64,000 nt of DNA, taken from assembly GCA_012523365.1 (NCBI GenBank), contig JAAYIQ010000088.1, positions 1-64,000 on the forward strand, written 5' to 3'. The stretch comes from Clostridiaceae bacterium. GTDB taxonomy: Bacteria > Bacillota > Clostridia > Saccharofermentanales > Saccharofermentanaceae. Position 1 is the stretch's first letter. Each line of letters opens with the position of its first letter. Below are positions 1-64,000 of the stretch, one piece after another. A model generated the notes under the pieces. It was not told the origin of the DNA. It saw only the letters and a list, made by a program, of their open reading frames with translations, and did not search any database. The position numbers were made by a program, and so were the translations under genes.

Positions 1-495
1 CTCGATTATCACTATGACCTATCACCCAGAGACGTGCAGAAGGCCGTCTTCATTCGCCAGTTCGAGCTCGCGTGCCGGGAAGATATCCCGGTGATCATAC
101 ATGAGCGCGAAGCGAGCGCGGACATGCTTGCGATTCTGACCGACTTCGGCAAGCGCGGACTTCTGTCGGAGACACCCGGCGTTTTTCATTGCTATTCAGG
201 AAGCGCCCAGACCGCTCAGATCCTCGTTCGTATGGGTTTTTTGCTGGGATTCGACGGGCCGGTCACTTTCAGAAATAACAAGAAGGCTTGGGAGGTTTTA
301 TCTTCCATACCGATCGATCGAATACTCATTGAGACCGATTGCCCTTATTTGACACCGGAACCTTTTCGAGGCAAGAGGAACGAGCCGGCGTATATCCCGT
401 ACATTCTGGTGAAGATCGCGGATTACCTCGGGAAGACCACCGAAGAAATGGCGCGAATCACTACCGGGAATGCGCGGCGGCTATTTCGGATATAA
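1..495 (+). CDS. tatD: TatD family metal-dependent hydrolase/DNase, 5'-truncated by window edge
   Basis: Frame 1 is open from base 1; HCYSGS, FDGPVTF and IETDCPYLTPEPFRGKRNEP motifs typical of TatD. Confidence 0.9.
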   Translation, partial: LDYHYDLSPRDVQKAVFIRQFELACREDIPVIIHEREASADMLAILTDFGKRGLLSETPGVFHCYSGSAQTAQILVRMGFLLGFDGPVTFRNNKKAWEVLSSIPIDRILIETDCPYLTPEPFRGKRNEPAYIPYILVKIADYLGKTTEEMARITTGNARRLFRI

Positions 496-642
496 AAGCG
501 GGCGGTCGAGATGAGAGGCAAATCACCGGATTGGTACAAATACGGATGGACACTGGATATTATGAATCCGTTGGATTACAAGTGATCCGCAAGATCTCCG
601 GGTATCATTTTGAACCTTTTTCATACTCGCTTCATTCGATTA

Positions 643-671
643 TTGACAACATCTTTTGTATCCTTTATACT
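643..671 (+). promoter_or_regulatory. Sigma-A type promoter of the tRNA cluster
   Basis: TTGACA (643-648), 17-nt spacer, TATACT (666-671), about 42 nt before the first tRNA. Confidence 0.8.
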
Positions 672-712
672 TCTTCTTGCGCTCCGAGAAGCGCAGTCCG
701 GTTTGAGGCAAC

Positions 713-788
713 GGGAGCATAGCTCAGCTGGGAGAGCATCTGCCTTACAAGCAGAGGGTCACAGGTTCGAGCCCTGTTGTTCCCACCA
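713..788 (+). tRNA. tRNA-Val (anticodon TAC)
   Basis: Cloverleaf readable by eye; loop CTTACAA, GGTTCGAGCC T-arm, encoded CCA. Confidence 0.95.
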
Positions 789-792
789 TAAT

Positions 793-869
793 GGCGCAGT
801 AGTTCAGTTGGTTAGAATGCCAGCCTGTCACGCTGGAGGTCGAGGGTTCGAGCCCCTTCTGCGTCGCCA
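793..869 (+). tRNA. tRNA-Asp (anticodon GTC)
   Basis: Acceptor GGCGCAG/CTGCGTC, anticodon loop CTGTCAC, encoded CCA. Confidence 0.95.
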
Positions 870-899
870 TCATTCCCCCGGTTCACTGGAACCGGACAT

Positions 900-975
900 G
901 CCCAGATAGCTCAGTCGGTAGAGCAGTGGACTGAAAATCCTCGTGTGGTTGGTTCGATTCCGACTCTGGGCACCA
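900..975 (+). tRNA. tRNA-Phe (anticodon GAA)
   Basis: Acceptor GCCCAGA/TCTGGGC, loop CTGAAAA, encoded CCA. Confidence 0.95.
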
Positions 976-978
976 AAT

Positions 979-1006
979 CCGGTCGATGAAATCGGCCGGT
1001 TTTTTT
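979..1006 (+). terminator. Rho-independent terminator after tRNA cluster
   Basis: CCGGTCGAT-GAA-ATCGGCCGG followed by TTTTTTT. Confidence 0.85.
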
Positions 1007-1123
1007 ATGGGTCAGTTTGCCGGATTTATTTTGCGGCTGATTATCATTCTTTTTTCCATGATCACATATTCGGCAAAAAAATATTGTATAATACGACTTA
1101 CTTGATTTTCGGAGGAAGCAAAT

Positions 1124-3907
1124 ATGGAAAAGGCATATGCCTTAAACAAGAAGCAAGTGCTCGAACAACTGAATTCCGATGAGACGATCGGTCTGTCGCA
1201 AACCGAGGCGGAGAAAAGACTGATACAGTACGGCTTGAATTCGTTGGGCGAGGAGAAGAAGACTCCATTATGGAAGCGCTTTTTGGGTCAATTTGCCGAT
1301 GCCATGGTTCTGATATTGATCGGAGCGGCGATTTTATCCGCGTTTATGGCTTTGAACGAGCCTGGATTCGAAGGATGGATCGACGTTATTGTTATTATGG
1401 CCATTGTCATCATTAACGCAATTTTGGGAGTTTATCAGGAGGGTAAGGCGGACCAGGCAATCGCGGCACTGAAGAAAATGAGCTCGCCTCAGAGCAAGGT
1501 TTTTCGGGACGGGCAGAAGACGGAAGTTCCTTCCGACCAATTGGTGCCGGGCGACATCGTCGCGTTGGAAGCAGGCGATTTAGTTGCCGCTGATTTGCGG
1601 ATACTATCCCAGAGTTCAATCAAGGTTGAAGAAGCCTCCCTGACGGGAGAATCCGTTCCCGTCGAGAAAAACGCGTTTGCGGTTCTTTCCGAAGATACGG
1701 GCTTGGGTGATCGCGAGAATATGTTTTTCATGGGTACTGCGATTACGTACGGAAGAGCCGTTGGTATTGTTACAGACACCGGGACGAGAACGGAGCTCGG
1801 GAAAATCGCGACGAAGTTGAAGACGATCGATGATTCCGTCACGCCGTTACAACGCAACCTGAACAGTCTCGGCAAAATTCTCGGCGCGATTTGCATCGCC
1901 GTCTGTTTGATTGTTTTTATTGTGGACGTTTTCATCCAGAAGACCCCTTGGGATGAGAGCTTGATGATTGCCGTCAGTTTGGCTGTCGCAGCGATTCCCG
2001 AAGGGCTGGCCGCCGTTGTAACCATCGTTCTGGCGATCGGGATGACGCGAATGGCTTCCCGTAACGCGATCGTGCGTAAACTCCTTGCGGTTGAGACATT
2101 GGGCTGTGTGGATGTTATCTGTTCGGACAAGACCGGAACTCTGACACAAAATGAGATGACGGTAACGCGTTTCTTTTCCGCTTCGCGGCTGTTTCACGTT
2201 TCCGGGTCCGGTTATACCCCGAACGGCGCCATCGTAGCGGAGGACGGCCAACCGACTGATTCGGAGATGAATATCAGGCTGTCTATGCTCGCGTCCGTTC
2301 TGTGTAATGATGCCGTCATCCGAGAGAACGGGGACGGTCGTTTTTCCTGCATCGGTGATCCCACGGAGGGATCGTTGATCGCACTGGCCGCAAAGGGTGG
2401 ATACATAAGACAAGAGAGTCACTCCGAGTATCCGAGAATAACGGAACTGCCCTTTGACTCCGACAGAAAAATGATGACGACTTATCATATAAACGTTATT
2501 CCGGAGCAAATTACTTCATTTACCAAGGGAGCTCCGGACATCATACTGGGTCGTTGCGTTTCTTTTTTCGACGGTAAAAAGGCCGTTCCGATGACTGATT
2601 CGATTCGCAAGGAAATTGAAGATACCAATCACCGTTTTGCATCCGATGCTCTTCGAGTACTCGCTCTGGCCTATAAGACATACGGAGCTGAGGACGAGAA
2701 CATCGCAGCGGATTTTTCTCATGAGAATGACCTGATATTTTTGGGGTTGACCGGCATGATTGATCCGGCCCGACCCGAAGCCAAGGAGGCGATCCGTGTG
2801 TGCAGGGACGCAGGTATTCGTCCGGTCATGATCACGGGTGATTATAAAGATACCGCCGTTGCCATCGCAAGAGATCTCGGAATGATGAAGGATACCGACA
2901 AAAGTCTTTCGGGAGCGGAGCTGGATGCCGTTACCGATGAGGAACTTGAGATACTTTGCGAAACGACCAGTGTCTATGCCAGGGTTTCACCTGATCATAA
3001 GGTCAGAATCGTGAATGCACTCAAGAAGAATCAACATATCGCCTCCATGACCGGAGACGGAGTAAACGATGCGATGGCCTTAAAATCGGCCGATATCGGT
3101 GTTGCGATGGGCATCACCGGCACCGAAGTGGCCAAAAACTCTGCGGATATGATACTGACGGACGACAATTTCGCGACGATCGTCCACGCGATCGAAGAAG
3201 GCCGGATCATATACGGCAATATTCGAAAATTTGTCGGATTTCTGCTTTCGTGCAACGTCGGAGAAATTTTGGTTATTTTCATCATTTCTTTGATTCCCGC
3301 GGCTTTTTTCAACGCTGTCGGCGTACCGATAACGGGCGCGATAACTCCTCTGACTGCGATTCAACTGCTTTGGCTGAATTTAGTTACCGACAGTTTTCCC
3401 GCTCTTGCGTTAGGTAGAGAAAAGGGTGAACCCGACATCATGAAACAACCGCCGCGAAGAAAAAACGAATCGATCATCAACAGAAGCATGAAACGGATGA
3501 TTATGGTTCAAAGTTCGGCGATTTTTGTGGCCGTATTTTCTTCCTTCATGATCGGTCTGAACATTCTTTTCGTAAACAGCGAGTATCGTCTTGAATCCTC
3601 GAGAACGATGGCTTTTGCAACCCTGATCATTGCGGAATTGTTCAGAGCCTTCAGCTCGAGATCGGAACGGGTAAGCATCTTTAAACTCGGCATTTTCTCG
3701 AATAAAATGATGAACGCCGCCGTAATATTCTCCTCGCTTATGCTTCTTCTGGTGATTTACATTCCCGGTGTGAACAGCATATTCGACAACAGAGCTCTGC
3801 CTCTGATTGCATGGCTTCCGATTGTTCTTCTTGCGGTTATTCCGTTTCTGGCCGGAGAGATCTCCAAGGCTTTTCGAACGAAGTTCCCCAATCGGAAGAT
3901 GAATTAA
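1124..3907 (+). CDS. Calcium-translocating P-type ATPase
   Basis: DKTGTLT phosphorylation motif, LTGES, MTGDGVND, cation ATPase N and C domains. Confidence 0.93.
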   Translation: MEKAYALNKKQVLEQLNSDETIGLSQTEAEKRLIQYGLNSLGEEKKTPLWKRFLGQFADAMVLILIGAAILSAFMALNEPGFEGWIDVIVIMAIVIINAILGVYQEGKADQAIAALKKMSSPQSKVFRDGQKTEVPSDQLVPGDIVALEAGDLVAADLRILSQSSIKVEEASLTGESVPVEKNAFAVLSEDTGLGDRENMFFMGTAITYGRAVGIVTDTGTRTELGKIATKLKTIDDSVTPLQRNLNSLGKILGAICIAVCLIVFIVDVFIQKTPWDESLMIAVSLAVAAIPEGLAAVVTIVLAIGMTRMASRNAIVRKLLAVETLGCVDVICSDKTGTLTQNEMTVTRFFSASRLFHVSGSGYTPNGAIVAEDGQPTDSEMNIRLSMLASVLCNDAVIRENGDGRFSCIGDPTEGSLIALAAKGGYIRQESHSEYPRITELPFDSDRKMMTTYHINVIPEQITSFTKGAPDIILGRCVSFFDGKKAVPMTDSIRKEIEDTNHRFASDALRVLALAYKTYGAEDENIAADFSHENDLIFLGLTGMIDPARPEAKEAIRVCRDAGIRPVMITGDYKDTAVAIARDLGMMKDTDKSLSGAELDAVTDEELEILCETTSVYARVSPDHKVRIVNALKKNQHIASMTGDGVNDAMALKSADIGVAMGITGTEVAKNSADMILTDDNFATIVHAIEEGRIIYGNIRKFVGFLLSCNVGEILVIFIISLIPAAFFNAVGVPITGAITPLTAIQLLWLNLVTDSFPALALGREKGEPDIMKQPPRRKNESIINRSMKRMIMVQSSAIFVAVFSSFMIGLNILFVNSEYRLESSRTMAFATLIIAELFRAFSSRSERVSIFKLGIFSNKMMNAAVIFSSLMLLLVIYIPGVNSIFDNRALPLIAWLPIVLLAVIPFLAGEISKAFRTKFPNRKMN

Positions 3908-4031
3908 TAGGCGGAAGGCAGGTGCTGAGGTTTAAACGGTTTCCGGACCGGCAAACTTCTTCTTGCACCCTCATAGAGCGTGTGATAAAATTAGACGGAT
4001 TTACAGAAAGATTGGATTCGGAGGCTTAATT

Positions 4032-4280
4032 ATGGAAATGGTCGCAATTGTGCTGGCATCTGTGGATATATTGATTTCCGCTACATTGGTTTTCCTGGTC
4101 GTTTTCCAGGAAGGAAACGATAAAGGCCTCGGAGTGATCGGCGGCGGAGCGGACACCTTTTTCGGCAAAGAAAAGGGTCGCTCCCGTGAGAATGTGTTGA
4201 AACGTTTGACCACTATTTTGGCAATTTCCTTTGCCGTAGTGACCATCGTGCTTTTCCGTATCATTGCCGGAGGAGTTTAA
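4032..4280 (+). CDS. secG: Preprotein translocase subunit SecG
   Basis: Small protein with two TM segments, VVFQEGNDKGLGVIGGGADTFFGKEKGRSRENVL; located just before rnr. Confidence 0.93.
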   Translation: MEMVAIVLASVDILISATLVFLVVFQEGNDKGLGVIGGGADTFFGKEKGRSRENVLKRLTTILAISFAVVTIVLFRIIAGGV

Positions 4281-4311
4281 TCCCTGAAATTGAATGATTA
4301 TCATCATGAAT

Positions 4312-4354
4312 CGGTCTTCCGTCGCCGGGTTACAGGCGAGGCGGGCCGTTTTTT
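4312..4354 (+). terminator. Probable terminator between secG and rnr
   Basis: Imperfect GC-rich hairpin (CGGTC...CGCC...GGCG...GGGCCG) followed by TTTTTT. Confidence 0.55.
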
Positions 4355-4488
4355 GTTGCCGGTTTCGTTTTCCGGGGAGACGGTTGTAATCATTCGTTAC
4401 GAGAAGTCTTAATGGAACATTTCTGCTGTTTTTCGGTATACTGACAGAAGAGTAATCTTTTGACCCAAACGGAGAAAGAGGCGCATTT

Positions 4489-6498
4489 ATGAAAAAGAGC
4501 AAGGGTAACGGCCGGAGACGTGATTCGTTCAAAGTTCATTCGTCATTCGCAAAACCGGTCGCCAAAGGCCGACAGTTCAAGCCGGGCAAATCGTCCGATT
4601 CCGTTTTGCCCGTCGCGTCCGTTAAATCGCGAGGCCCGGCTTCGACTCCTTTTTCTTGTGTCGGTATTCTTCGAAAAGGAGAAACGGACTTATATGTAGA
4701 TCCGGACCCGGGGTATTCGTTTGAGCAATACGGAAGAATACGAATCCCGCCCGACAATCAAAACGGTGCACCGTTGAATATGAAGGTCTTCTGTACCATT
4801 GTTAACCCCGAGGATCCGGCCGGTACATACGTCGGGAAAATAACGGAGGTTCTCGGTGATCCCGGCGAAAGCGACGTTGCGATGAAAGCGATACTGCTTC
4901 AGTACGGAATCCCGGAGGAATTTCCCGAGGAAGTGACGAGCGAAGCTTCCGGCTTCCCGATGCATCCTTCGGATGAAGATATTGATATCGCGATCGCAAG
5001 CGGGAGACGAGATTTACGATCCATGAGAACCGTAACGATCGACGGAGAAGACGCGAAGGATTTGGACGACGCGATATCAATTGAGAAACTGCCGGGGAAA
5101 GGATACCTCTTGTATGTTCATATCGCGGACGTATCACATTATGTAACCGAAGGATCACCTTTGGATCTGGAGGCCAGACAGCGGGCGACGAGTGTGTATC
5201 CAGTGGATCGTGTCGTCCCGATGCTTCCGCCTCGACTCTCCAACAGCTTGTGCAGTCTGAACCCGGAGGTTCCGAGGTTTGCGCTGACCGCTAAGATGAC
5301 TATTGATTACGATGGAGAAGTTCGTGACGGTGAAATATTCGAAAGCATAATTAAGAGTAATGCGCGTACCTCGTATTCCGAGATCCATGACATTTTATAT
5401 GCGGGGAAGACGATTGAACGGTATGCGGAACTTGAAGCGATGTTTCGGGATATGGATGCTCTGATGCGGATCCTGAAAGAGAAACGCAGCCGTCGCGGCT
5501 CGATCGAGTTTTCATTTCCGGAAACGCATGTCGTAATGGGCGGGAAGGGAAAGCCGACAGATATTTTCGCGAGCCCGATTACCGACGCTAACCGGATCAT
5601 CGAGGAGTTTATGATCGTAACCAACGAGTTTGTTGCGGCAAAGTTTCACGCAATGTCTCACCCGTTTATTTATCGTGTACACGAAGACCCCGATGAACTG
5701 AAGATTGCTGATTTTTTGCGAGTAGCGAAGCTTTTCGGCGCGAAAACGACGCGGAAGGGAAAGATCACCCCGGAATTTCTGGCCGAGCTGATGAGCCGGA
5801 TTTCGGGAGAAACCTTTGCGCCTGCTCTGTCACAGATCCTGCTTCGTTCGCTGGCCAAAGCACGATATTCCGAAGAGAACCTCGGGCACTTCGGGCTCAA
5901 TTCCCGAAACTACTGCCATTTCACCTCTCCGATACGCCGATATCCCGATTTGTACATTCATCGAATCATTAAGGCGTATCTGAACGGCAAGCCTCAGAAA
6001 GCTTATTTCGGCGGAAACGTGAAACCGATCTCGGAGCGAAGCTCGGAGATGGAGCGCAATGCGGCTGAAGCCGAGCGGGAAGCGACCGATCAGAAAGTAG
6101 CCGAGTACATGGCCGATCATGTCGGTGAGGAGTTCGAAGGAATCATTTCCGGCATTTCACAGGGGGGACTTTTTGTGCGGCTGCAGAACACGGCGGAGGG
6201 GATGGTTCCTTTTCGAACGATGGCGGATTATTACGAATACGACGACCGGCGCTTGGAAGCCCGAGGAAGGGCAAGCGGTCGAGTTTATCGAATCGGCCAG
6301 GCTGTTTTGATCAAGGTCGGAGCAGTTGATACTGTTTTACGGAGAGTCGATTTCGTATTGGAAGAAGCCGCGACCGAACCGAGCGGGATACGCTTCGGCG
6401 GAGAGGGCGGGAGGAAAGATAAAAAGAGAGAACCTCGTGATCGGTTCTCTCACCAGAAAGGCAAAGGGAGAAAAGGGAAAGGAAAGAAGGGCAGGTAG
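4489..6498 (+). CDS. rnr: Ribonuclease R
   Basis: RNB domain (DGEDAKDLDDAISIEKL, HFTSPIRRYPDL), S1 domain, basic C-terminal tail. Confidence 0.95.
   Translation: MKKSKGNGRRRDSFKVHSSFAKPVAKGRQFKPGKSSDSVLPVASVKSRGPASTPFSCVGILRKGETDLYVDPDPGYSFEQYGRIRIPPDNQNGAPLNMKVFCTIVNPEDPAGTYVGKITEVLGDPGESDVAMKAILLQYGIPEEFPEEVTSEASGFPMHPSDEDIDIAIASGRRDLRSMRTVTIDGEDAKDLDDAISIEKLPGKGYLLYVHIADVSHYVTEGSPLDLEARQRATSVYPVDRVVPMLPPRLSNSLCSLNPEVPRFALTAKMTIDYDGEVRDGEIFESIIKSNARTSYSEIHDILYAGKTIERYAELEAMFRDMDALMRILKEKRSRRGSIEFSFPETHVVMGGKGKPTDIFASPITDANRIIEEFMIVTNEFVAAKFHAMSHPFIYRVHEDPDELKIADFLRVAKLFGAKTTRKGKITPEFLAELMSRISGETFAPALSQILLRSLAKARYSEENLGHFGLNSRNYCHFTSPIRRYPDLYIHRIIKAYLNGKPQKAYFGGNVKPISERSSEMERNAAEAEREATDQKVAEYMADHVGEEFEGIISGISQGGLFVRLQNTAEGMVPFRTMADYYEYDDRRLEARGRASGRVYRIGQAVLIKVGAVDTVLRRVDFVLEEAATEPSGIRFGGEGGRKDKKREPRDRFSHQKGKGRKGKGKKGR
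6421..6451 (-). terminator. Rho-independent terminator of the minus-strand HPr-like gene, lying inside the rnr 3' coding region
   Basis: Minus strand reads GAGAGAACC-GATCACGA-GGTTCTCTC-TTTTT; perfect 9-bp stem plus T-tract 52 nt past the HPr-like stop codon. Confidence 0.75.
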
Positions 6499-6502
6499 CA
6501 TT

Positions 6503-6754
6503 TCAGTCGTCGATTCTGTACCGCTTGAGCGCTTCAACAAGATCGTCGCATGCGTCGCTGTGGATTTCCAGAAGAATCGGACGTTGCAGTTCCAAACTGA
6601 AAATCCCCATGATCGACTTGGCGTCAACCACATATCGGCCTGAAGACAAATCGACGTCATAAGGGAATGAATTGACGGTGTGGACGAAGTCCTTTACGTC
6701 GGAGATGGATTTAAAGTGAACGGTGAAACATACCATATATTCTGTCCCTCTCAT
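6503..6754 (-). CDS. HPr-like domain protein lacking the phosphorylatable His motif
   Basis: MRGTEYMVCFTVHFKSISDVKDFVHTVNSFPYDVDLSSGRYVVDAKSIMGIFSLELQRPILLEIHSD; retains the SIMGIFSL segment of HPr but has no GxHARPA. Confidence 0.8.
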   Translation of the reverse strand: MRGTEYMVCFTVHFKSISDVKDFVHTVNSFPYDVDLSSGRYVVDAKSIMGIFSLELQRPILLEIHSDACDDLVEALKRYRIDD

Positions 6755-6791
6755 TCTATCGGCACTTATTACGTGAACCCTACGGCCTTTT

Positions 6792-6819
6792 AGTTTATCA
6801 CAGGTAGAATTCCTGTCAA
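6792..6819 (-). promoter_or_regulatory. Candidate promoter for the HPr-like gene
   Basis: Minus strand TTGACA (6819-6814), 16-nt spacer, TAAACT (6797-6792). Confidence 0.45.
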
Positions 6820-6949
6820 TTGTCAAACGTACAAATATGGGCGTTACGCTGGTAAGGGAACTGACGCAAAACTGCTCGTGACGAATAATTTTCAAACCGG
6901 AAAGGACGGACAACAATTGAAGATGCGAGCCTGTGAAAGGAAGGGTCAA

Positions 6950-8302
6950 ATGGATAACGAAGAAGTTTCCCGGCTCCTTGAACGCTATCCGAATGGCCCG
7001 AAGGTCTATTTCCAAACGCTCGGATGTAAGGTGAACAGCTACGAAACGGATGCCGTACGCATACTTTTCGAGTCAAGAGGCTTCCGGACGACGACAGATC
7101 CGCGCGATTGTGATGTCTGTGTCGTAAATACCTGTACAGTAACCGCAGAGGCGGACCGGAAGTCCGGTCAAATGCTCAGACGAGCCAAGAAGCTTGCTCC
7201 CCGGGCAGTGGTCGCCGCCATGGGATGCAGAACCGAGATGCGAAAAGCAATTGATGAAGCCGATGTGTGTGTCGGAACCGTCGACCGGGCCGGACTGGTG
7301 GACTTGGTAATCAGTCGGCTTTTCGAGCGGAGCGATGATCCCGATTCGGTCTTGACAAACGAGCATCGCTCCCGAATGGCTAAGTTCGAAGATTTCGGGC
7401 CGGTCATTTCCCGGGAGGGAACACGGGCGTTCGTTAAGATCCAGGACGGGTGCGACAATTATTGCAGTTACTGTATCATTCCCTACGCCAGAGGCAGGTC
7501 GCGTAGTCGTTCTGAGGAAAGCATTCTTCACGAGATTCGATGTCTCGGCGAGGAGGGCTATATCGAGATCGTTCTGACCGGTATCAACCTCGGCGCCTTC
7601 GGAAAGGACAGTGAAAATGCTCATGATGCGTTGACTCGTCTTCTTAAGAAAGCAGAGAGCACAGAAAACATTCGGAGGATCAGATTAGGCTCGATTGAGC
7701 CGCAGATGATTGACGAGGCTTTCGTCCGCACGATTGCCGAAAGCAGCAAAATATGCCGGCATCTGCACGTTTCGCTTCAAAGCGGATCTGACTCGGTGTT
7801 GCTCCGAATGAATCGAAAATACAACATAAAACACTTCGCTGAATCGATTGCTCTCCTGCGAGAATCAATGCCGAACATACATCTTTCGACAGACATCATC
7901 GTCGGGTTTCCGGCGGAAACAGAGTCGGAACACCGGGAAAGTCTCTTGTTTTGTGAGCAAGCCGGTTTTTCGAAAATACACGTATTTCCATATTCGGTTC
8001 GAGCCGGAACCGTCGCAGCGGATATGCAACCAAAGATCGACTCCGCGACAAAAAGCAAGCGCAAGGGGGACTTTTTGCGCTTATCCGAGGACTTACATAT
8101 TCGGGCTGCCGAAGAGATGCTCGGAAAGATCGTCAGCGTCCTTGTCGAAGAGCAGAATCATGGAATGTATTCAGGCTATTCGAAAGAGTATTTTCGGGTT
8201 ATTTTCTCTTCCGGCTCTGTCTTTGAGTCCGGAAGCGAGGCACAGGTGCAAATTACCGGCTTATCCGATGAAACATTGACCGGAATCGCTCATGAACGAT
8301 AA
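6950..8302 (+). CDS. mtaB: tRNA (ms2t6A37) methylthiotransferase, MtaB type
   Basis: YFQTLGCKVNSYETDAV, radical SAM CDNYCSYCIIPYARG, C-terminal TRAM region. Confidence 0.92.
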   Translation: MDNEEVSRLLERYPNGPKVYFQTLGCKVNSYETDAVRILFESRGFRTTTDPRDCDVCVVNTCTVTAEADRKSGQMLRRAKKLAPRAVVAAMGCRTEMRKAIDEADVCVGTVDRAGLVDLVISRLFERSDDPDSVLTNEHRSRMAKFEDFGPVISREGTRAFVKIQDGCDNYCSYCIIPYARGRSRSRSEESILHEIRCLGEEGYIEIVLTGINLGAFGKDSENAHDALTRLLKKAESTENIRRIRLGSIEPQMIDEAFVRTIAESSKICRHLHVSLQSGSDSVLLRMNRKYNIKHFAESIALLRESMPNIHLSTDIIVGFPAETESEHRESLLFCEQAGFSKIHVFPYSVRAGTVAADMQPKIDSATKSKRKGDFLRLSEDLHIRAAEEMLGKIVSVLVEEQNHGMYSGYSKEYFRVIFSSGSVFESGSEAQVQITGLSDETLTGIAHER

Positions 8303-8472
8303 TGCGCTCTTACAATGTCATTTACGGGTATAAAGCGAGTTTTTCGGTTAATATTTTATTACGGATGCGCCGTTTCGTATCAAATTCCTTAAATCATGCT
8401 ACAATAAAACATAAATATGATTTGTGATTGTATAATGTCGAAAAGATATCCGACGATACCGGAGGTGGTAGA

Positions 8473-8727
8473 ATGGTTGATTCCGAGACCGCAAGATTTT
8501 CGTTTAATATGGACAAGTCCGAAGACGTTCGGGAATTGATGGCTTTTGTTTTGTCTGCTCTGGAGGAGAAAGGCTATAATCCGATCAATCAACTGGTTGG
8601 GTATTTCATGTCGGGTGATCCGACTTACATCACCAATTACAAGGGTGCTCGCGGCATTATTCGACGGATCGAGCGGGATGAACTGCTTGAAGTCATCGTA
8701 AGACAATATTGCGAGCGGTTGAAGTAG
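8473..8727 (+). CDS. IreB family regulatory phosphoprotein (UPF0297)
   Basis: [46 protein letters not shown]; located just before ruvX. Confidence 0.93.
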
Positions 8728-8744
8728 TTCGGGGAGCATACTCA

Positions 8745-9173
8745 ATGGGTAGAGCGATGGCTATCGATTACGGATCGCGAAGAATCGGAATCGCTCTGAG
8801 CGACCCGCTTCGAATTATCGCGCAAGCTTACGAGACGGTTTACTGGAACGGTCGGAGCATTGACCGCGCCTTGGAACGTATTGCTCTGATAATATCGGAG
8901 AATGAAGTGGAAGATATCATACTCGGTTCCCCGAGAAGGACGGACGGCGCCGTAAGCGAATCTCAGCGAGCGGCGGAGGAATTCGGAGAACTGATCTTTC
9001 AGAAAACCGGGCTTTCTCCGATCTATGCGGACGAGCGCTATACCTCTGTGATTGCATCGAGGTATCTGGATGAAACTGGAGTGTCATGCAGAGATCGGAA
9101 ATCCGTCATTGACCAGATGGCCGCTCAAATTATTCTTCGGGAGTATCTGGACAAACATCGCCCCTCAAACTGA
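8745..9173 (+). CDS. ruvX: Holliday junction resolvase RuvX/YqgF
   Basis: MAIDYGSRRIGIALSDPL and DERYTSVIASRYL motifs. Confidence 0.92.
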   Translation: MGRAMAIDYGSRRIGIALSDPLRIIAQAYETVYWNGRSIDRALERIALIISENEVEDIILGSPRRTDGAVSESQRAAEEFGELIFQKTGLSPIYADERYTSVIASRYLDETGVSCRDRKSVIDQMAAQIILREYLDKHRPSN

Positions 9174-9247
9174 TTCATGCTATAATTAGTCAAGACTTCA
9201 AACTGACTATGATCCATAATATGTTCGCGGCAGCGAGGAGGTGCAAT

Positions 9248-9619
9248 ATGACACATTTAGACAAAGACTGCGGGTGCGGTTGTGGCTTTGATCATGAGGA
9301 CTGTGCTGAGAACGAGGCCGGTGAGTGCTGTTGCGAGGAATCGGCCACCATTACGATGGTAGACGCTGAAACCGGTGAAGAATATCAATTCGCCGTGGTG
9401 GATGATTTCGAGTTCAAGGGACAAGCATATTGCGTGCTGGTCACCGTTGATGAGGAAGACCCGGAGCTTGTCATCACGAAGGTGGTTCAGTTGGACGACG
9501 GTGAGGAAGGGTTGATGAGTCTGGAAGAGGAAGAGTCGGACGAGATTTACGCAGAATATGATCGTCTTTGCGAGGAAGCCGAAGTCGAAGATGAAGACGA
9601 AGAGTCAGAAGAAGAATAA
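9248..9619 (+). CDS. DUF1292 domain protein, Cys-rich N-terminus and acidic C-terminus
   Basis: ITMVDAETGEEYQFAVVDDFEFKGQAYCVL, position downstream of ireB-ruvX. Confidence 0.8.
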   Translation: MTHLDKDCGCGCGFDHEDCAENEAGECCCEESATITMVDAETGEEYQFAVVDDFEFKGQAYCVLVTVDEEDPELVITKVVQLDDGEEGLMSLEEEESDEIYAEYDRLCEEAEVEDEDEESEEE

Positions 9620-9962
9620 GACGGAGAAACGGATTGCCGCTCCGCAGAAGTCCAAGAAGACGGACGGAGCGATGGCGGTGATTCGGGACGTGATTAACAG
9701 CAAGGAATATTATCTCTCGATTATTGATTCATTTATGATCGAGGGTCGTGAGTATGTTGTTATGTATAATTACGAGCCGGACGACGGGAACCATGCCGAG
9801 CCCGAGCTTGTGATTATGAGGACGGAGTTCTCGCAGTCCGGGGATCAATTGTTTTATTCGATCCGTGACAACAACGAACTGCACAGAGCCTTCATCATCT
9901 TTATGAGGAGATTTCATTCGTCGCATGAATTACATTCAAAACGAGTCAAATCGAACAGTTAA
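9591..9962 (+). CDS. Second DUF1292-like protein
   Basis: VIRDVINSKEYYLSIIDSFMIEGREYVVMYNYEPDDG resembles the preceding protein; start overlaps the previous gene (ORF could extend to 9558). Confidence 0.65.
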   Translation: MKTKSQKKNKTEKRIAAPQKSKKTDGAMAVIRDVINSKEYYLSIIDSFMIEGREYVVMYNYEPDDGNHAEPELVIMRTEFSQSGDQLFYSIRDNNELHRAFIIFMRRFHSSHELHSKRVKSNS

Positions 9963-10800
9963 TCCGTCATCGATTCGAATGCGCACTTTTTTAGTGCCGC
10001 TCCTAGGAGCGGCACTCTATTATGCGGGTGTTATAGTCGTTTTTTTTATAGCCGCGATCATTCTCGGACCTCAAAATGCAGAGAAATATCAGCAAGGTCT
10101 CAATGCAATCGCTATGGCGCTTCTTATTCCTCCGGTGCTGATATGGGTCCGTTTTTCGCGAAGATATGAAGGCAAGAAACTCTTCTTCACACGGATAACC
10201 TTTGCGAAGTTATGTTCTGCAGTCACGGTAGCATTCGGATTAGTGGGGTTGACCATTTTGTATTTTCTCCTGGTTACGAAAGCAGCGGAATCTGCCCCGT
10301 TTATTGCCGACAGCCTGAAAATGTATGAGAAAATGACCGAGACGATCCGGCTTGGCGCGATCGATAAGTGGATATATGTAGGAACGATCGTGATTTTGGT
10401 GCCCGTCGTTGAGGAACTGATTTTCAGAGGCATAATTCTTCACGAATTCCTGTCGACGATGAAAACGATACCGTCAGTAATTCTTGCCTCAGCAGTATTC
10501 GCGATCGTTCACATTCAACCGATCCAGGTCGGTTATGCTTTCTTCTGTGGCATCATCATTTCGGCAGTATATGTGCTGTCCCGTAATATTGTTCTATCGA
10601 TCCTGCTTCATGCTGTTTTCAATTTTCTGGGCTCGGGGGTGCAGACTCTGGTACCTGAGGAGACGAAGTTGCTTGATAATTTGGTTTATATATATTTCGG
10701 CGCGATCGTATTGTCGGTCGCTGCCTTGATCTATCTTAAAAAGAACAAAGAAGCGGAAATCAAGACGGAGGCTTGTCATGCGTCGGTTTCTGAGGGGTAG
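9925..10800 (+). CDS. CPBP family intramembrane metalloprotease
   Basis: Multi-TM, EELIFRGIILHEF and LHAVFNFLG motifs of the CPBP/CAAX protease family. Confidence 0.87.
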   Translation: MNYIQNESNRTVNPSSIRMRTFLVPLLGAALYYAGVIVVFFIAAIILGPQNAEKYQQGLNAIAMALLIPPVLIWVRFSRRYEGKKLFFTRITFAKLCSAVTVAFGLVGLTILYFLLVTKAAESAPFIADSLKMYEKMTETIRLGAIDKWIYVGTIVILVPVVEELIFRGIILHEFLSTMKTIPSVILASAVFAIVHIQPIQVGYAFFCGIIISAVYVLSRNIVLSILLHAVFNFLGSGVQTLVPEETKLLDNLVYIYFGAIVLSVAALIYLKKNKEAEIKTEACHASVSEG

Positions 10801-13800
10801 AATTCACAAGCGACCTTTCGTGGTAACAACGGCTGTTCTGGGCTTGTTTTTGGTTGCGGGCGTTTCGATTGTGTTTTATTTGGGGTTTTTTCAGAAGTCT
10901 ACTCAGACCGAGCAGATCATCGTTAAATCCGGATCAGCCGGAAACGAGATCAACGGCATCGGACTAAATATCAATACGATTCCTACGCCGAACATGGTCT
11001 CTGGCGCTTCATTTGAAGATTCCGCACAGGACCGATTATTCACTGTATATGAAGGGGCTGAAAATTATGTCTACCTTCTTCAGGATCATGCAGGATCTCG
11101 CGAATATGCTGACGGGAGCTTCGCAGGGGGTGATGTCCGGATCATGTCGTTGGACGAGCAGGGCAAAATGGTTCAAAAGTTGGTATCCCGCGTGGTTGCC
11201 TTTGATGAGATCCAATTCGGACCTCTGGCGCGTATTGATACGGACGCGGCGATCTCTTCGAATATCGTGTTTATTCAATCTTCTTCCGTCAACACAGTTG
11301 CTTTTTCATCCGAAGGCCAATATGTTTCGGATTTAACGACTGCCTCACGACAAACATTTTCCGTTCAAGCACGATCTCCGATTGTCGCCTTTTCAGAGGC
11401 AGGCGGAAGGTATTGCGCTTTGGCCTCGGATTGGTCGATTTACACATCCACGGACGGCAAAAACTTCAATTCATACATCAGCAGTATTTCCGTGCCGTCG
11501 ATCGCCCAAACCGTTATATCCGTTGATCGAACCATCATCGCCGCCGGAGATTCAGGAGCGATAATCATATTGAGCGACGGAGACATGTTACCGATCGAGA
11601 GCGGTACCGATGCCGATTTAACAACATCTTGCAGTGACGGTAAAACTGCTTTGTTGGCCGGTTCCGAGGGCGTGATGATCACCACTTCCAACGGGATGAT
11701 TTTTCGAAAACTGACAGCGGAGGAGTTGCCTTTTCCGGACCGGCCCGTACAATGGATTTGCTCGACTTGGAATAACGGAAGGTACATTTTGGCCGGCAGT
11801 TCCGGGGAGTTGGCGATCGGAGAATACGACTCCGTGACGGGACGTTTTCGTTTTGATGGCTTTTTGACAATGTCGGCAAGAGGGGAGAGTATTTTTGCTC
11901 AATCGGTCATCGTCGACGCATCGGGAGAAATCATTCTTCTCGGCAAATCCGGACGCACATATATTCTTTCCGCCAATCGGTTGACTTGGAAGGAGTTGCT
12001 TACTCAATCCGCGGCACCGGTGAAAGCCATCGCGAGAGCGTCGGACGGGAAGATTGTTCTTTTTCGGGATGGCTCGTTCTTTTCGACACGCATTCTTACT
12101 CGGGTCGAATATGAGGAGCATCTCACTGACACGGCAATTCGAGCGGGAGATATGTGTTTCCTGCGAAGCGATGCTCCTGTTTTTGACGGAATCAGCCGGC
12201 AATCCGCAGACGGACGATGGCAAGCATTCGGCACCGATGTTGAGGTGCAAATCGTCGATGATGCACCGGCCAACGGTGGGAAATCTTCGTTGAAACTTTT
12301 CGGAAGCAATCCGGGAACCGGCGAAGCTCGTTTCGTCTCTCAAGTGTTGAACGATGACAGATCTGCGGTGTTTGTCGAAAAGACATTCTATCGCATTGAG
12401 TTGTGGCTGAAACAAAACGGTATGAGAGACGGTGAGGTCATGGTCTGGCTGTCCGGCGAGTTTGAGTCGGTCGGTACGGTTTTTACCGAGGTAGGGAACA
12501 ATTGGAGGCACTACTCCGCATTGATTGTTTTGCCCGCCAAAGCGTGCGGAGATCAAGCCGGGGAGATTCGATTGAATGTTGGATTCTCAGGGAAGGGCGA
12601 TCTGTTTGTGGATCGCGTGTATTTCGGTCCGGATAAATACTCGTCGGAAATGATCCCGGAAAATTATCGGGATCAAATAAGCGATATGTCCCCAAGCTTT
12701 ATCCGCCTGTCTAACGTCGCTTTCGGAAAGACCGGGGTTGCTTCGGAGTCTTATTATTATCCGGTTGGCAACGAGAGTGATGCATTAACAGAGATGGGTG
12801 AGTATGTCTCGCGCGGATGCATTTCACTGGAGTCGTCTCTGAGAATGACAAAGCAAGCCGGTGCGAGTCCGTGGCTGGTCATTGACTCAGCAGCCGCTCA
12901 AGATCAGGTAAAAAATCTGATTGAATACTTTTGCGGGAGTATATCCGAGCCATTCGGGAAGATGAGGATCGATAACGGTACGGCTGTTCCTTGGAGCACA
13001 CAATTTGAGAGAGTCGTGTTTGAAGTCGCCGACTCACGCGGACTCTTTGCGACAGATCTGCAAAAAGGCGCGTATGTTGACTACATGATCGGTATCATGA
13101 AATCATCTCCACATTATTTGGACATTAAGGATCGTGTCATTTTTCTGGACGGGATGGATTACACGGGCGGCTCAATGCTTTCGGAAGCGGATTACCATAC
13201 TGCGTATCTTCATATCAGCGGACTTTCCGATGACATCGCGGTTACGGGCGGGAATCCGTCATCCATTGAAATTATTTCTGCCGGATATTTGAATTACTAT
13301 GATCGAATCCCACGTATCCTGTCCAGGCCTCGCGAAAACATCGGAGAATGGATCGGATCGTCAGGTTATCGCATACTGAACGAACAGAAGACGCAAGCAG
13401 GGATTCTGCGCAATGATACACGAGTCTCGGCTGCCGCGTATGTTGACTATCTTTTGCATGATTTAGGTTGGCGAACCTCCGTTCTCTGTGTTGATGTGCC
13501 TTTTTACGGAAGCGAATATGATTACTATCGGGGAGATTTTCGAGCGTACGACGCATACCCCGATCGCCGGGCGGATGTCATCAACGAAAACATTCAAGTT
13601 CTCATTTCTTCGCTGACTGCCTTGAACGGTGCCGTATCCGGTTCGCCATTGGATGTCCGTATCGTTCCGGCGAGCCGGAACAATGCGGACGGAGATCCTT
13701 CCGAAATCACTACGACTGAAGAATCACAATCCACCGCGGCGTATGCTTTTATCAACCTGGATTCGGTATCCGTGATCATTACCAACACAGGGGATCAACC

Positions 13801-13966
13801 GAAACAATTTCGCGTGGAAACGGAATTCCGAATCACTGCGATTACGGTAGACCATTATTCCGATTCGGGAGAACAAATCGTCTCTTCCGATCGCAAAAGC
13901 AGAAACAATTTATACACCTTGTTGCCCGGACAGTTTCTTGTGATAAAAGGGAAGGCTACAGACTGA
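10778..13966 (+). CDS. Large membrane-anchored extracellular protein: beta-propeller-like N-half, CBM4/9-like module, diverged GH51-like region
   Basis: N-terminal TM anchor (VVTTAVLGLFLVAGVSIVFYLGFF), YTSTDGKNF/TTSNGMIFRKL repeats, jelly-roll-like NGGKSSLKLFGSN...LFVDRVYFGPDKY, then ENYRDQISDMSPSFIRL reminiscent of GH51. Confidence 0.6.
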   Translation: MRRFLRGRIHKRPFVVTTAVLGLFLVAGVSIVFYLGFFQKSTQTEQIIVKSGSAGNEINGIGLNINTIPTPNMVSGASFEDSAQDRLFTVYEGAENYVYLLQDHAGSREYADGSFAGGDVRIMSLDEQGKMVQKLVSRVVAFDEIQFGPLARIDTDAAISSNIVFIQSSSVNTVAFSSEGQYVSDLTTASRQTFSVQARSPIVAFSEAGGRYCALASDWSIYTSTDGKNFNSYISSISVPSIAQTVISVDRTIIAAGDSGAIIILSDGDMLPIESGTDADLTTSCSDGKTALLAGSEGVMITTSNGMIFRKLTAEELPFPDRPVQWICSTWNNGRYILAGSSGELAIGEYDSVTGRFRFDGFLTMSARGESIFAQSVIVDASGEIILLGKSGRTYILSANRLTWKELLTQSAAPVKAIARASDGKIVLFRDGSFFSTRILTRVEYEEHLTDTAIRAGDMCFLRSDAPVFDGISRQSADGRWQAFGTDVEVQIVDDAPANGGKSSLKLFGSNPGTGEARFVSQVLNDDRSAVFVEKTFYRIELWLKQNGMRDGEVMVWLSGEFESVGTVFTEVGNNWRHYSALIVLPAKACGDQAGEIRLNVGFSGKGDLFVDRVYFGPDKYSSEMIPENYRDQISDMSPSFIRLSNVAFGKTGVASESYYYPVGNESDALTEMGEYVSRGCISLESSLRMTKQAGASPWLVIDSAAAQDQVKNLIEYFCGSISEPFGKMRIDNGTAVPWSTQFERVVFEVADSRGLFATDLQKGAYVDYMIGIMKSSPHYLDIKDRVIFLDGMDYTGGSMLSEADYHTAYLHISGLSDDIAVTGGNPSSIEIISAGYLNYYDRIPRILSRPRENIGEWIGSSGYRILNEQKTQAGILRNDTRVSAAAYVDYLLHDLGWRTSVLCVDVPFYGSEYDYYRGDFRAYDAYPDRRADVINENIQVLISSLTALNGAVSGSPLDVRIVPASRNNADGDPSEITTTEESQSTAAYAFINLDSVSVIITNTGDQPKQFRVETEFRITAITVDHYSDSGEQIVSSDRKSRNNLYTLLPGQFLVIKGKATD

Positions 13967-14020
13967 CGAAGAGCAATTTGGGGTTGAAACATTTCTGCCG
14001 AAAAGATGCTTTTTTTGCTA

Positions 14021-14049
14021 TGGACAGGCGGAGTTTTTTTCAGTATAAT
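14021..14049 (+). promoter_or_regulatory. Promoter for tRNA-Val(GAC)
   Basis: TGGACA (14021-14026), 17-nt spacer, TATAAT (14044-14049), 12 nt before the tRNA. Confidence 0.8.
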
Positions 14050-14061
14050 TAGCAGGCGTTT

Positions 14062-14138
14062 GGGTGGTTAGCTCAGCTGGTTAGAGTACTTGCTTGACAT
14101 GCAAGGGGTCGATGGTTCGAGTCCATTACTACCCACCA
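14062..14138 (+). tRNA. tRNA-Val (anticodon GAC)
   Basis: Acceptor GGGTGGT/ACTACCC, anticodon loop TTGACAT, encoded CCA. Confidence 0.95.
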
Positions 14139-14145
14139 ACAAATG

Positions 14146-14176
14146 ATCCTCTGCCGTTTTCGGCAGAGGATTTTTC
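14146..14176 (+). terminator. Rho-independent terminator after tRNA-Val
   Basis: ATCCTCTGCCG-TTTT-CGGCAGAGGAT followed by TTTT. Confidence 0.85.
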
Positions 14177-14215
14177 TATTTTAAGGTGCATGTTTATGTC
14201 AATCTCCAAATCATG

Positions 14216-14224
14216 TGATATAAT
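14216..14224 (+). promoter_or_regulatory. Candidate extended -10 promoter
   Basis: TGATATAAT (TGnTATAAT), weak -35 ATGTCA at 14196-14201. Confidence 0.45.
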
Positions 14225-14265
14225 AAACCATATGATATTGTGCCAAGGGAAAAGGAGGGAATAGA

Positions 14266-14970
14266 ATGATTTGTCCAAAATGCAAGGCCGTAACCGAAGG
14301 GGCGGTTGTCTTCTGTCCCGAATGCGGAGCGAATATGATGGAATCCGTATCCGACTCAGCTGAAGAGATCCAAGGAGAAGTAAAAGAGTCTGCGGAAGTT
14401 GCTTATGAAGAAACAACCGAGAAATCCGACATTGTTGCTGAAACGGTTGCTGTTACCGAAGAGAAAGTCGAAGATAAACCCGACGAAGTTGAGGAAGAAA
14501 TCGTTAAGAACGCGGATTCCGCCCCGGAGAATATTGTCTCCGAATCAGACTCCCGGGTAGCTTCGACCGCGGCTGTCGCGGCACCAGCGGCACCGATCGC
14601 AATACCCGTAGCTCCCTCCAAGAAAGAAAAGAAGCAGAAGAAGATCAAACCCGTCGAGAACGTCGATGTTCCGAAGGCATACAAACCATTTTCCACGATT
14701 GGTGCTTTCGGGTATTTGTTACTTACCGGCATTCCGGTCGTCGGATTGATTTCGCTTTTGATTTTTGCTTTTGGCGGAAAGAACAAGAATCGTAAGGCAA
14801 TGTCGCGCGCGATACTGATTTTCTGCCTGATTGGCATTATTATCTCGATCGGGGTATCTCTGATCATGTACTTTGCCTTTAGAGACCTGATTGCAGACAT
14901 CATAGATGCGGAGAGCGTTGAAGAAATTATCGAATTAACCCTGGGAGAGCTGGATTATCGTTTCGGATAA
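14266..14970 (+). CDS. Zinc-ribbon membrane protein of unknown function
   Basis: N-terminal CPKC...CPEC zinc ribbon, acidic linker, two hydrophobic segments. Confidence 0.75.
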   Translation: MICPKCKAVTEGAVVFCPECGANMMESVSDSAEEIQGEVKESAEVAYEETTEKSDIVAETVAVTEEKVEDKPDEVEEEIVKNADSAPENIVSESDSRVASTAAVAAPAAPIAIPVAPSKKEKKQKKIKPVENVDVPKAYKPFSTIGAFGYLLLTGIPVVGLISLLIFAFGGKNKNRKAMSRAILIFCLIGIIISIGVSLIMYFAFRDLIADIIDAESVEEIIELTLGELDYRFG

Positions 14971-15012
14971 TCCATTAAGACGCCAAGAGGCAAGAATCTT
15001 GCCATATGAACG

Positions 15013-15043
15013 TTCACTGCCTGTAACATTGTTACCGTACAAT
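15013..15043 (+). promoter_or_regulatory. MerR-type promoter/operator candidate
   Basis: TTCACT (15013-15018), 19-nt spacer containing perfect palindrome GTAACATTGTTAC (15023-15035), TACAAT (15038-15043). Confidence 0.55.
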
Positions 15044-15044
15044 C

Positions 15045-15081
15045 AAGCTGTAGACTCGCAAGAGATGTCTGCAGCTTTTTT
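15045..15081 (+). terminator. Hairpin plus T-tract 15 nt before a start codon (terminator or leader attenuator)
   Basis: AAGCTGTAGAC / GTCTGCAGCTT stem (11 bp with one wobble) followed by a T run. Confidence 0.7.
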
Positions 15082-15095
15082 GTTGAGGTGAAATT

Positions 15096-15725
15096 ATGAC
15101 GGATGAAGAACTAATCTCGAAACGCGAACTTCTGCGAGCCGCACGAATTTCGTACGGGACACTGTACCGCTGGAAAAGGATGAATTTGATCCCCGAATCC
15201 TGGTTTATACACAGAGCGACCCGGACCGGACAAGCAACCTTTTTTCCGAAGGAGCGGATTTTGGCCCGTGTCGGTAAAATACAGGAGCTCAAGAGTGAAT
15301 TATCGGTCGATCAATTAAGAGAAATATTTTCGGCGAATGTAAGAAGCTTTCTGATCCCGATGAATGATTTTGTTAAGCTTAACATGGTGAATCGTTTGAC
15401 GCTTACGGCTTTTTCCGCGGTGTTTCCTAAGAAAGAGAAACTCGATTTCGACGATGTTTTTTCTATGTATGTCGTCGACCATCTGATGCGTATATCCGGA
15501 ATATATCTCGAGGATGCCAAGCAGGTGATCCGAATGCTCGAAAAGTATCTGTCATCCAAAAGCAGTAAGGAGTACCAGCTGATACTTCTCCGCAAGATGG
15601 GTATTCCGCTGATGATGCTTGTCAGCGGCGAAGATGAAATTCTTTTGGAAGAAAACACGGAAATCATCGCTTGCGCGAATCTATCGGAATTTGAGGATGC
15701 TTTAAAAGACCAGTTGATATCATAG
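15096..15725 (+). CDS. MerR-like HTH protein (YhbD/DUF4004-like)
   Basis: N-terminal HTH SKRELLRAARISYGTLYRWKRMNLIPESWF; GAGGTG RBS. Confidence 0.7.
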   Translation: MTDEELISKRELLRAARISYGTLYRWKRMNLIPESWFIHRATRTGQATFFPKERILARVGKIQELKSELSVDQLREIFSANVRSFLIPMNDFVKLNMVNRLTLTAFSAVFPKKEKLDFDDVFSMYVVDHLMRISGIYLEDAKQVIRMLEKYLSSKSSKEYQLILLRKMGIPLMMLVSGEDEILLEENTEIIACANLSEFEDALKDQLIS

Positions 15726-15737
15726 GAGGGAAACGAT

Positions 15738-16304
15738 ATGACCAGTGACTCCGAAACGAATAAGAAAACAGCCTCCGACCCGAAGAAGGTCATGAGCGGT
15801 CACAGTTCTGATGTTTCGAATCAGCCCGACCAAACAGCCGGCGAAATCGAAATGCTTCATGTGATATCCGATCCGACCCGAATTCAGATTTTAAAGACGC
15901 TGGCGGGCGGAGAAGCGATGTGCGGAAAGGATATTCTTGCCCATTTTACGATTACTCAGCCTACGCTCTCCCATCATATGAGTTTGCTTTGCGAGAAAGG
16001 TCTTGTCGATTCGGTCAAGGACGGAAAATACATTCGCTACCGTATCTGCAAAAACGGTATCCGTCGTTTTATTGCGATTTTCGAAGCAATGCTCAGCGAG
16101 ACGGATAAGCCGGAACCAAGTAGTAAATCAGAAAGCAAGGCGAATGTGCCTCAGCTCAAGAAAGCGCCCACACTCCCGAAGCCCAAGGCAGTGATTCGTT
16201 GTCCTGATGTTCCTGCGGATACAATGATTGAAAAAAAGAAGATCAAGAAGAAGGACAAAAGCGCAGATCTCAAAAAGGGCAAAAAGAAAAAGAAGAAAAG
16301 CTAA
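15738..16304 (+). CDS. ArsR family transcriptional regulator with Lys-rich C-terminal tail
   Basis: HVISDPTRIQILKTLAGGEAMCGKDILAHFTITQPTLSHHMSLLCEKGLVDSVKDGKYIRYRI; C-terminus KKKIKKKDKSADLKKGKKKKKKS. Confidence 0.87.
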   Translation: MTSDSETNKKTASDPKKVMSGHSSDVSNQPDQTAGEIEMLHVISDPTRIQILKTLAGGEAMCGKDILAHFTITQPTLSHHMSLLCEKGLVDSVKDGKYIRYRICKNGIRRFIAIFEAMLSETDKPEPSSKSESKANVPQLKKAPTLPKPKAVIRCPDVPADTMIEKKKIKKKDKSADLKKGKKKKKKS

Positions 16305-16324
16305 CCGGATGCTCTTCGACCGGT

Positions 16325-16353
16325 TTGACAACAGAATGCGTAAGCATTATTAT
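16325..16353 (+). promoter_or_regulatory. Promoter of the PerR-like/rubrerythrin/SOR operon
   Basis: TTGACA (16325-16330), 17-nt spacer, TATTAT (16348-16353). Confidence 0.65.
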
Positions 16354-16382
16354 AATGGAAAGATTACAATAAAGGAGAGCGT

Positions 16383-16808
16383 ATGAGTCTTCGTTCTCAA
16401 ATGATCGTCCAGGATATTGTTGAGCTTTTCGGAAAGAAAAATATTCGCCTGACACCACAGCGGATCGGCGTTTATCGTTATTTGATCGAGAAAAAAAATC
16501 ACCCGACAGTCGATACGGTTTATAGCTTCTTGAAAAAGGAGAATCCGTCGCTTTCCAAGACCACTATTTATAACACGGTAGATACGCTTGAGGCCGCCGG
16601 TCTTCTGCGTATGGTCCGTGCATCCGAAGGGGAAGTGCGGCTTGATGCGGTGATGGAATGCCACGGGCATTTCGTTTGCGAGGAGTGCGGCGAGATCATC
16701 GACTTTTCTCTGGACGGGTGTCGACTGCCCGATCGACTCAACCAATTCCAGATCAACAACTATGAAGTCAGAGCATTTGGCGTTTGCCCTCAATGCTCCG
16801 CACGATAG
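16383..16808 (+). CDS. Fur family repressor, PerR-like
   Basis: RLTPQRIGVYRYL, SLSKTTIYNTVDTLEAAGLL, two CxxC zinc motifs (CEEC, CPQC). Confidence 0.87.
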   Translation: MSLRSQMIVQDIVELFGKKNIRLTPQRIGVYRYLIEKKNHPTVDTVYSFLKKENPSLSKTTIYNTVDTLEAAGLLRMVRASEGEVRLDAVMECHGHFVCEECGEIIDFSLDGCRLPDRLNQFQINNYEVRAFGVCPQCSAR

Positions 16809-16826
16809 AAAGAAGGGAGCAAACAG

Positions 16827-17366
16827 ATGGAACTTAAAGGATCAAAGACAGAAACGAATCTCAATGAGGCATTCGCAGGAGAGTCAATGGCGACAAACAA
16901 ATATGCTTATTATGCCTCGAAAGCGAAAAAGGACGGGTTCGTTCAAATCTCCAACATTTTCATGGAAACCAGCGGAAATGAGAAGGAGCACGCGAAGTTG
17001 TGGTTTAAGGCTTTGCACGGAGGCGATGTTCCGGAAACGATGACGAATCTTCTGGATGCCGCAGACGGCGAAAATTATGAGTGGCGTGACATGTATAAGC
17101 GCTTTGCAGAAGATGCGCGCGAAGAAGGTTTCAACCAGATCGCCGCTTTATTTGACGGCGTGGCAAAGATTGAGAAGGAGCATGAGGCAAGATATCGCAT
17201 TTTGGCTCAGCGGCTTGAAAACGGAGAGGTTTTTGAGCGAGACGGCGTTGTGGTCTGGAAGTGTGGAAACTGCGGCCACCTTCACATCGCGAAGAAGCCC
17301 CCGGAGATGTGCCCGGTATGCAATCATCCGAAGGCTTATTTCGAAATACAGTCTACGAATTATTGA
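16827..17366 (+). CDS. Rubrerythrin
   Basis: Ferritin-like diiron domain plus C-terminal rubredoxin [30 protein letters not shown]. Confidence 0.94.
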
Positions 17367-17395
17367 TCAGTCGCAAACAAAGAAGGAGGTACGCT

Positions 17396-17776
17396 ATGGC
17401 AAGAAATCTGAAAGTCTACAGATGTGCGATTTGCGGAAACATTGTGACGTTTCTGCATGAGGGCGGAGGAGAACTGGTGTGCTGCGGAGAGCCTATGAAA
17501 CTTCTTTCTGCCGGAGAAGATGATACAGCCGCCAAAGAGAAGCATGTACCGGTTGCAAAACTTGAAGACGGCAAGCTTCGGGTAGATGTCGGCGATGTTT
17601 GGCATCCCATGATCGATAAGCATTATATCGAATTCGTGATCCTGGTTACCGGAACGGGCGTTTTTATCGAATTCCTTAAGCCGGGAGAAGATCCGGTCGC
17701 GTGGTTTGCTGCGCCGGATACCGACGATTATGAGGTGTATGAGTATTGTAACCTTCACGGGTTATGGAAGGCCTGA
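17396..17776 (+). CDS. Desulfoferrodoxin (superoxide reductase)
   Basis: N-terminal desulforedoxin YRCAICGNIVTFLHEGGGELVCCGEPM; SOR domain KHVPV, HPMIDKHYIEF, EYCNLHGLWKA. Confidence 0.94.
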   Translation: MARNLKVYRCAICGNIVTFLHEGGGELVCCGEPMKLLSAGEDDTAAKEKHVPVAKLEDGKLRVDVGDVWHPMIDKHYIEFVILVTGTGVFIEFLKPGEDPVAWFAAPDTDDYEVYEYCNLHGLWKA

Positions 17777-17792
17777 TATTGATTGTATAGAC

Positions 17793-17829
17793 AAAAAAGA
17801 AGCGGCGCCTCGGCGCCGCTTCTTTTTTA
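17793..17829. terminator. Bidirectional terminator between the SOR gene (+) and ilvC (-)
   Basis: AAAAAAGAAGCGGCGCC-TC-GGCGCCGCTTCTTTTTT. Confidence 0.85.
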
Positions 17830-17863
17830 TATCAGTATATGACAGGGAAATTGATTGAGCCGA

Positions 17864-18865
17864 TTATTTATCTGCGGGTGTATTCCAACTCATAAGAGCG
17901 CGAAGTTCCTTACCGACCTTCTCGATCGGATGTTCGGTCTCGATTCTTCTTCGGGCATTGAAATTCAAACGGCCGCACTGATTCTCAAGGATCCAGTTGC
18001 GAGCAAACGTTCCGTCCTGAATTTCGGAGAGTACTTTCTTCATCTCCTTCTTGGTATCCTCGGTTATGATGCGCTTACCGATCGCATAATCGCCGTACTC
18101 GGCTGTGTCAGAAATCGAATACCGCATCCATGAAAGCCCACCCTTGTAAACCATGTCGACAATCAGCTTCATCTCGTGCATGCACTCGTAATAAGCGTTC
18201 TCAGGATCATAACCTGCTTCACACAAAACTTCAAAACCGGTCTTCATCAGTTCGGAAACGCCGCCGCAAAGGACACATTGCTCGCCGAACAGATCAGTCT
18301 CGGTTTCCTCTTTAAAAGAGGTTTCCAGAAGTCCGGCTCTGGCTCCTCCGATGCCGTGACAGTACGCAAACGCAATGTCCTTGCATTTGCCTGAATAGTC
18401 CTGATGGACCGCGTAAAGACACGGAACGCCACGGCCGATCTGATACTCGGAACGAACCGTATGACCGGGCCCTTTGGGTGCTACCAGGAAAACATCGACG
18501 TCCTTAGGCGGCGTGATTCTTCCGTAGTGAATGTTGAAACCATGAGCGAAGGCCAGCGCCTTGCCGGCGGTCAGGTTCGGAAGAATGTCTTTCTCATACA
18601 TTGCCGGTTGTTTCTCGTCGTTGATCAGAATCATAATGACATCGGCGATACGGGTCGCTTCGGCGGTCGTCATTACACGGAGTCCGGCCTCCTCGGCAAC
18701 TTTTCGGGAAGCGGATCCCTCATAAAGAGCGACGACTACATCAAGTCCGCTTTCTTTAAGGTTCAATGCGTGCGCGTGCCCCTGGCTTCCGTAACCGACA
18801 ATCGCAATCTTCTTGCCGTCAAGGGCATGAGTGTTGCATTCGGAGTCTTTGTAGATCTTTTTCAT
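17864..18865 (-). CDS. ilvC: Ketol-acid reductoisomerase
   Basis: [39 protein letters not shown] before MKKIYKD. Confidence 0.95.
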
Positions 18866-18911
18866 GGGTTGTGCCTCCTTGTGATATATCCGTTTAAATA
18901 ATTCGGTAATT

Positions 18912-19412
18912 TTACTCGCTGTCCAAAGAAAGAACACGATCTCCTCGCTCAATGGATATTTGGCCGGTCCGGACGACTTCCAATATTCCGAACGGAGCAA
19001 TTAATTCCATCAGCGCTTCGATTTTATCACTGTCGCCGGAAATTTCAATCGTTGCGGTATTCGGTGACACATCAACGATATGACCCCTGAATATGTCGAC
19101 GATCTGAAGAACGGGTGTTCGGGTTTGATCGTCGCAGGTTACCTTTATAAAAGCCAGCTCCCGCGTGAAGTGCGCGTCTCTTTCCAGACGCTTAACTTTG
19201 AGAACGATCGGAAGCTTATGCAGTTGTTTCACGATCTGAATAATTTCTTCATCGTCCGCGACCACGGAAACTGAGATTCTGGAAATCGCCGCGTTGGCGG
19301 TGGTTCCGACCGCGAGGCTTTCGATGTTAAAGCCGCGCCGTGCAAACAAACTGGCGACTCGGGCAAGCACTCCCGAATGGTTCTCGACCAGAATGGAAAT
19401 ATTATGCCTCAT
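18912..19412 (-). CDS. ilvN: Acetolactate synthase small subunit
   Basis: [35 protein letters not shown] domain. Confidence 0.93.
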
Positions 19413-19538
19413 CTTCGCACCTCCGTTTCTTCTTAACCTATCACGATTTGAGCACGAGTACAACACAAGGCCGATCCGAGGAGACCTTTCGGTCGAAAAA
19501 CGACCAGAAAAAGACATGAAACATCAAAAAAAACGAAA

Positions 19539-19970
19539 TCAGTCTTTCTTCAGCAAGTCGCGGATCTCGGTCAGAAGCACGACATCCGGAGACGGAGCGG
19601 CGGAGGCCTCGGCTGCTTTTTCTTTCTTGGCCAATGCATCCGCTTTGGTACGAGCCGAGCTGATCCCCTTAACAGCGATGAAGATGACGAACGCAACAAT
19701 GATGAACTGCAAGATGCTGGTGATCAGAATTCCGTATCCGATGGCCACTTCAGCTTTGAGGACCTCGCCTGCGGCGTCCAACTTAACCTCTTGTAGGACA
19801 ACTTTCATATCCGCAAAATTGACGCCTGACGTCAAAAGGCCGACAACCGGCATAATAATGTTATCGACCAATGAGGTAACGATTTTTCCGAAAGCCGCGC
19901 CGATCACGACCGCCACGGCCAGATCAATCACATTGCCCCTGAGAGCAAATGCCTTGAATTCTTTCCACAT
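19539..19970 (-). CDS. mscL: Large-conductance mechanosensitive channel
   Basis: FKAFALRGNVIDLAVAVVIGAAFGKIVTSLVDNIIMPVVGLL. Confidence 0.95.
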   Translation of the reverse strand: MWKEFKAFALRGNVIDLAVAVVIGAAFGKIVTSLVDNIIMPVVGLLTSGVNFADMKVVLQEVKLDAAGEVLKAEVAIGYGILITSILQFIIVAFVIFIAVKGISSARTKADALAKKEKAAEASAAPSPDVVLLTEIRDLLKKD

Positions 19971-20001
19971 AAATTTCAACCTCCATTTTATCTGATTAAG
20001 A

Positions 20002-20038
20002 CACAAAGCGACCGGTTGCGAAAAGCGGTCGCTTTGTG
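20002..20038. terminator. Inverted repeat, possible terminator for the minus-strand P-loop gene
   Basis: CACAAAGCGACCG ... CGGTCGCTTTGTG (13-bp perfect arms), weak T tract. Confidence 0.45.
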
Positions 20039-20087
20039 ATCAATCCAATGTTTTCTCAGGACGCACCTTGCGCACCCGCATAAAAAA

Positions 20088-20498
20088 TCAGCAGTACTTT
20101 GCGATTCTCGGGTCCAATCCCTCAGAGACACTGCTGCAAATAATGCTGACATCTATTTGTTTATCGGTGAGAAATTTCTCAAGTTCATCCAAAAAATCGC
20201 CGAATCCGGACTGAGAATCCGACTGAGCTACCTTATATACACTGTCGATGTAGAGGTGGGTCAGATCGTAGTCTCGCGCGTATACTCCGCAAATGAAAGC
20301 TAGAAGCTGACCGTAGTCGTTACAATAGTACTCGCTCACATCGATCAATCGAATCTGATACTTCAAGAGACGGTCCAGACGGTTTCCCCGTTCGATACAA
20401 ACGATATTGCTGCTCTCTCGGATCGCCTGCTCGTTGATATCGTCAACGAGTCTGGCCGTTTTTCCGGTGCCCTTGGCGCCGGCAATCACTTTTATCAT
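20088..20498 (-). CDS. P-loop NTPase-like protein of unknown function
   Basis: IAGAKGTGKTARLVDDINEQA Walker A; HLYIDSVYK as possible Walker B. Confidence 0.7.
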   Translation of the reverse strand: MIKVIAGAKGTGKTARLVDDINEQAIRESSNIVCIERGNRLDRLLKYQIRLIDVSEYYCNDYGQLLAFICGVYARDYDLTHLYIDSVYKVAQSDSQSGFGDFLDELEKFLTDKQIDVSIICSSVSEGLDPRIAKYC

Positions 20499-20708
20499 TG
20501 GGCATCATCTCCTCTTGTTTCTATTTTTCCAGACCTTGTCGGAATGGATTAATACCATTCTACCCGATAAACTGGATAAATTGAATAGCAAAAGACAGGA
20601 AAAACACGTTGCCTTTTGTGTAAGTTGCCGGAAAGCAGAATTTCAGTATCGCAATGTGCGGAAAAATGGCGGGTACGGCGCGTCTTTTCATACTTATACG
20701 TGTTTATA

Positions 20709-20737
20709 TTGCACATGCGAGATAAAGATGGTAAAAT
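20709..20737 (+). promoter_or_regulatory. Candidate promoter for the rimP-nusA operon
   Basis: TTGCAC, 17-nt spacer, TAAAAT (20732-20737). Confidence 0.4.
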
Positions 20738-20810
20738 TCAACCGTAGTGTACCGTTTCGTGAGAGTGGGTGATGCCCGCTCTTTCTATTGTAAGGGTTTT
20801 TCGGGAGAAA

Positions 20811-21272
20811 ATGGCAACGAGATCCAAGACAGCACAATCAGCATTTGATCTTGCGGAGCCCGTAGTTACGGAAATGGGGCTCGACCTTGTGGACGTCGAA
20901 TATAAGAAGGAAGGCGACGCTTACTTTTTGCGTGTTTTCGTCGACCGCAAGGGCGGTATCTCGATTGATGAATGCGAAAAGATCAGTAAAGCCCTGGATC
21001 CTGTTTTCGAGCGGTCCCTGTCTGCGGACCCCGATTTTTTTGAGGTGTCTTCTCCGGGCTTGACCCGCCCGCTTAAGACACAGAGAGATTTCGAGCGTTG
21101 TGTCGGTGAAGAAATAGAGATTAAACTTTATCAACCGAAAGACGGGACGAAGAAGTATACCGGAACAATCTCTGAGGTGACCGATGCCTCAATAAAATTG
21201 GTATCGGACGACAAATCGACTGATTTTGTTTTTTCTGAAATAGCTTCGGCGGTCAGGGTTATTCGTTTCTGA
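20811..21272 (+). CDS. rimP: Ribosome maturation factor RimP
   Basis: LDLVDVEYKKEGDAYFLRVFVDRKGGISIDECEKISKALDP, EVSSPGLTRPLKT. Confidence 0.94.
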   Translation: MATRSKTAQSAFDLAEPVVTEMGLDLVDVEYKKEGDAYFLRVFVDRKGGISIDECEKISKALDPVFERSLSADPDFFEVSSPGLTRPLKTQRDFERCVGEEIEIKLYQPKDGTKKYTGTISEVTDASIKLVSDDKSTDFVFSEIASAVRVIRF

Positions 21273-21338
21273 GCATTAACATTCATTTGATTCGGAGACA
21301 AATGATACGGGTTCATTCCGTCCGGAGTGACATGATGA

Positions 21339-21360
21339 CGGATCGGCTCGAACCGATCCG
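21339..21360 (+). repeat. Perfect hairpin in the rimP-nusA intergenic region
   Basis: CGGATCGG-CTCGAA-CCGATCCG without a T tract. Confidence 0.7.
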
Positions 21361-21411
21361 CAAATAAATAAGCTAAACCGTTCATCTGAAATATCGGAAG
21401 GAGAAAAATTC

Positions 21412-22635
21412 ATGAACGAAAAGATGATCGAGGCCATTAAGTTGCTGGCAAAGGAAAGAGGACTGGAGGAGGAGGTCCTATTTGAAGCGATTGAAGAGGC
21501 GATTGTCGCCGCCTTTAAGCGTGAATTCTCTGATGCGAGGCAAAATGATAACGTATTCGCGGAAATCGATCGGGAAACCGGCGAGATGTATGTTTTCGAG
21601 GTTCGAGAGGTATCTGAGGTTGTGGATAATCCCAAGACACAGATTTCGATCGAAGAAGCCAAACAAATCGATCCGGAACTCGAAGAGGGAGATACGATCG
21701 AGATGACCATCCCGGTCGAGTCGCTCGGACGTTTGGCTGCGAACGCGGCAAAGAGCGCGATCAATCAGAAACTTCGGAGCGCTGAACACGCAAGGATTCA
21801 GGATGAGTTTTCAGACCGAATCGGCGAGTTGGCGTCGGGAGTGATCCAGAGAAAGGACAGCAAGTTTGTTTTCGTGGATATTGGGCGTGCGGAAGCGACC
21901 CTCACCCGACAAGAGCAGGTACGGGATGAGAAATACAACTTTAATCAACACATGAAATTTCTGATCCTTAAGGTTGAAGAGCATAACGGAAGACCTGTCG
22001 TTTATATTTCCAGAAGCCATCCGAACCTTGTTCGTAAGCTTTTCGAGCAGGAAGTGCCCGAAATCGCCAACGGTATCGTTGAAATCGTTTCCGTTGCGCG
22101 AGAGGCCGGCTCCAGAACCAAAATGGCCGTTCTTTCGAGAGACGAAGACGTTGATCCGCTCGGTGCTTGCGTCGGACAGAGAGGAACTCGTGTTCAGGCT
22201 GTGATGGATGAGTTGGGCGAAGAGAAGATCGATGTTATCGAGTGGAATTCAGATCCCGCCATTTTTATCAGTAATGCGCTTCTTCCGGCTAAGGTAGTTC
22301 GTGTTGATACCGAAATCGTTACCCGTACCGACGGAACGCACGAATTGAATGCGAAGGTCGTCGTGCCGGATCATCAGTATTCACTCGCGATCGGAAGAGC
22401 CGGCCAAAATGTTCGGCTTGCGGCGCGACTTACCGGATGGAAAATTGACATCAAGAGCGAGACACAATACAGAGAACTGTTGCAGGAAGAATTCATGTCC
22501 AAGTTCACCGTAGCCGAGGAAGGCACCGATGATATAACCGACGCGTCTTCGGAAGAAACAAGTGAAGATGCTCCGAGTACCATTGACCCGGTTGTCGCTG
22601 ACACCAAGGATGATGCCGGCGATGGCGAAGCCTGA
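21412..22635 (+). CDS. nusA: Transcription termination/antitermination factor NusA
   Basis: S1 and KH domains; DPLGACVGQRGTRVQAVMDELGEEKIDVIEW. Confidence 0.96.
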   Translation: MNEKMIEAIKLLAKERGLEEEVLFEAIEEAIVAAFKREFSDARQNDNVFAEIDRETGEMYVFEVREVSEVVDNPKTQISIEEAKQIDPELEEGDTIEMTIPVESLGRLAANAAKSAINQKLRSAEHARIQDEFSDRIGELASGVIQRKDSKFVFVDIGRAEATLTRQEQVRDEKYNFNQHMKFLILKVEEHNGRPVVYISRSHPNLVRKLFEQEVPEIANGIVEIVSVAREAGSRTKMAVLSRDEDVDPLGACVGQRGTRVQAVMDELGEEKIDVIEWNSDPAIFISNALLPAKVVRVDTEIVTRTDGTHELNAKVVVPDHQYSLAIGRAGQNVRLAARLTGWKIDIKSETQYRELLQEEFMSKFTVAEEGTDDITDASSEETSEDAPSTIDPVVADTKDDAGDGEA

Positions 22636-22654
22636 GAAGTGACGAGGTGCTGCC

Positions 22655-23314
22655 GTGAAGAAAATTCCGCAGAGGCTCTGCGTTTCGTGTAAGGAGAGGA
22701 AGAACAAGAGCGAATTGGTTCGCGTTGTTTTACTTTCCGACGGTACGATTGAAGTCGATCCGACCGGTCGGATGGCCGGAAGGGGAGCGTATGTTTGCAA
22801 AAACGTAGCTTGCATGGAGGCGGCAATTAAGGCGCATCGAATCGAGAAAAGTCTGAAGGGCTCTTGCAAAGAAGGAATCTCCGACGAATTGAAGGCATTG
22901 CTTCAACGGGCGGAGTCCCCGGGAGCCGAGTCCGCATCCGGCAAGAATTTGAATCAGACCGGATCACCGGCGTCTGCGCGCACTCATAAGGTAGTCAACG
23001 AGGACCGGATTCTTTCTTTCCTCGGACTGGCCGTAAGAGCGGGACAGGTAGTTTCCGGAGCGGATGCCGTATCTGCCGCTTCAGGGAAACAAAAGGTGTT
23101 TTTGTTTATCGTTGCGGATGATGCGGCCGAAGGCACAACGCGGCTTTTATATCGCCTGTCGGAGGATAAGGGAATTGTTTTGCGGCGATTCTCGAGCAAG
23201 CACAAGCTCGGCAATCAGTTAGGAAAAAGGGACAGGGCCGTTTTGGCTGTAACCGATAAAGGGTTTGCCGAACAGTTGTTGAGATTAATGGATGAGTACG
23301 ATTCAATAAAATAA
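22655..23314 (+). CDS. Fusion of YlxR (DUF448) and L7Ae-like YlxQ
   Basis: N-term IPQRLCVSCKERKNKSELVRVV...GRGAYVCKN (YlxR), C-term ILSFLGLAVRAGQVVSGADAV...RFSSKHKLGNQLGKRDRAVLAVTD (L7Ae-like). Confidence 0.87.
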   Translation: MKKIPQRLCVSCKERKNKSELVRVVLLSDGTIEVDPTGRMAGRGAYVCKNVACMEAAIKAHRIEKSLKGSCKEGISDELKALLQRAESPGAESASGKNLNQTGSPASARTHKVVNEDRILSFLGLAVRAGQVVSGADAVSAASGKQKVFLFIVADDAAEGTTRLLYRLSEDKGIVLRRFSSKHKLGNQLGKRDRAVLAVTDKGFAEQLLRLMDEYDSIK

Positions 23315-23360
23315 TGTTATTATATGTGCTGACAGAAACGTAGTATTTTAGGAGGAGTTC

Positions 23361-26066
23361 ATGACAGACACGAAAGACAAAGCCGGAATGAAGCCCGAGG
23401 AGGGCATGGAAGCTCACGACAAGAAGCAGGATATTTCCGGCCCCGAAATTATCGTCAGCGGTATCTCGGGAACCAAAACACTTCGGGTCGGACGAGTAAA
23501 CAAGAAAGCACGTCCTCCCAAGGATGAACCGACTGCGGACGAGAAGACCGCTGTCGAAGCTGTCGCGGCTCCCGAAATCAAATCTCCGCCCGCGGAGGTT
23601 AAACCGGAAGCGGAAATCATTCCCGCCGCAAAGCCCGTTGAGCCCGTCGCGGAGGAGATCCCCGCCGTCAAGAATGTAAAGACCGAAACTGTTTCCGCAG
23701 TGCCGGCCAAGACGGAAGTTCCGCCGGCCGCACCGGTTCGAACGGATGCGCCGAAGCCGGCTCCCGCCCCGCAACAAACACAACGGGGCCCCGGAGGAGT
23801 CGTTACCACGTCACGCTCGACTTTTATTCGTCCTTCAGGAAGAGAAGGCGCATATAATTCCGGTACTTCTCAGGCTCCCGGTTACGGACAGAACCGACCC
23901 CGGCCGGGCGGTTATCCGCCGCGCAGACCCGCAGGACCCATGGGAAAAGACGACGATTCGCAATCTCGCGGTCCCGTCGGCCACAGGGGCCCGCCGAAGA
24001 CTGATAAGCCGGATCTCCCCCCTGAAATTACAAAAGAAAAGGCTAATTTCGCGGCTCGTGATGCCTTTGAGAAGAGTCGAAAGGATCCGGCTAAGGATTC
24101 CAAGAAGGATCCCGGCAAGCCCGCTACGGCTCAGACCAGCCGCAGGGCGGACAACATGAGAGTTGTGAACTCGGCGATTTCCGGCAGGGAAGCCAACGAA
24201 ATTTTATCCGATGAGTCGACGCTTGAAGCGCTTTATCGCTCAAAGCCGAAGGGTCGCCGCCCCGCTTCGAGAAAGAAGGGCTTTCCCGGACAACAACAAC
24301 AACAGAAGGCTGTTCTTACGCATGTTCAAATTCCGGAAAGCATTACCGTGAAGGACTTTGCAGAGGGAATTCAGAAGCGTTCCGCCGAAATAATCAAGAA
24401 ACTCATGAAACTCGGGGTTCTTGCCACCATCAATCAGGAGATCGATTTCGATACGGCGACTCTGATTGCCGAAGAATTTGGAATCACGACTGAACTTCTG
24501 GTCGAAGTCACCGAAGAGGATATTCTCTTCGATGATACCGCGGATACGGATGAGAACCTGCAGGCGAGACCTCCGGTTGTCGTCGTTATGGGACACGTAG
24601 ATCACGGAAAAACCTCTCTTCTGGATAAGATACGCTCCTCTTCAGTCGTTAAAGGCGAAGCGGGAGGAATCACCCAGCATATCGGTGCTTATACCGTACG
24701 GTTGAAGAATCGGCCGATTACCTTCCTGGACACGCCCGGACATGAAGCGTTTACCACCATGCGCGCAAGAGGCGCTCAGGTTACGGACATCGCAATTTTG
24801 GTTGTCGCCGCAGATGACGGTGTTATGCCTCAGACAGTTGAAGCAATTAATCATGCTAAGGCCGCCAATACCGAAATTGTTGTCGCAATCAACAAGATGG
24901 ATCGCCCCGGGGCCAATCCGGACAAGGTAAAACAAGAACTTTCTGTGCATGGCGTTATTCCGGAAGAATGGGGCGGATCGACGATTATGGTTCCTGTTTC
25001 CGCTCATACCGGCGACGGAATTGATGAACTTCTGGAAATGGTATTATTAACGGCGGATGTTATGGATTTGAAGGCTGATCCGAATAAACAGGCGAAGGGT
25101 ACCGTTATCGAAGCCAAACTCGATAAGAACAGAGGACCGGTCGCCACCGTTCTGGTCCAGCGCGGAACCCTGCATAACGGCGACGCGATCGTTACCGGTT
25201 CGATTGTCGGCAGAATTCGCGCGATGACGGACGACAAAGGCAGTATGGTCAAGAAAGCGGGGCCGTCGATACCGGTAGAGATTCTCGGTTTGTCCGAAGT
25301 TCCCGAAGCCGGTGAACTCTTCTATGCCGTCACCGACGAGAAAGTGGCCAGACAGTTGGTTGATAAGAGAAGAACCAAGCAACGTGAAGATCAACTGCGT
25401 AAATCTTCCAGAATGACACTGGAAACGCTCGCTGAAACCTTGGCTGCCGGTGAGATTCTGGATTTGAACATCATCGTAAAAGCGGATGTTCAGGGATCCG
25501 TTGAAGCCGTGACACAATCGCTCGAAAAGCTTTCAAACGAAGAGGTTCACGTCAAGGTTATTCACGGCGGTGTTGGTGCCGTTACCGAGTCGGATATCGT
25601 TTTGGCGGATGTGTCGAACGCGGTCATTATCGGATTCAATGTTCGTCCCGGAGTCGGTATTGCCGAAAAGGCGAAGGAAGTCGGTGTCGATATCAAACTC
25701 TACCGCGTTATATATAATGCCATTGAGGATGTTCAGGCCGCAATGAAGGGTATGCTTAAGCCGAAGTACGAAGAAGCGATCCTCGGTCATATTGAAATTC
25801 GACAAATCTTCAAAGTTTCCAACGTGGGTACGATCGGAGGCGCTTATGTGACCGACGGTAAGGTTTTGAGATCTTCCGAGGTTCGTATCGTCCGCAACGG
25901 GATCGTAGTACATGAGGGTAAGCTTGCTTCACTCAAACGTTTCAAGGACGACGTGAAGGAAGTCATGACGGGATATGAATGTGGTATCTCGATCGAGAAT
26001 TACAACGACATTAAGGAAGGAGACGTAATCGAGGCGTTTGAGATGAGGGAGATCGTACGAAAGTAA
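23361..26066 (+). CDS. infB: Translation initiation factor IF-2
   Basis: [38 protein letters not shown]. Confidence 0.97.
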
Positions 26067-26100
26067 TCCCCGTCCGCGAATCTCGAAGCGATAGACGAAT

Positions 26101-26463
26101 ATGAGAAAAGATCGTGCCTTTCGCGTCGGAGACGAAATGCGAAAGATTATTTCCGAAATTCTGAGGAATGACGTCAAGGATCCGCGGATCCCTCTGATGA
26201 CTTCCGTGGTTGAGGTGAAGATGTCGAACGACCTGTCACACGCGAAGGTCTTTCTGTCCGTATTGGCAGACGAGAAAGGCAAGCAGGATCTGAAGGAAGC
26301 GATAACAAGCGCTTCCGGCTTCATTCGGAGAGAGGTCAGTCAAAGAATTAATCTGCGTGTCGCACCGGATATCCAGTTTGTTATCGATGAGTCGATCGAA
26401 AAGGGTATGAACTTAATGCGGTTGATCGATGAGACTATCCGGGAGGACAGCACGCGTGAATGA
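26101..26463 (+). CDS. rbfA: Ribosome-binding factor A
   Basis: RVGDEMRKIISEILRNDVKDPRIPLMTSVVEVKMSNDLSHAKVFLSV. Confidence 0.94.
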   Translation: MRKDRAFRVGDEMRKIISEILRNDVKDPRIPLMTSVVEVKMSNDLSHAKVFLSVLADEKGKQDLKEAITSASGFIRREVSQRINLRVAPDIQFVIDESIEKGMNLMRLIDETIREDSTRE

Positions 26464-27478
26464 GCGTCTGAATGAATTGACGGATTTTCTCTTGAGCTTT
26501 CGGGGAACTTCGCAAGAGATCCTTGTATTCCCGCATTTACGTGTTGACGGAGATTGCCTGGGGTCGGCGGCGGCGTTGGCTTCGGTGCTTCGTAAACTTG
26601 GTATCTATTCTTCCGTTTGTATGGATGAGCCGGTCCCGGATCGACTCGCGTTCATGGAAATTCCCGAAGATCTTCTTATGATTTTTGATCCGGAAATTAT
26701 CGTAAAAAAAGAAAAATCTTTGCCGGTCGCCGTAGCCGTAGACTGCTCCGAGGCAAGCCGTATGGGTGATTCCGGAGTGCTTTTTTCCGCCGCTGAGCAA
26801 ACTGCCGTTATCGATCATCATGTCTCGAGCAAGGGGGATTCGGGTGTGCGATACATCGTATCCTCTTCAGCCTCAACAGCCGAATTGGTGCTCAAGCTGA
26901 TTCGCCGACTGGAGGAAAAGACCGGTATCCCGCTTATGGATCCGTTTGTCGCGAACATTTTGATGGTCGGAATACAATCCGATACCGGACGCTTTTCGTT
27001 TCAGAACACGACTCCGGACACACTAAGGGCCGCGGCAGAGCTTCTTGAAAATGGTGCGAATGTCTTTATTAACGCATATCACCTTTTCGACTCTACCAGT
27101 GTGGAGAGAATGAAGCTCATAGCCAAAGCAATGTCGGGCGCGAAGATGTTTTATGACGGAAGACTTGCAATGACCGTGATTACTCAAGAGATGCTTCGGG
27201 ATACCAATACGACGGACTACGCAACGGACGGCCTGGTATCCAGCCTTCGCGATATTGAAGGTGTCCAGGTTTCTTTTGTTGTTCGTGAATCGGATGAGAA
27301 TGAGATCCGGGTAAACGTCAGGAGCCGAGAGCCCTTTGATTCGGCTACTTTTGCCGAGTCTTTCGGAGGCGGCGGACACCATCGCGCGGCTGGTTTCTCG
27401 GTCAAGAATCTTTCCGTGAACGAGGTGTGCAAATTGATCATCGAAAAAGCCGCGGCATTTTTTCCGGAAAATGAATGA
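26456..27478 (+). CDS. nrnA: DHH/DHHA1 phosphoesterase (NrnA-like)
   Basis: HLRVDGDCLGSAAALA, DHH motif VIDHHVSSKGD, C-terminal SFGGGGHHRAAGF; GTG start overlapping rbfA. Confidence 0.9.
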   Translation: MNERLNELTDFLLSFRGTSQEILVFPHLRVDGDCLGSAAALASVLRKLGIYSSVCMDEPVPDRLAFMEIPEDLLMIFDPEIIVKKEKSLPVAVAVDCSEASRMGDSGVLFSAAEQTAVIDHHVSSKGDSGVRYIVSSSASTAELVLKLIRRLEEKTGIPLMDPFVANILMVGIQSDTGRFSFQNTTPDTLRAAAELLENGANVFINAYHLFDSTSVERMKLIAKAMSGAKMFYDGRLAMTVITQEMLRDTNTTDYATDGLVSSLRDIEGVQVSFVVRESDENEIRVNVRSREPFDSATFAESFGGGGHHRAAGFSVKNLSVNEVCKLIIEKAAAFFPENE

Positions 27479-28484
27479 TTTATTCAAACCCTTACCATCC
27501 GGCGTCATCATTATGGATAAACCGGAAGGAATGTCCTCGTTTCAGGTTGTAGCTATGCTCCGCAGAATGACCGGTGTTAAGAAAATCGGCCATAGCGGAA
27601 CCCTTGATCCTTTTGCGACAGGAGTTTTACCTTTGTGCGTCGGTAAATCGACCCGGTTGTTGAGATATCTCGAAAATGATACCAAGGAATACCTTTGCAC
27701 CGTTCGTTTCGGCTCTTACTCCAAAACACAGGATTCCGAGGGAGAACTCTACGGCGGGCGAATGCCGGACGAGGATGAACTTGCCGAGATGCGTAAGAGC
27801 GACTACTCGTCGATTCGAAAACTTTTCGAGGAGTTACCCGGAATTCTGGAGCAGACTCCTCCGGCTTATTCGGCGGTAAAGATTGCCGGTAAAAAAGCCT
27901 ATGAATATGCTCGAAAAGGAATTCCAGTTGAGCTGAAACCCAGAACCGTCCGGATATTCGATTGCCGTGTGACCGGAATCGTCGCTGAACCATACTTGGA
28001 AGTTGAGTTTTTGATTTCTTGTTCAAAGGGGACATACATCAGAACGATATGCGAGGATTTGGGCAGAAAGTCAGAGTTCGGCGCATACGCGGTTCGTCTT
28101 CGAAGGACGCGCTGCGGGGTTTTTGATATCCGTGACGCCCATACCACAGAGGAGGTTGCCCGAGCGAACGAGGAAGGCACACTCGGCATGCTTTTTCTCG
28201 ATGAAGAGATTTGCGTCCGGCACCTGCCGATCCTTGAATTAACCGAAAATGAGGCGGAACATGTTCGTAACGGGCGGCAGATCCCGTTGACTGAGTTTGA
28301 AGGAAGAATGAACGTATCGGATTCCCCAATATCGGACGATGAAGAAAAAACGGATGATTCCACCGACGAAAAAACCACGAGATACCGTGCGGTGATCGGA
28401 AATAGACTTATTGCGATTGTATATCCGTCGAGTGTCGGCGATAATGGGGTATTGAGAATCGAAAGGATGCTGGACGCGATTTGA
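27471..28484 (+). CDS. truB: tRNA pseudouridine(55) synthase TruB
   Basis: DKPEGMSSFQVV, KIGHSGTLDPFATGVLPLCVGKSTRL. Confidence 0.95.
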   Translation: MNDLFKPLPSGVIIMDKPEGMSSFQVVAMLRRMTGVKKIGHSGTLDPFATGVLPLCVGKSTRLLRYLENDTKEYLCTVRFGSYSKTQDSEGELYGGRMPDEDELAEMRKSDYSSIRKLFEELPGILEQTPPAYSAVKIAGKKAYEYARKGIPVELKPRTVRIFDCRVTGIVAEPYLEVEFLISCSKGTYIRTICEDLGRKSEFGAYAVRLRRTRCGVFDIRDAHTTEEVARANEEGTLGMLFLDEEICVRHLPILELTENEAEHVRNGRQIPLTEFEGRMNVSDSPISDDEEKTDDSTDEKTTRYRAVIGNRLIAIVYPSSVGDNGVLRIERMLDAI

Positions 28485-29482
28485 AGACTTGGGCTTTTCG
28501 AGAAGAATATCACGGGGGACTCTTAATGCCCGACGGCTTCGAAGAAGCATTTTCGAGCGGGAGTGCGGTAGCTTTGGGCTATTTTGACGGAGTCCACCTC
28601 GGACACCGGAAACTCTTTTCGCTATTAAGGGGCCTTGCGGAGGAAACCGGAGTTGTAGCGGTCGCGCACACGTTTTCGAACACGCCGAAATCGAAGATAT
28701 TCGCGACGGGCGGAGACGGTTTGATTACGACGCTCGCGGAACGTTGCGCGTTAATTCACAAGGCGGGCGTAGAAAATGTAGCGGTTTTTCCGTTCACAGA
28801 CAGTCTCGCGGCGATGAAGGCCGGTGATTTTCTGGAAGAATATGTTTCCCGAATCTTGAATGCGAAGGTCGTATTGGCCGGCGAGGATTATCATTTTGGC
28901 GCAAATCGCGAGGGCGACTCCGAATTTCTGACGCGATGGGCCGAGGGGAAGGGAATTCGACCGGTTCTGGTGCCGCCGGAGCTATTCAACGACAGGGTGA
29001 TATCCAGCTCTTGGATCAGAGAAAGAATCCTTTCGGGGGACATGATTACCGCACATGAACTTCTGGGTAGGCCGGTTTCTTATGAGGGCGAGGTCATGAG
29101 GGGGAGAGGCCTTGGAGGCACTCTGGGTTTTCCGACCGCGAATATCGGGATCCCGTCAGGGAAAGTCATTCCCGATTTCGGGGTGTATACTTCCTTTTTG
29201 AGATTCGAAGACAACTATTACCCGGCGGTCTCCAATATCGGATTGAGACCGACTGTATCCGATAATGAGGTTTATCCTCTTCTGGAAACGACAGCTCTGG
29301 GTGTAAAATTGGAGCTGTACGGAAAGAGAATTACAGTCTATCCGATCGGTCAACTGCGTAAGGAAAAGCGCTTTGAGAGCATTGAGGAGTTACGGATTCA
29401 GGTGATGAAGGATGTCGACGAGGCCCGAGCGTATCACGGCAGTCATCCGGACTATTCGAATATTTTCAAGGATGTGCTATGA
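28481..29482 (+). CDS. ribF: Bifunctional riboflavin kinase/FAD synthetase (TTG start likely)
   Basis: VALGYFDGVHLGHRKLF, GRPVSYEGEVMRGRGLGGTLGFPTANIGIP. Confidence 0.93.
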   Translation: MKTWAFREEYHGGLLMPDGFEEAFSSGSAVALGYFDGVHLGHRKLFSLLRGLAEETGVVAVAHTFSNTPKSKIFATGGDGLITTLAERCALIHKAGVENVAVFPFTDSLAAMKAGDFLEEYVSRILNAKVVLAGEDYHFGANREGDSEFLTRWAEGKGIRPVLVPPELFNDRVISSSWIRERILSGDMITAHELLGRPVSYEGEVMRGRGLGGTLGFPTANIGIPSGKVIPDFGVYTSFLRFEDNYYPAVSNIGLRPTVSDNEVYPLLETTALGVKLELYGKRITVYPIGQLRKEKRFESIEELRIQVMKDVDEARAYHGSHPDYSNIFKDVL

Positions 29483-29569
29483 TTATTTAGTTCCCGTCCT
29501 GCCGTTCCGACGATAATCACCTCTCCGGTCCGGCGGGAATCAGGGATTAATCTTAATAAGGAGACACAG

Positions 29570-30742
29570 ATGATGAGTACAATTCTTCTCGCTCCCGAAA
29601 AGGTCAGTTTCCCCGGGTTGGGGATTGAGGGGCTCCAAGTCGATCGTGTCGCTTTCAGCGTCGGATCCGTAAACATTTACTGGTATGGGATTATCCTGGC
29701 ATCGGCTTTGTTTATCTGCGTGTTGCTTGCGATACTTCAAGCAAAGAAGAACCATTTTTCGGCTGATCTGACGATCGATATCGCGCTCGTATGCTTTCCG
29801 GCTGCGATTGTCGGCGCGCGTCTGTATTATGTGTTAAGCGAGTGGAAGCAATATGACGGAGACCTTCTTCGCATCATCAATATCCGTGACGGCGGACTCG
29901 GGGTTATCGGCGGTGTTTTGGCCGCGATCCTTGCAGGATACATTTTGGCGAGGGTCAGAAAGATTCCCGCCCATATCGTTTTTGACTACTGCATCGTCTA
30001 TATTCCGCTCGGGCAAGCGATCGGGAGGTGGGGGAATTTTTTCAATCAGGAAGCGTTTGGAACAAATACGAGCCTTCCTTGGGGCATGACAAGTGAAAGT
30101 GTGTCATGGTATTTGAGTGCTTTCTGTCCGACTCAGGACCCCAATATTCCCGTTCACCCGACATTTTTATACGAGTCGTTGGCAATGTTTGTAGTTTTCG
30201 CGATCCTCTTAATCATACGGAATAGGAGCAAATTCGCTTTTACCACCACGGCCGGCTATCTGGTTCTCCACGGAGTCGTTCGCTTTTTAATTGAAGGGCT
30301 GAGAACCGACTCTCTGTATATCGGCGAAACCGGCTTACGGCTGTCGCAGGTTACCTCCGTGATGATGGTTGTCGTGGGGATCACGCTGGTCGTCATCAGT
30401 CGTTTAAGGGGTTGGGAGCGTGAGACACAACCGGTTGAAAACTTTTTTTCCGGTCAAGGTCGCTTCGCAGCGGATGAGCAGGTCAATGAACGTACTATGA
30501 CCGAAGTTTCCGAGAACATTGAGCCCGATGCAGAAGATGCGAATAAGGCAGAAGCAGAAGACATGAATAAGGCAGAGGCAGAAGTTGATACAGTAGTTCA
30601 AGCGGAAGCGGATACGGAAAAAGAGTCGGAGACTCTGGAAGAAGCACCGATCAACACTGATTTATCCCCCGAAAGTCAGGCAGAAACGGAATCCGGAGTC
30701 GAGAATGACGCTGACTCCACCGAAACCGATCCGGTCGGATAG
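29570..30742 (+). CDS. lgt: Prolipoprotein diacylglyceryl transferase with acidic C-terminal extension
   Basis: IYWYGIILASA, GQAIGRWGNFFNQEAFG, HPTFLYES; acidic Ala/Glu-rich tail. Confidence 0.92.
   Translation: MMSTILLAPEKVSFPGLGIEGLQVDRVAFSVGSVNIYWYGIILASALFICVLLAILQAKKNHFSADLTIDIALVCFPAAIVGARLYYVLSEWKQYDGDLLRIINIRDGGLGVIGGVLAAILAGYILARVRKIPAHIVFDYCIVYIPLGQAIGRWGNFFNQEAFGTNTSLPWGMTSESVSWYLSAFCPTQDPNIPVHPTFLYESLAMFVVFAILLIIRNRSKFAFTTTAGYLVLHGVVRFLIEGLRTDSLYIGETGLRLSQVTSVMMVVVGITLVVISRLRGWERETQPVENFFSGQGRFAADEQVNERTMTEVSENIEPDAEDANKAEAEDMNKAEAEVDTVVQAEADTEKESETLEEAPINTDLSPESQAETESGVENDADSTETDPVG
30541..30588 (+). repeat. Two copies of a 24-bp tandem repeat in the lgt tail
   Basis: GAATAAGGCAGAAGCAGAAGACAT / GAATAAGGCAGAGGCAGAAGTTGA. 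Confidence 0.75.
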
Positions 30743-30752
30743 GCGGTTTATT

Positions 30753-31883
30753 ATGAGTGGCGGTAAATCCGGAATCATTTTGTTGCGGCGCAACTATTTT
30801 CGATCAGTGGATTACTGGTTGGTGATTCCGATATTATTGTTGTCTCTGATTGGAATATATGTTCTCAACAAAGTTCTTTCCAGTGGATTTGATGATTATC
30901 CGTCGATTCTTTACCGACAAGCGGCTGCGGCGGTTCTCGGCATGGCGATTGCCTTATTTATTTGCTTGATCGACACACACTTTCTGAAGGCGATCGGGTG
31001 GATCATTTATATTGCGTCCATACTCCTATTGCTCCTGGTCTTTGTCGACAGTTTCTCAATGGTCGACCAATGGGGTGCGGATTCATGGCTGAACCTTCCG
31101 TTTATCGGAACCTTTCAGCCCTCAGAAATCGCAAAAATCGGAATGATCATCGTCACGGCATATTATCTGGAAGCGATCAAGAACAAAGAGATAACGATCG
31201 TGAAGGGATTTATGTTTATTTCCCTGGTGGACGGACTGCCGTTACTCATGATTTTGAGACAGCCGGACTTCGGTACCGCAATGGTCATTATTTTCGCTTT
31301 GATGTGTATGATTTTCATATGGGGCATTAAGTACCGGTACCTCTTTTTGGGTATTTCCGCGGTGATCGTCGGAGTTATCCCGATCCTTTGGAACTTTGTA
31401 TTCACGTCAATACAGAAATCCAGAATTTTATCATTCGTATTTGCGGGATCCGATCCCAAGGGTGAATACAATTTGATTCAAGCCAAGAAAGCGATTGCTT
31501 CCGGCGGATTAATCGGGAACCGAACCGGTGAGGTGGTTAATGTTCCGGTCAAATGGGCCGACTTCATCTATACCGCAATTTCTGAGCACATGGGATTTAT
31601 CGGAACAACTATGGTCGTCATCCTTGCATTCTTCTTTTTGACCAGAAGCATATATGTTGCTTCAAAAGCATCTCAAAAGTCTTACACTTATACAGTCATC
31701 GGTTTGGCCGGAGCGTTTGCTTTTCATTTTATTGAAAGCATGGGTATGAGTGTGGGCCTCCTGCCGATCACCGGTATCCCGCTCCCGTTCATCAGTTTGG
31801 GCGGATCTGCATTGCTGGTTAATTTCATCTCGTTCGGTATCATTCTGAACATTTCAATGGAAAGAAGCATAGAAAGAAATTAA
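30753..31883 (+). CDS. SEDS family protein (RodA/FtsW/SpoVE)
   Basis: Multi-TM, LPFIGTFQPSEIAKIGMII, GLLPITGIPLPFISLGGSALL. Confidence 0.9.
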   Translation: MSGGKSGIILLRRNYFRSVDYWLVIPILLLSLIGIYVLNKVLSSGFDDYPSILYRQAAAAVLGMAIALFICLIDTHFLKAIGWIIYIASILLLLLVFVDSFSMVDQWGADSWLNLPFIGTFQPSEIAKIGMIIVTAYYLEAIKNKEITIVKGFMFISLVDGLPLLMILRQPDFGTAMVIIFALMCMIFIWGIKYRYLFLGISAVIVGVIPILWNFVFTSIQKSRILSFVFAGSDPKGEYNLIQAKKAIASGGLIGNRTGEVVNVPVKWADFIYTAISEHMGFIGTTMVVILAFFFLTRSIYVASKASQKSYTYTVIGLAGAFAFHFIESMGMSVGLLPITGIPLPFISLGGSALLVNFISFGIILNISMERSIERN

Positions 31884-31912
31884 CGATAGCCATTTATATT
31901 TTTCTCGAAAAG

Positions 31913-31935
31913 CCGGGTTGTTACCCGGTTTTTTT
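31913..31935 (+). terminator. Rho-independent terminator after the SEDS gene
   Basis: CCGGGT-TGTT-ACCCGG-TTTTTTT. Confidence 0.85.
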
Positions 31936-32037
31936 GCGCGCCGGTAAATATGGGGAGCGATATCGGAGAAAGCTCGTGTTATTTCGTAAGAACCGGTGAA
32001 AAAGTCCGATAATCGGGGATTTTCGGTTAAAAAAGAC

Positions 32038-32066
32038 TTGAAATGCGGTCCGGGGATGTGTAAAAT
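32038..32066 (+). promoter_or_regulatory. Promoter of the dcw cluster
   Basis: TTGAAA (32038-32043), 17-nt spacer, TAAAAT (32061-32066). Confidence 0.7.
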
Positions 32067-32074
32067 ACAATCAA

Positions 32075-32135
32075 GTGGTGAATTGTGGTGCAGATGTTCC
32101 TATATGTGGTGAATAGTGGGGAAAAGTCTGTGGAA
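32075..32135 (+). promoter_or_regulatory. MraZ operator: GTGGxG direct repeats
   Basis: GTGGTG at 32075, 32085 and 32106, GTGGGG at 32116 (10-bp spacing within each pair), weaker GTGGAA at 32130. Confidence 0.75.
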
Positions 32136-32149
32136 ACCGGGGAAAACTG

Positions 32150-32584
32150 ATGGCGCGTTTTACGAACAAAATCGACGTTAAAGGAAGAATATTCATTCCA
32201 TCCAAACTCAGGGAGAGTTTGGGTCGGAACGTCGTTGTGACCCTCAGCCTGGATGGCGGATACCTTTCCGTTTATACTGACGACCGTTTTCGCAGGATAC
32301 GGGAGCAATTTGAAGATCTTAACAGTATGGATCCGAAGGTTCGGCGTGTGATGAGGCTGATTGTCGGAGAAGCGCTTCCGTGCGATGTCGATTCGCAAGG
32401 GAGAATTTCTGTTTCCGACGAGCTTTGGGGGCATATCGGAACGAAGCCCGGCGACGAAGTGAGCATCATCAATATCGGTGACAAGCTTGACATCTGCTCG
32501 AAGAATTTTTATGAGCGGGAAAAGGCGGAGTTGAGCTCGGTTATGGAGCTTGATTTGACAGGATACAATGTCACGGGACTCTGA
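32150..32584 (+). CDS. mraZ: Transcriptional regulator MraZ
   Basis: NKIDVKGRIFIPSKLRESLG, SQGRISVSDELWGHIG. Confidence 0.94.
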   Translation: MARFTNKIDVKGRIFIPSKLRESLGRNVVVTLSLDGGYLSVYTDDRFRRIREQFEDLNSMDPKVRRVMRLIVGEALPCDVDSQGRISVSDELWGHIGTKPGDEVSIINIGDKLDICSKNFYEREKAELSSVMELDLTGYNVTGL

Positions 32585-33545
32585 TTTTTCACATCGTCCG
32601 GTTCTTTTTGAAGAGTGCATGCAAGCTCTTGAGATTCGACGCGACGGGATTTATGTGGATTGTACGGCCGGGGGCGGAGGACACAGTCTGGGAATACTCA
32701 GTCGGCTCGGACCGAATGGAACCTTGATATCGTTGGATAAGGATGATCGGGCGCTTGCCGAATGCGAACGCTTGCGTTCAGAAGCTGATTCCGGGAGCAA
32801 TTGGATTCTCAGGAAAACTGACTTTTCGAGAATCGGAAGCGTGTTGGACGAGTTGGAAATTGAACAAATCGACGGAGCGCTTGCGGATCTGGGTGTGTCT
32901 TCGCATCAGTTGGACACATTGGAGCGAGGTTTCTCGTACGGATCCGACGGGCCTTTGGACATGAGGATGGACGATAAGCAGGAACTTACGGCGGCGAAGG
33001 TAGTAAACGAATATTCTTCGGACCGGCTGATCACGATTCTGAGGGATTTCGGAGAAGAAAGATTTGCCGGAAGAATTGTCGGAGCAATCGAAGCGTGCCG
33101 AAAGAGTAAACGGATCGAGACGACTTCGGAGTTAGCCGCGATCATCTTAAGAGCAATGCCGTCCAAATCCAGGAAAGAAGACCAGAATCCGGCAAGAAGG
33201 ACATTTCAGGCGATACGGATCGAAGTGAATAACGAGCTCTTATCAGTATCGGAACTTCTGGAAACGTTGCCGAGTCGGCTGAATGTGAAAGGGCGTTTCG
33301 CGGTCATCTCCTTTCACTCGCTGGAAGATCGATTGGTGAAGGAAGCATTCCGTAAATTGGAGACGCCCTGTGTCTGTCCGAGAGAATTTCCGGTATGCAT
33401 TTGTAATCGAAAATCATTGGGTAGAAGTATTACGAAAAAACCGATCACGGCAAGCCCGGAAGAGATAAAAATCAACAAACGGTCGAAGAGCGCAAAATTG
33501 AGAATTTTTGAGAGGAACGAAGAGAAATGGATAACTTGGCTTTAA
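32568..33545 (+). CDS. rsmH: 16S rRNA m4C1402 methyltransferase RsmH
   Basis: HRPVLFEECMQAL, DCTAGGGGHS, ALADLGVSSHQLD, FHSLEDRLVKEAF. Confidence 0.95.
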   Translation: MSRDSDFSHRPVLFEECMQALEIRRDGIYVDCTAGGGGHSLGILSRLGPNGTLISLDKDDRALAECERLRSEADSGSNWILRKTDFSRIGSVLDELEIEQIDGALADLGVSSHQLDTLERGFSYGSDGPLDMRMDDKQELTAAKVVNEYSSDRLITILRDFGEERFAGRIVGAIEACRKSKRIETTSELAAIILRAMPSKSRKEDQNPARRTFQAIRIEVNNELLSVSELLETLPSRLNVKGRFAVISFHSLEDRLVKEAFRKLETPCVCPREFPVCICNRKSLGRSITKKPITASPEEIKINKRSKSAKLRIFERNEEKWITWL

Positions 33546-34162
33546 AGGAATGGGACATGATAGAAAATATGTATCCGGAAAAAGCACCGAAGAGCAATAT
33601 AATGCCTCGCGGTTATTCGGAGCGTTCCGTAATCGGTTCGGCAGCACCGAAGCTTAATCCTCAACGCAAGAGTAAGATTTCCGAGCAGGAAAAAAAGCGC
33701 CGCGAACAGGAAGAGCAGAGGAAGCACCGAGCGGAACTGATCAAAAAATACAAGCAAAAAGAAAGAAGCGTATCGAGAAAAAGGTTAAAAGAGAGCCTTG
33801 CGGTGATTATGGCCGTGGTCGTTATTTCGGGAATGTTTGCATTCGTGCTTTTCAGACAGGCACAAATTGCCAGCCTGAATTTCCAGAACAACGCGGCAAC
33901 GAAGAAGATCGACGCGATTCGCCAGGAAACCGCGCAAATCAAGGAAGGAATGATTCTCGGAACCGACCTTGATATGATACGTTCCGAAGCGTGTGAACGA
34001 TTAGGCATGCAGAAGCCGGGAACGAGTCAGATCGTTAGCGTTTCGGTCGGCAACGGCGATAAATTGATTACCGGCAATTCATATAACATGTTTGAAATAT
34101 CGCCCGCTGCACTTGCACAAGCCAAGGAGGATTTGGCAAAATACTATCTGAATGAAGACTGA
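33527..34162 (+). CDS. FtsL/DivIC-like cell division protein
   Basis: Basic N-term, single TM (LAVIMAVVVISGMFAFVLF) then coiled-coil; position between rsmH and the PBP gene. Confidence 0.75.
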   Translation: MDNLALKEWDMIENMYPEKAPKSNIMPRGYSERSVIGSAAPKLNPQRKSKISEQEKKRREQEEQRKHRAELIKKYKQKERSVSRKRLKESLAVIMAVVVISGMFAFVLFRQAQIASLNFQNNAATKKIDAIRQETAQIKEGMILGTDLDMIRSEACERLGMQKPGTSQIVSVSVGNGDKLITGNSYNMFEISPAALAQAKEDLAKYYLNED

Positions 34163-36638
34163 AAGGGGCAGAGCTTTGAACGAGCAACAATCGCGGAAGA
34201 AGGCCGCGCCCGATGATCCGTCTAAGGCTCTTTTGAGCCGACCGCATGATCATGAATCGAGCGAAGAGAACAGGTCCACGCTTTCGATCAAAAAGAAAGT
34301 GTGGGTTTTTCTTGTCGGGATTATCGCGACGATATTCGCGGTGATTCTCGTGGCAGAGTTGTACGAGTTGCAGGTCGTATCACATGATAAGTACGCTCTT
34401 CTGGCATCGCAAATGCACTGGAGGCGTATTCGTGATGTGCCGATTCGAGGCGACATACTGGATGTGAACGGAAACGTGTTGGCGAGCACTACTTATGAAT
34501 ATACGATCGGAGTGACACCTAAGGATGTACGGTCGATAAAAGGAACTGTTACACCGGAAGAGATTTCCGCAAAGATGGCCGAATATCTTCACCTGGATCC
34601 CGCATCTGTGCTTAAGTCCCTGCAAAACAAAGACGCGACATATATCCAGTTGGCGAAGAAAATCAATCGCGACGACATGGAATTGCTGAAGAGTTTCCTT
34701 TCCGAGAATAATATCGGCGGAGTTAAGATCGATCCGGTACCCAAGAGGTATTATGTTTATTCGGATCTGGCCGCACAGGTGGTCGGCTATGCGGATCAAA
34801 GCAATACGACGCTTATCGGTCAATACGGCATTGAGGCCTATTACAATTCGATATTGTCGGGCACCGAAGGTTACACCTATGTTGAAGTCGATAATTACAG
34901 CGGAGCGCTTCCTTACTCGCCGCCGACGACCATCGAAAAGACAGACGGGTACAACGTCGTTTTGAATATCGACCTGAATATTCAAAAAATCGCCGAAAAA
35001 ACCTGTGAGGAAGCGTATTACGCATACTCTCCCAAAGAAGGCGTCAGTGCAATCGTGATGGATCCTTATACCGGTGCGGTTTTAGCGATGGTTTCAACAC
35101 CCGACTTTGATTTGAATGCTCCCAGGGCGTGCCCTCCAATGATGAATTCGTTCCTTTGGGAGTCGTTATCCGAGGCGGACCGTATGGATTATCTCATGTC
35201 CTCTGTATGGCGAAATCGAGCGATTTCAGACACGTATGAGCCGGGATCGACCTTTAAGGTCCTGACGACGGCGATTGCGCTGGAGGAAGGCCTGACGTAC
35301 GAGGACGAACTGTTCAGCGATGCACCGATTGAAGTATCCGAAATGCATACAATATCCTGTTGGAGAGAGCATGACGGCGGAAATCATGGGATTGAAACTC
35401 TGAAGCAGGCGTTCGAACGCTCCTGCAATCCAATTTTCGTTCAGTTGGCACAACGTATCGGCATCAAGAAATATTACCAGTACGTCAGAAATTTCGGGTT
35501 CTATGAAAAGACCGGAGTTGATCTTCCCGCCGAGGAAATAGGAATATTCCATCTGAATCCGAATATCGTCGATTTATCGACTCTTTCTTTCGGCGAATCA
35601 TCCACAGTCACTCCTCTTCAGTTGGCAAATGTCTATTGCGCGCTTGTTAACGGAGGAACACTGATGAAGCCTCAACTCGCCAAATATCTTACCGACTCAT
35701 ACGGGAATATTATTAAGGAATTTAAGCCTCAGCCGATGAAGACCATTTTTTCCGAACTTACGGCGGATCGCGTGAAGGCGATGATGAAGACGGTCGTTAC
35801 GGAAGGAACCGGAACCGCCGGTTATGTTGAAGGCTATCGTGTCGCCGGAAAAACCAGCACCTCAACCATAGATGTGGGAGATGACAAGGGCATGCACGTA
35901 TTGTCATTCGGATGTTATGCTCCGTATGACAATCCTGAGATCGTCGTGCTGGTGGTCATCAACAAACCCGAGGATAAAGAGCTCGGATCCAGCGCAGCTA
36001 CAAAAGTGGCAGCCCGGATTGTTGCCGATACGCTTGAATATATGGATGTCAAGAGAATTCTGACGGCGGACGACTATAAAAAAATGACCACCAAGTATAA
36101 ATTTCCGGAAGTCGTCGGAATGACGATCAAGGAAGCGAGAAGGACACTATACAAAGAGGGGTTTACAGTTCTCATCGGTGAGGATAATATGACGGATGAT
36201 CAGACCGTTACCTTTACGTTCCCGGCATCGCCGAGCATTTTGTATCGAAACGGTACGATCGTTCTGTACTCGACGGAACAGGAGACTACGATCCAGCGAC
36301 AGGTAATGGTGCCGGACTTTACAGGTAAAAATATTAACGAATGCCTCAGACTTGCCGCGGATTCGGGGGTGAACGTTACTATTCGCGGAAATTCGGAAGG
36401 AGTAGTCATTTCTCAAAATCCGGAGTATGGATATGCGGTTCCCGGAAACGGAGACGAATCCGAACCGCCCGTGAGTCCCGATCAGGAGTTAGCAGACTCT
36501 TCTTCGGCTATTGATCCGGATGACGTTGATGTCGCTGATGGCGGGACGACGGATGGCGATGAACAGGGAAATCAGGCGAATGTACCGCAACGGATAACGG
36601 TACCGGCCGGTACGATAATCGAACTGATAATGGAGTAA
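34152..36638 (+). CDS. Class B penicillin-binding protein with PASTA domains (FtsI/SpoVD type)
   Basis: YEPGSTFKVLT (SxxK), GKTSTS (KTG-like), C-terminal PASTA segments VPDFTGKNINECLRLAADSG. Confidence 0.92.
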   Translation: MKTERGRALNEQQSRKKAAPDDPSKALLSRPHDHESSEENRSTLSIKKKVWVFLVGIIATIFAVILVAELYELQVVSHDKYALLASQMHWRRIRDVPIRGDILDVNGNVLASTTYEYTIGVTPKDVRSIKGTVTPEEISAKMAEYLHLDPASVLKSLQNKDATYIQLAKKINRDDMELLKSFLSENNIGGVKIDPVPKRYYVYSDLAAQVVGYADQSNTTLIGQYGIEAYYNSILSGTEGYTYVEVDNYSGALPYSPPTTIEKTDGYNVVLNIDLNIQKIAEKTCEEAYYAYSPKEGVSAIVMDPYTGAVLAMVSTPDFDLNAPRACPPMMNSFLWESLSEADRMDYLMSSVWRNRAISDTYEPGSTFKVLTTAIALEEGLTYEDELFSDAPIEVSEMHTISCWREHDGGNHGIETLKQAFERSCNPIFVQLAQRIGIKKYYQYVRNFGFYEKTGVDLPAEEIGIFHLNPNIVDLSTLSFGESSTVTPLQLANVYCALVNGGTLMKPQLAKYLTDSYGNIIKEFKPQPMKTIFSELTADRVKAMMKTVVTEGTGTAGYVEGYRVAGKTSTSTIDVGDDKGMHVLSFGCYAPYDNPEIVVLVVINKPEDKELGSSAATKVAARIVADTLEYMDVKRILTADDYKKMTTKYKFPEVVGMTIKEARRTLYKEGFTVLIGEDNMTDDQTVTFTFPASPSILYRNGTIVLYSTEQETTIQRQVMVPDFTGKNINECLRLAADSGVNVTIRGNSEGVVISQNPEYGYAVPGNGDESEPPVSPDQELADSSSAIDPDDVDVADGGTTDGDEQGNQANVPQRITVPAGTIIELIME

Positions 36639-36644
36639 ACGGAT

Positions 36645-38171
36645 ATGACGCATACATTGAGAAGCCTGATCGGTGATTTGAATTACCGGCTGATCGCGGG
36701 AAACCCGGACACGGAAGTTTCCCAAATTTCGTATGATTCAAGGCAGGCTTCGCCAAGTGGTGTTTTCGTCTGTATCCACGGGCACATCGTAGATGCCCAT
36801 TCGTATATACCCGAAGTAATTTCGAAGGGTGTATCTGCCGTTGTGATCAATAATGATGAAAATCTTTACGATCGGGATCAAATCCTTGAAATGTCGAAGG
36901 AAAGCGATGTAACCTTTATCGGTGTTGATGACACTCGAATTGCCCTTGCCAAGATGAGTATCGCTTTTTACGATCATCCGGCTTCTTCTCTTCAAATGAT
37001 CGGCATAACAGGAACAAAAGGAAAAACGACAACAACATACATGATTTATAATATCTTCGCGGAAGCAGGGAAGAAAACGGGCCTTATCGGTACGATCGCC
37101 AACATCATCGGCGGAGAAATCAAGCAGGCAAAGAGGACTACTCCGGAAGCCGTTGATCTTCAGTTGATTCTGAAGGAAATGGCGGACACCGGATCGGATA
37201 GTTGTGTGATGGAGGTCTCTTCGCTCGGCTTGGCGTTCGGACGCGTGTACGGGATCGATTTTCAAGTCAGTGCATTTACAAATCTTTATCCGGATCACAT
37301 CAGTGCCGCTGAACATGCCGATATGAAGGAATATTTGGAGGCGAAGCTGTTGATTTTCAAGCAGAGCAAAAATGCGCTTGTGAATCTTGACTGTTCGGTC
37401 GGACGTGAAGTCGTCGATTTTGCGAGAGATCATTGTCCCGTATATACCTATGGATTATCAGAAGAATGCGACTGCAGAGCCGTTTCGGAAATACACATCG
37501 TTCGCGACGGGATCAACGGAACAGAAATCGAACTGCGAAGCCCATGGTACAACGGAACGGTATTCATCGGTTTACCTGGACGGTTCAATATCTATAATGC
37601 ACTTTGTGCCATCGCGATTTCCGGACTTTCGGGGATTCCTTTCGAGGAAGTTCGGAGAGCGCTCGCAAAGGTCGCCGTGCCGGGTCGACTTCAAAACGTT
37701 CCGAATCATATGGGAATTACCGCTCTTGTTGATTACGCGCACAACGCTGCCAGTCTGGAGATCCTTCTGGATACTCTTCGGGAATATTGTACCGGCCGTC
37801 TGATCACGGTTTTCGGATGTGGCGGAAATCGTTCGGGAACGAGACGCACGGAAATGGGAAGGGTCGCCGGCAGATTGAGCGACCTGACGTTTGTTACTTC
37901 GGACAATCCCCGAGACGAAGAGCCGATGGAAATCATAAACGCAATTTTGGAAGGAATTATACCGACCGGCGGCAAATTTATCGTTGAGCCGGACCGAAAG
38001 ACTGCCATTGAGAAAGCGATTATGGAAGCTGCTCCCGGTGATTTTGTGATCATCGCCGGTAAGGGTCATGAGAATTATCAAATATTCAAGGATCAAGTGA
38101 TTCATTTTGACGATGCGGAGACAGCGGCGGAAGTTTTCTCGCGTATTACAGATAAACGGGACAGGGGATAA
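36645..38171 (+). CDS. murE: UDP-MurNAc-tripeptide synthetase
   Basis: GITGTKGKTTTTYMIYNI, SDNPRDEEP, IIAGKGHENYQ. Confidence 0.94.
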   Translation: MTHTLRSLIGDLNYRLIAGNPDTEVSQISYDSRQASPSGVFVCIHGHIVDAHSYIPEVISKGVSAVVINNDENLYDRDQILEMSKESDVTFIGVDDTRIALAKMSIAFYDHPASSLQMIGITGTKGKTTTTYMIYNIFAEAGKKTGLIGTIANIIGGEIKQAKRTTPEAVDLQLILKEMADTGSDSCVMEVSSLGLAFGRVYGIDFQVSAFTNLYPDHISAAEHADMKEYLEAKLLIFKQSKNALVNLDCSVGREVVDFARDHCPVYTYGLSEECDCRAVSEIHIVRDGINGTEIELRSPWYNGTVFIGLPGRFNIYNALCAIAISGLSGIPFEEVRRALAKVAVPGRLQNVPNHMGITALVDYAHNAASLEILLDTLREYCTGRLITVFGCGGNRSGTRRTEMGRVAGRLSDLTFVTSDNPRDEEPMEIINAILEGIIPTGGKFIVEPDRKTAIEKAIMEAAPGDFVIIAGKGHENYQIFKDQVIHFDDAETAAEVFSRITDKRDRG

Positions 38172-38173
38172 TC

Positions 38174-39646
38174 ATGGCAGAGTTTACGCTGAAAGAAATA
38201 GCATCCGCCGTCGGCGGATTAGCGATAAATCGTACCGGTATTAAGGATGAAAGCATTACAATATCCGGAGTATGCACGGATTCACGTGCCGTCGAACCCG
38301 GAAATCTCTTTGTCGCCCTGGTCGGAGAACATTTTGACGGACATCAATTCTGTAAAGAAGTCTCAGACAAGGGGGGAAAGGTATTTATGATCTCCCGTGA
38401 AGCGTGTCTGCCGGAGCAATCCGTTGGTATCATTGTTCCGGACACCCTCAAGGCATATCAGGATTTGGCAAAATACCGTCGAAAAAGACTCGGTTGTAAA
38501 GTGATTGCCGTTACGGGCAGTGTCGGAAAAACTTCGACCCGAGAAATGATCGCATTGGCCATGGCGTCATCTTACAGAACACACGTTACAACAGCAAACA
38601 ACAATAATGAAATCGGGTTACCGTCAACGATCCTGGCCGCACCGGAAGACACGGAAATAATCGTACTCGAAATGGGTATGAGGCAATTGGGGGAAATTCG
38701 CGTTCTCACCGGGATTGCCGCCCCTGATATCGCAGTTGTAACGAATATCGGGGTATCGCACATCGAGTTGCTCGGTAGCCGGGAGAGTATTTTGGCCGCA
38801 AAAATGGAAATCTGCGAAGGGCTTGGGCCGGAAGGCATTTTGATTATAAACGGAGATGATCCGTTTCTTTCCGGGTATGTTTCAGAGCCCTCGAATCGTC
38901 GTTGGCGGCAATTGGCTGCCGCAGCCTGGACGGCAAAGTCGTGTGAAACTTTACAAACCGATTTTTGTGTGCACGCTGACCGCATGGTTATGAGCGAAAC
39001 GGGTACATCCTTCGATGCCGTGATTGTCGACGATAAACAAACCGAGCAAACAATCAGCCTTCGTATCCGGGCGACGGGCAGACATCACATCAAGAACGCG
39101 ATGATTTCGATTATGTGCGCCCGATTTGCGGGCGTGGATCCGGAGTCAGCCTGTCTCGCATTACAAAACTACCATCCGATGAGTGGACGCGGGAAAATCA
39201 TTCAGACCAAACGGTTCACGGTTTGTGATGATGCTTATAACGCGAGTCCGGAGTCGATGATGGCGGCGTTTGAGAATGTTGCGATGATTTCGGGCGCGAG
39301 AAGGAAAATCGCAGCGATCGGCGGAATGCTTGAACTCGGAGGGTACGCTTCCGAATTACATTATGAGATCGGAGCGGGGGCCGCTGAATCCGGCATTGAT
39401 TGTATCTATGTATGCGGAGAGTTTGCCGAAAAGGTCCGTGAAGGAGCGTTGTCCGTTCGCCCCGGGATACCGGTGAAGGTGTTTGCAGACAGAGATCAGC
39501 TCACAGATGTCTTGATCGGAGATCTCTTGCCATACGATGTGCTCTTATGCAACGCTTCCCATTCTTTCCGGTTCGATCTTGTCTCCGAAGCGATCATTCG
39601 TTTGGACGGCGGACCGATTTCCGTCGAAAAGGAAGAACGATCATGA
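38174..39646 (+). CDS. murF: UDP-MurNAc-tripeptide:D-Ala-D-Ala ligase
   Basis: VTGSVGKTSTREMIALAM, NNNNEIGLPSTIL, DDAYNASPESM. Confidence 0.95.
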   Translation: MAEFTLKEIASAVGGLAINRTGIKDESITISGVCTDSRAVEPGNLFVALVGEHFDGHQFCKEVSDKGGKVFMISREACLPEQSVGIIVPDTLKAYQDLAKYRRKRLGCKVIAVTGSVGKTSTREMIALAMASSYRTHVTTANNNNEIGLPSTILAAPEDTEIIVLEMGMRQLGEIRVLTGIAAPDIAVVTNIGVSHIELLGSRESILAAKMEICEGLGPEGILIINGDDPFLSGYVSEPSNRRWRQLAAAAWTAKSCETLQTDFCVHADRMVMSETGTSFDAVIVDDKQTEQTISLRIRATGRHHIKNAMISIMCARFAGVDPESACLALQNYHPMSGRGKIIQTKRFTVCDDAYNASPESMMAAFENVAMISGARRKIAAIGGMLELGGYASELHYEIGAGAAESGIDCIYVCGEFAEKVREGALSVRPGIPVKVFADRDQLTDVLIGDLLPYDVLLCNASHSFRFDLVSEAIIRLDGGPISVEKEERS

Positions 39647-40953
39647 ATAATATAGTCGACAAATCTCTTCTGGAGCGAAAAGCCGATGTAATAGAGGTTC
39701 AAAGTCCGTATCGGATGAATATTCCGGTTTTGCTCTTAACCTTCGTTTTGATTTGTTACGGCATGATCATGCTCTTTTCAGCCAGTATGTCGCGTGGATA
39801 TGCGATGGAGCAAAATCCGCTCTATTACGTCATGAATCAAGCTCAGTGGACGCTGTTGGGTATCGGTATCGTATTGGTATTACTTTTCATTCCTATCCGC
39901 GTTTTCGACCATTTGCCGTTTTTTATCGTTGCATATGTGCTTGCGTTGGCTCTCGCTGTGATTACGTGGAAGTTTGGCGCGGTGTACGGCGGATCTCGAA
40001 GATGGCTGGAAATCGGCGGAAGAACCTTTCAATCCTCAGAGTTTGTGAAGGTCGCAATCGTCTTTTGTATCGCCGGTTACCGGTCGTTTATCGTTCGATT
40101 GAGAAAAGCGGGCAAGCTACGATGTGCGAATCCGAAGGTGCAGGGGATATTCGACGGATTTGTTGATTTGGCACTGCCGTTTATGGCGATACTGATTTGC
40201 CTTTCATTTGTGGTTATGCAACCGCACATGTCATGTTTCATTATTGTGCTTGTCATTACTGCGGTGTGTTTTTTTGTATCGGGTATCAAGCTTCGATCGT
40301 GGTTTTACGGCGGAATCATATTGCTGCTTGTTTTTGTCGTTGCGCTTTCTGCGTTTATGATTTTCGCGAAGGAATCGGACAAGAAGAAACTTGCGGATAA
40401 CTTTTCGCATGTCGGGACACGCCTGAATATATTTGCGACGTTAAACTCCGAACAGAACCCGGACGACAAACGGGAGGGTGAGACCGAGGCCGCGGACGAA
40501 AACGAAGTCTATCAGAATCGTCAGTCGATCATCGCAATCGGGTCCGGGGGGATCACCGGTGTCGGATTCGGCAACAGCAGACAGAAGTTTATGTATTTAC
40601 CGGAAGCGCACAATGACTTTGTTTTTGCGATCGCGTGCGAGGAGTTGGGGTTTATCGGAGGTCTCTCGATTATTGCGTTATTCTGGGCTTTTTTATGCGG
40701 CGGACTCTTGATCGCATGGAAAGCAAAAGGCGATTTTCCGAGGATTTTGGCTGTCGGCTATACGACACTGATTGTCTTACAGGCTTTTTTGAATATCGGA
40801 GTGGCAATGGGAGTCGTGCCCCCTACGGGCATTACACTTCCGTTTTTCAGTGCGGGAGGATCGGCGAATTTGTTTTTTCTGATCGCGGTCGGACTCCTTC
40901 TTTCGGTATCGAGATCAGGAGTCAGCCGTAAAACACTGACCATTATCGAGTGA
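39643..40953 (+). CDS. ftsW: Cell division SEDS protein FtsW
   Basis: GGRTFQSSEFVKVAIVF, GVVPPTGITLPFFSAGGSANL; ATGA overlap with murF. Confidence 0.9.
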   Translation: MNNIVDKSLLERKADVIEVQSPYRMNIPVLLLTFVLICYGMIMLFSASMSRGYAMEQNPLYYVMNQAQWTLLGIGIVLVLLFIPIRVFDHLPFFIVAYVLALALAVITWKFGAVYGGSRRWLEIGGRTFQSSEFVKVAIVFCIAGYRSFIVRLRKAGKLRCANPKVQGIFDGFVDLALPFMAILICLSFVVMQPHMSCFIIVLVITAVCFFVSGIKLRSWFYGGIILLLVFVVALSAFMIFAKESDKKKLADNFSHVGTRLNIFATLNSEQNPDDKREGETEAADENEVYQNRQSIIAIGSGGITGVGFGNSRQKFMYLPEAHNDFVFAIACEELGFIGGLSIIALFWAFLCGGLLIAWKAKGDFPRILAVGYTTLIVLQAFLNIGVAMGVVPPTGITLPFFSAGGSANLFFLIAVGLLLSVSRSGVSRKTLTIIE

Positions 40954-40963
40954 GGAGACAAAA

Positions 40964-42082
40964 ATGAAAGTTAAGATCCTTGCCGCGGGCGGCGGTACGA
41001 GCGGACATGTTTATCCCGCGATCGCCATTGCTGACAGAATACGAAAAGAGGCGCCGGGCAGTACGATCGAGTTTTGTGGTACCGCCCGAGGTATCGAAAG
41101 CGAATTGATCCCGAAAGCCGGGTATCATATGCACGAAATTCGAGCCAGTGGATTGCCTTCCGGCTTATCCAAGAAAACATTCAAGGCGTTGAGCGATTTC
41201 CGGGCCGGAAGAAGCAGATGTGTCGAGTTGATTCGCGAGTTTAAGCCCGATGCCGTAATCGGAACCGGCGGTTATGTATGCAGTCCGTTGGTTTCGGCGG
41301 CCGCAAAAATGAAAGTGCCTGTGATTCTACATGAGCAAAACGCTTTCCCAGGAAGATCCAATCGGTTTATGTCTCGAAAAGCAGCGGTTGTTTGCACCGG
41401 ATTTCCGGGAACGGAGGATTACTTTCGGTCGGCAAAACGTGTAGTATATACCGGAAACCCGATCCGGGAAGTATTCAACAGCGTAGAAAGATTATCCTGT
41501 CGCGCAATGCTCGGATTCCGGCCGGAAGAGTTTTTGATTTTGGCAATGGGCGGAAGTCTGGGATCCAAAACGATCAATCGTGCGGTTACGGGACTTTTCG
41601 ATCAACTCGAAACAAAGAGCGTCCGGATTGTCTTGTCGGCCGGAAAGCAGCAGTATCCGGAACTTAAGGCGGAGATGACGGACCGGTCCGTCGGTGCGGA
41701 AATCTATGAATACATTGATGACACGCACTTGTATATGGCTGCCGCGGATCTGATCATCTGTCGTGCCGGAGCGATTACCTGCGCCGAGGTTGCCGCTGTG
41801 GGAGTGCCTTCGATCATGATACCGTACCCGTACGCTGCGGGAGACCATCAGACGTACAATGCAAAGAAATTCACGGAAGCGGGTGCGGGCATTTGCATAC
41901 CGGATTCTGAACTCTCCGCGGAGCGCCTTGCGAGAGAAACGGAAAAATTCATTAAAAATCGCAGTTATGGATCGGATATGGGTCGAAACGCCGCCAAACT
42001 TCATATCGCCGGCTCCGACACAAAAATTGCACAAATCGTCCTGGACATTTGCGAAAATAGTAATCGTTTAACGGGGGAATAG
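40964..42082 (+). CDS. murG: MurG glycosyltransferase
   Basis: ILAAGGGTSGHVYPAIAIAD, HEQNAFPGRSNR, RAGAITCAEVAAVGVPSIMIPYP. Confidence 0.95.
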   Translation: MKVKILAAGGGTSGHVYPAIAIADRIRKEAPGSTIEFCGTARGIESELIPKAGYHMHEIRASGLPSGLSKKTFKALSDFRAGRSRCVELIREFKPDAVIGTGGYVCSPLVSAAAKMKVPVILHEQNAFPGRSNRFMSRKAAVVCTGFPGTEDYFRSAKRVVYTGNPIREVFNSVERLSCRAMLGFRPEEFLILAMGGSLGSKTINRAVTGLFDQLETKSVRIVLSAGKQQYPELKAEMTDRSVGAEIYEYIDDTHLYMAAADLIICRAGAITCAEVAAVGVPSIMIPYPYAAGDHQTYNAKKFTEAGAGICIPDSELSAERLARETEKFIKNRSYGSDMGRNAAKLHIAGSDTKIAQIVLDICENSNRLTGE

Positions 42083-42084
42083 CT

Positions 42085-42945
42085 TTGTCAAGCACCATAT
42101 TTATATCCGAGAAGAAACGGAAATCCCGGTCTGTGAGTCATCACCCCGGCAAGGGATCAGTTATTCTGCTCGCGATTCTGCTTGTATTTTTGTTCGGAGC
42201 GGTTCTTCTATTGTTTCTGCCTGCTTTCCGAGTTGAAAACATTATTGTTGAAGGAAACGTAACGATCGACCCAATCGGGGTCGCGGACGCAAGCGAGATT
42301 TCAAAAGGAGATCATCTGATGGCGCGTCTCGGAGGTGGGATCATTCGATTGTTTTCGATGAGATACGGTGGAGTGGAAGACCGTTTGACCAAACAATTTC
42401 CATACATCAAAAACATTCGTGTTGAAGCCGAGATTCCGTCTACAGTCCGAATATCAATTGAAGAGCGTTATAAAATTGCGTATCTTGATGTTCCTGACGG
42501 CTTCGCCGTGATCGATACGGAAGGCTACATTCTGGATATCCGCACATCATCGCCGCCTCAGGGTGTCCCGATCATTTATGGTATCCCGGTCCGCACGGCG
42601 GTTCTCGGTAAACCGATTTCACTTAGTGACGATCGCGGACTCAATCGATGCCTGATTATTCTCGGGGCTGTTCTCAGCGCGGACTCCGTAAAAGCGGGGG
42701 ACAATGGCTATGATCTGATGAGTTGTATCGTATCTGTGCGCTATATCGGTGATAACACCAATTACCTGACTGTGAAACCGGCCGGTTCCGCGAATCAGTT
42801 TCTCGTAAAAATCGGATCGCTGACGAATATTCGCGAGGATATGGCTTGGCTCAGACACGCACTGTCCGGTAACAAAATCGAGTATCTCGAAAACGGTGTT
42901 CTGGACATGACCGGTGCGGATTATACATTGCGGGAGAACACTTAA
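42085..42945 (+). CDS. FtsQ/DivIB cell division protein (TTG start)
   Basis: N-terminal TM then POTRA-like FRVENIIVEGN; starts right after the murG stop. Confidence 0.85.
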   Translation: MSSTIFISEKKRKSRSVSHHPGKGSVILLAILLVFLFGAVLLLFLPAFRVENIIVEGNVTIDPIGVADASEISKGDHLMARLGGGIIRLFSMRYGGVEDRLTKQFPYIKNIRVEAEIPSTVRISIEERYKIAYLDVPDGFAVIDTEGYILDIRTSSPPQGVPIIYGIPVRTAVLGKPISLSDDRGLNRCLIILGAVLSADSVKAGDNGYDLMSCIVSVRYIGDNTNYLTVKPAGSANQFLVKIGSLTNIREDMAWLRHALSGNKIEYLENGVLDMTGADYTLRENT

Positions 42946-43018
42946 TTTATGATTAACAGGAGGGGAGATAACATGCCGGCTATCTTGTAACACGATTGAA
43001 ATATATGGTCAAATTCTC

Positions 43019-43047
43019 TTGCTTGACCACTATATTTAGTGTAGAAT
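43019..43047 (+). promoter_or_regulatory. Candidate ftsZ promoter
   Basis: TTGCTT (43019-43024), 17-nt spacer, TAGAAT (43042-43047). Confidence 0.55.
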
Positions 43048-43124
43048 CATGACAAATGACACAACGAATGCTGATTATTACGTGTTAGTATGCAACATTT
43101 TTGAAATAAACGGAGGAATGGATC

Positions 43125-44654
43125 ATGTCAGATTATAGACTCGGGTTTTCGATGGAGGAAGAGCCGTTTGCGGCAATTAAGGTGGTCGGCGTCGGCGGTG
43201 GCGGGTGTAATGCTGTTGATCGGATGATCGACAGTGCCGTTCAGGGAATCGATTTTATTTCAATAAACACCGATCATCAGGCGTTGGCTCGCTCCAAGGC
43301 ACCGACCCGGATCCAAATCGGCGAGAAGATTACTCGCGGCCTTGGTTGCGGAGCGGATCCTTCTGTCGGAGAGAAAGCGGCCGAGGAATCCAAGGATGAA
43401 ATCGCCCAAGCAATCCGGGGTACGGACATGCTTTTCATTACGGCAGGTATGGGCGGCGGTACCGGAACAGGCGCCGCTCCGATCGTAGCTCAGATTGCCC
43501 GTGAGTTGAATATACTGACCGTTGCCGTCGTTACCCGTCCTTTCCGTTTTGAAGGACCGCGGCGATTACAGAATGCGGAGCGCGGAATCAGAGAAATTGA
43601 GAAATATGTGGATTCGCTGATCGTTGTCGCCAATGATAAACTTCTGGAAATTACAGACGAGAATACATCTATTGACGATGCTTTTAACATGGCGGATCAG
43701 GTTCTTAAATTCGGTGTCGCCGGCATATCGGATCTGGTCGCGATCCCCGGACTGATCAACCTTGACCTGGCTGATGTCAGGCGTGTTATGACCAATGCCG
43801 GTGTTTGCCATATGGGAATCGGCCGCGCTTCCGGCGAGAGCCGTGCCTCGGTTGCCGTGAAACAGGCTATCAGCAGTCCGCTTCTGGATACCACCATTGA
43901 GGGTGCTCGCGGCGTTATCTTGAATTTCACCGGCGGAAGAAACATGAAGCTTCATGAAATTGATGATGCTGCGTCGGTTGTACGCGATGCGGTCTCCGGA
44001 GACGCAGATATCATCGTCGGCGCCGTGATTGATCCTACCCTTGAAGATGAGATCATGATCACGGTCATCGCGTCCGGATTCGAAGGATCCGAGCCTGTTT
44101 CCGTATATAAGCCTTCAACTTCTACTTTGTCGAGAAATAATCCTCCGGTTACCGGTATTCGCGAACCCGTTCGCGCTCCTTCGAGCCCTTCTTCCGCTTT
44201 CGGCAAGGGATCGGCGAAGCCGGCTCAGGAGAGACAGCCCGATATGCCGCAGTTCCTTTTCGGTGATCCGGTAGAAGCGAAAGAACCGGTACGCCAGGAG
44301 CCTCAAGTGCCCGCCGGATTCCCGCAGGTAGAACCGTATCGTCCGCATGCCGGTTATCCTCAGCAAAACCAACAGCCGGTACGCCCTCAGCAATATCCGC
44401 GAGATAATTCGGGCATGAAACCGAATTACGGCCCCGGTCAATATCCGCCGCAGAACGCCGGACCGAGACAGGTAGCTCCGCCCCAGAATCGTCCTGCCGG
44501 ACAGCCTCCACAAGGCTCCGCTCCGATAAGACCGAACCGGCCCTCGGCTCAGCCCGCGCCCAGAGGTCAAGAACCGCCGATGCGTCCGTCACCCGAGAAG
44601 AAGAACAAGGTTCTTCCTTGGTTCTTGACCGATAATGATAATTTGGATGAATAA
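43125..44654 (+). CDS. ftsZ: Cell division protein FtsZ with long Pro/Gln-rich C-terminal linker
   Basis: VVGVGGGGCNAVDRMI, ITAGMGGGTGTGAAPIVA, GGG tubulin signature; GGAGG RBS. Confidence 0.96.
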   Translation: MSDYRLGFSMEEEPFAAIKVVGVGGGGCNAVDRMIDSAVQGIDFISINTDHQALARSKAPTRIQIGEKITRGLGCGADPSVGEKAAEESKDEIAQAIRGTDMLFITAGMGGGTGTGAAPIVAQIARELNILTVAVVTRPFRFEGPRRLQNAERGIREIEKYVDSLIVVANDKLLEITDENTSIDDAFNMADQVLKFGVAGISDLVAIPGLINLDLADVRRVMTNAGVCHMGIGRASGESRASVAVKQAISSPLLDTTIEGARGVILNFTGGRNMKLHEIDDAASVVRDAVSGDADIIVGAVIDPTLEDEIMITVIASGFEGSEPVSVYKPSTSTLSRNNPPVTGIREPVRAPSSPSSAFGKGSAKPAQERQPDMPQFLFGDPVEAKEPVRQEPQVPAGFPQVEPYRPHAGYPQQNQQPVRPQQYPRDNSGMKPNYGPGQYPPQNAGPRQVAPPQNRPAGQPPQGSAPIRPNRPSAQPAPRGQEPPMRPSPEKKNKVLPWFLTDNDNLDE

Positions 44655-44657
44655 GCG

Positions 44658-45143
44658 ATGAAATGCCCATTTTGCGGACATGATGAGGACCGGGTCATTG
44701 ACTCCCGGCCGGCAGAAGACGGAGCGGCAATCAGAAGGCGTCGTGAATGCATTAAGTGTGCTTCTCGTTTCACGACATATGAGAAGATAGAAACACTCCC
44801 GCTTCTGGTCGTTAAGAAAGACGGAGCACGAGAGCCTTTTGATCCGGACAAAATATTAAGCGGATTATTGAAGGCTTGTGAGAAAAGACCCGTTTCCAAC
44901 GATCAGTTGAGAGAGGTCTTGGGTTACGTCGAAGGACAGATCCAGGGCACCGTAAACCGGGAGATTTCTTCTCGGGAGATCGGAGAATTGGTTATGTCCA
45001 AGCTCAAAGAAATAGATGAGGTTTCCTACGTTCGTTTCGCGTCGGTTTACAGACAGTTCAAAGACGTCAACTCTTTTCTTGAGGAACTGAACGAAATGCT
45101 AAGCAAAAGTGAGGTGCACGATGAAAAAGGTACTGGTGGTTGA
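44658..45143 (+). CDS. nrdR: Transcriptional repressor NrdR
   Basis: MKCPFCGHDEDRVIDSRPAEDGAAIRRRRECIKCASRFTTYEKIE. Confidence 0.95.
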   Translation: MKCPFCGHDEDRVIDSRPAEDGAAIRRRRECIKCASRFTTYEKIETLPLLVVKKDGAREPFDPDKILSGLLKACEKRPVSNDQLREVLGYVEGQIQGTVNREISSREIGELVMSKLKEIDEVSYVRFASVYRQFKDVNSFLEELNEMLSKSEVHDEKGTGG

Positions 45144-45840
45144 CGACGATCCCAACATTGTGGAAGTGCTTCGTCTCTATTTCGATAAGGACGGATTCGC
45201 AGTAATCAGTTGCTTGTCCGGTGCACGAGCGGTAGATACTTTTATGGCGTCCAACCCGGATCTCGTTGTATTGGATTTGATGCTACCCGGAAAAGACGGA
45301 TATGACATCTGCAGGGAGATCCGGAAAACATCCGATGTGCCGATTATTATGCTGACCGCCCGAACCGACACGCTGGACAAAGTCGTCGGGTTGGAGCTCG
45401 GAGCGGACGATTACGTGCAGAAGCCGTTTGAGCCGAAGGAACTATTGGCTCGAGTCAAGGCTGTTCTGCGTCGTACAGAGAAAAAGGAAGGGACTCCGCC
45501 TCCTCAACAAGAGCCGTCGGAGCCCGGAGAATTGGTTCAATACAAGGGTCTGGTCGTAGACAAGGCGCGCTATGTTGTATTGGTGGAGGATCAGGAAATC
45601 GAGATGCCGCCCAAGGAACTCGAACTTCTCTTTTTTCTCGCATCCCACCCGAACAGAGTGTTTACCAGAGAACAGTTGCTTGAGAACGTCTGGGGCTATG
45701 ATTTCTATGGCGAATCCCGAACCGTGGATGTCCACGTGAAAAGGATTCGCGAGAAGATCGAAGATCCCAAAAGAGATGTAAATTGGCAAATCAAGACTGT
45801 TTGGGGCGTAGGGTACAAATTTGAATCGTCACCCCTGTAG
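45121..45840 (+). CDS. OmpR/PhoB family response regulator
   Basis: KVLVVDDDPNIVEVLRLY receiver; C-terminal winged helix TREQLLENVWGYDFYGESRTVDVHVKRIREKI. Confidence 0.93.
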   Translation: MKKVLVVDDDPNIVEVLRLYFDKDGFAVISCLSGARAVDTFMASNPDLVVLDLMLPGKDGYDICREIRKTSDVPIIMLTARTDTLDKVVGLELGADDYVQKPFEPKELLARVKAVLRRTEKKEGTPPPQQEPSEPGELVQYKGLVVDKARYVVLVEDQEIEMPPKELELLFFLASHPNRVFTREQLLENVWGYDFYGESRTVDVHVKRIREKIEDPKRDVNWQIKTVWGVGYKFESSPL

Positions 45841-45869
45841 AGCGCTTTTACCGAGGAGACGAATCATCG

Positions 45870-47381
45870 ATGGCGGATAAGTACAGAAGCAGTTCGGTCT
45901 ACATCAAGACAATCGTGTCTTTGACGCTGACGACGGTTCTCGTTTTCGGCGTTTTAAGTTTTTTATACTATCAACGTACATCCGCGTCGTTTCTCTCCGA
46001 TAAATCCAAGGATGTATACAGTGACGCCCGCTATATGGCGGTCCGCTTGCAAAAAGTTTTGCCGGATCTCGGGCGGGAACACTTTGCCTTGAATCAGGAC
46101 GAAGCAGATATGCTGATCGGCTTATCTCTGGGTTGTACAATATGGATCGTAGACGAAAGCGGTCAGATCCTTTATGCGTCGGATATCCCGAAGGAAAGCA
46201 TGGAGCAACTTGAGCATAGCGGAGGAGAATTCTATGTTCCGGAAAAATACCTGAATTCCTTCCTCGGACCGAAAGGCGGCGTTCAGAATACCGTCAAGAC
46301 AGGTATGTTTTCCGATTCGAGAAACGATTGGATCACGGCTTCCTATCCGATCAACAAAGAGGGGCAATACATTTTTCTGCATTCTTCCGTTAACGTCGAA
46401 CAACAGACGATGTCGATGCTCGCGAATGTTCTCGCGTTGCCGATCGGTATCTCTTTTGCAATTGCGCTGATTCTGTTTACTTTAATGACCCGTGCGATCG
46501 TCAAGCCGATCCGACTGTTATCCGATGCCGCACGCAAAGTCACTCACGGTGACTTGTCGGCTCGCATCGAGTACTCTGAGATCGACAAGGATTCGCCCTT
46601 TCAATATCTGATCGTCGACGAACTCGGTATGATGATTACGGCTGTGAACGATATGATTGAGCGCCTGGAGCGCCAGGAGACGGATCGAAGGGTTTTTATC
46701 TCGAGCATCGCACACGACCTGAGAACCCCATTGACGTCCGTAAATGGCTTTATTTCCGCAATAATGGATGGAACCATCCCGCCGGATAAGATCGAGAAGT
46801 ACATGCAAATCGTCAAGGGAGAAGTGGAAAGGATACAGTTGCTGACCGATACGATGACTGAAGCGACCTCGCTTGCGAATATCAGCAAGGAAAACATGGA
46901 TTTGTTCGACATCAATGCTCTAATAAGCGAGACGCTGACGAATCTGGAGAATCAACTGACCGCGAAGAATCTCGGAGTTCAGCTCGAACTTTTCGAAAAC
47001 GATAAGGGAGTTCTGCTCGCGTACGGGAATCGCCAATCCATACTCCGCGTGCTCTATAATATTCTGACGAATGCAATAAAGTTTTCTCCGAGAGACGGCA
47101 ATATTGCGATTACCACGTACTTTGAAATGAGCGAGAATCTGATCACTGTCTCTGTTGAGGATTCCGGTCCCGGGATACCGAATGACCAGAAGAACCGGAT
47201 TTTTGACAGCTTCTATAAAATTGATCAGTCGCGAACCGATACCGGATCCGGCTTGGGGCTGTTTATCTGCAAAGAAATTCTGCGTGCACACGGGCAGGGT
47301 ATCCGTGCGGAAGACAGCCGGGACCTCGGAGGATCCAACTTCATTTTTACGCTGAGCGGCCCCGGCGAAAGGAAGGACTGA
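45870..47381 (+). CDS. HAMP sensor histidine kinase
   Basis: SSIAHDLRTPLTSVNGFISA H-box, VEDSGPGIPNDQKNRIFDSFYK, GSGLGLFICKEI. Confidence 0.93.
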   Translation: MADKYRSSSVYIKTIVSLTLTTVLVFGVLSFLYYQRTSASFLSDKSKDVYSDARYMAVRLQKVLPDLGREHFALNQDEADMLIGLSLGCTIWIVDESGQILYASDIPKESMEQLEHSGGEFYVPEKYLNSFLGPKGGVQNTVKTGMFSDSRNDWITASYPINKEGQYIFLHSSVNVEQQTMSMLANVLALPIGISFAIALILFTLMTRAIVKPIRLLSDAARKVTHGDLSARIEYSEIDKDSPFQYLIVDELGMMITAVNDMIERLERQETDRRVFISSIAHDLRTPLTSVNGFISAIMDGTIPPDKIEKYMQIVKGEVERIQLLTDTMTEATSLANISKENMDLFDINALISETLTNLENQLTAKNLGVQLELFENDKGVLLAYGNRQSILRVLYNILTNAIKFSPRDGNIAITTYFEMSENLITVSVEDSGPGIPNDQKNRIFDSFYKIDQSRTDTGSGLGLFICKEILRAHGQGIRAEDSRDLGGSNFIFTLSGPGERKD

Positions 47382-48017
47382 GTGCGGAAAACCGAACGGG
47401 CAAAAATTATTCTTCGGGAACTGCATAAACTCTATCCCGATGCCGTTTGTTCGCTTGATGACGACGGAGACTCTTTCCATTTTTTGGTCCGCAGTATCCT
47501 TTCGGCTCAGTGCACGGATAGGAAAGTGAATTTGCTGACACAGACGCTTTTCGATAAGTATGCCGGAATGCGTGATTTTGCCGACGCCGATCAGTCTGCT
47601 CTCGGTGAGGACATCAAGAGCTGTGGGTTATATCGCGCGAAGTCGAGAGCGATTATCGCGACTTCAGCCATGTTGCTTCATCGTTTCAACGGCCAAATAC
47701 CTTCGGAAAGAGCGGAGCTGGAGAGTCTTCCGGGTGTCGGCCGCAAAATATCCAATTTGATCCGGGGCGAACTTTTCGGTATCCCGGGGATCGTTGTTGA
47801 CACCCATTGCGGGCGCGTTGCCAAACGTCTCGGATTGACGGACTCCGATCAACCGTTGCAGATCGAAAAGGATCTGACCGCTTGCATACCGGAAAGCGAA
47901 TGGATTAAACTGGGTCATAGATTTGTCGCGCACGGGCGGGCGGTATGTACCGCTCGAAAGCCTTCATGCGAAGCCTGCGCGTTACGTGAGGTTTGCTTGT
48001 ATGCTAATCGGTCATGA
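47382..48017 (+). CDS. nth: Endonuclease III (GTG start)
   Basis: HhH LPGVGRKISNLI with catalytic K, VVDTHCGRVAKRLGL, 4Fe-4S Cys cluster CxxxxxxCxxCxxxxxC. Confidence 0.93.
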   Translation: MRKTERAKIILRELHKLYPDAVCSLDDDGDSFHFLVRSILSAQCTDRKVNLLTQTLFDKYAGMRDFADADQSALGEDIKSCGLYRAKSRAIIATSAMLLHRFNGQIPSERAELESLPGVGRKISNLIRGELFGIPGIVVDTHCGRVAKRLGLTDSDQPLQIEKDLTACIPESEWIKLGHRFVAHGRAVCTARKPSCEACALREVCLYANRS

Positions 48018-50106
48018 TTCCGTTCCTTCGGACCAAACTCTGCTTATGGAACAACCGATTGAAAAATGCCTGAGTATCTCTCCGAATCGCCTTTCTATGC
48101 TGAGACGGTTGGGCGTTTATCGGGCATACGATTTGGTTTCTCTTTTCCCCAAAGATTACGAGGACTGGACGAAGCGAAGTGTGATCGCCGAGTTGCGGGA
48201 TAAGGAGGACTGTTCGTTTTGTGCGATCGTTCGCCAGAAACCGTCCATTTTTCGAAAAGGCAGGTTGTCGGTCATTCAGACGGTTCTTGCGGATGAAACC
48301 GGAGTGATTAAGGCGGTATGGTTTAATCAGCCGTACTATCGTACCAAGCTTGAGGTCGGGACCACATATCTCTTCCGCGGAAAAATTAAGCGGGACGGTA
48401 AATCGTTTGAGGTGATTAACCCGAATTTTCGCGAGGAGGGCACCGATGAGATCCCGGGCATTCGTCCGATTTATCCGATGACGAAAGGACTGACGCAGAA
48501 TAATGTTCGTGCGTGGGTCGAACGTGTTCTTCCCGAGATATTGTCCGAACTGCCGGAGCCGATTCCGGTCTCCGTCCGTAAGTCTGAACACCTTTGCTCG
48601 GCTTCCTATGCATATGAAAAAATTCATTTGCCTCAGGATTCGTCGGAAATAGAGGAAGCGCGAAAGCGACTGATTTTCGAAGAATTGTTCATGATCATCG
48701 GCGGTTTGAAGGCGATTAAGCGCCAAAAGGCTTCTGAAGGAAACGCAAAGTCGATATGTCCCGACAGGGCGGCGAAGGAAAGTCTGAAGCGATTTATCCG
48801 ATCATTTCCGTTTAAGCTGACCGAAGACCAGGAGCGCGTATTTCTGGAAATTTCTATGGATCTGTCTTCGAATCGGCCGATGAACCGATTGGTTCAGGGA
48901 GATGTCGGTTCCGGAAAAACGGCTGTCGCTGCTGCCGCGATGTGTCTGTGTGCGGTGTGCGGGCATCAAAGTATATTCATGGCACCGACTTCTGTTTTGT
49001 CGTATCAGCATTACATGAATCTGAAGGATCTTTTTGAGATTGTCGGAATCCGCTCGGACCTGATGCTCGGGAGCACGAGTGTCGCAGAGAAGAGGCAGAT
49101 CAGGGCAAGGCTGAAAAGCGGTGAAACAAAAGTACTGATCGGTACGCATGCGGTTCTGTCCGAAAAAAACGAATACAATTCGCTAGCGCTTCTGATTACC
49201 GATGAGCAGCACCGTTTCGGCGTACGTCAGAGAGGTGCATTATCGGCAGATTCCGCCGAAGATCTTCATACATTGGTTATGTCCGCAACTCCCATCCCGA
49301 GGACATTGGCGATGATTCTATATGGCGACCTTGATATTTCGGTGATCCGATCCGTGCCTTCGGGTCGCATGCCGATCGAGACCTATTTGGCCAATTCAGC
49401 CGAAGACAGCCGTGTGTATGAGATAATGAAGAGACAGATGAAGGCCGGCCGACAAGTTTATTATGTTTGTCCTCAGATTGAGTCGGACGAGGAAAGTGAG
49501 GGAATAGCCTCGGTAACCGAGCAATATGAACTCTTCCGAAACAGTGTATTTCCGTCCTGCCGGGTTGCTCTCCTACATGGCGGAATGCCGTCCGATCATA
49601 AAGACACGGTCATGAGGGATTTTTCGGAGGGAAACGTCGATCTGCTGGTGACGACGACTGTTATCGAGGTGGGTGTGGATAATGCGAATGCTTCGCTGAT
49701 GGTGATCGAAAATGCCGAGCGATTCGGGCTGGCGACACTTCACCAATTACGCGGACGAATCGGGCGCGGTCCCCATCGGTCGGTGTGCATCCTGAAATCC
49801 GACAGTGAGGACGAACTCGCGACAAAACGCCTCAAAACGGTTTGTTCGACGACAGACGGATTTGTTCTTGCCGAAAAGGATCTCGAGCTCCGCGGGCCGG
49901 GTGATTTTTTCGGAACCCGGCAGCACGGTCTGCCCGCGCTTCGAATCGCGAATCTTTATCGCGACGCAGGCCTTCTGGAGAGAATTTCAGAGATGGTTGA
50001 CCGTATATTCGATAAGGATGGCGGATTCACCTCCGGAGAATCCGCTCGCTTGTTCGATGCGTTCACGCGCCGCTTCGGTCGGGAGATGGACAATCCGCCA
50101 TTATAG
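48001..50106 (+). CDS. recG: ATP-dependent DNA helicase RecG
   Basis: RLVQGDVGSGKTAVAAAA, DEQHRFGVRQR, MSATPIPRTLAM, LRGRIGRG. Confidence 0.96.
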   Translation: MLIGHDSVPSDQTLLMEQPIEKCLSISPNRLSMLRRLGVYRAYDLVSLFPKDYEDWTKRSVIAELRDKEDCSFCAIVRQKPSIFRKGRLSVIQTVLADETGVIKAVWFNQPYYRTKLEVGTTYLFRGKIKRDGKSFEVINPNFREEGTDEIPGIRPIYPMTKGLTQNNVRAWVERVLPEILSELPEPIPVSVRKSEHLCSASYAYEKIHLPQDSSEIEEARKRLIFEELFMIIGGLKAIKRQKASEGNAKSICPDRAAKESLKRFIRSFPFKLTEDQERVFLEISMDLSSNRPMNRLVQGDVGSGKTAVAAAAMCLCAVCGHQSIFMAPTSVLSYQHYMNLKDLFEIVGIRSDLMLGSTSVAEKRQIRARLKSGETKVLIGTHAVLSEKNEYNSLALLITDEQHRFGVRQRGALSADSAEDLHTLVMSATPIPRTLAMILYGDLDISVIRSVPSGRMPIETYLANSAEDSRVYEIMKRQMKAGRQVYYVCPQIESDEESEGIASVTEQYELFRNSVFPSCRVALLHGGMPSDHKDTVMRDFSEGNVDLLVTTTVIEVGVDNANASLMVIENAERFGLATLHQLRGRIGRGPHRSVCILKSDSEDELATKRLKTVCSTTDGFVLAEKDLELRGPGDFFGTRQHGLPALRIANLYRDAGLLERISEMVDRIFDKDGGFTSGESARLFDAFTRRFGREMDNPPL

Positions 50107-50115
50107 GAGGAACCA

Positions 50116-50691
50116 ATGCCAAGAGTTGTATCAGGAAAATACAGAGGAACCCACCTTGCCGCTCCGAAAGGAGAGAATACCCGTCCGACATCCGACAAGG
50201 TCAAGGAGGCTCTTTTTTCGATCATTCAGACACGAACGCCCGATGCCCGATTTCTGGATCTTTTTGCGGGAAGCGGACAAATGGGGATCGAGGCGCTGAG
50301 CCGCGGAGCCTCGGAAGCGTTTTTTGTCGAGTATAGGGGAGAGGCATCCGCATTAATCCGCGACAATATTCGCAAGGTCCATGCCGAGCGGGATGCCAAG
50401 GTGATTTCTGCCGATATTTCATCGGCGCTAAGGAGGCTGGGTGAGGAGAACAGGAAATTCGACCTGATTTTTCTGGATCCGCCCTATGCGGAAACGGAAA
50501 AACAATGGTCGAAAACAGCGGACCTGATCGGCCGGTACGGACTTCTCGAAAAGGGAGGCATGGTAATTATCGAGCATTCATCGGATGTTGACCTCCAAAA
50601 AAATGTAATCAACTTGACATTGACCAGACGTTGTAAGTACGGATTGACTCTGCTAACATTCTTTACAGATAGAACAATTTTGGGGGAGTAA
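50116..50691 (+). CDS. rsmD: 16S rRNA m2G966 methyltransferase RsmD
   Basis: RVVSGKYRGTHLAAPKGENTRPTSDKVKEALF, LDLFAGSGQMGIEALSRGA, FLDPPYAE. Confidence 0.95.
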   Translation: MPRVVSGKYRGTHLAAPKGENTRPTSDKVKEALFSIIQTRTPDARFLDLFAGSGQMGIEALSRGASEAFFVEYRGEASALIRDNIRKVHAERDAKVISADISSALRRLGEENRKFDLIFLDPPYAETEKQWSKTADLIGRYGLLEKGGMVIIEHSSDVDLQKNVINLTLTRRCKYGLTLLTFFTDRTILGE

Positions 50692-50698
50692 TCGGAAA

Positions 50699-51193
50699 GT
50701 GAAGACCTTTTTGTTCCCCGGGAGCTTTGATCCGTTTTCCCTGGGGCATCAGGACATCGCCAAGCGTGCGGTTAAGTTGTGTGACCGCCTGATTGTGGCT
50801 GTTTTGAATAACCGTGGAAAGGAACCCGTTTTTTCTGCGGAAGAACGTGTTTCCATGGCGAAGGAGTGCATGTCCGAAGTGGATGGAGTCGAAGTGATTT
50901 TCCATGACGGACTTTTGGTCGATTTATATCGTCAGATTAATGCGTCCGCCGTCGTCAGAGGTCTTCGCGGCGAGTCTGATTTTCGAATCGAAGCAGAGAT
51001 GGCAGCGGCGAACAAACTGTTATTGCCGGAATACGACGTTATTCTTCTGCCGTGCAGTGCGGAAATGGTGTTTATCAGTTCCTCGACAATCAAGGAAGTC
51101 GCCTATTTCGGCGGGGATATATCCAGAATGGTGAATCCGCGGATCGTTGATTTCGTGCGATCCAAAATTGCGGAAAGGAAGGCAAAGATTTAA
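50699..51193 (+). CDS. coaD: Phosphopantetheine adenylyltransferase (GTG start)
   Basis: FPGSFDPFSLGHQDI, VVRGLRGESDFRIEAEMAAANK, ISSSTIKEVAYFGGD. Confidence 0.95.
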   Translation: MKTFLFPGSFDPFSLGHQDIAKRAVKLCDRLIVAVLNNRGKEPVFSAEERVSMAKECMSEVDGVEVIFHDGLLVDLYRQINASAVVRGLRGESDFRIEAEMAAANKLLLPEYDVILLPCSAEMVFISSSTIKEVAYFGGDISRMVNPRIVDFVRSKIAERKAKI

Positions 51194-51678
51194 TGGAGGA
51201 GTACGGGGGACAGGATACACGATCCAATCGCTCAAGCGAGACGGACCTTTTCGATTTGCTTGATCAACTGCAGGAGACGGTAACGCAAGCCAAGGGGCTC
51301 CCGTTTTCCGACAACTGTGTCGTGGACCGACAGGATGTTTTATATTGGATCAACCAAATTCGCGAGAATCTGCCCGAGGAGGTTCGACAAGCCCGATGGA
51401 TCGTCGAACAGAACCGCCAAATAGTCGCGAGTGCCCGTCAAAAGGCCGAGAGCATATTGCGTGAGACCGAGCAACGCTCAGCAATTATGACGGATGAACA
51501 TGAGATTACACTACGTGCCCGTGAAATGGCCCAAACAACGATTGACCAGGCGAATCAGGCGGCTTGGCAGATTCGTGTCGCTTCGACCGATTATGCAAGA
51601 CAGAGATTGACGGAGATTGAAAATCAGTTGACGGAGATGCTTGTGAAGGTGCAGAAGAATAAAAAAGAATTGAAATAG
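51193..51678 (+). CDS. Coiled-coil protein of unknown function
   Basis: Ala/Gln/Glu-rich helical protein; start codon overlaps coaD stop (TAATGG). Confidence 0.65.
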   Translation: MEEYGGQDTRSNRSSETDLFDLLDQLQETVTQAKGLPFSDNCVVDRQDVLYWINQIRENLPEEVRQARWIVEQNRQIVASARQKAESILRETEQRSAIMTDEHEITLRAREMAQTTIDQANQAAWQIRVASTDYARQRLTEIENQLTEMLVKVQKNKKELK

Positions 51679-51692
51679 ACAGGAGATTTCCG

Positions 51693-52901
51693 ATGCTATT
51701 GGGGATTCGAATCCGGAATTACACACTTTTCCTCGACGACAGAGCGGGAGCTCTTCTCGAGGATTTTTTAACCGGTACGGTCAATAATGCTCAAGCCGTA
51801 CCCGCGGGGATTTCGCAGGCTATTCCGCTCAGCAACCTAAACGCTTTGATCGGTCGCAATCAATCGGGAAAAAGCTCGTTTTTCGATTGTCTTTCTTTTA
51901 TTTCTGACTCTCTCTCGAAGGGTTGCGCGGAAGCGTCGGTGGTCCGGGATAGACCCGGGTTTTCAAGGCTCTTGAGCACCGGCGCGGATCACATGGAGTT
52001 TGAGCTGTTGTTCCTGATGTCAAACGGCCACAACCCGACACTCCCGAACGAATACTATATTGCGTATCAATTCGCTTTGGTTCCGGACGCGAACGGTAAA
52101 CCGTCCTATCAGTCGGAAAAAGTGATTTACAGCACACGACCGGAGAAAGCGGACCACATTGTGGTCCTCGATATGACCGATGCAAAAGGAAAGGTCATGT
52201 TCAACGATATTCTCATCGACGCGAGCCTTTCGGACCCCCGTCATTCCGCGTTGAGATCTTACGGGAATATTACCCAGTGCGCGATTTTGAATGCGCTTCA
52301 CAGAGAGATTACCCGCTGGTATTTCTGCCGGTTCAGTAATCCGAAAGGAAGAAACGGCGGCAAACAGCAGATTGCGCCGGGCGGGCATAAGCATTTGAAC
52401 AGTGACGGGTCCAACGTGAATAACGTCCTTGAGTTTTTAAAAAGCGATGATCCGCGACACTATCATCGGCTGATGGAGCGTATCACGGAAAGGATTCCGA
52501 CCGTCGGAAAAGTCAAGGATAAGCTTCCCGACGATTTCCGGGACAGCCCCAATCGGCTTTTCCTGTATCTTCTTTTGCTGAATGATCCCGTCCCAAGGCC
52601 GATGATCTGTGTTGAAACTCCCGATTTGGAGTTGTACCATGATATGGTTGATGTTTTATCGGGTGAATTTCGGGATTATACAATTCGTCACCCTTATTCT
52701 CAAATCATCTTTTCGACTCATAACCCATATATTCTCGAATCGGTTTCGCCGAAAGAGGTGTGGATATTTAAAAGGAGCGATGAGGATGATGCGGATTCCA
52801 CGGATATCCGATGCGCCGGTTCTGATCCGATCGTATCTGAAATGTACGATCAGGGAGTCGGTATGGGTGCGATTTGGTATTCGGGACACTTTGACGACTG
52901 A
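51693..52901 (+). CDS. AAA family ATPase (AAA_21/COG4637-like), divergent
   Basis: Walker A LIGRNQSGKSSFFDCLSFI; PRPMICVETPDLELYHDMV at Walker B position; IIFSTHNPYILESVSPKEVWIFKR H-loop region. Confidence 0.78.
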   Translation: MLLGIRIRNYTLFLDDRAGALLEDFLTGTVNNAQAVPAGISQAIPLSNLNALIGRNQSGKSSFFDCLSFISDSLSKGCAEASVVRDRPGFSRLLSTGADHMEFELLFLMSNGHNPTLPNEYYIAYQFALVPDANGKPSYQSEKVIYSTRPEKADHIVVLDMTDAKGKVMFNDILIDASLSDPRHSALRSYGNITQCAILNALHREITRWYFCRFSNPKGRNGGKQQIAPGGHKHLNSDGSNVNNVLEFLKSDDPRHYHRLMERITERIPTVGKVKDKLPDDFRDSPNRLFLYLLLLNDPVPRPMICVETPDLELYHDMVDVLSGEFRDYTIRHPYSQIIFSTHNPYILESVSPKEVWIFKRSDEDDADSTDIRCAGSDPIVSEMYDQGVGMGAIWYSGHFDD

Positions 52902-52915
52902 ATCGGAGAGACGGA

Positions 52916-53590
52916 ATGCGTTTTGAAGTTTTGACGGAAGATCGGTCGGGAGCCGTTATGGTGAGTCGACTGATGAGTAAAATCATTGATCCTTTGGTTT
53001 CGGACTACAACATTAGGATCCGCCCGCATCGCGGCAGAGGGGATGTTCCGTCCAATCCTTATCAGGCCCCCAAGGCGCAGGCCTCCGGTCTTTTGGATCT
53101 TCTGCCGGCGAAACTCCGCGCGTATGATCGCGTTTTTGCAGGCAGTGAAACTGTTCTGGTTGTGATCATGGATTCCGACTATCATTCCCCCGGTGAACTT
53201 AGGGACAGACTTATTTCATTATGCCGGAAGCATGCTCCTGCTCTTCATTCTGTGGTCGGTCTGTGCGTCGAAGAAACCGAGTCATGGCTGATCGGAGATA
53301 AGTCGGCACTGATGCGCGCGTACCCGGAAGCAAATATGTCCGTGCTCGACGAATACCGACAAGACAGCGTTTGCGGGACTTGGGAAATCCTTTGTCGGAG
53401 TATACTCGGCGCAAAGGCTGAACGAGTCATTCGCGTCGGTTACCCGGCAATCGGCCAATATAAGCATGATTGGGCCCAGAGGATATCAGAGTATATGGAG
53501 CCGGACAGGAATGCTTCTCCGAGTTTTCAGCGATTTCGTTCATACCTTTCCTACATGATCGAGAAGACATTGGAGAGTCACGGCCGATGA
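52916..53590 (+). CDS. DUF4276/Toprim-like protein, partner of the upstream ATPase
   Basis: FEVLTEDRSGAVM, VLVVIMDSDYHS (DxD), VGLCVEETESWLIGDKSALMRAYP resembling the E-x-E-x-W-L-x-D region of DUF4276. Confidence 0.65.
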   Translation: MRFEVLTEDRSGAVMVSRLMSKIIDPLVSDYNIRIRPHRGRGDVPSNPYQAPKAQASGLLDLLPAKLRAYDRVFAGSETVLVVIMDSDYHSPGELRDRLISLCRKHAPALHSVVGLCVEETESWLIGDKSALMRAYPEANMSVLDEYRQDSVCGTWEILCRSILGAKAERVIRVGYPAIGQYKHDWAQRISEYMEPDRNASPSFQRFRSYLSYMIEKTLESHGR

Positions 53591-54735
53591 ACAGGATTTC
53601 GGCCGCGTACATTCACATCCCGTTTTGTGTTCGTAAATGCCCTTACTGCGACTTTGTATCCTCGGATCATGACTTCGGCTTGATTCGCCCTTACGTGACG
53701 TCGCTGATCAGGGAAATCGAAATTACGGCCGACAGGGTGCCCGGCGGACCGTTAACAACGATTTATATCGGAGGCGGAACTCCGTCTCTTCTTGCTCCCG
53801 AGAGCGTTGATTTGATCATGAACACACTCCGGACTTCATTTGCTGTCGATGAGACCGCTGAAATAACACTTGAGGTTAATCCGGGTACGGTAAGCCTCGC
53901 GTCTCTTTCGGGTTATCGAAAAGCCGGGATAAACCGTATTTCGATCGGCGTACAAAGCTTTTCGAACGATATACTGAGGAACCTGGGCAGAATTCATACC
54001 GCCGAGGATGCGCTAAGATCCGTTGATACCTGCTTCGAGGCGGGGTTTCGGAATGTTTCCTGCGATCTGATGCTTGGCGTTCCCGGCCAAACCCGGTCTG
54101 ACGCGGAGCGATCCGTTCTCCTTCTGACTGAGAAGCGCGTGCCCCATATATCCTGCTATTCGCTCGGGCTTGAAGAGGGGACGCCTTATCATGCCCGATA
54201 TATGAATAACCCGGAACTTCTTCCTTCCGAAGATGAGGAACGGAAAATGTATCACAGTCTTCGAAGTATTCTGATCGGTGAAGGCTATATTCATTATGAA
54301 ATCAGCAACTATTCTTTGCCCGGATTCTTGAGCCGACACAACACGGTTTACTGGAAAGCCCTTCCGTATTACGGCTTCGGTTGTGGAGCACACTCGTATA
54401 CAAACGGGATGAGATCCGGAAACACGGTAAGTATACGGCGTTATGTTGATTTGCTCTCGTCGGAGAGCCCTGACCTCAATTTGCTGACGGATGAGTGTAT
54501 TTTGATTGACCGGGAGGAGGCAATGAAAGAATTCATGCTTCTCGGTTTTCGGCTGTTGGACGGAGTATCGGGACGGGAGTTTTCCGATCGATTCGGAGCC
54601 GATATGGCGCTTGTATTCAAACTGCAACTGGATGATTTATCGCGTCGCGGATTGATCGAAAAGACTCCGGACCGTATTTGCCTGAGCGAACCGGGACTGG
54701 ATTATGCCAATGAAGTTTTTCGAAGTTTTGTATAA
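53587..54735 (+). CDS. hemW: Radical SAM family heme chaperone HemW-like
   Basis: AYIHIPFCVRKCPYCDF, YIGGGTPSLL, GFGCGAHSY; ATGA overlap with upstream gene. Confidence 0.92.
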   Translation: MNRISAAYIHIPFCVRKCPYCDFVSSDHDFGLIRPYVTSLIREIEITADRVPGGPLTTIYIGGGTPSLLAPESVDLIMNTLRTSFAVDETAEITLEVNPGTVSLASLSGYRKAGINRISIGVQSFSNDILRNLGRIHTAEDALRSVDTCFEAGFRNVSCDLMLGVPGQTRSDAERSVLLLTEKRVPHISCYSLGLEEGTPYHARYMNNPELLPSEDEERKMYHSLRSILIGEGYIHYEISNYSLPGFLSRHNTVYWKALPYYGFGCGAHSYTNGMRSGNTVSIRRYVDLLSSESPDLNLLTDECILIDREEAMKEFMLLGFRLLDGVSGREFSDRFGADMALVFKLQLDDLSRRGLIEKTPDRICLSEPGLDYANEVFRSFV

Positions 54736-54781
54736 ATCGGCTCGATTCAACACAAGGTATTCAATCTGCGCAAATTGCCAT

Positions 54782-54810
54782 TTGACATTCTTTGACTATG
54801 GTGCTAAATT
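54782..54810 (+). promoter_or_regulatory. Promoter of the hrcA heat-shock operon
   Basis: TTGACA (54782-54787), 17-nt spacer, TAAATT (54805-54810). Confidence 0.8.
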
Positions 54811-54814
54811 GGTT

Positions 54815-54841
54815 TTAGCAGTCAATGAATGCGAGTGCTAA
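54815..54841 (+). promoter_or_regulatory. CIRCE element (HrcA operator), one arm mismatch
   Basis: TTAGCAGTC-N9-GAGTGCTAA versus consensus TTAGCACTC-N9-GAGTGCTAA. Confidence 0.93.
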
Positions 54842-54908
54842 GAGCGTCTCAGGGTAGTTTGCATTCAGACATGTCCGAATCCGAATCGTTTGGAAGGGGG
54901 TGGCCGCA

Positions 54909-55967
54909 ATGCCTTTGGATCAACGCAAGAAGCAAATTCTCCAGGCAATCGTCGACGATTATGTTTCGACGGCAGAGCCGGTCGCTTCGAACTCTCTTAT
55001 TCAACGGCATGATTTTCGAGTCAGTTCCGCAACGGTTCGCAACGAGATGGCCGATTTGGAGCAAATGGGTTATCTGGAGCAACCGCATACGTCTTCCGGA
55101 CGGGTTCCGTCGGACAAGGGCTACAGAGAATATGTTGACTCGCTGATGAGGGTGGATCAGCTTTCGGATGAAGAAGGAGAGCAAATCAAGAGTAGACTGA
55201 GTGACAGTTTCGACGAGCTGGCCGGTCTTCTGAAGAAAGCATCAAGCACCTTGTCGGAGCAGACGGGATTCGTTTCTCTTGCATTAACTCCAAGGCTTCG
55301 CAAGAGTTATCTGAAGCAACTTAAAATGATGATGATCGAACCGGGGAAGGTTTTGGTCGTGGTCGTACTCTCCGCCGGTATCGTCAAGGATCGATTGGTA
55401 AGAATTCCGGATTATCTGACTCCGGAGCAGTTGTCGTTGATTTCGAATTCGATTGAGTCAGGTCTAAGCGGGAAACCGCTGGAAGAAATTACATTGGTGA
55501 CGGTCGCGTCGGCGGCAAAGGAGTCGCAAGTTCCCGAGTCTCTTCTGAACCAGATTTTGTACGAGGCATACACTGCAATTAAACAAGCCGATAATCTTGA
55601 ACTATACATGGACGGTACCAATCGAATGTTGTCTCTTCCGGAATTCAGCAATATCAGCAAAGCCAGAAGTCTTTTCGATACATTGGCAACGGACGGTATT
55701 GTCTCGGGATATGTTAACGAATTGTCAATGGACAATGAAAGGGCTACTTATATGATCCGGATCGGGCAAGAGATATCGATCGAGGGTCTTTCGGATTGTA
55801 GTTTTGTAACCACCACATATAATGTGGGTGATCGGATTGCGGGTAATATCGGGGTTATCGGGCCGAAACGCATGGAATATTCAAAGGTTATCTCACAAAT
55901 CAGTTTTGTACGTGAGGTAATTAATAATCAGATGAATCGATTGAAAGAATTGAACGGAGGATTTTGA
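54909..55967 (+). CDS. hrcA: Heat-inducible transcription repressor HrcA
   Basis: QILQAIVDDYVSTAEPVASNSL, SSATVRNEMADLEQMGYLEQPHTSSGRVPSDKGYR. Confidence 0.95.
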   Translation: MPLDQRKKQILQAIVDDYVSTAEPVASNSLIQRHDFRVSSATVRNEMADLEQMGYLEQPHTSSGRVPSDKGYREYVDSLMRVDQLSDEEGEQIKSRLSDSFDELAGLLKKASSTLSEQTGFVSLALTPRLRKSYLKQLKMMMIEPGKVLVVVVLSAGIVKDRLVRIPDYLTPEQLSLISNSIESGLSGKPLEEITLVTVASAAKESQVPESLLNQILYEAYTAIKQADNLELYMDGTNRMLSLPEFSNISKARSLFDTLATDGIVSGYVNELSMDNERATYMIRIGQEISIEGLSDCSFVTTTYNVGDRIAGNIGVIGPKRMEYSKVISQISFVREVINNQMNRLKELNGGF

Positions 55968-55968
55968 T

Positions 55969-56589
55969 ATGACAAAGAGACCACACGGTGAGACACAGGC
56001 GCATAAGGCTTGCGATTCCGAATGGAATGAGACAGAGGATCAGTCGATCGCAACGGAAACGGATTCGACCGGGTCTGCGGAGACAGGCGTGGATCAGAAG
56101 AGCGACAAAAAAGGCAAAAAGTCCGATAAAACGGCGCATGAGGAACGACTGAATTCCGAGATTTCCGAAATGAAGGATCGTTATGTAAGGCTTCTTGCAG
56201 AGTATGAGAATTTCAGGAAGCGTTCTCAGAAGGAGCGTGAGGCACTTTACGCGGATGCTGTCGCCGAGGTCACGAAGGAATGGCTTCCGGTGATCGACAA
56301 TGTGGAAAGAGCAATGTGTTTTTCGGACCCCAATTCCGAGGATACGGCAGTAAAGGTCGCCGAGGGTGTTCAGATGATCCATCGGCAGATCACGGAGGTC
56401 TTGGCGAAGTTCGGAGTAACCGAAATCGACTGCACGGAAGGCGGATGCTTTGATCCGAATATCCATGAGGCCGTCATGCATGTCGAGGATGAGGGGTTCG
56501 GCGAACAGTGTGTCGCACAGGTTTTCCAGAAGGGCTACCGGACCAAGGACAGAGTGATCCGCTATTCGGTCGTTAAAGTCGCAAACTAG
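55969..56589 (+). CDS. grpE: Nucleotide exchange factor GrpE
   Basis: RYVRLLAEYENFRKRSQKEREALY, VDNVERA-like segment, C-terminal GYRTKDRVIRYSVVKVAN. Confidence 0.95.
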   Translation: MTKRPHGETQAHKACDSEWNETEDQSIATETDSTGSAETGVDQKSDKKGKKSDKTAHEERLNSEISEMKDRYVRLLAEYENFRKRSQKEREALYADAVAEVTKEWLPVIDNVERAMCFSDPNSEDTAVKVAEGVQMIHRQITEVLAKFGVTEIDCTEGGCFDPNIHEAVMHVEDEGFGEQCVAQVFQKGYRTKDRVIRYSVVKVAN

Positions 56590-56607
56590 ATATAAAGGAG
56601 AAAGAGA

Positions 56608-57213
56608 ATGAGCACAGAAACCATCAAGTCCAACCTGGTCCCGACCGTTATTGAGACGACAAACAGAGGTGAGCGCGCCTACGACATCTTTTCCAGACTC
56701 TTGAAAGAAAGAATTATTATTTTGTCTGAGGAGGTCAATCACATTACCGCAAGCCTCATTACCGCGCAACTGCTTTTTTTGGAGGCGGAGGACCCGGATA
56801 AGGATATTCAGTTTTACATCAACAGCCCCGGCGGATCCGTGTCGGACGGGCTGATGATATTTGACACCATGAATCACATCAAGCCGGACGTTCAGACGAT
56901 ATGTATGGGCATGTCCGCATCGATGGGCGCTTTTCTTTTGGCGGCCGGTACCAAGGGCAAGCGTTTCATTCTTCCGAATGCGGAGGTCATGATCCACCAG
57001 CCCTCCGGCGGCACACAAGGTCAGGCGACCGACATATTAATCGCGGCTAAGCATATCCAGAAGACCAAGGGGCGTTTGAATGAGTTGATGTCCGCAATGA
57101 CCGGACAGAAGCTTGAGACCATCGAGAAGGACATGGACCGGGACAATTGGATGAACGCGGAAGAAGCCGTCAAGTACGGAATTGTCGATCAAATCATGAA
57201 TAAAAGAGCATAA
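56608..57213 (+). CDS. clpP: ATP-dependent Clp protease proteolytic subunit
   Basis: [81 protein letters not shown]. Confidence 0.97.
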
Positions 57214-57228
57214 ACGGAGGATAAGTAT

Positions 57229-59064
57229 ATGGCTAAAGTAATTGGAATTGATTTAGGAACAACGAATTCATGTGTAGCGGTTATGGAGGGCGGCGAGGTC
57301 GTCGTCATACCGAATCCGGAAGGCAATCGAACAACGCCTTCGGTCGTCGCGTTTTCGAAGACGGGCGAGAGGTTGATCGGACAGGTCGCAAAGAGACAAG
57401 CGGTCACCAATCCGGATCGAACGGTACAATCGATCAAAAGAGAGATGGGCTCGAACTACAAGGTCAAAATTGATGACAAAGAATATTCTCCTCAGGAGAT
57501 TTCCGCGATGATCCTCGGGAAGATGAAGAGCGACGCCGAGGCTTATCTCGGACAGCCGGTTACACAGGCGGTAATCACCGTTCCCGCGTATTTCTCGGAC
57601 TCGCAAAGACAAGCTACAAAAGATGCGGGTAAAATTGCCGGGCTTGAGGTGCTGAGAATCATCAATGAGCCGACCGCAGCTTCACTTGCGTACGGCCTGG
57701 ACAAGGAAACGGATCAGAAAATCCTGGTGTTTGACTTGGGTGGCGGAACTTTCGACGTCTCAATTCTCGAAATCGGCGACGGAGTTTTTGAAGTCTTGGC
57801 TACGGCCGGCAACAACCGGTTGGGTGGTGACGACTTCGACGCAAAAGTAGTGGATTACCTCGTGGATACCTTTAAAAAGGATCAGGGAGTTGATTTGCGC
57901 GCGGATAAGATGGCAATGCAAAGACTTCGCGAGGCCGCCGAGAAATCCAAAATCGAGCTGTCCGGAGTAGCAACTTCAAATATCAATCTGGCATATATTA
58001 CAGCGGATGCCAGCGGGCCCAAACATATGGACATCACACTGACCCGTGCAAAGTTTGATGAGTTGACACATGATCTGGTCGAGAAAACGATGGAACCCTT
58101 AAGACGCGCGATGTCGGATGCCGACATGACGCCGAGCGATATTCACAAGATCCTTTTGGTCGGCGGATCGACACGTATTCCTGCGGTTCAAGATGCGGTC
58201 AAGAAGTATTTCGGAAAAGAACCGTTCAAAGGAATCAATCCTGACGAGTGTGTCGCCATCGGAGCGGCAATTCAGGCTGCGGTTCTGACCGGAGACGTGA
58301 AGGGTCTTCTGCTTCTGGATGTCACCCCCCTGTCGCTCGGCATCGAGACCCAAGGTGGTGTGTTTACCAAAATGATCGAGCGCAACACCACCATACCGAC
58401 CAAGAAAAGTCAGATCTTTTCTACGGCGGCGGACGGACAGACGCAGGTTGACGTACATGTTCTTCAGGGTGAGCGTGAGATCGCATCTTACAACAAAACA
58501 CTCGGCAATTTTATCCTTGACGGAATCGCACCCGCTCCGAGAGGGGTACCACAGATCGAGGTCACTTTTGATATCGACGCGAACGGTATCGTTCACGTAA
58601 CGGCCAAGGATATGGGTACGGGACGCGAACAGAAAATTACGATCACAGCATCCACCAATATGACCGAGGATCAGATCAAAGACGCGATCAAGGAAGCGGA
58701 ATTGCACGCCGCCGAAGACTCCAAGAGAAAAGAAGAGGTCGAGACCAAGAATCACGCGGAGACTTCCGTTTACCAGACGGAGAAAACTCTGAATGAGCTG
58801 GGCGACAAGGTCGAAGCGGCGGATAAAGCGCCCGTTGAAGATGCACTCGGCAGACTGAAGCAGGCCATCAGCGTCAATAATTATGAAGACATGAAGAAGG
58901 AAACCGAGGCGGTTCAGCAAGCCTTCTACAAGATCAGCGAGAAACTCTATCAGCAACCGAACGCGGAGCCCGGACAAGCGGCCCCGAATCCGGATGACTA
59001 TACGGGTTATCAGGAGCCCGGAGCCGACGGCGATGGCTTTAAGAATGCCGGCGGAGATTTCTGA
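57229..59064 (+). CDS. dnaK: Chaperone DnaK
   Basis: [46 protein letters not shown]. Confidence 0.98.
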
Positions 59065-59158
59065 TTCATATTCGTCGGGTCGGGGCATGGAGCGGCAGAA
59101 GCGCCGTATCCATGCCTTGGCTTGACTGATCGGACGAAATAACGAGGAGGGCACGTCT

Positions 59159-60283
59159 TTGGCAGAAAAGCGTGATTATTATGAGGTTCTCGGAGTCGGG
59201 AAGAGCGCTTCGGATGAGGATCTGAAGAAGGCTTATCGGAAACTCGCGAAGCAGTATCATCCGGATCTGAATCCGAACGATAAGGCGGCGGAGGCCAAGT
59301 TCAAGGAAGCGAACGAGGCATATGCCGTTCTTTCCGATTCCGAAAAGCGCCGACAATATGATCAATTCGGCCACGCCGGAATGGATGGGCAAGGATTTTC
59401 CGGTTTCTCGGGCGTCGATATCGATCTCGGAGATTTGTTCGGATCGATTTTCGGGGGAGCGTTTGGCGGCGGAAGAAGAAGGACCGGTCCCGAGAAGGGG
59501 GACAACCTCAAATACGGTTTGGCTCTCGACTTCATGGAGGCCGCTTTTGGTGTTGATAAGACAATTACAATTTCAAAAGAAGATATTTGCGATACATGTA
59601 AGGGATCCGGTGCCGCAACCGGATCCTCTCCGGAAACATGTCCTTCCTGTAAGGGCTCCGGTCGCGTACAACAACAATCACAGACGCTGTTCGGCATTAC
59701 GATGGTTACCCGTGATTGTCCGGCATGCGGAGGAACGGGATCGGTTATCCGTAATCCTTGTGCATCCTGCGGAGGTCGAGGAAGACGCGCGAAGAAAAAA
59801 GACATCAAAATTCATGTCCCCGCCGGAGTGGATACCGGTGATATGTTGCCGATCAAAGGAGAAGGCGAGCCGGGCTTGCGCGGCGGTCCTTACGGGGATC
59901 TCTACGTTCAGTTCAAGGTGAAGCCGCACCCGGTTTTCGATCGAAAAGGGGTCAACACCTATTGTGATATGCCGATCACCTACATGCAAGCGGCGCTGGG
60001 AGCCGAGATTGATATTCCGACGATCGACGGCAAGATCAAAACACGAATCAAGGAGGGAACGCAACCCTTTGACACGTATACACTTCGCGGGAAAGGTATT
60101 CCCAATAAGAACCGGCCGACGAGCCGGGGAGATCATATTTGTCGTTTCATCCTAGAGGTGCCGACCAATATGACAGAAGAGCAGAAAACGCTTCTCAAAA
60201 GATTCGAAGACACGCTCTCAGACCGGAATTATCTGAAGAGAAACAATTTTTTCCAGAAAGTGAAGGAAATCTTTGGTATCTGA
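59159..60283 (+). CDS. dnaJ: Chaperone DnaJ (TTG start)
   Basis: [31 protein letters not shown], four CxxCxGxG zinc motifs. Confidence 0.97.
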
Positions 60284-61304
60284 TTCGAAATGGACGGTTT
60301 TTTCGATAAAGACGACCGGTGAGGCATCCGACGCGGTTTGCGATATGCTTCAGGAATTGGGCGCGAGCGGAGTTTCCGTATCGGATCCTTCGGACATGCG
60401 AGCGATCCTTGAGGATCCGAACTCATTGGCATTCGCTGATGATGATTTTATCGAATCACTCGGTTCCGAAGTTCTGATACAGGCCTATTTCCCGATCATC
60501 GGATCCATGTTGCAGGCCTCCGATCCGAGCGGAAGAACGAGCCCCGGGAGCCGGGAACGAGAGCTTTACGCCGATATTCCCCGGTCATTATTTCTGCAGG
60601 AAGATATTCACGAGACAATTAAGAGCCGCCTCTCAAATATCGCCGAGTTTCTCCCGATCGGGACAGGGGAAGTGACTGCTTCCACCCTCCGGGAGGAGGA
60701 GTGGGCGGATAATTGGAAGAAGGACTATAAGGCTTTTCGTGTATCGGATCGAGTCATAGTATGTCCGTCATGGGAAGAGTACGAGGCAGGCGAGGGGGAA
60801 ATTGTTATTCGTATGGATCCAGGATCTGCTTTCGGAACGGGTACACATGAGACGACCGCGATGTGTGCCGAAATAATCGATCGTATTGTGTCCGGGCGGG
60901 ATCGGGTTCTTGATTTGGGTTGTGGCTCAGGAATACTTTCCGTATTATCAAGCAAACTCGGTGCGGGATACGTCGAGGCAATCGACATCGATCGGAGCGC
61001 CGTGATCGTAGCATCCGGGAATGTACGCGCGAACAACGCCGATGTATATGTGCACGACGGGGTGCTTGACGATGCAGTCCGGAAAGATTATTCACTCATC
61101 GTCGCCAACATCATTGCCGACGTTCTCACGGATCTGTGTCCGAAGTTTACGAATTACCTTGCTCCGGGAGGCCTTCTTCTGATATCCGGAATCATTGATC
61201 ACAGAAGTGCTGACCTGTTGAATACATATAAAACTGACGGGTATGAATGCGTTGAAGCGAATAAAAAGGGAGATTGGTATTCATTTTTATTTCGGAGACC
61301 GTAG
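60273..61304 (+). CDS. prmA: Ribosomal protein L11 methyltransferase (TTG start)
   Basis: [47 protein letters not shown]. Confidence 0.94.
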
Positions 61305-61331
61305 CATTTGTTCGTCAATCGATTTGCGATG

Positions 61332-62444
61332 TTATTCTTTTACATCGTGTTTAAGACCGAGCACTGCTTCCGTATAGACGCGGAGGGCGGTGGGAAAAGC
61401 AAGTTTGCGGGCGTCCACGGGTGTATGAAAACATCCGGTTTCCGCATCGGCGTCGGAAAGGGAGAAGCAAACGGGAGCGCCGGTCCGATTCTTTTCGAGA
61501 ACCACCCGATACCCTTGCATATCCCAGATCAAGTGGGAAAACCGGTGCTGCGCCTTCGGCAGAGCTTCCACGAGTGCCGTTGTTTTGTTTGACAAAGTTA
61601 TGCTCGAAAAAACCGCCCGCAACGCTTCTGCTTCCGAAAGGTGTCCCGGGAAGGAGAAAAATTCGTAAAGCCCCGCAAGAAGACCGGTCTCCGGTCTTTT
61701 TCGTATCAGAACCCGGCCGTCAAGGATCACAGCGCAGATCGTTAAAGAAACGGAGGGTACCGATGATGATTTCTTGGGACCCGGATAACGTTCCCAATTT
61801 CCGTCGCGAGCCGCAAGACAAAGAGATTGAAAGGGACAAGTTTCGCAGGAGGGAGATTTCGGAGTGCAAATCGTGGCTCCGACATCCATCATTGCCTCAT
61901 TAAAGTCTCCCGGTCGTTTATCGGATATCATTTCCCGGGCTAATGAGGTGATGTGCTTACGGGTGACTCCGGAATCGGCCGGACCGGAAAGCGCGTGAAG
62001 GCGGGAAATAACACGGATGAGGTTCCCGTCAACGGAAGGCTCCGGGTCACCGAAAGCCATGGAAAGAATCGCGGCCGCGATATAGGGACCGATGCCCGGA
62101 ATGCAGAGTATTTCGTTTTTTCGGCGGGGAAATACACCGCCGTGATTCTCGACGATATAGCGTGAGCCGGCGATCAGATTGCGCGCTCTGGAGTAATAAC
62201 CGAGGCCCTCCCAAGACTTGTATACACTGTCCGGATTTGCAACGGCCAATGTCGGAATATCGGGATAGGTTTGCACGAAACGGTTGAAGTAGGGAATGAC
62301 GGTGCTTACCCTCGTTTGCTGAAGCATAACCTCGGAAATCCATGATTTATAAGGATCGCGATCCGAACGCCACGGCAGGTCCCGACGGTTGGCGTCGTAC
62401 CACGAAAAGAGGGCGCTTACGTGCTCGGAATAGTCTTTATTCAT
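61332..62444 (-). CDS. mutY: A/G-specific adenine glycosylase
   Basis: LPWRSDRDPYKSWISEVMLQQTRVSTVIPYFNRF, IPGIGPYIAAAILSMAFG, VDGNLIRV, CPFQSLC. Confidence 0.94.
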   Translation of the reverse strand: MNKDYSEHVSALFSWYDANRRDLPWRSDRDPYKSWISEVMLQQTRVSTVIPYFNRFVQTYPDIPTLAVANPDSVYKSWEGLGYYSRARNLIAGSRYIVENHGGVFPRRKNEILCIPGIGPYIAAAILSMAFGDPEPSVDGNLIRVISRLHALSGPADSGVTRKHITSLAREMISDKRPGDFNEAMMDVGATICTPKSPSCETCPFQSLCLAARDGNWERYPGPKKSSSVPSVSLTICAVILDGRVLIRKRPETGLLAGLYEFFSFPGHLSEAEALRAVFSSITLSNKTTALVEALPKAQHRFSHLIWDMQGYRVVLEKNRTGAPVCFSLSDADAETGCFHTPVDARKLAFPTALRVYTEAVLGLKHDVKE

Positions 62445-62474
62445 CAGTTAACCTCGTTTTTGAGTATATCATAC

Positions 62475-62503
62475 TTGACAAGTTTTCCGGTGTGTTGCAT
62501 ACT
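62475..62503 (+). promoter_or_regulatory. Candidate promoter for the T-box leader/trpB
   Basis: TTGACA (62475-62480), 17-nt spacer, CATACT. Confidence 0.55.
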
Positions 62504-62530
62504 TCACCGTACAGATATATCAAACCTTTG

Positions 62531-62802
62531 ATCAGGGAGAGTATCTTTTCGTTAAGTCCGGAACAGAGAGCCGCGGGGGATGGAACCGGGGCACGGACGG
62601 AAGAGAGAATGGGCCTGAGAGGGCAGTCCGAAAGAGGAGTGCTTCGCACGAGTCGAGTAGTCGCTGACGGGGACTTCACCCGTTATCAGGGAAGCGCGTC
62701 GAATCGACGCGGATTAAGTGGGCCGTGCCTCATGATCACGGTCAATTTGGGTGGTACCGCAGGCGTTATGCTCTTGTCCCATATATGGGATGAGAGCTTT
62801 TT
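62531..62802 (+). ncRNA. T-box leader, predicted tRNA-Trp specific (UGG specifier at 62610-62612)
   Basis: AGAGAG motif 62565-62570, T-box AATTTGGGTGGTACCGC ending 62760, terminator at end; Stem I arms TCAGG/CCTGA, CTTTTC/GAAGAG, GTCCG/CGGAC frame a GAATGGG specifier loop. Confidence 0.9.
62770..62802 (+). terminator. T-box regulated terminator
   Basis: GCTCTTGTCCCAT-AT-ATGGGATGAGAGC followed by TTTTT. Confidence 0.85.
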
Positions 62803-62894
62803 GTTTGCCCCAAACAAGCGTTATTTGAGATTTGCCCGATGAGGGCATGCCGTTGCTTTTCGAAAAGCACAAGCGGCGAGGAAAGGAGTCAGCA

Positions 62895-64000
62895 ATGTCA
62901 CGTAAAGTACCGAAGAGAGTGTTTTTGACCGAAGATCAGATGCCGACCCAGTGGTATAACGTTCGTGCGGATATGAAGGAAATGCACGATCCGTACATCA
63001 ATCCGGGTACAATGAAGCCCGTTGAACCGCAGGATCTTCTTCCGATCTTCTGCACGGAACTCGCCAAGCAGGAGGGCGACAATACCACGCGCTACATCGA
63101 TATTCCCGGCCCGGTCCTTGATTTCTATAAGATCTACAGACCTTCCCCGATCGTTCGTGCGTATGAACTGGAGCAGGCACTGGGGACCCCGGCCCGCATT
63201 TACTATAAGTTTGAGGGTAACAATACGTCCGGAAGCCATAAGCTCAATACAGCGGCCGCTCAGACCTATTATGCCAAGGAGCAGAATCTCAAGGGGTTGA
63301 CCACTGAGACCGGAGCGGGCCAATGGGGAACGGCGATGGCGATGGCCACGTCATATTTCGGACTCGACCTGATCGTCTACATGGTCAAGTGCAGTTCCGA
63401 GCAGAAGCCTTACCGCAGAGCCGTCATTGAGACCTTTGGGGCTCAGTTGATCCCGTCGCCGTCCACGACGACCGAGGTCGGCCGCAAGATTTTGGCGGAG
63501 CACCCCAATACCGGCGGAAGCCTCGGATGCGCGATTTCCGAGGCGGTTGAGAAGGCCGTTACGACCGAAGGCTACCGTTATGTGCTCGGGTCCGTCCTGA
63601 ACCAGGTCCTTCTTCATCAGTCCATCATCGGTGAAGAGAGTAAGATCCAGATGGAGATGATCGATGAGTACCCGGACATCGTCATCGGCTGTGCCGGCGG
63701 CGGTTCGAACATGGGTGGCCTGATGGCTTCTTTCATGCGCGACAAGCTCGAAGGGAAGACTAATCCGCACTTCATTGCTGTGGAGCCGGCTTCCTGCCCG
63801 ACGATGACACGCGGTAAATATGCTTATGATTTCTGCGATACCGGCCACATCACGCCTTTGGCGAAGATGTACACGCTCGGAGCGGGTTATATTCCTTCTC
63901 CGGACCATGCGGGCGGACTTCGTTATCACGGCATGTCCCCGATCCTTTCAAAGCTCTACCATGACGGACTCTTGGACGAGGCCAGATCGGTCAAGCAGAC
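62895..64000 (+). CDS. trpB: Tryptophan synthase beta chain, TrpB2-like, 3'-truncated by window edge
   Basis: Manual translation from ATG 62895 is open to the end; YYKFEGNNTSGSHKLNTAAAQ, TETGAGQWGTAMAMA, GCAGGGSNMGG. Confidence 0.93.
   Translation, partial: MSRKVPKRVFLTEDQMPTQWYNVRADMKEMHDPYINPGTMKPVEPQDLLPIFCTELAKQEGDNTTRYIDIPGPVLDFYKIYRPSPIVRAYELEQALGTPARIYYKFEGNNTSGSHKLNTAAAQTYYAKEQNLKGLTTETGAGQWGTAMAMATSYFGLDLIVYMVKCSSEQKPYRRAVIETFGAQLIPSPSTTTEVGRKILAEHPNTGGSLGCAISEAVEKAVTTEGYRYVLGSVLNQVLLHQSIIGEESKIQMEMIDEYPDIVIGCAGGGSNMGGLMASFMRDKLEGKTNPHFIAVEPASCPTMTRGKYAYDFCDTGHITPLAKMYTLGAGYIPSPDHAGGLRYHGMSPILSKLYHDGLLDEARSVKQ

Follow-up and report, generated by a model that had tools for sequence, protein, structure and literature searches.

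The gene pair beside hemW

The window, by which we mean the whole stretch of 64,000 nucleotides analyzed, contains two adjoining genes on the forward strand that encode an ABC/AAA_21-type ATPase and a DUF4276 protein. The two ORFs are separated by 14 nt and lie directly upstream of hemW. The features of this region are:

50699..51193, + strand: coaD, the upstream housekeeping neighbor (family-specific context)
51193..51678, + strand: coiled-coil protein of 161 aa in the same gene cluster, found upstream of the pair in family f1 only
51693..52901, + strand: ABC/AAA_21 ATPase, HEC-01A/AriA/AbiLi-like, 402 aa (ORF and profile matches)
52916..53590, + strand: DUF4276/HEC-01B putative Toprim-like nuclease, 224 aa (ORF and profile matches)
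53587..54735, + strand: hemW, radical-SAM heme chaperone; its start codon and the stop of the DUF4276 gene share the sequence ATGA
54815..54841, + strand: CIRCE element with one mismatch, between hemW and hrcA

An earlier note on this DNA had placed the pair between coaD/coiled-coil and hemW, and the flanking genes are as it described; the full order is nth-recG-rsmD-coaD-coiled coil, ATPase-DUF4276, hemW, hrcA-grpE-clpP-dnaK-dnaJ. A promoter-like site and the CIRCE element separate the heat-shock genes from the pair and hemW, which suggests that the hrcA-grpE-clpP-dnaK transcript starts at CIRCE, downstream of both. Judging from gene spacing, the pair probably belongs to the upstream housekeeping transcription unit.

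Several neighbors have features of their own. No Pfam family matches the coiled-coil protein, yet its identity to two congeneric copies is 96% and 93%; the corresponding values for coaD are 82% and 77%, and all other neighbors measured are lower except ClpP (94%). The fastest-changing gene measured in the region is hemW, with 57% and 51% identity between congeners against 60-96% for its neighbors. The clpP gene lies inside the CIRCE-headed heat-shock cluster here and in several relatives from the same family.

The locus survey covers 68 fetched distinct loci and the window, 69 in all, from four families (f1-f4, with f1 the family of the window). In 69/69 loci hemW directly follows the DUF4276 gene, at a spacing of 0-358 nt and in inverted orientation in one case (L057, genome G125), where hemW alone is flipped and sits between hrcA and the ATPase-DUF4276 pair. 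This adjacency holds even in loci that differ in hrcA or in what lies upstream. In f1 the pair is preceded by coaD and the coiled coil; the f2-f4 loci that were read have genes for SPFH (stomatin-like), NfeD-like and M28-type peptidase proteins, named by eye from sequence. For example, L038, L045, L049 and L123 show, with the same by-eye names, the order (M28-type peptidase)-NfeD-like-SPFH/stomatin-like-(pair)-hemW. In the pair-less members of f2 and f3 that were read, the SPFH and NfeD-like genes run directly into hemW. Together with the varied flanks elsewhere, these junctions indicate that the pair's site is precise and that the bond between the pair and hemW survives rearrangement on both sides.

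Motifs, predicted structures and relatives of the two proteins

The earlier note reported a 402-aa ATPase with the motifs GRNQSGKSS and FSTHNP, and 14 nt downstream a 224-aa protein with TED, IMDSD and EETESWL; all of these are present, GRNQSGKSS at residues 54-62 and FSTHNP at 340-345 of the ATPase. Two features of the ATPase go unmentioned there: Thr occupies the position of the second Walker B acid (ETPD), and FRDSP stands in place of the ABC signature. In the window copy, Walker A spans residues 54-61, the altered signature lies at about 283-287, Walker B contributes Glu308, Thr309 takes the place of the catalytic Glu and His343 is the H-loop residue. The order-wide conservation alignment (70 rows representing 69 distinct loci) has Gly54, Gly59 and Lys60 of Walker A in 70/70 rows and His343 in 68/70. 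The catalytic Glu is replaced in 61/70 rows and kept in 9/70, and the SDGT signature is kept in 2/70, from f4 genera g22 and g26 (one genome each). In contrast, all ten relatives from outside the order have both SDGT and a Glu-Glu Walker B. Within f1, the signature region reads SP-x-K/R-LF in genera g1-g4 and is a different derived sequence in g5; Walker B reads ETPD in g1-g4 (DTPD in one) and ES/EA-PD in g5, and each version is conserved within its genera. In the other families the catalytic Glu is exchanged for Asn, Gln, Ser or other residues.

Hydrolysis-competent ABC enzymes are recognized by the signature together with the catalytic Glu, and the window copy has neither. Class 1 OLD proteins also have a degenerate ABC signature, yet they hydrolyze ATP slowly (PMC7049728), so a lost signature is by itself no proof that hydrolysis has ceased. 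With the Walker A Lys retained in every row and the H-loop His in nearly all, while the Glu and signature are mostly lost, the sequences indicate that the resident ATPase probably still binds ATP and that its hydrolysis is probably impaired. The AlphaFold2 (AF2) model of the ATPase has a pLDDT of 87.9, and among solved structures it best matches those of the retron Eco8 effector, Thermus OLD, Gabija GajA and SMC heads.

The acidic residues of the DUF4276 protein are fully conserved: Glu8, Asp9, Asp86, Asp88, Glu119, Glu120 and Glu122 are invariant in 70/70 rows, as are His38, Arg39, Trp124 and Lys183, among others. Its AF2 model (pLDDT 93.5) has β-strands at residues 2-7, 32-37, 79-86 and 111-117. 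Glu8 follows strand 1, the D86xD88 motif ends strand 3 and E119-E120-x-E122 comes after strand 4, so that along the sequence the model has the β-α repeats, the Glu after strand 1 and the DxD after strand 3 of a Toprim domain. Furthermore, the acidic order E...DxD...ExE resembles the two-metal site of P2 OLD, which consists of E398, D453/D455 and D541/E543 (PMC7049728). Fold and profile comparisons do not go as far. Foldseek of the model against the PDB gives generic α/β matches only, the best of which (E 0.04) is not Toprim, and a search of BFVD places one RloB-like viral model among the top matches (probability 0.99, TM 0.37). Profile comparison with the OLD Toprim domain is insignificant (probability 3.5%), with the catalytic residues in register; hhalign with RloB is likewise insignificant (1.2%), in register over DxD and E-x-W only, as is the comparison with RNase M5 (0.4%). 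A Toprim fold for the second protein, whose acidic pattern the earlier note had described as Toprim/DUF4276-like, is thus consistent with the predicted topology and the order of the acidic motifs, but the fold and profile searches gave no significant Toprim match. We call the protein Toprim-like and regard it as a putative metal-dependent nuclease.

HEC-01 is a candidate defense system of PADLOC-DB composed of an ATPase (HEC-01A) and a DUF4276 protein (HEC-01B). Both window proteins match these models far beyond chance, the ATPase with E = 4.8e-65 (PDLC04182) and the DUF4276 protein with E = 2.5e-64 (PDLC04205), and like the components of HEC-01 they adjoin. All 27 aligned ATPases match HEC-01A models; the window ATPase also matches Pfam AAA_21 (E = 1.6e-14). 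Against Pfam DUF4276 (PF14103) the window copy is below threshold, at 18.4 bits against a gathering threshold of 30.2 (E = 0.0028), and 21/21 aligned relatives match the family at E ≤ 0.1, the best at 2.5e-10. Sequence searches of the PDB with both proteins and with the DUF4276 profile returned nothing useful. In the literature library searched, no paper mentions DUF4276 and none with an experimental description of HEC-01 was found; the text of the 2021 PADLOC paper does not mention HEC-01.

The family to which the earlier note tentatively related the pair, that of two-gene ATPase-Toprim systems akin to OLD, PARIS and Gabija, agrees with the HEC-01A/B assignment and with the resemblance of the ATPase model to OLD, GajA and the retron Eco8 effector. 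The individual systems resemble the pair to different degrees. As in PARIS (AriA/AriB), an ABC ATPase and a small putative Toprim nuclease are encoded by separate genes, and the ATPase matches PADLOC AriA models (6e-13); unlike in PARIS, the second protein is DUF4276-like, and in PADLOC it matches HEC-01 models only, with no AriB match. With OLD, GajA and the Eco8 effector the pair shares the predicted ATPase fold and, for OLD, the acidic motif order, but it consists of two ORFs rather than one polypeptide, lacks an adjoining UvrD-type helicase or reverse transcriptase partner, and its DUF4276 protein does not match the OLD Toprim domain significantly in profile comparison. AbiL/RloAB is approached through the AbiLi match of the ATPase (4.7e-13, PADLOC) and the RloB-like viral model, though not through the RloB profile.

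Distribution, inheritance and selection

The ATPase is found in 108/115 genomes of the window's family and in 62/62 near-complete ones; the seven genomes without it are bins of 74-86% completeness. Across the order, the ATPase occurs in 139/188 genomes and the DUF4276 gene in 137/188 (84/106 and 83/106 of the near-complete ones), and the pair is found in 20/30 genera. It is essentially single copy in the window's family. Second copies in G029 and G077 were considered as paralogs and rejected, as they carry the same downstream hemW and look like mixed-strain bins.

Outside the order, the distribution is patchy. The DUF4276 subfamily profile, searched in 391 Clostridia, finds matches in the window's order only and in none of about 375 others, and with the PADLOC HEC-01B model a relative turns up in 13 of 398 further genomes sampled across the phylum. 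Of the ten relatives from outside the order, one is carried by a conjugative Pseudomonas plasmid (pGLE121P3), one by a Rahnella prophage that itself resides on a plasmid and one by a gut phage contig; the prophage pair sits between replication and lysis genes. Within the order, no mobility or defense-island context was seen for the pair.

The pair tree groups f1, f2 and f3 as clades and follows the tree of hemW, hrcA, grpE and dnaK. Distances of the pair and of these four genes correlate with r = 0.87, a value not reached in any of 2000 permutations (best 0.18). Pair-less genera are nested among pair-bearing ones (FastTree), a pattern that we count as a single early gain followed by seven or more losses. 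Several pair-less clades keep hemW intact, mostly with hrcA too. Such clade-level losses show that the pair is not essential order-wide; it could still be immune.

Both genes are maintained under constraint. Between families, identity is 44% for DUF4276, 38% for hemW, 46% for grpE, 48% for hrcA and 31% for the ATPase, which therefore changes faster than its partner. Compared with locus L001, the ATPase has an omega of 0.073, indicating purifying selection; dS of DUF4276 is saturated. Neither gene has internal stops.

These patterns bear on the two characters that the earlier note had offered, defense-type or domesticated. A fixed cellular role in this lineage is favored by near-universal presence, a congruent tree and a locked position beside hemW, whereas a mobile defense cassette is not what is found in this order. 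Strictly vertical inheritance with no link to defense, which the earlier note had named as a refuting observation, is what is seen inside the order; beyond it, relatives reside on a plasmid and within a prophage. The accessory or mobile distribution expected of defense systems, though not a formal part of the HEC-01 definition, is absent: the pair is in 62/62 near-complete genomes of the family, at a fixed locus. In short, we read this as a candidate-defense pair that has become a resident module. Unlike HEC-01 elsewhere, it is vertically inherited beside hemW, and most copies have lost SDGT and the catalytic Glu.

A proposed resident nuclease module and its alternatives

We consider it somewhat probable (roughly 0.55) that the pair is a domesticated nuclease module of two genes, gated by ATP and akin to mobile HEC-01 pairs. 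An HEC-01-related pair would have entered the common ancestor of this order of Clostridia just upstream of hemW and then become a vertically inherited chromosomal module. The direction from mobile to resident is suggested by the patchy distribution and canonical motifs of the outside relatives, rather than by a rooted superfamily tree. The DUF4276 protein would act as a Toprim-like metal nuclease, partnered by the OLD/SMC-like ATPase; that they form a complex is proposed on the grounds that the genes are constantly paired and by analogy with PARIS, OLD and Gabija. The catalytic Glu and ABC signature would have been mostly replaced, with the f1 replacements conserved thereafter; since these motifs are conserved and Walker A is kept, ATP is probably a bound cofactor or a slow switch. 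In PARIS, AriB, a Toprim nuclease that cuts tRNA, is held by a hexamer of AriA until a trigger arrives (PMC12409363). By analogy, the ATP-bound ATPase may hold or license the DUF4276 nuclease, and the likeliest role would be that of a resident host nuclease surveying abnormal or foreign nucleic acid. We advance only tentatively the stricter version, in which an antiviral-type pair was domesticated at the base of the order and its ATPase repeatedly became a regulatory subunit that binds ATP without hydrolyzing it, with the nuclease site unchanged throughout.

The main competitor is a working anti-phage system of the PARIS/HEC-01 type, fixed as core innate immunity, in which the ATPase senses infection and frees or activates the nuclease in abortive infection. 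The PADLOC matches to HEC-01A/B, AbiLi and AriA, the closeness of the ATPase fold to defense ATPase-Toprim proteins and the occurrence of related pairs on a conjugative plasmid and within a prophage all point this way, and the recurrent loss of the pair from whole clades would suit a trait that is useful only under some conditions. Universal presence and a congruent tree in the family, slow evolution, derived ATPase motifs and the lack of defense neighbors argue against it, as does the lack of an experimental description of HEC-01 in the literature found; we hold it to be possible but doubtful. A decaying selfish or defense remnant, drifting under weak constraint, could explain why most copies have lost the catalytic Glu and ABC signature. 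It is already contradicted by the invariant DUF4276 site, the low omega, the intact reading frames and the conservation of the replacements SP-x-K/R-LF and ETPD themselves through g1-g4, and can hardly be sustained.

Housekeeping RNA processing, such as replacement of the Toprim enzyme RNase M5 in 5S rRNA maturation, would agree with the finding that RNase M5 scores above the curated cut-off in none of the order's 188 genomes, and with the resemblance of the AriB active site to M5 (PMC12409363). However, order members without the pair lack M5 too, about half of the other sampled Clostridia, also pair-less, have no M5-like match, and DUF4276 has no profile similarity to M5. As M5 is absent with or without the pair, there is no complementary pattern, and we rejected the replacement; RNA processing as a whole is improbable. 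Slightly less credible still is a functional partnership with HemW in heme insertion or with the heat-shock operon. The constant adjacency to hemW, even with hrcA or the upstream genes elsewhere, and the stop/start overlap in the window favor such a link, but hemW remains by itself after loss of the pair, CIRCE and the promoter-like site set the heat-shock genes apart, and operon freezing accounts for the adjacency without joint function.

On the preferred reading of a domesticated module, a pair that PADLOC labels as candidate phage defense nevertheless behaves as a core gene in this order, and counting its HEC-01 matches as defense may inflate the defense repertoires reported there. The pair offers a natural setting in which to study how immune modules turn into resident functions of the cell and what role the HEC-01/DUF4276 family has. 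The contrast between resident copies, most of which lack the catalytic Glu and the signature, and mobile copies, with both intact, would reveal whether hydrolysis is needed only for the immune mode. If the stricter version is true, this is a bacterial case of immune machinery turned to housekeeping or constitutive immunity.

Outside the order, defense islands were considered at three loci and no consistent island emerged: the chromosomal loci L200 and L202 lie near transporter and epimerase genes, and L197 lies near a gene for a UvrD-type helicase, which may simply be an ordinary pcrA. The unrelated genus g254, from which L200 and L202 were opened, has HEC-01-type pairs in three genomes and is a possible second resident case.
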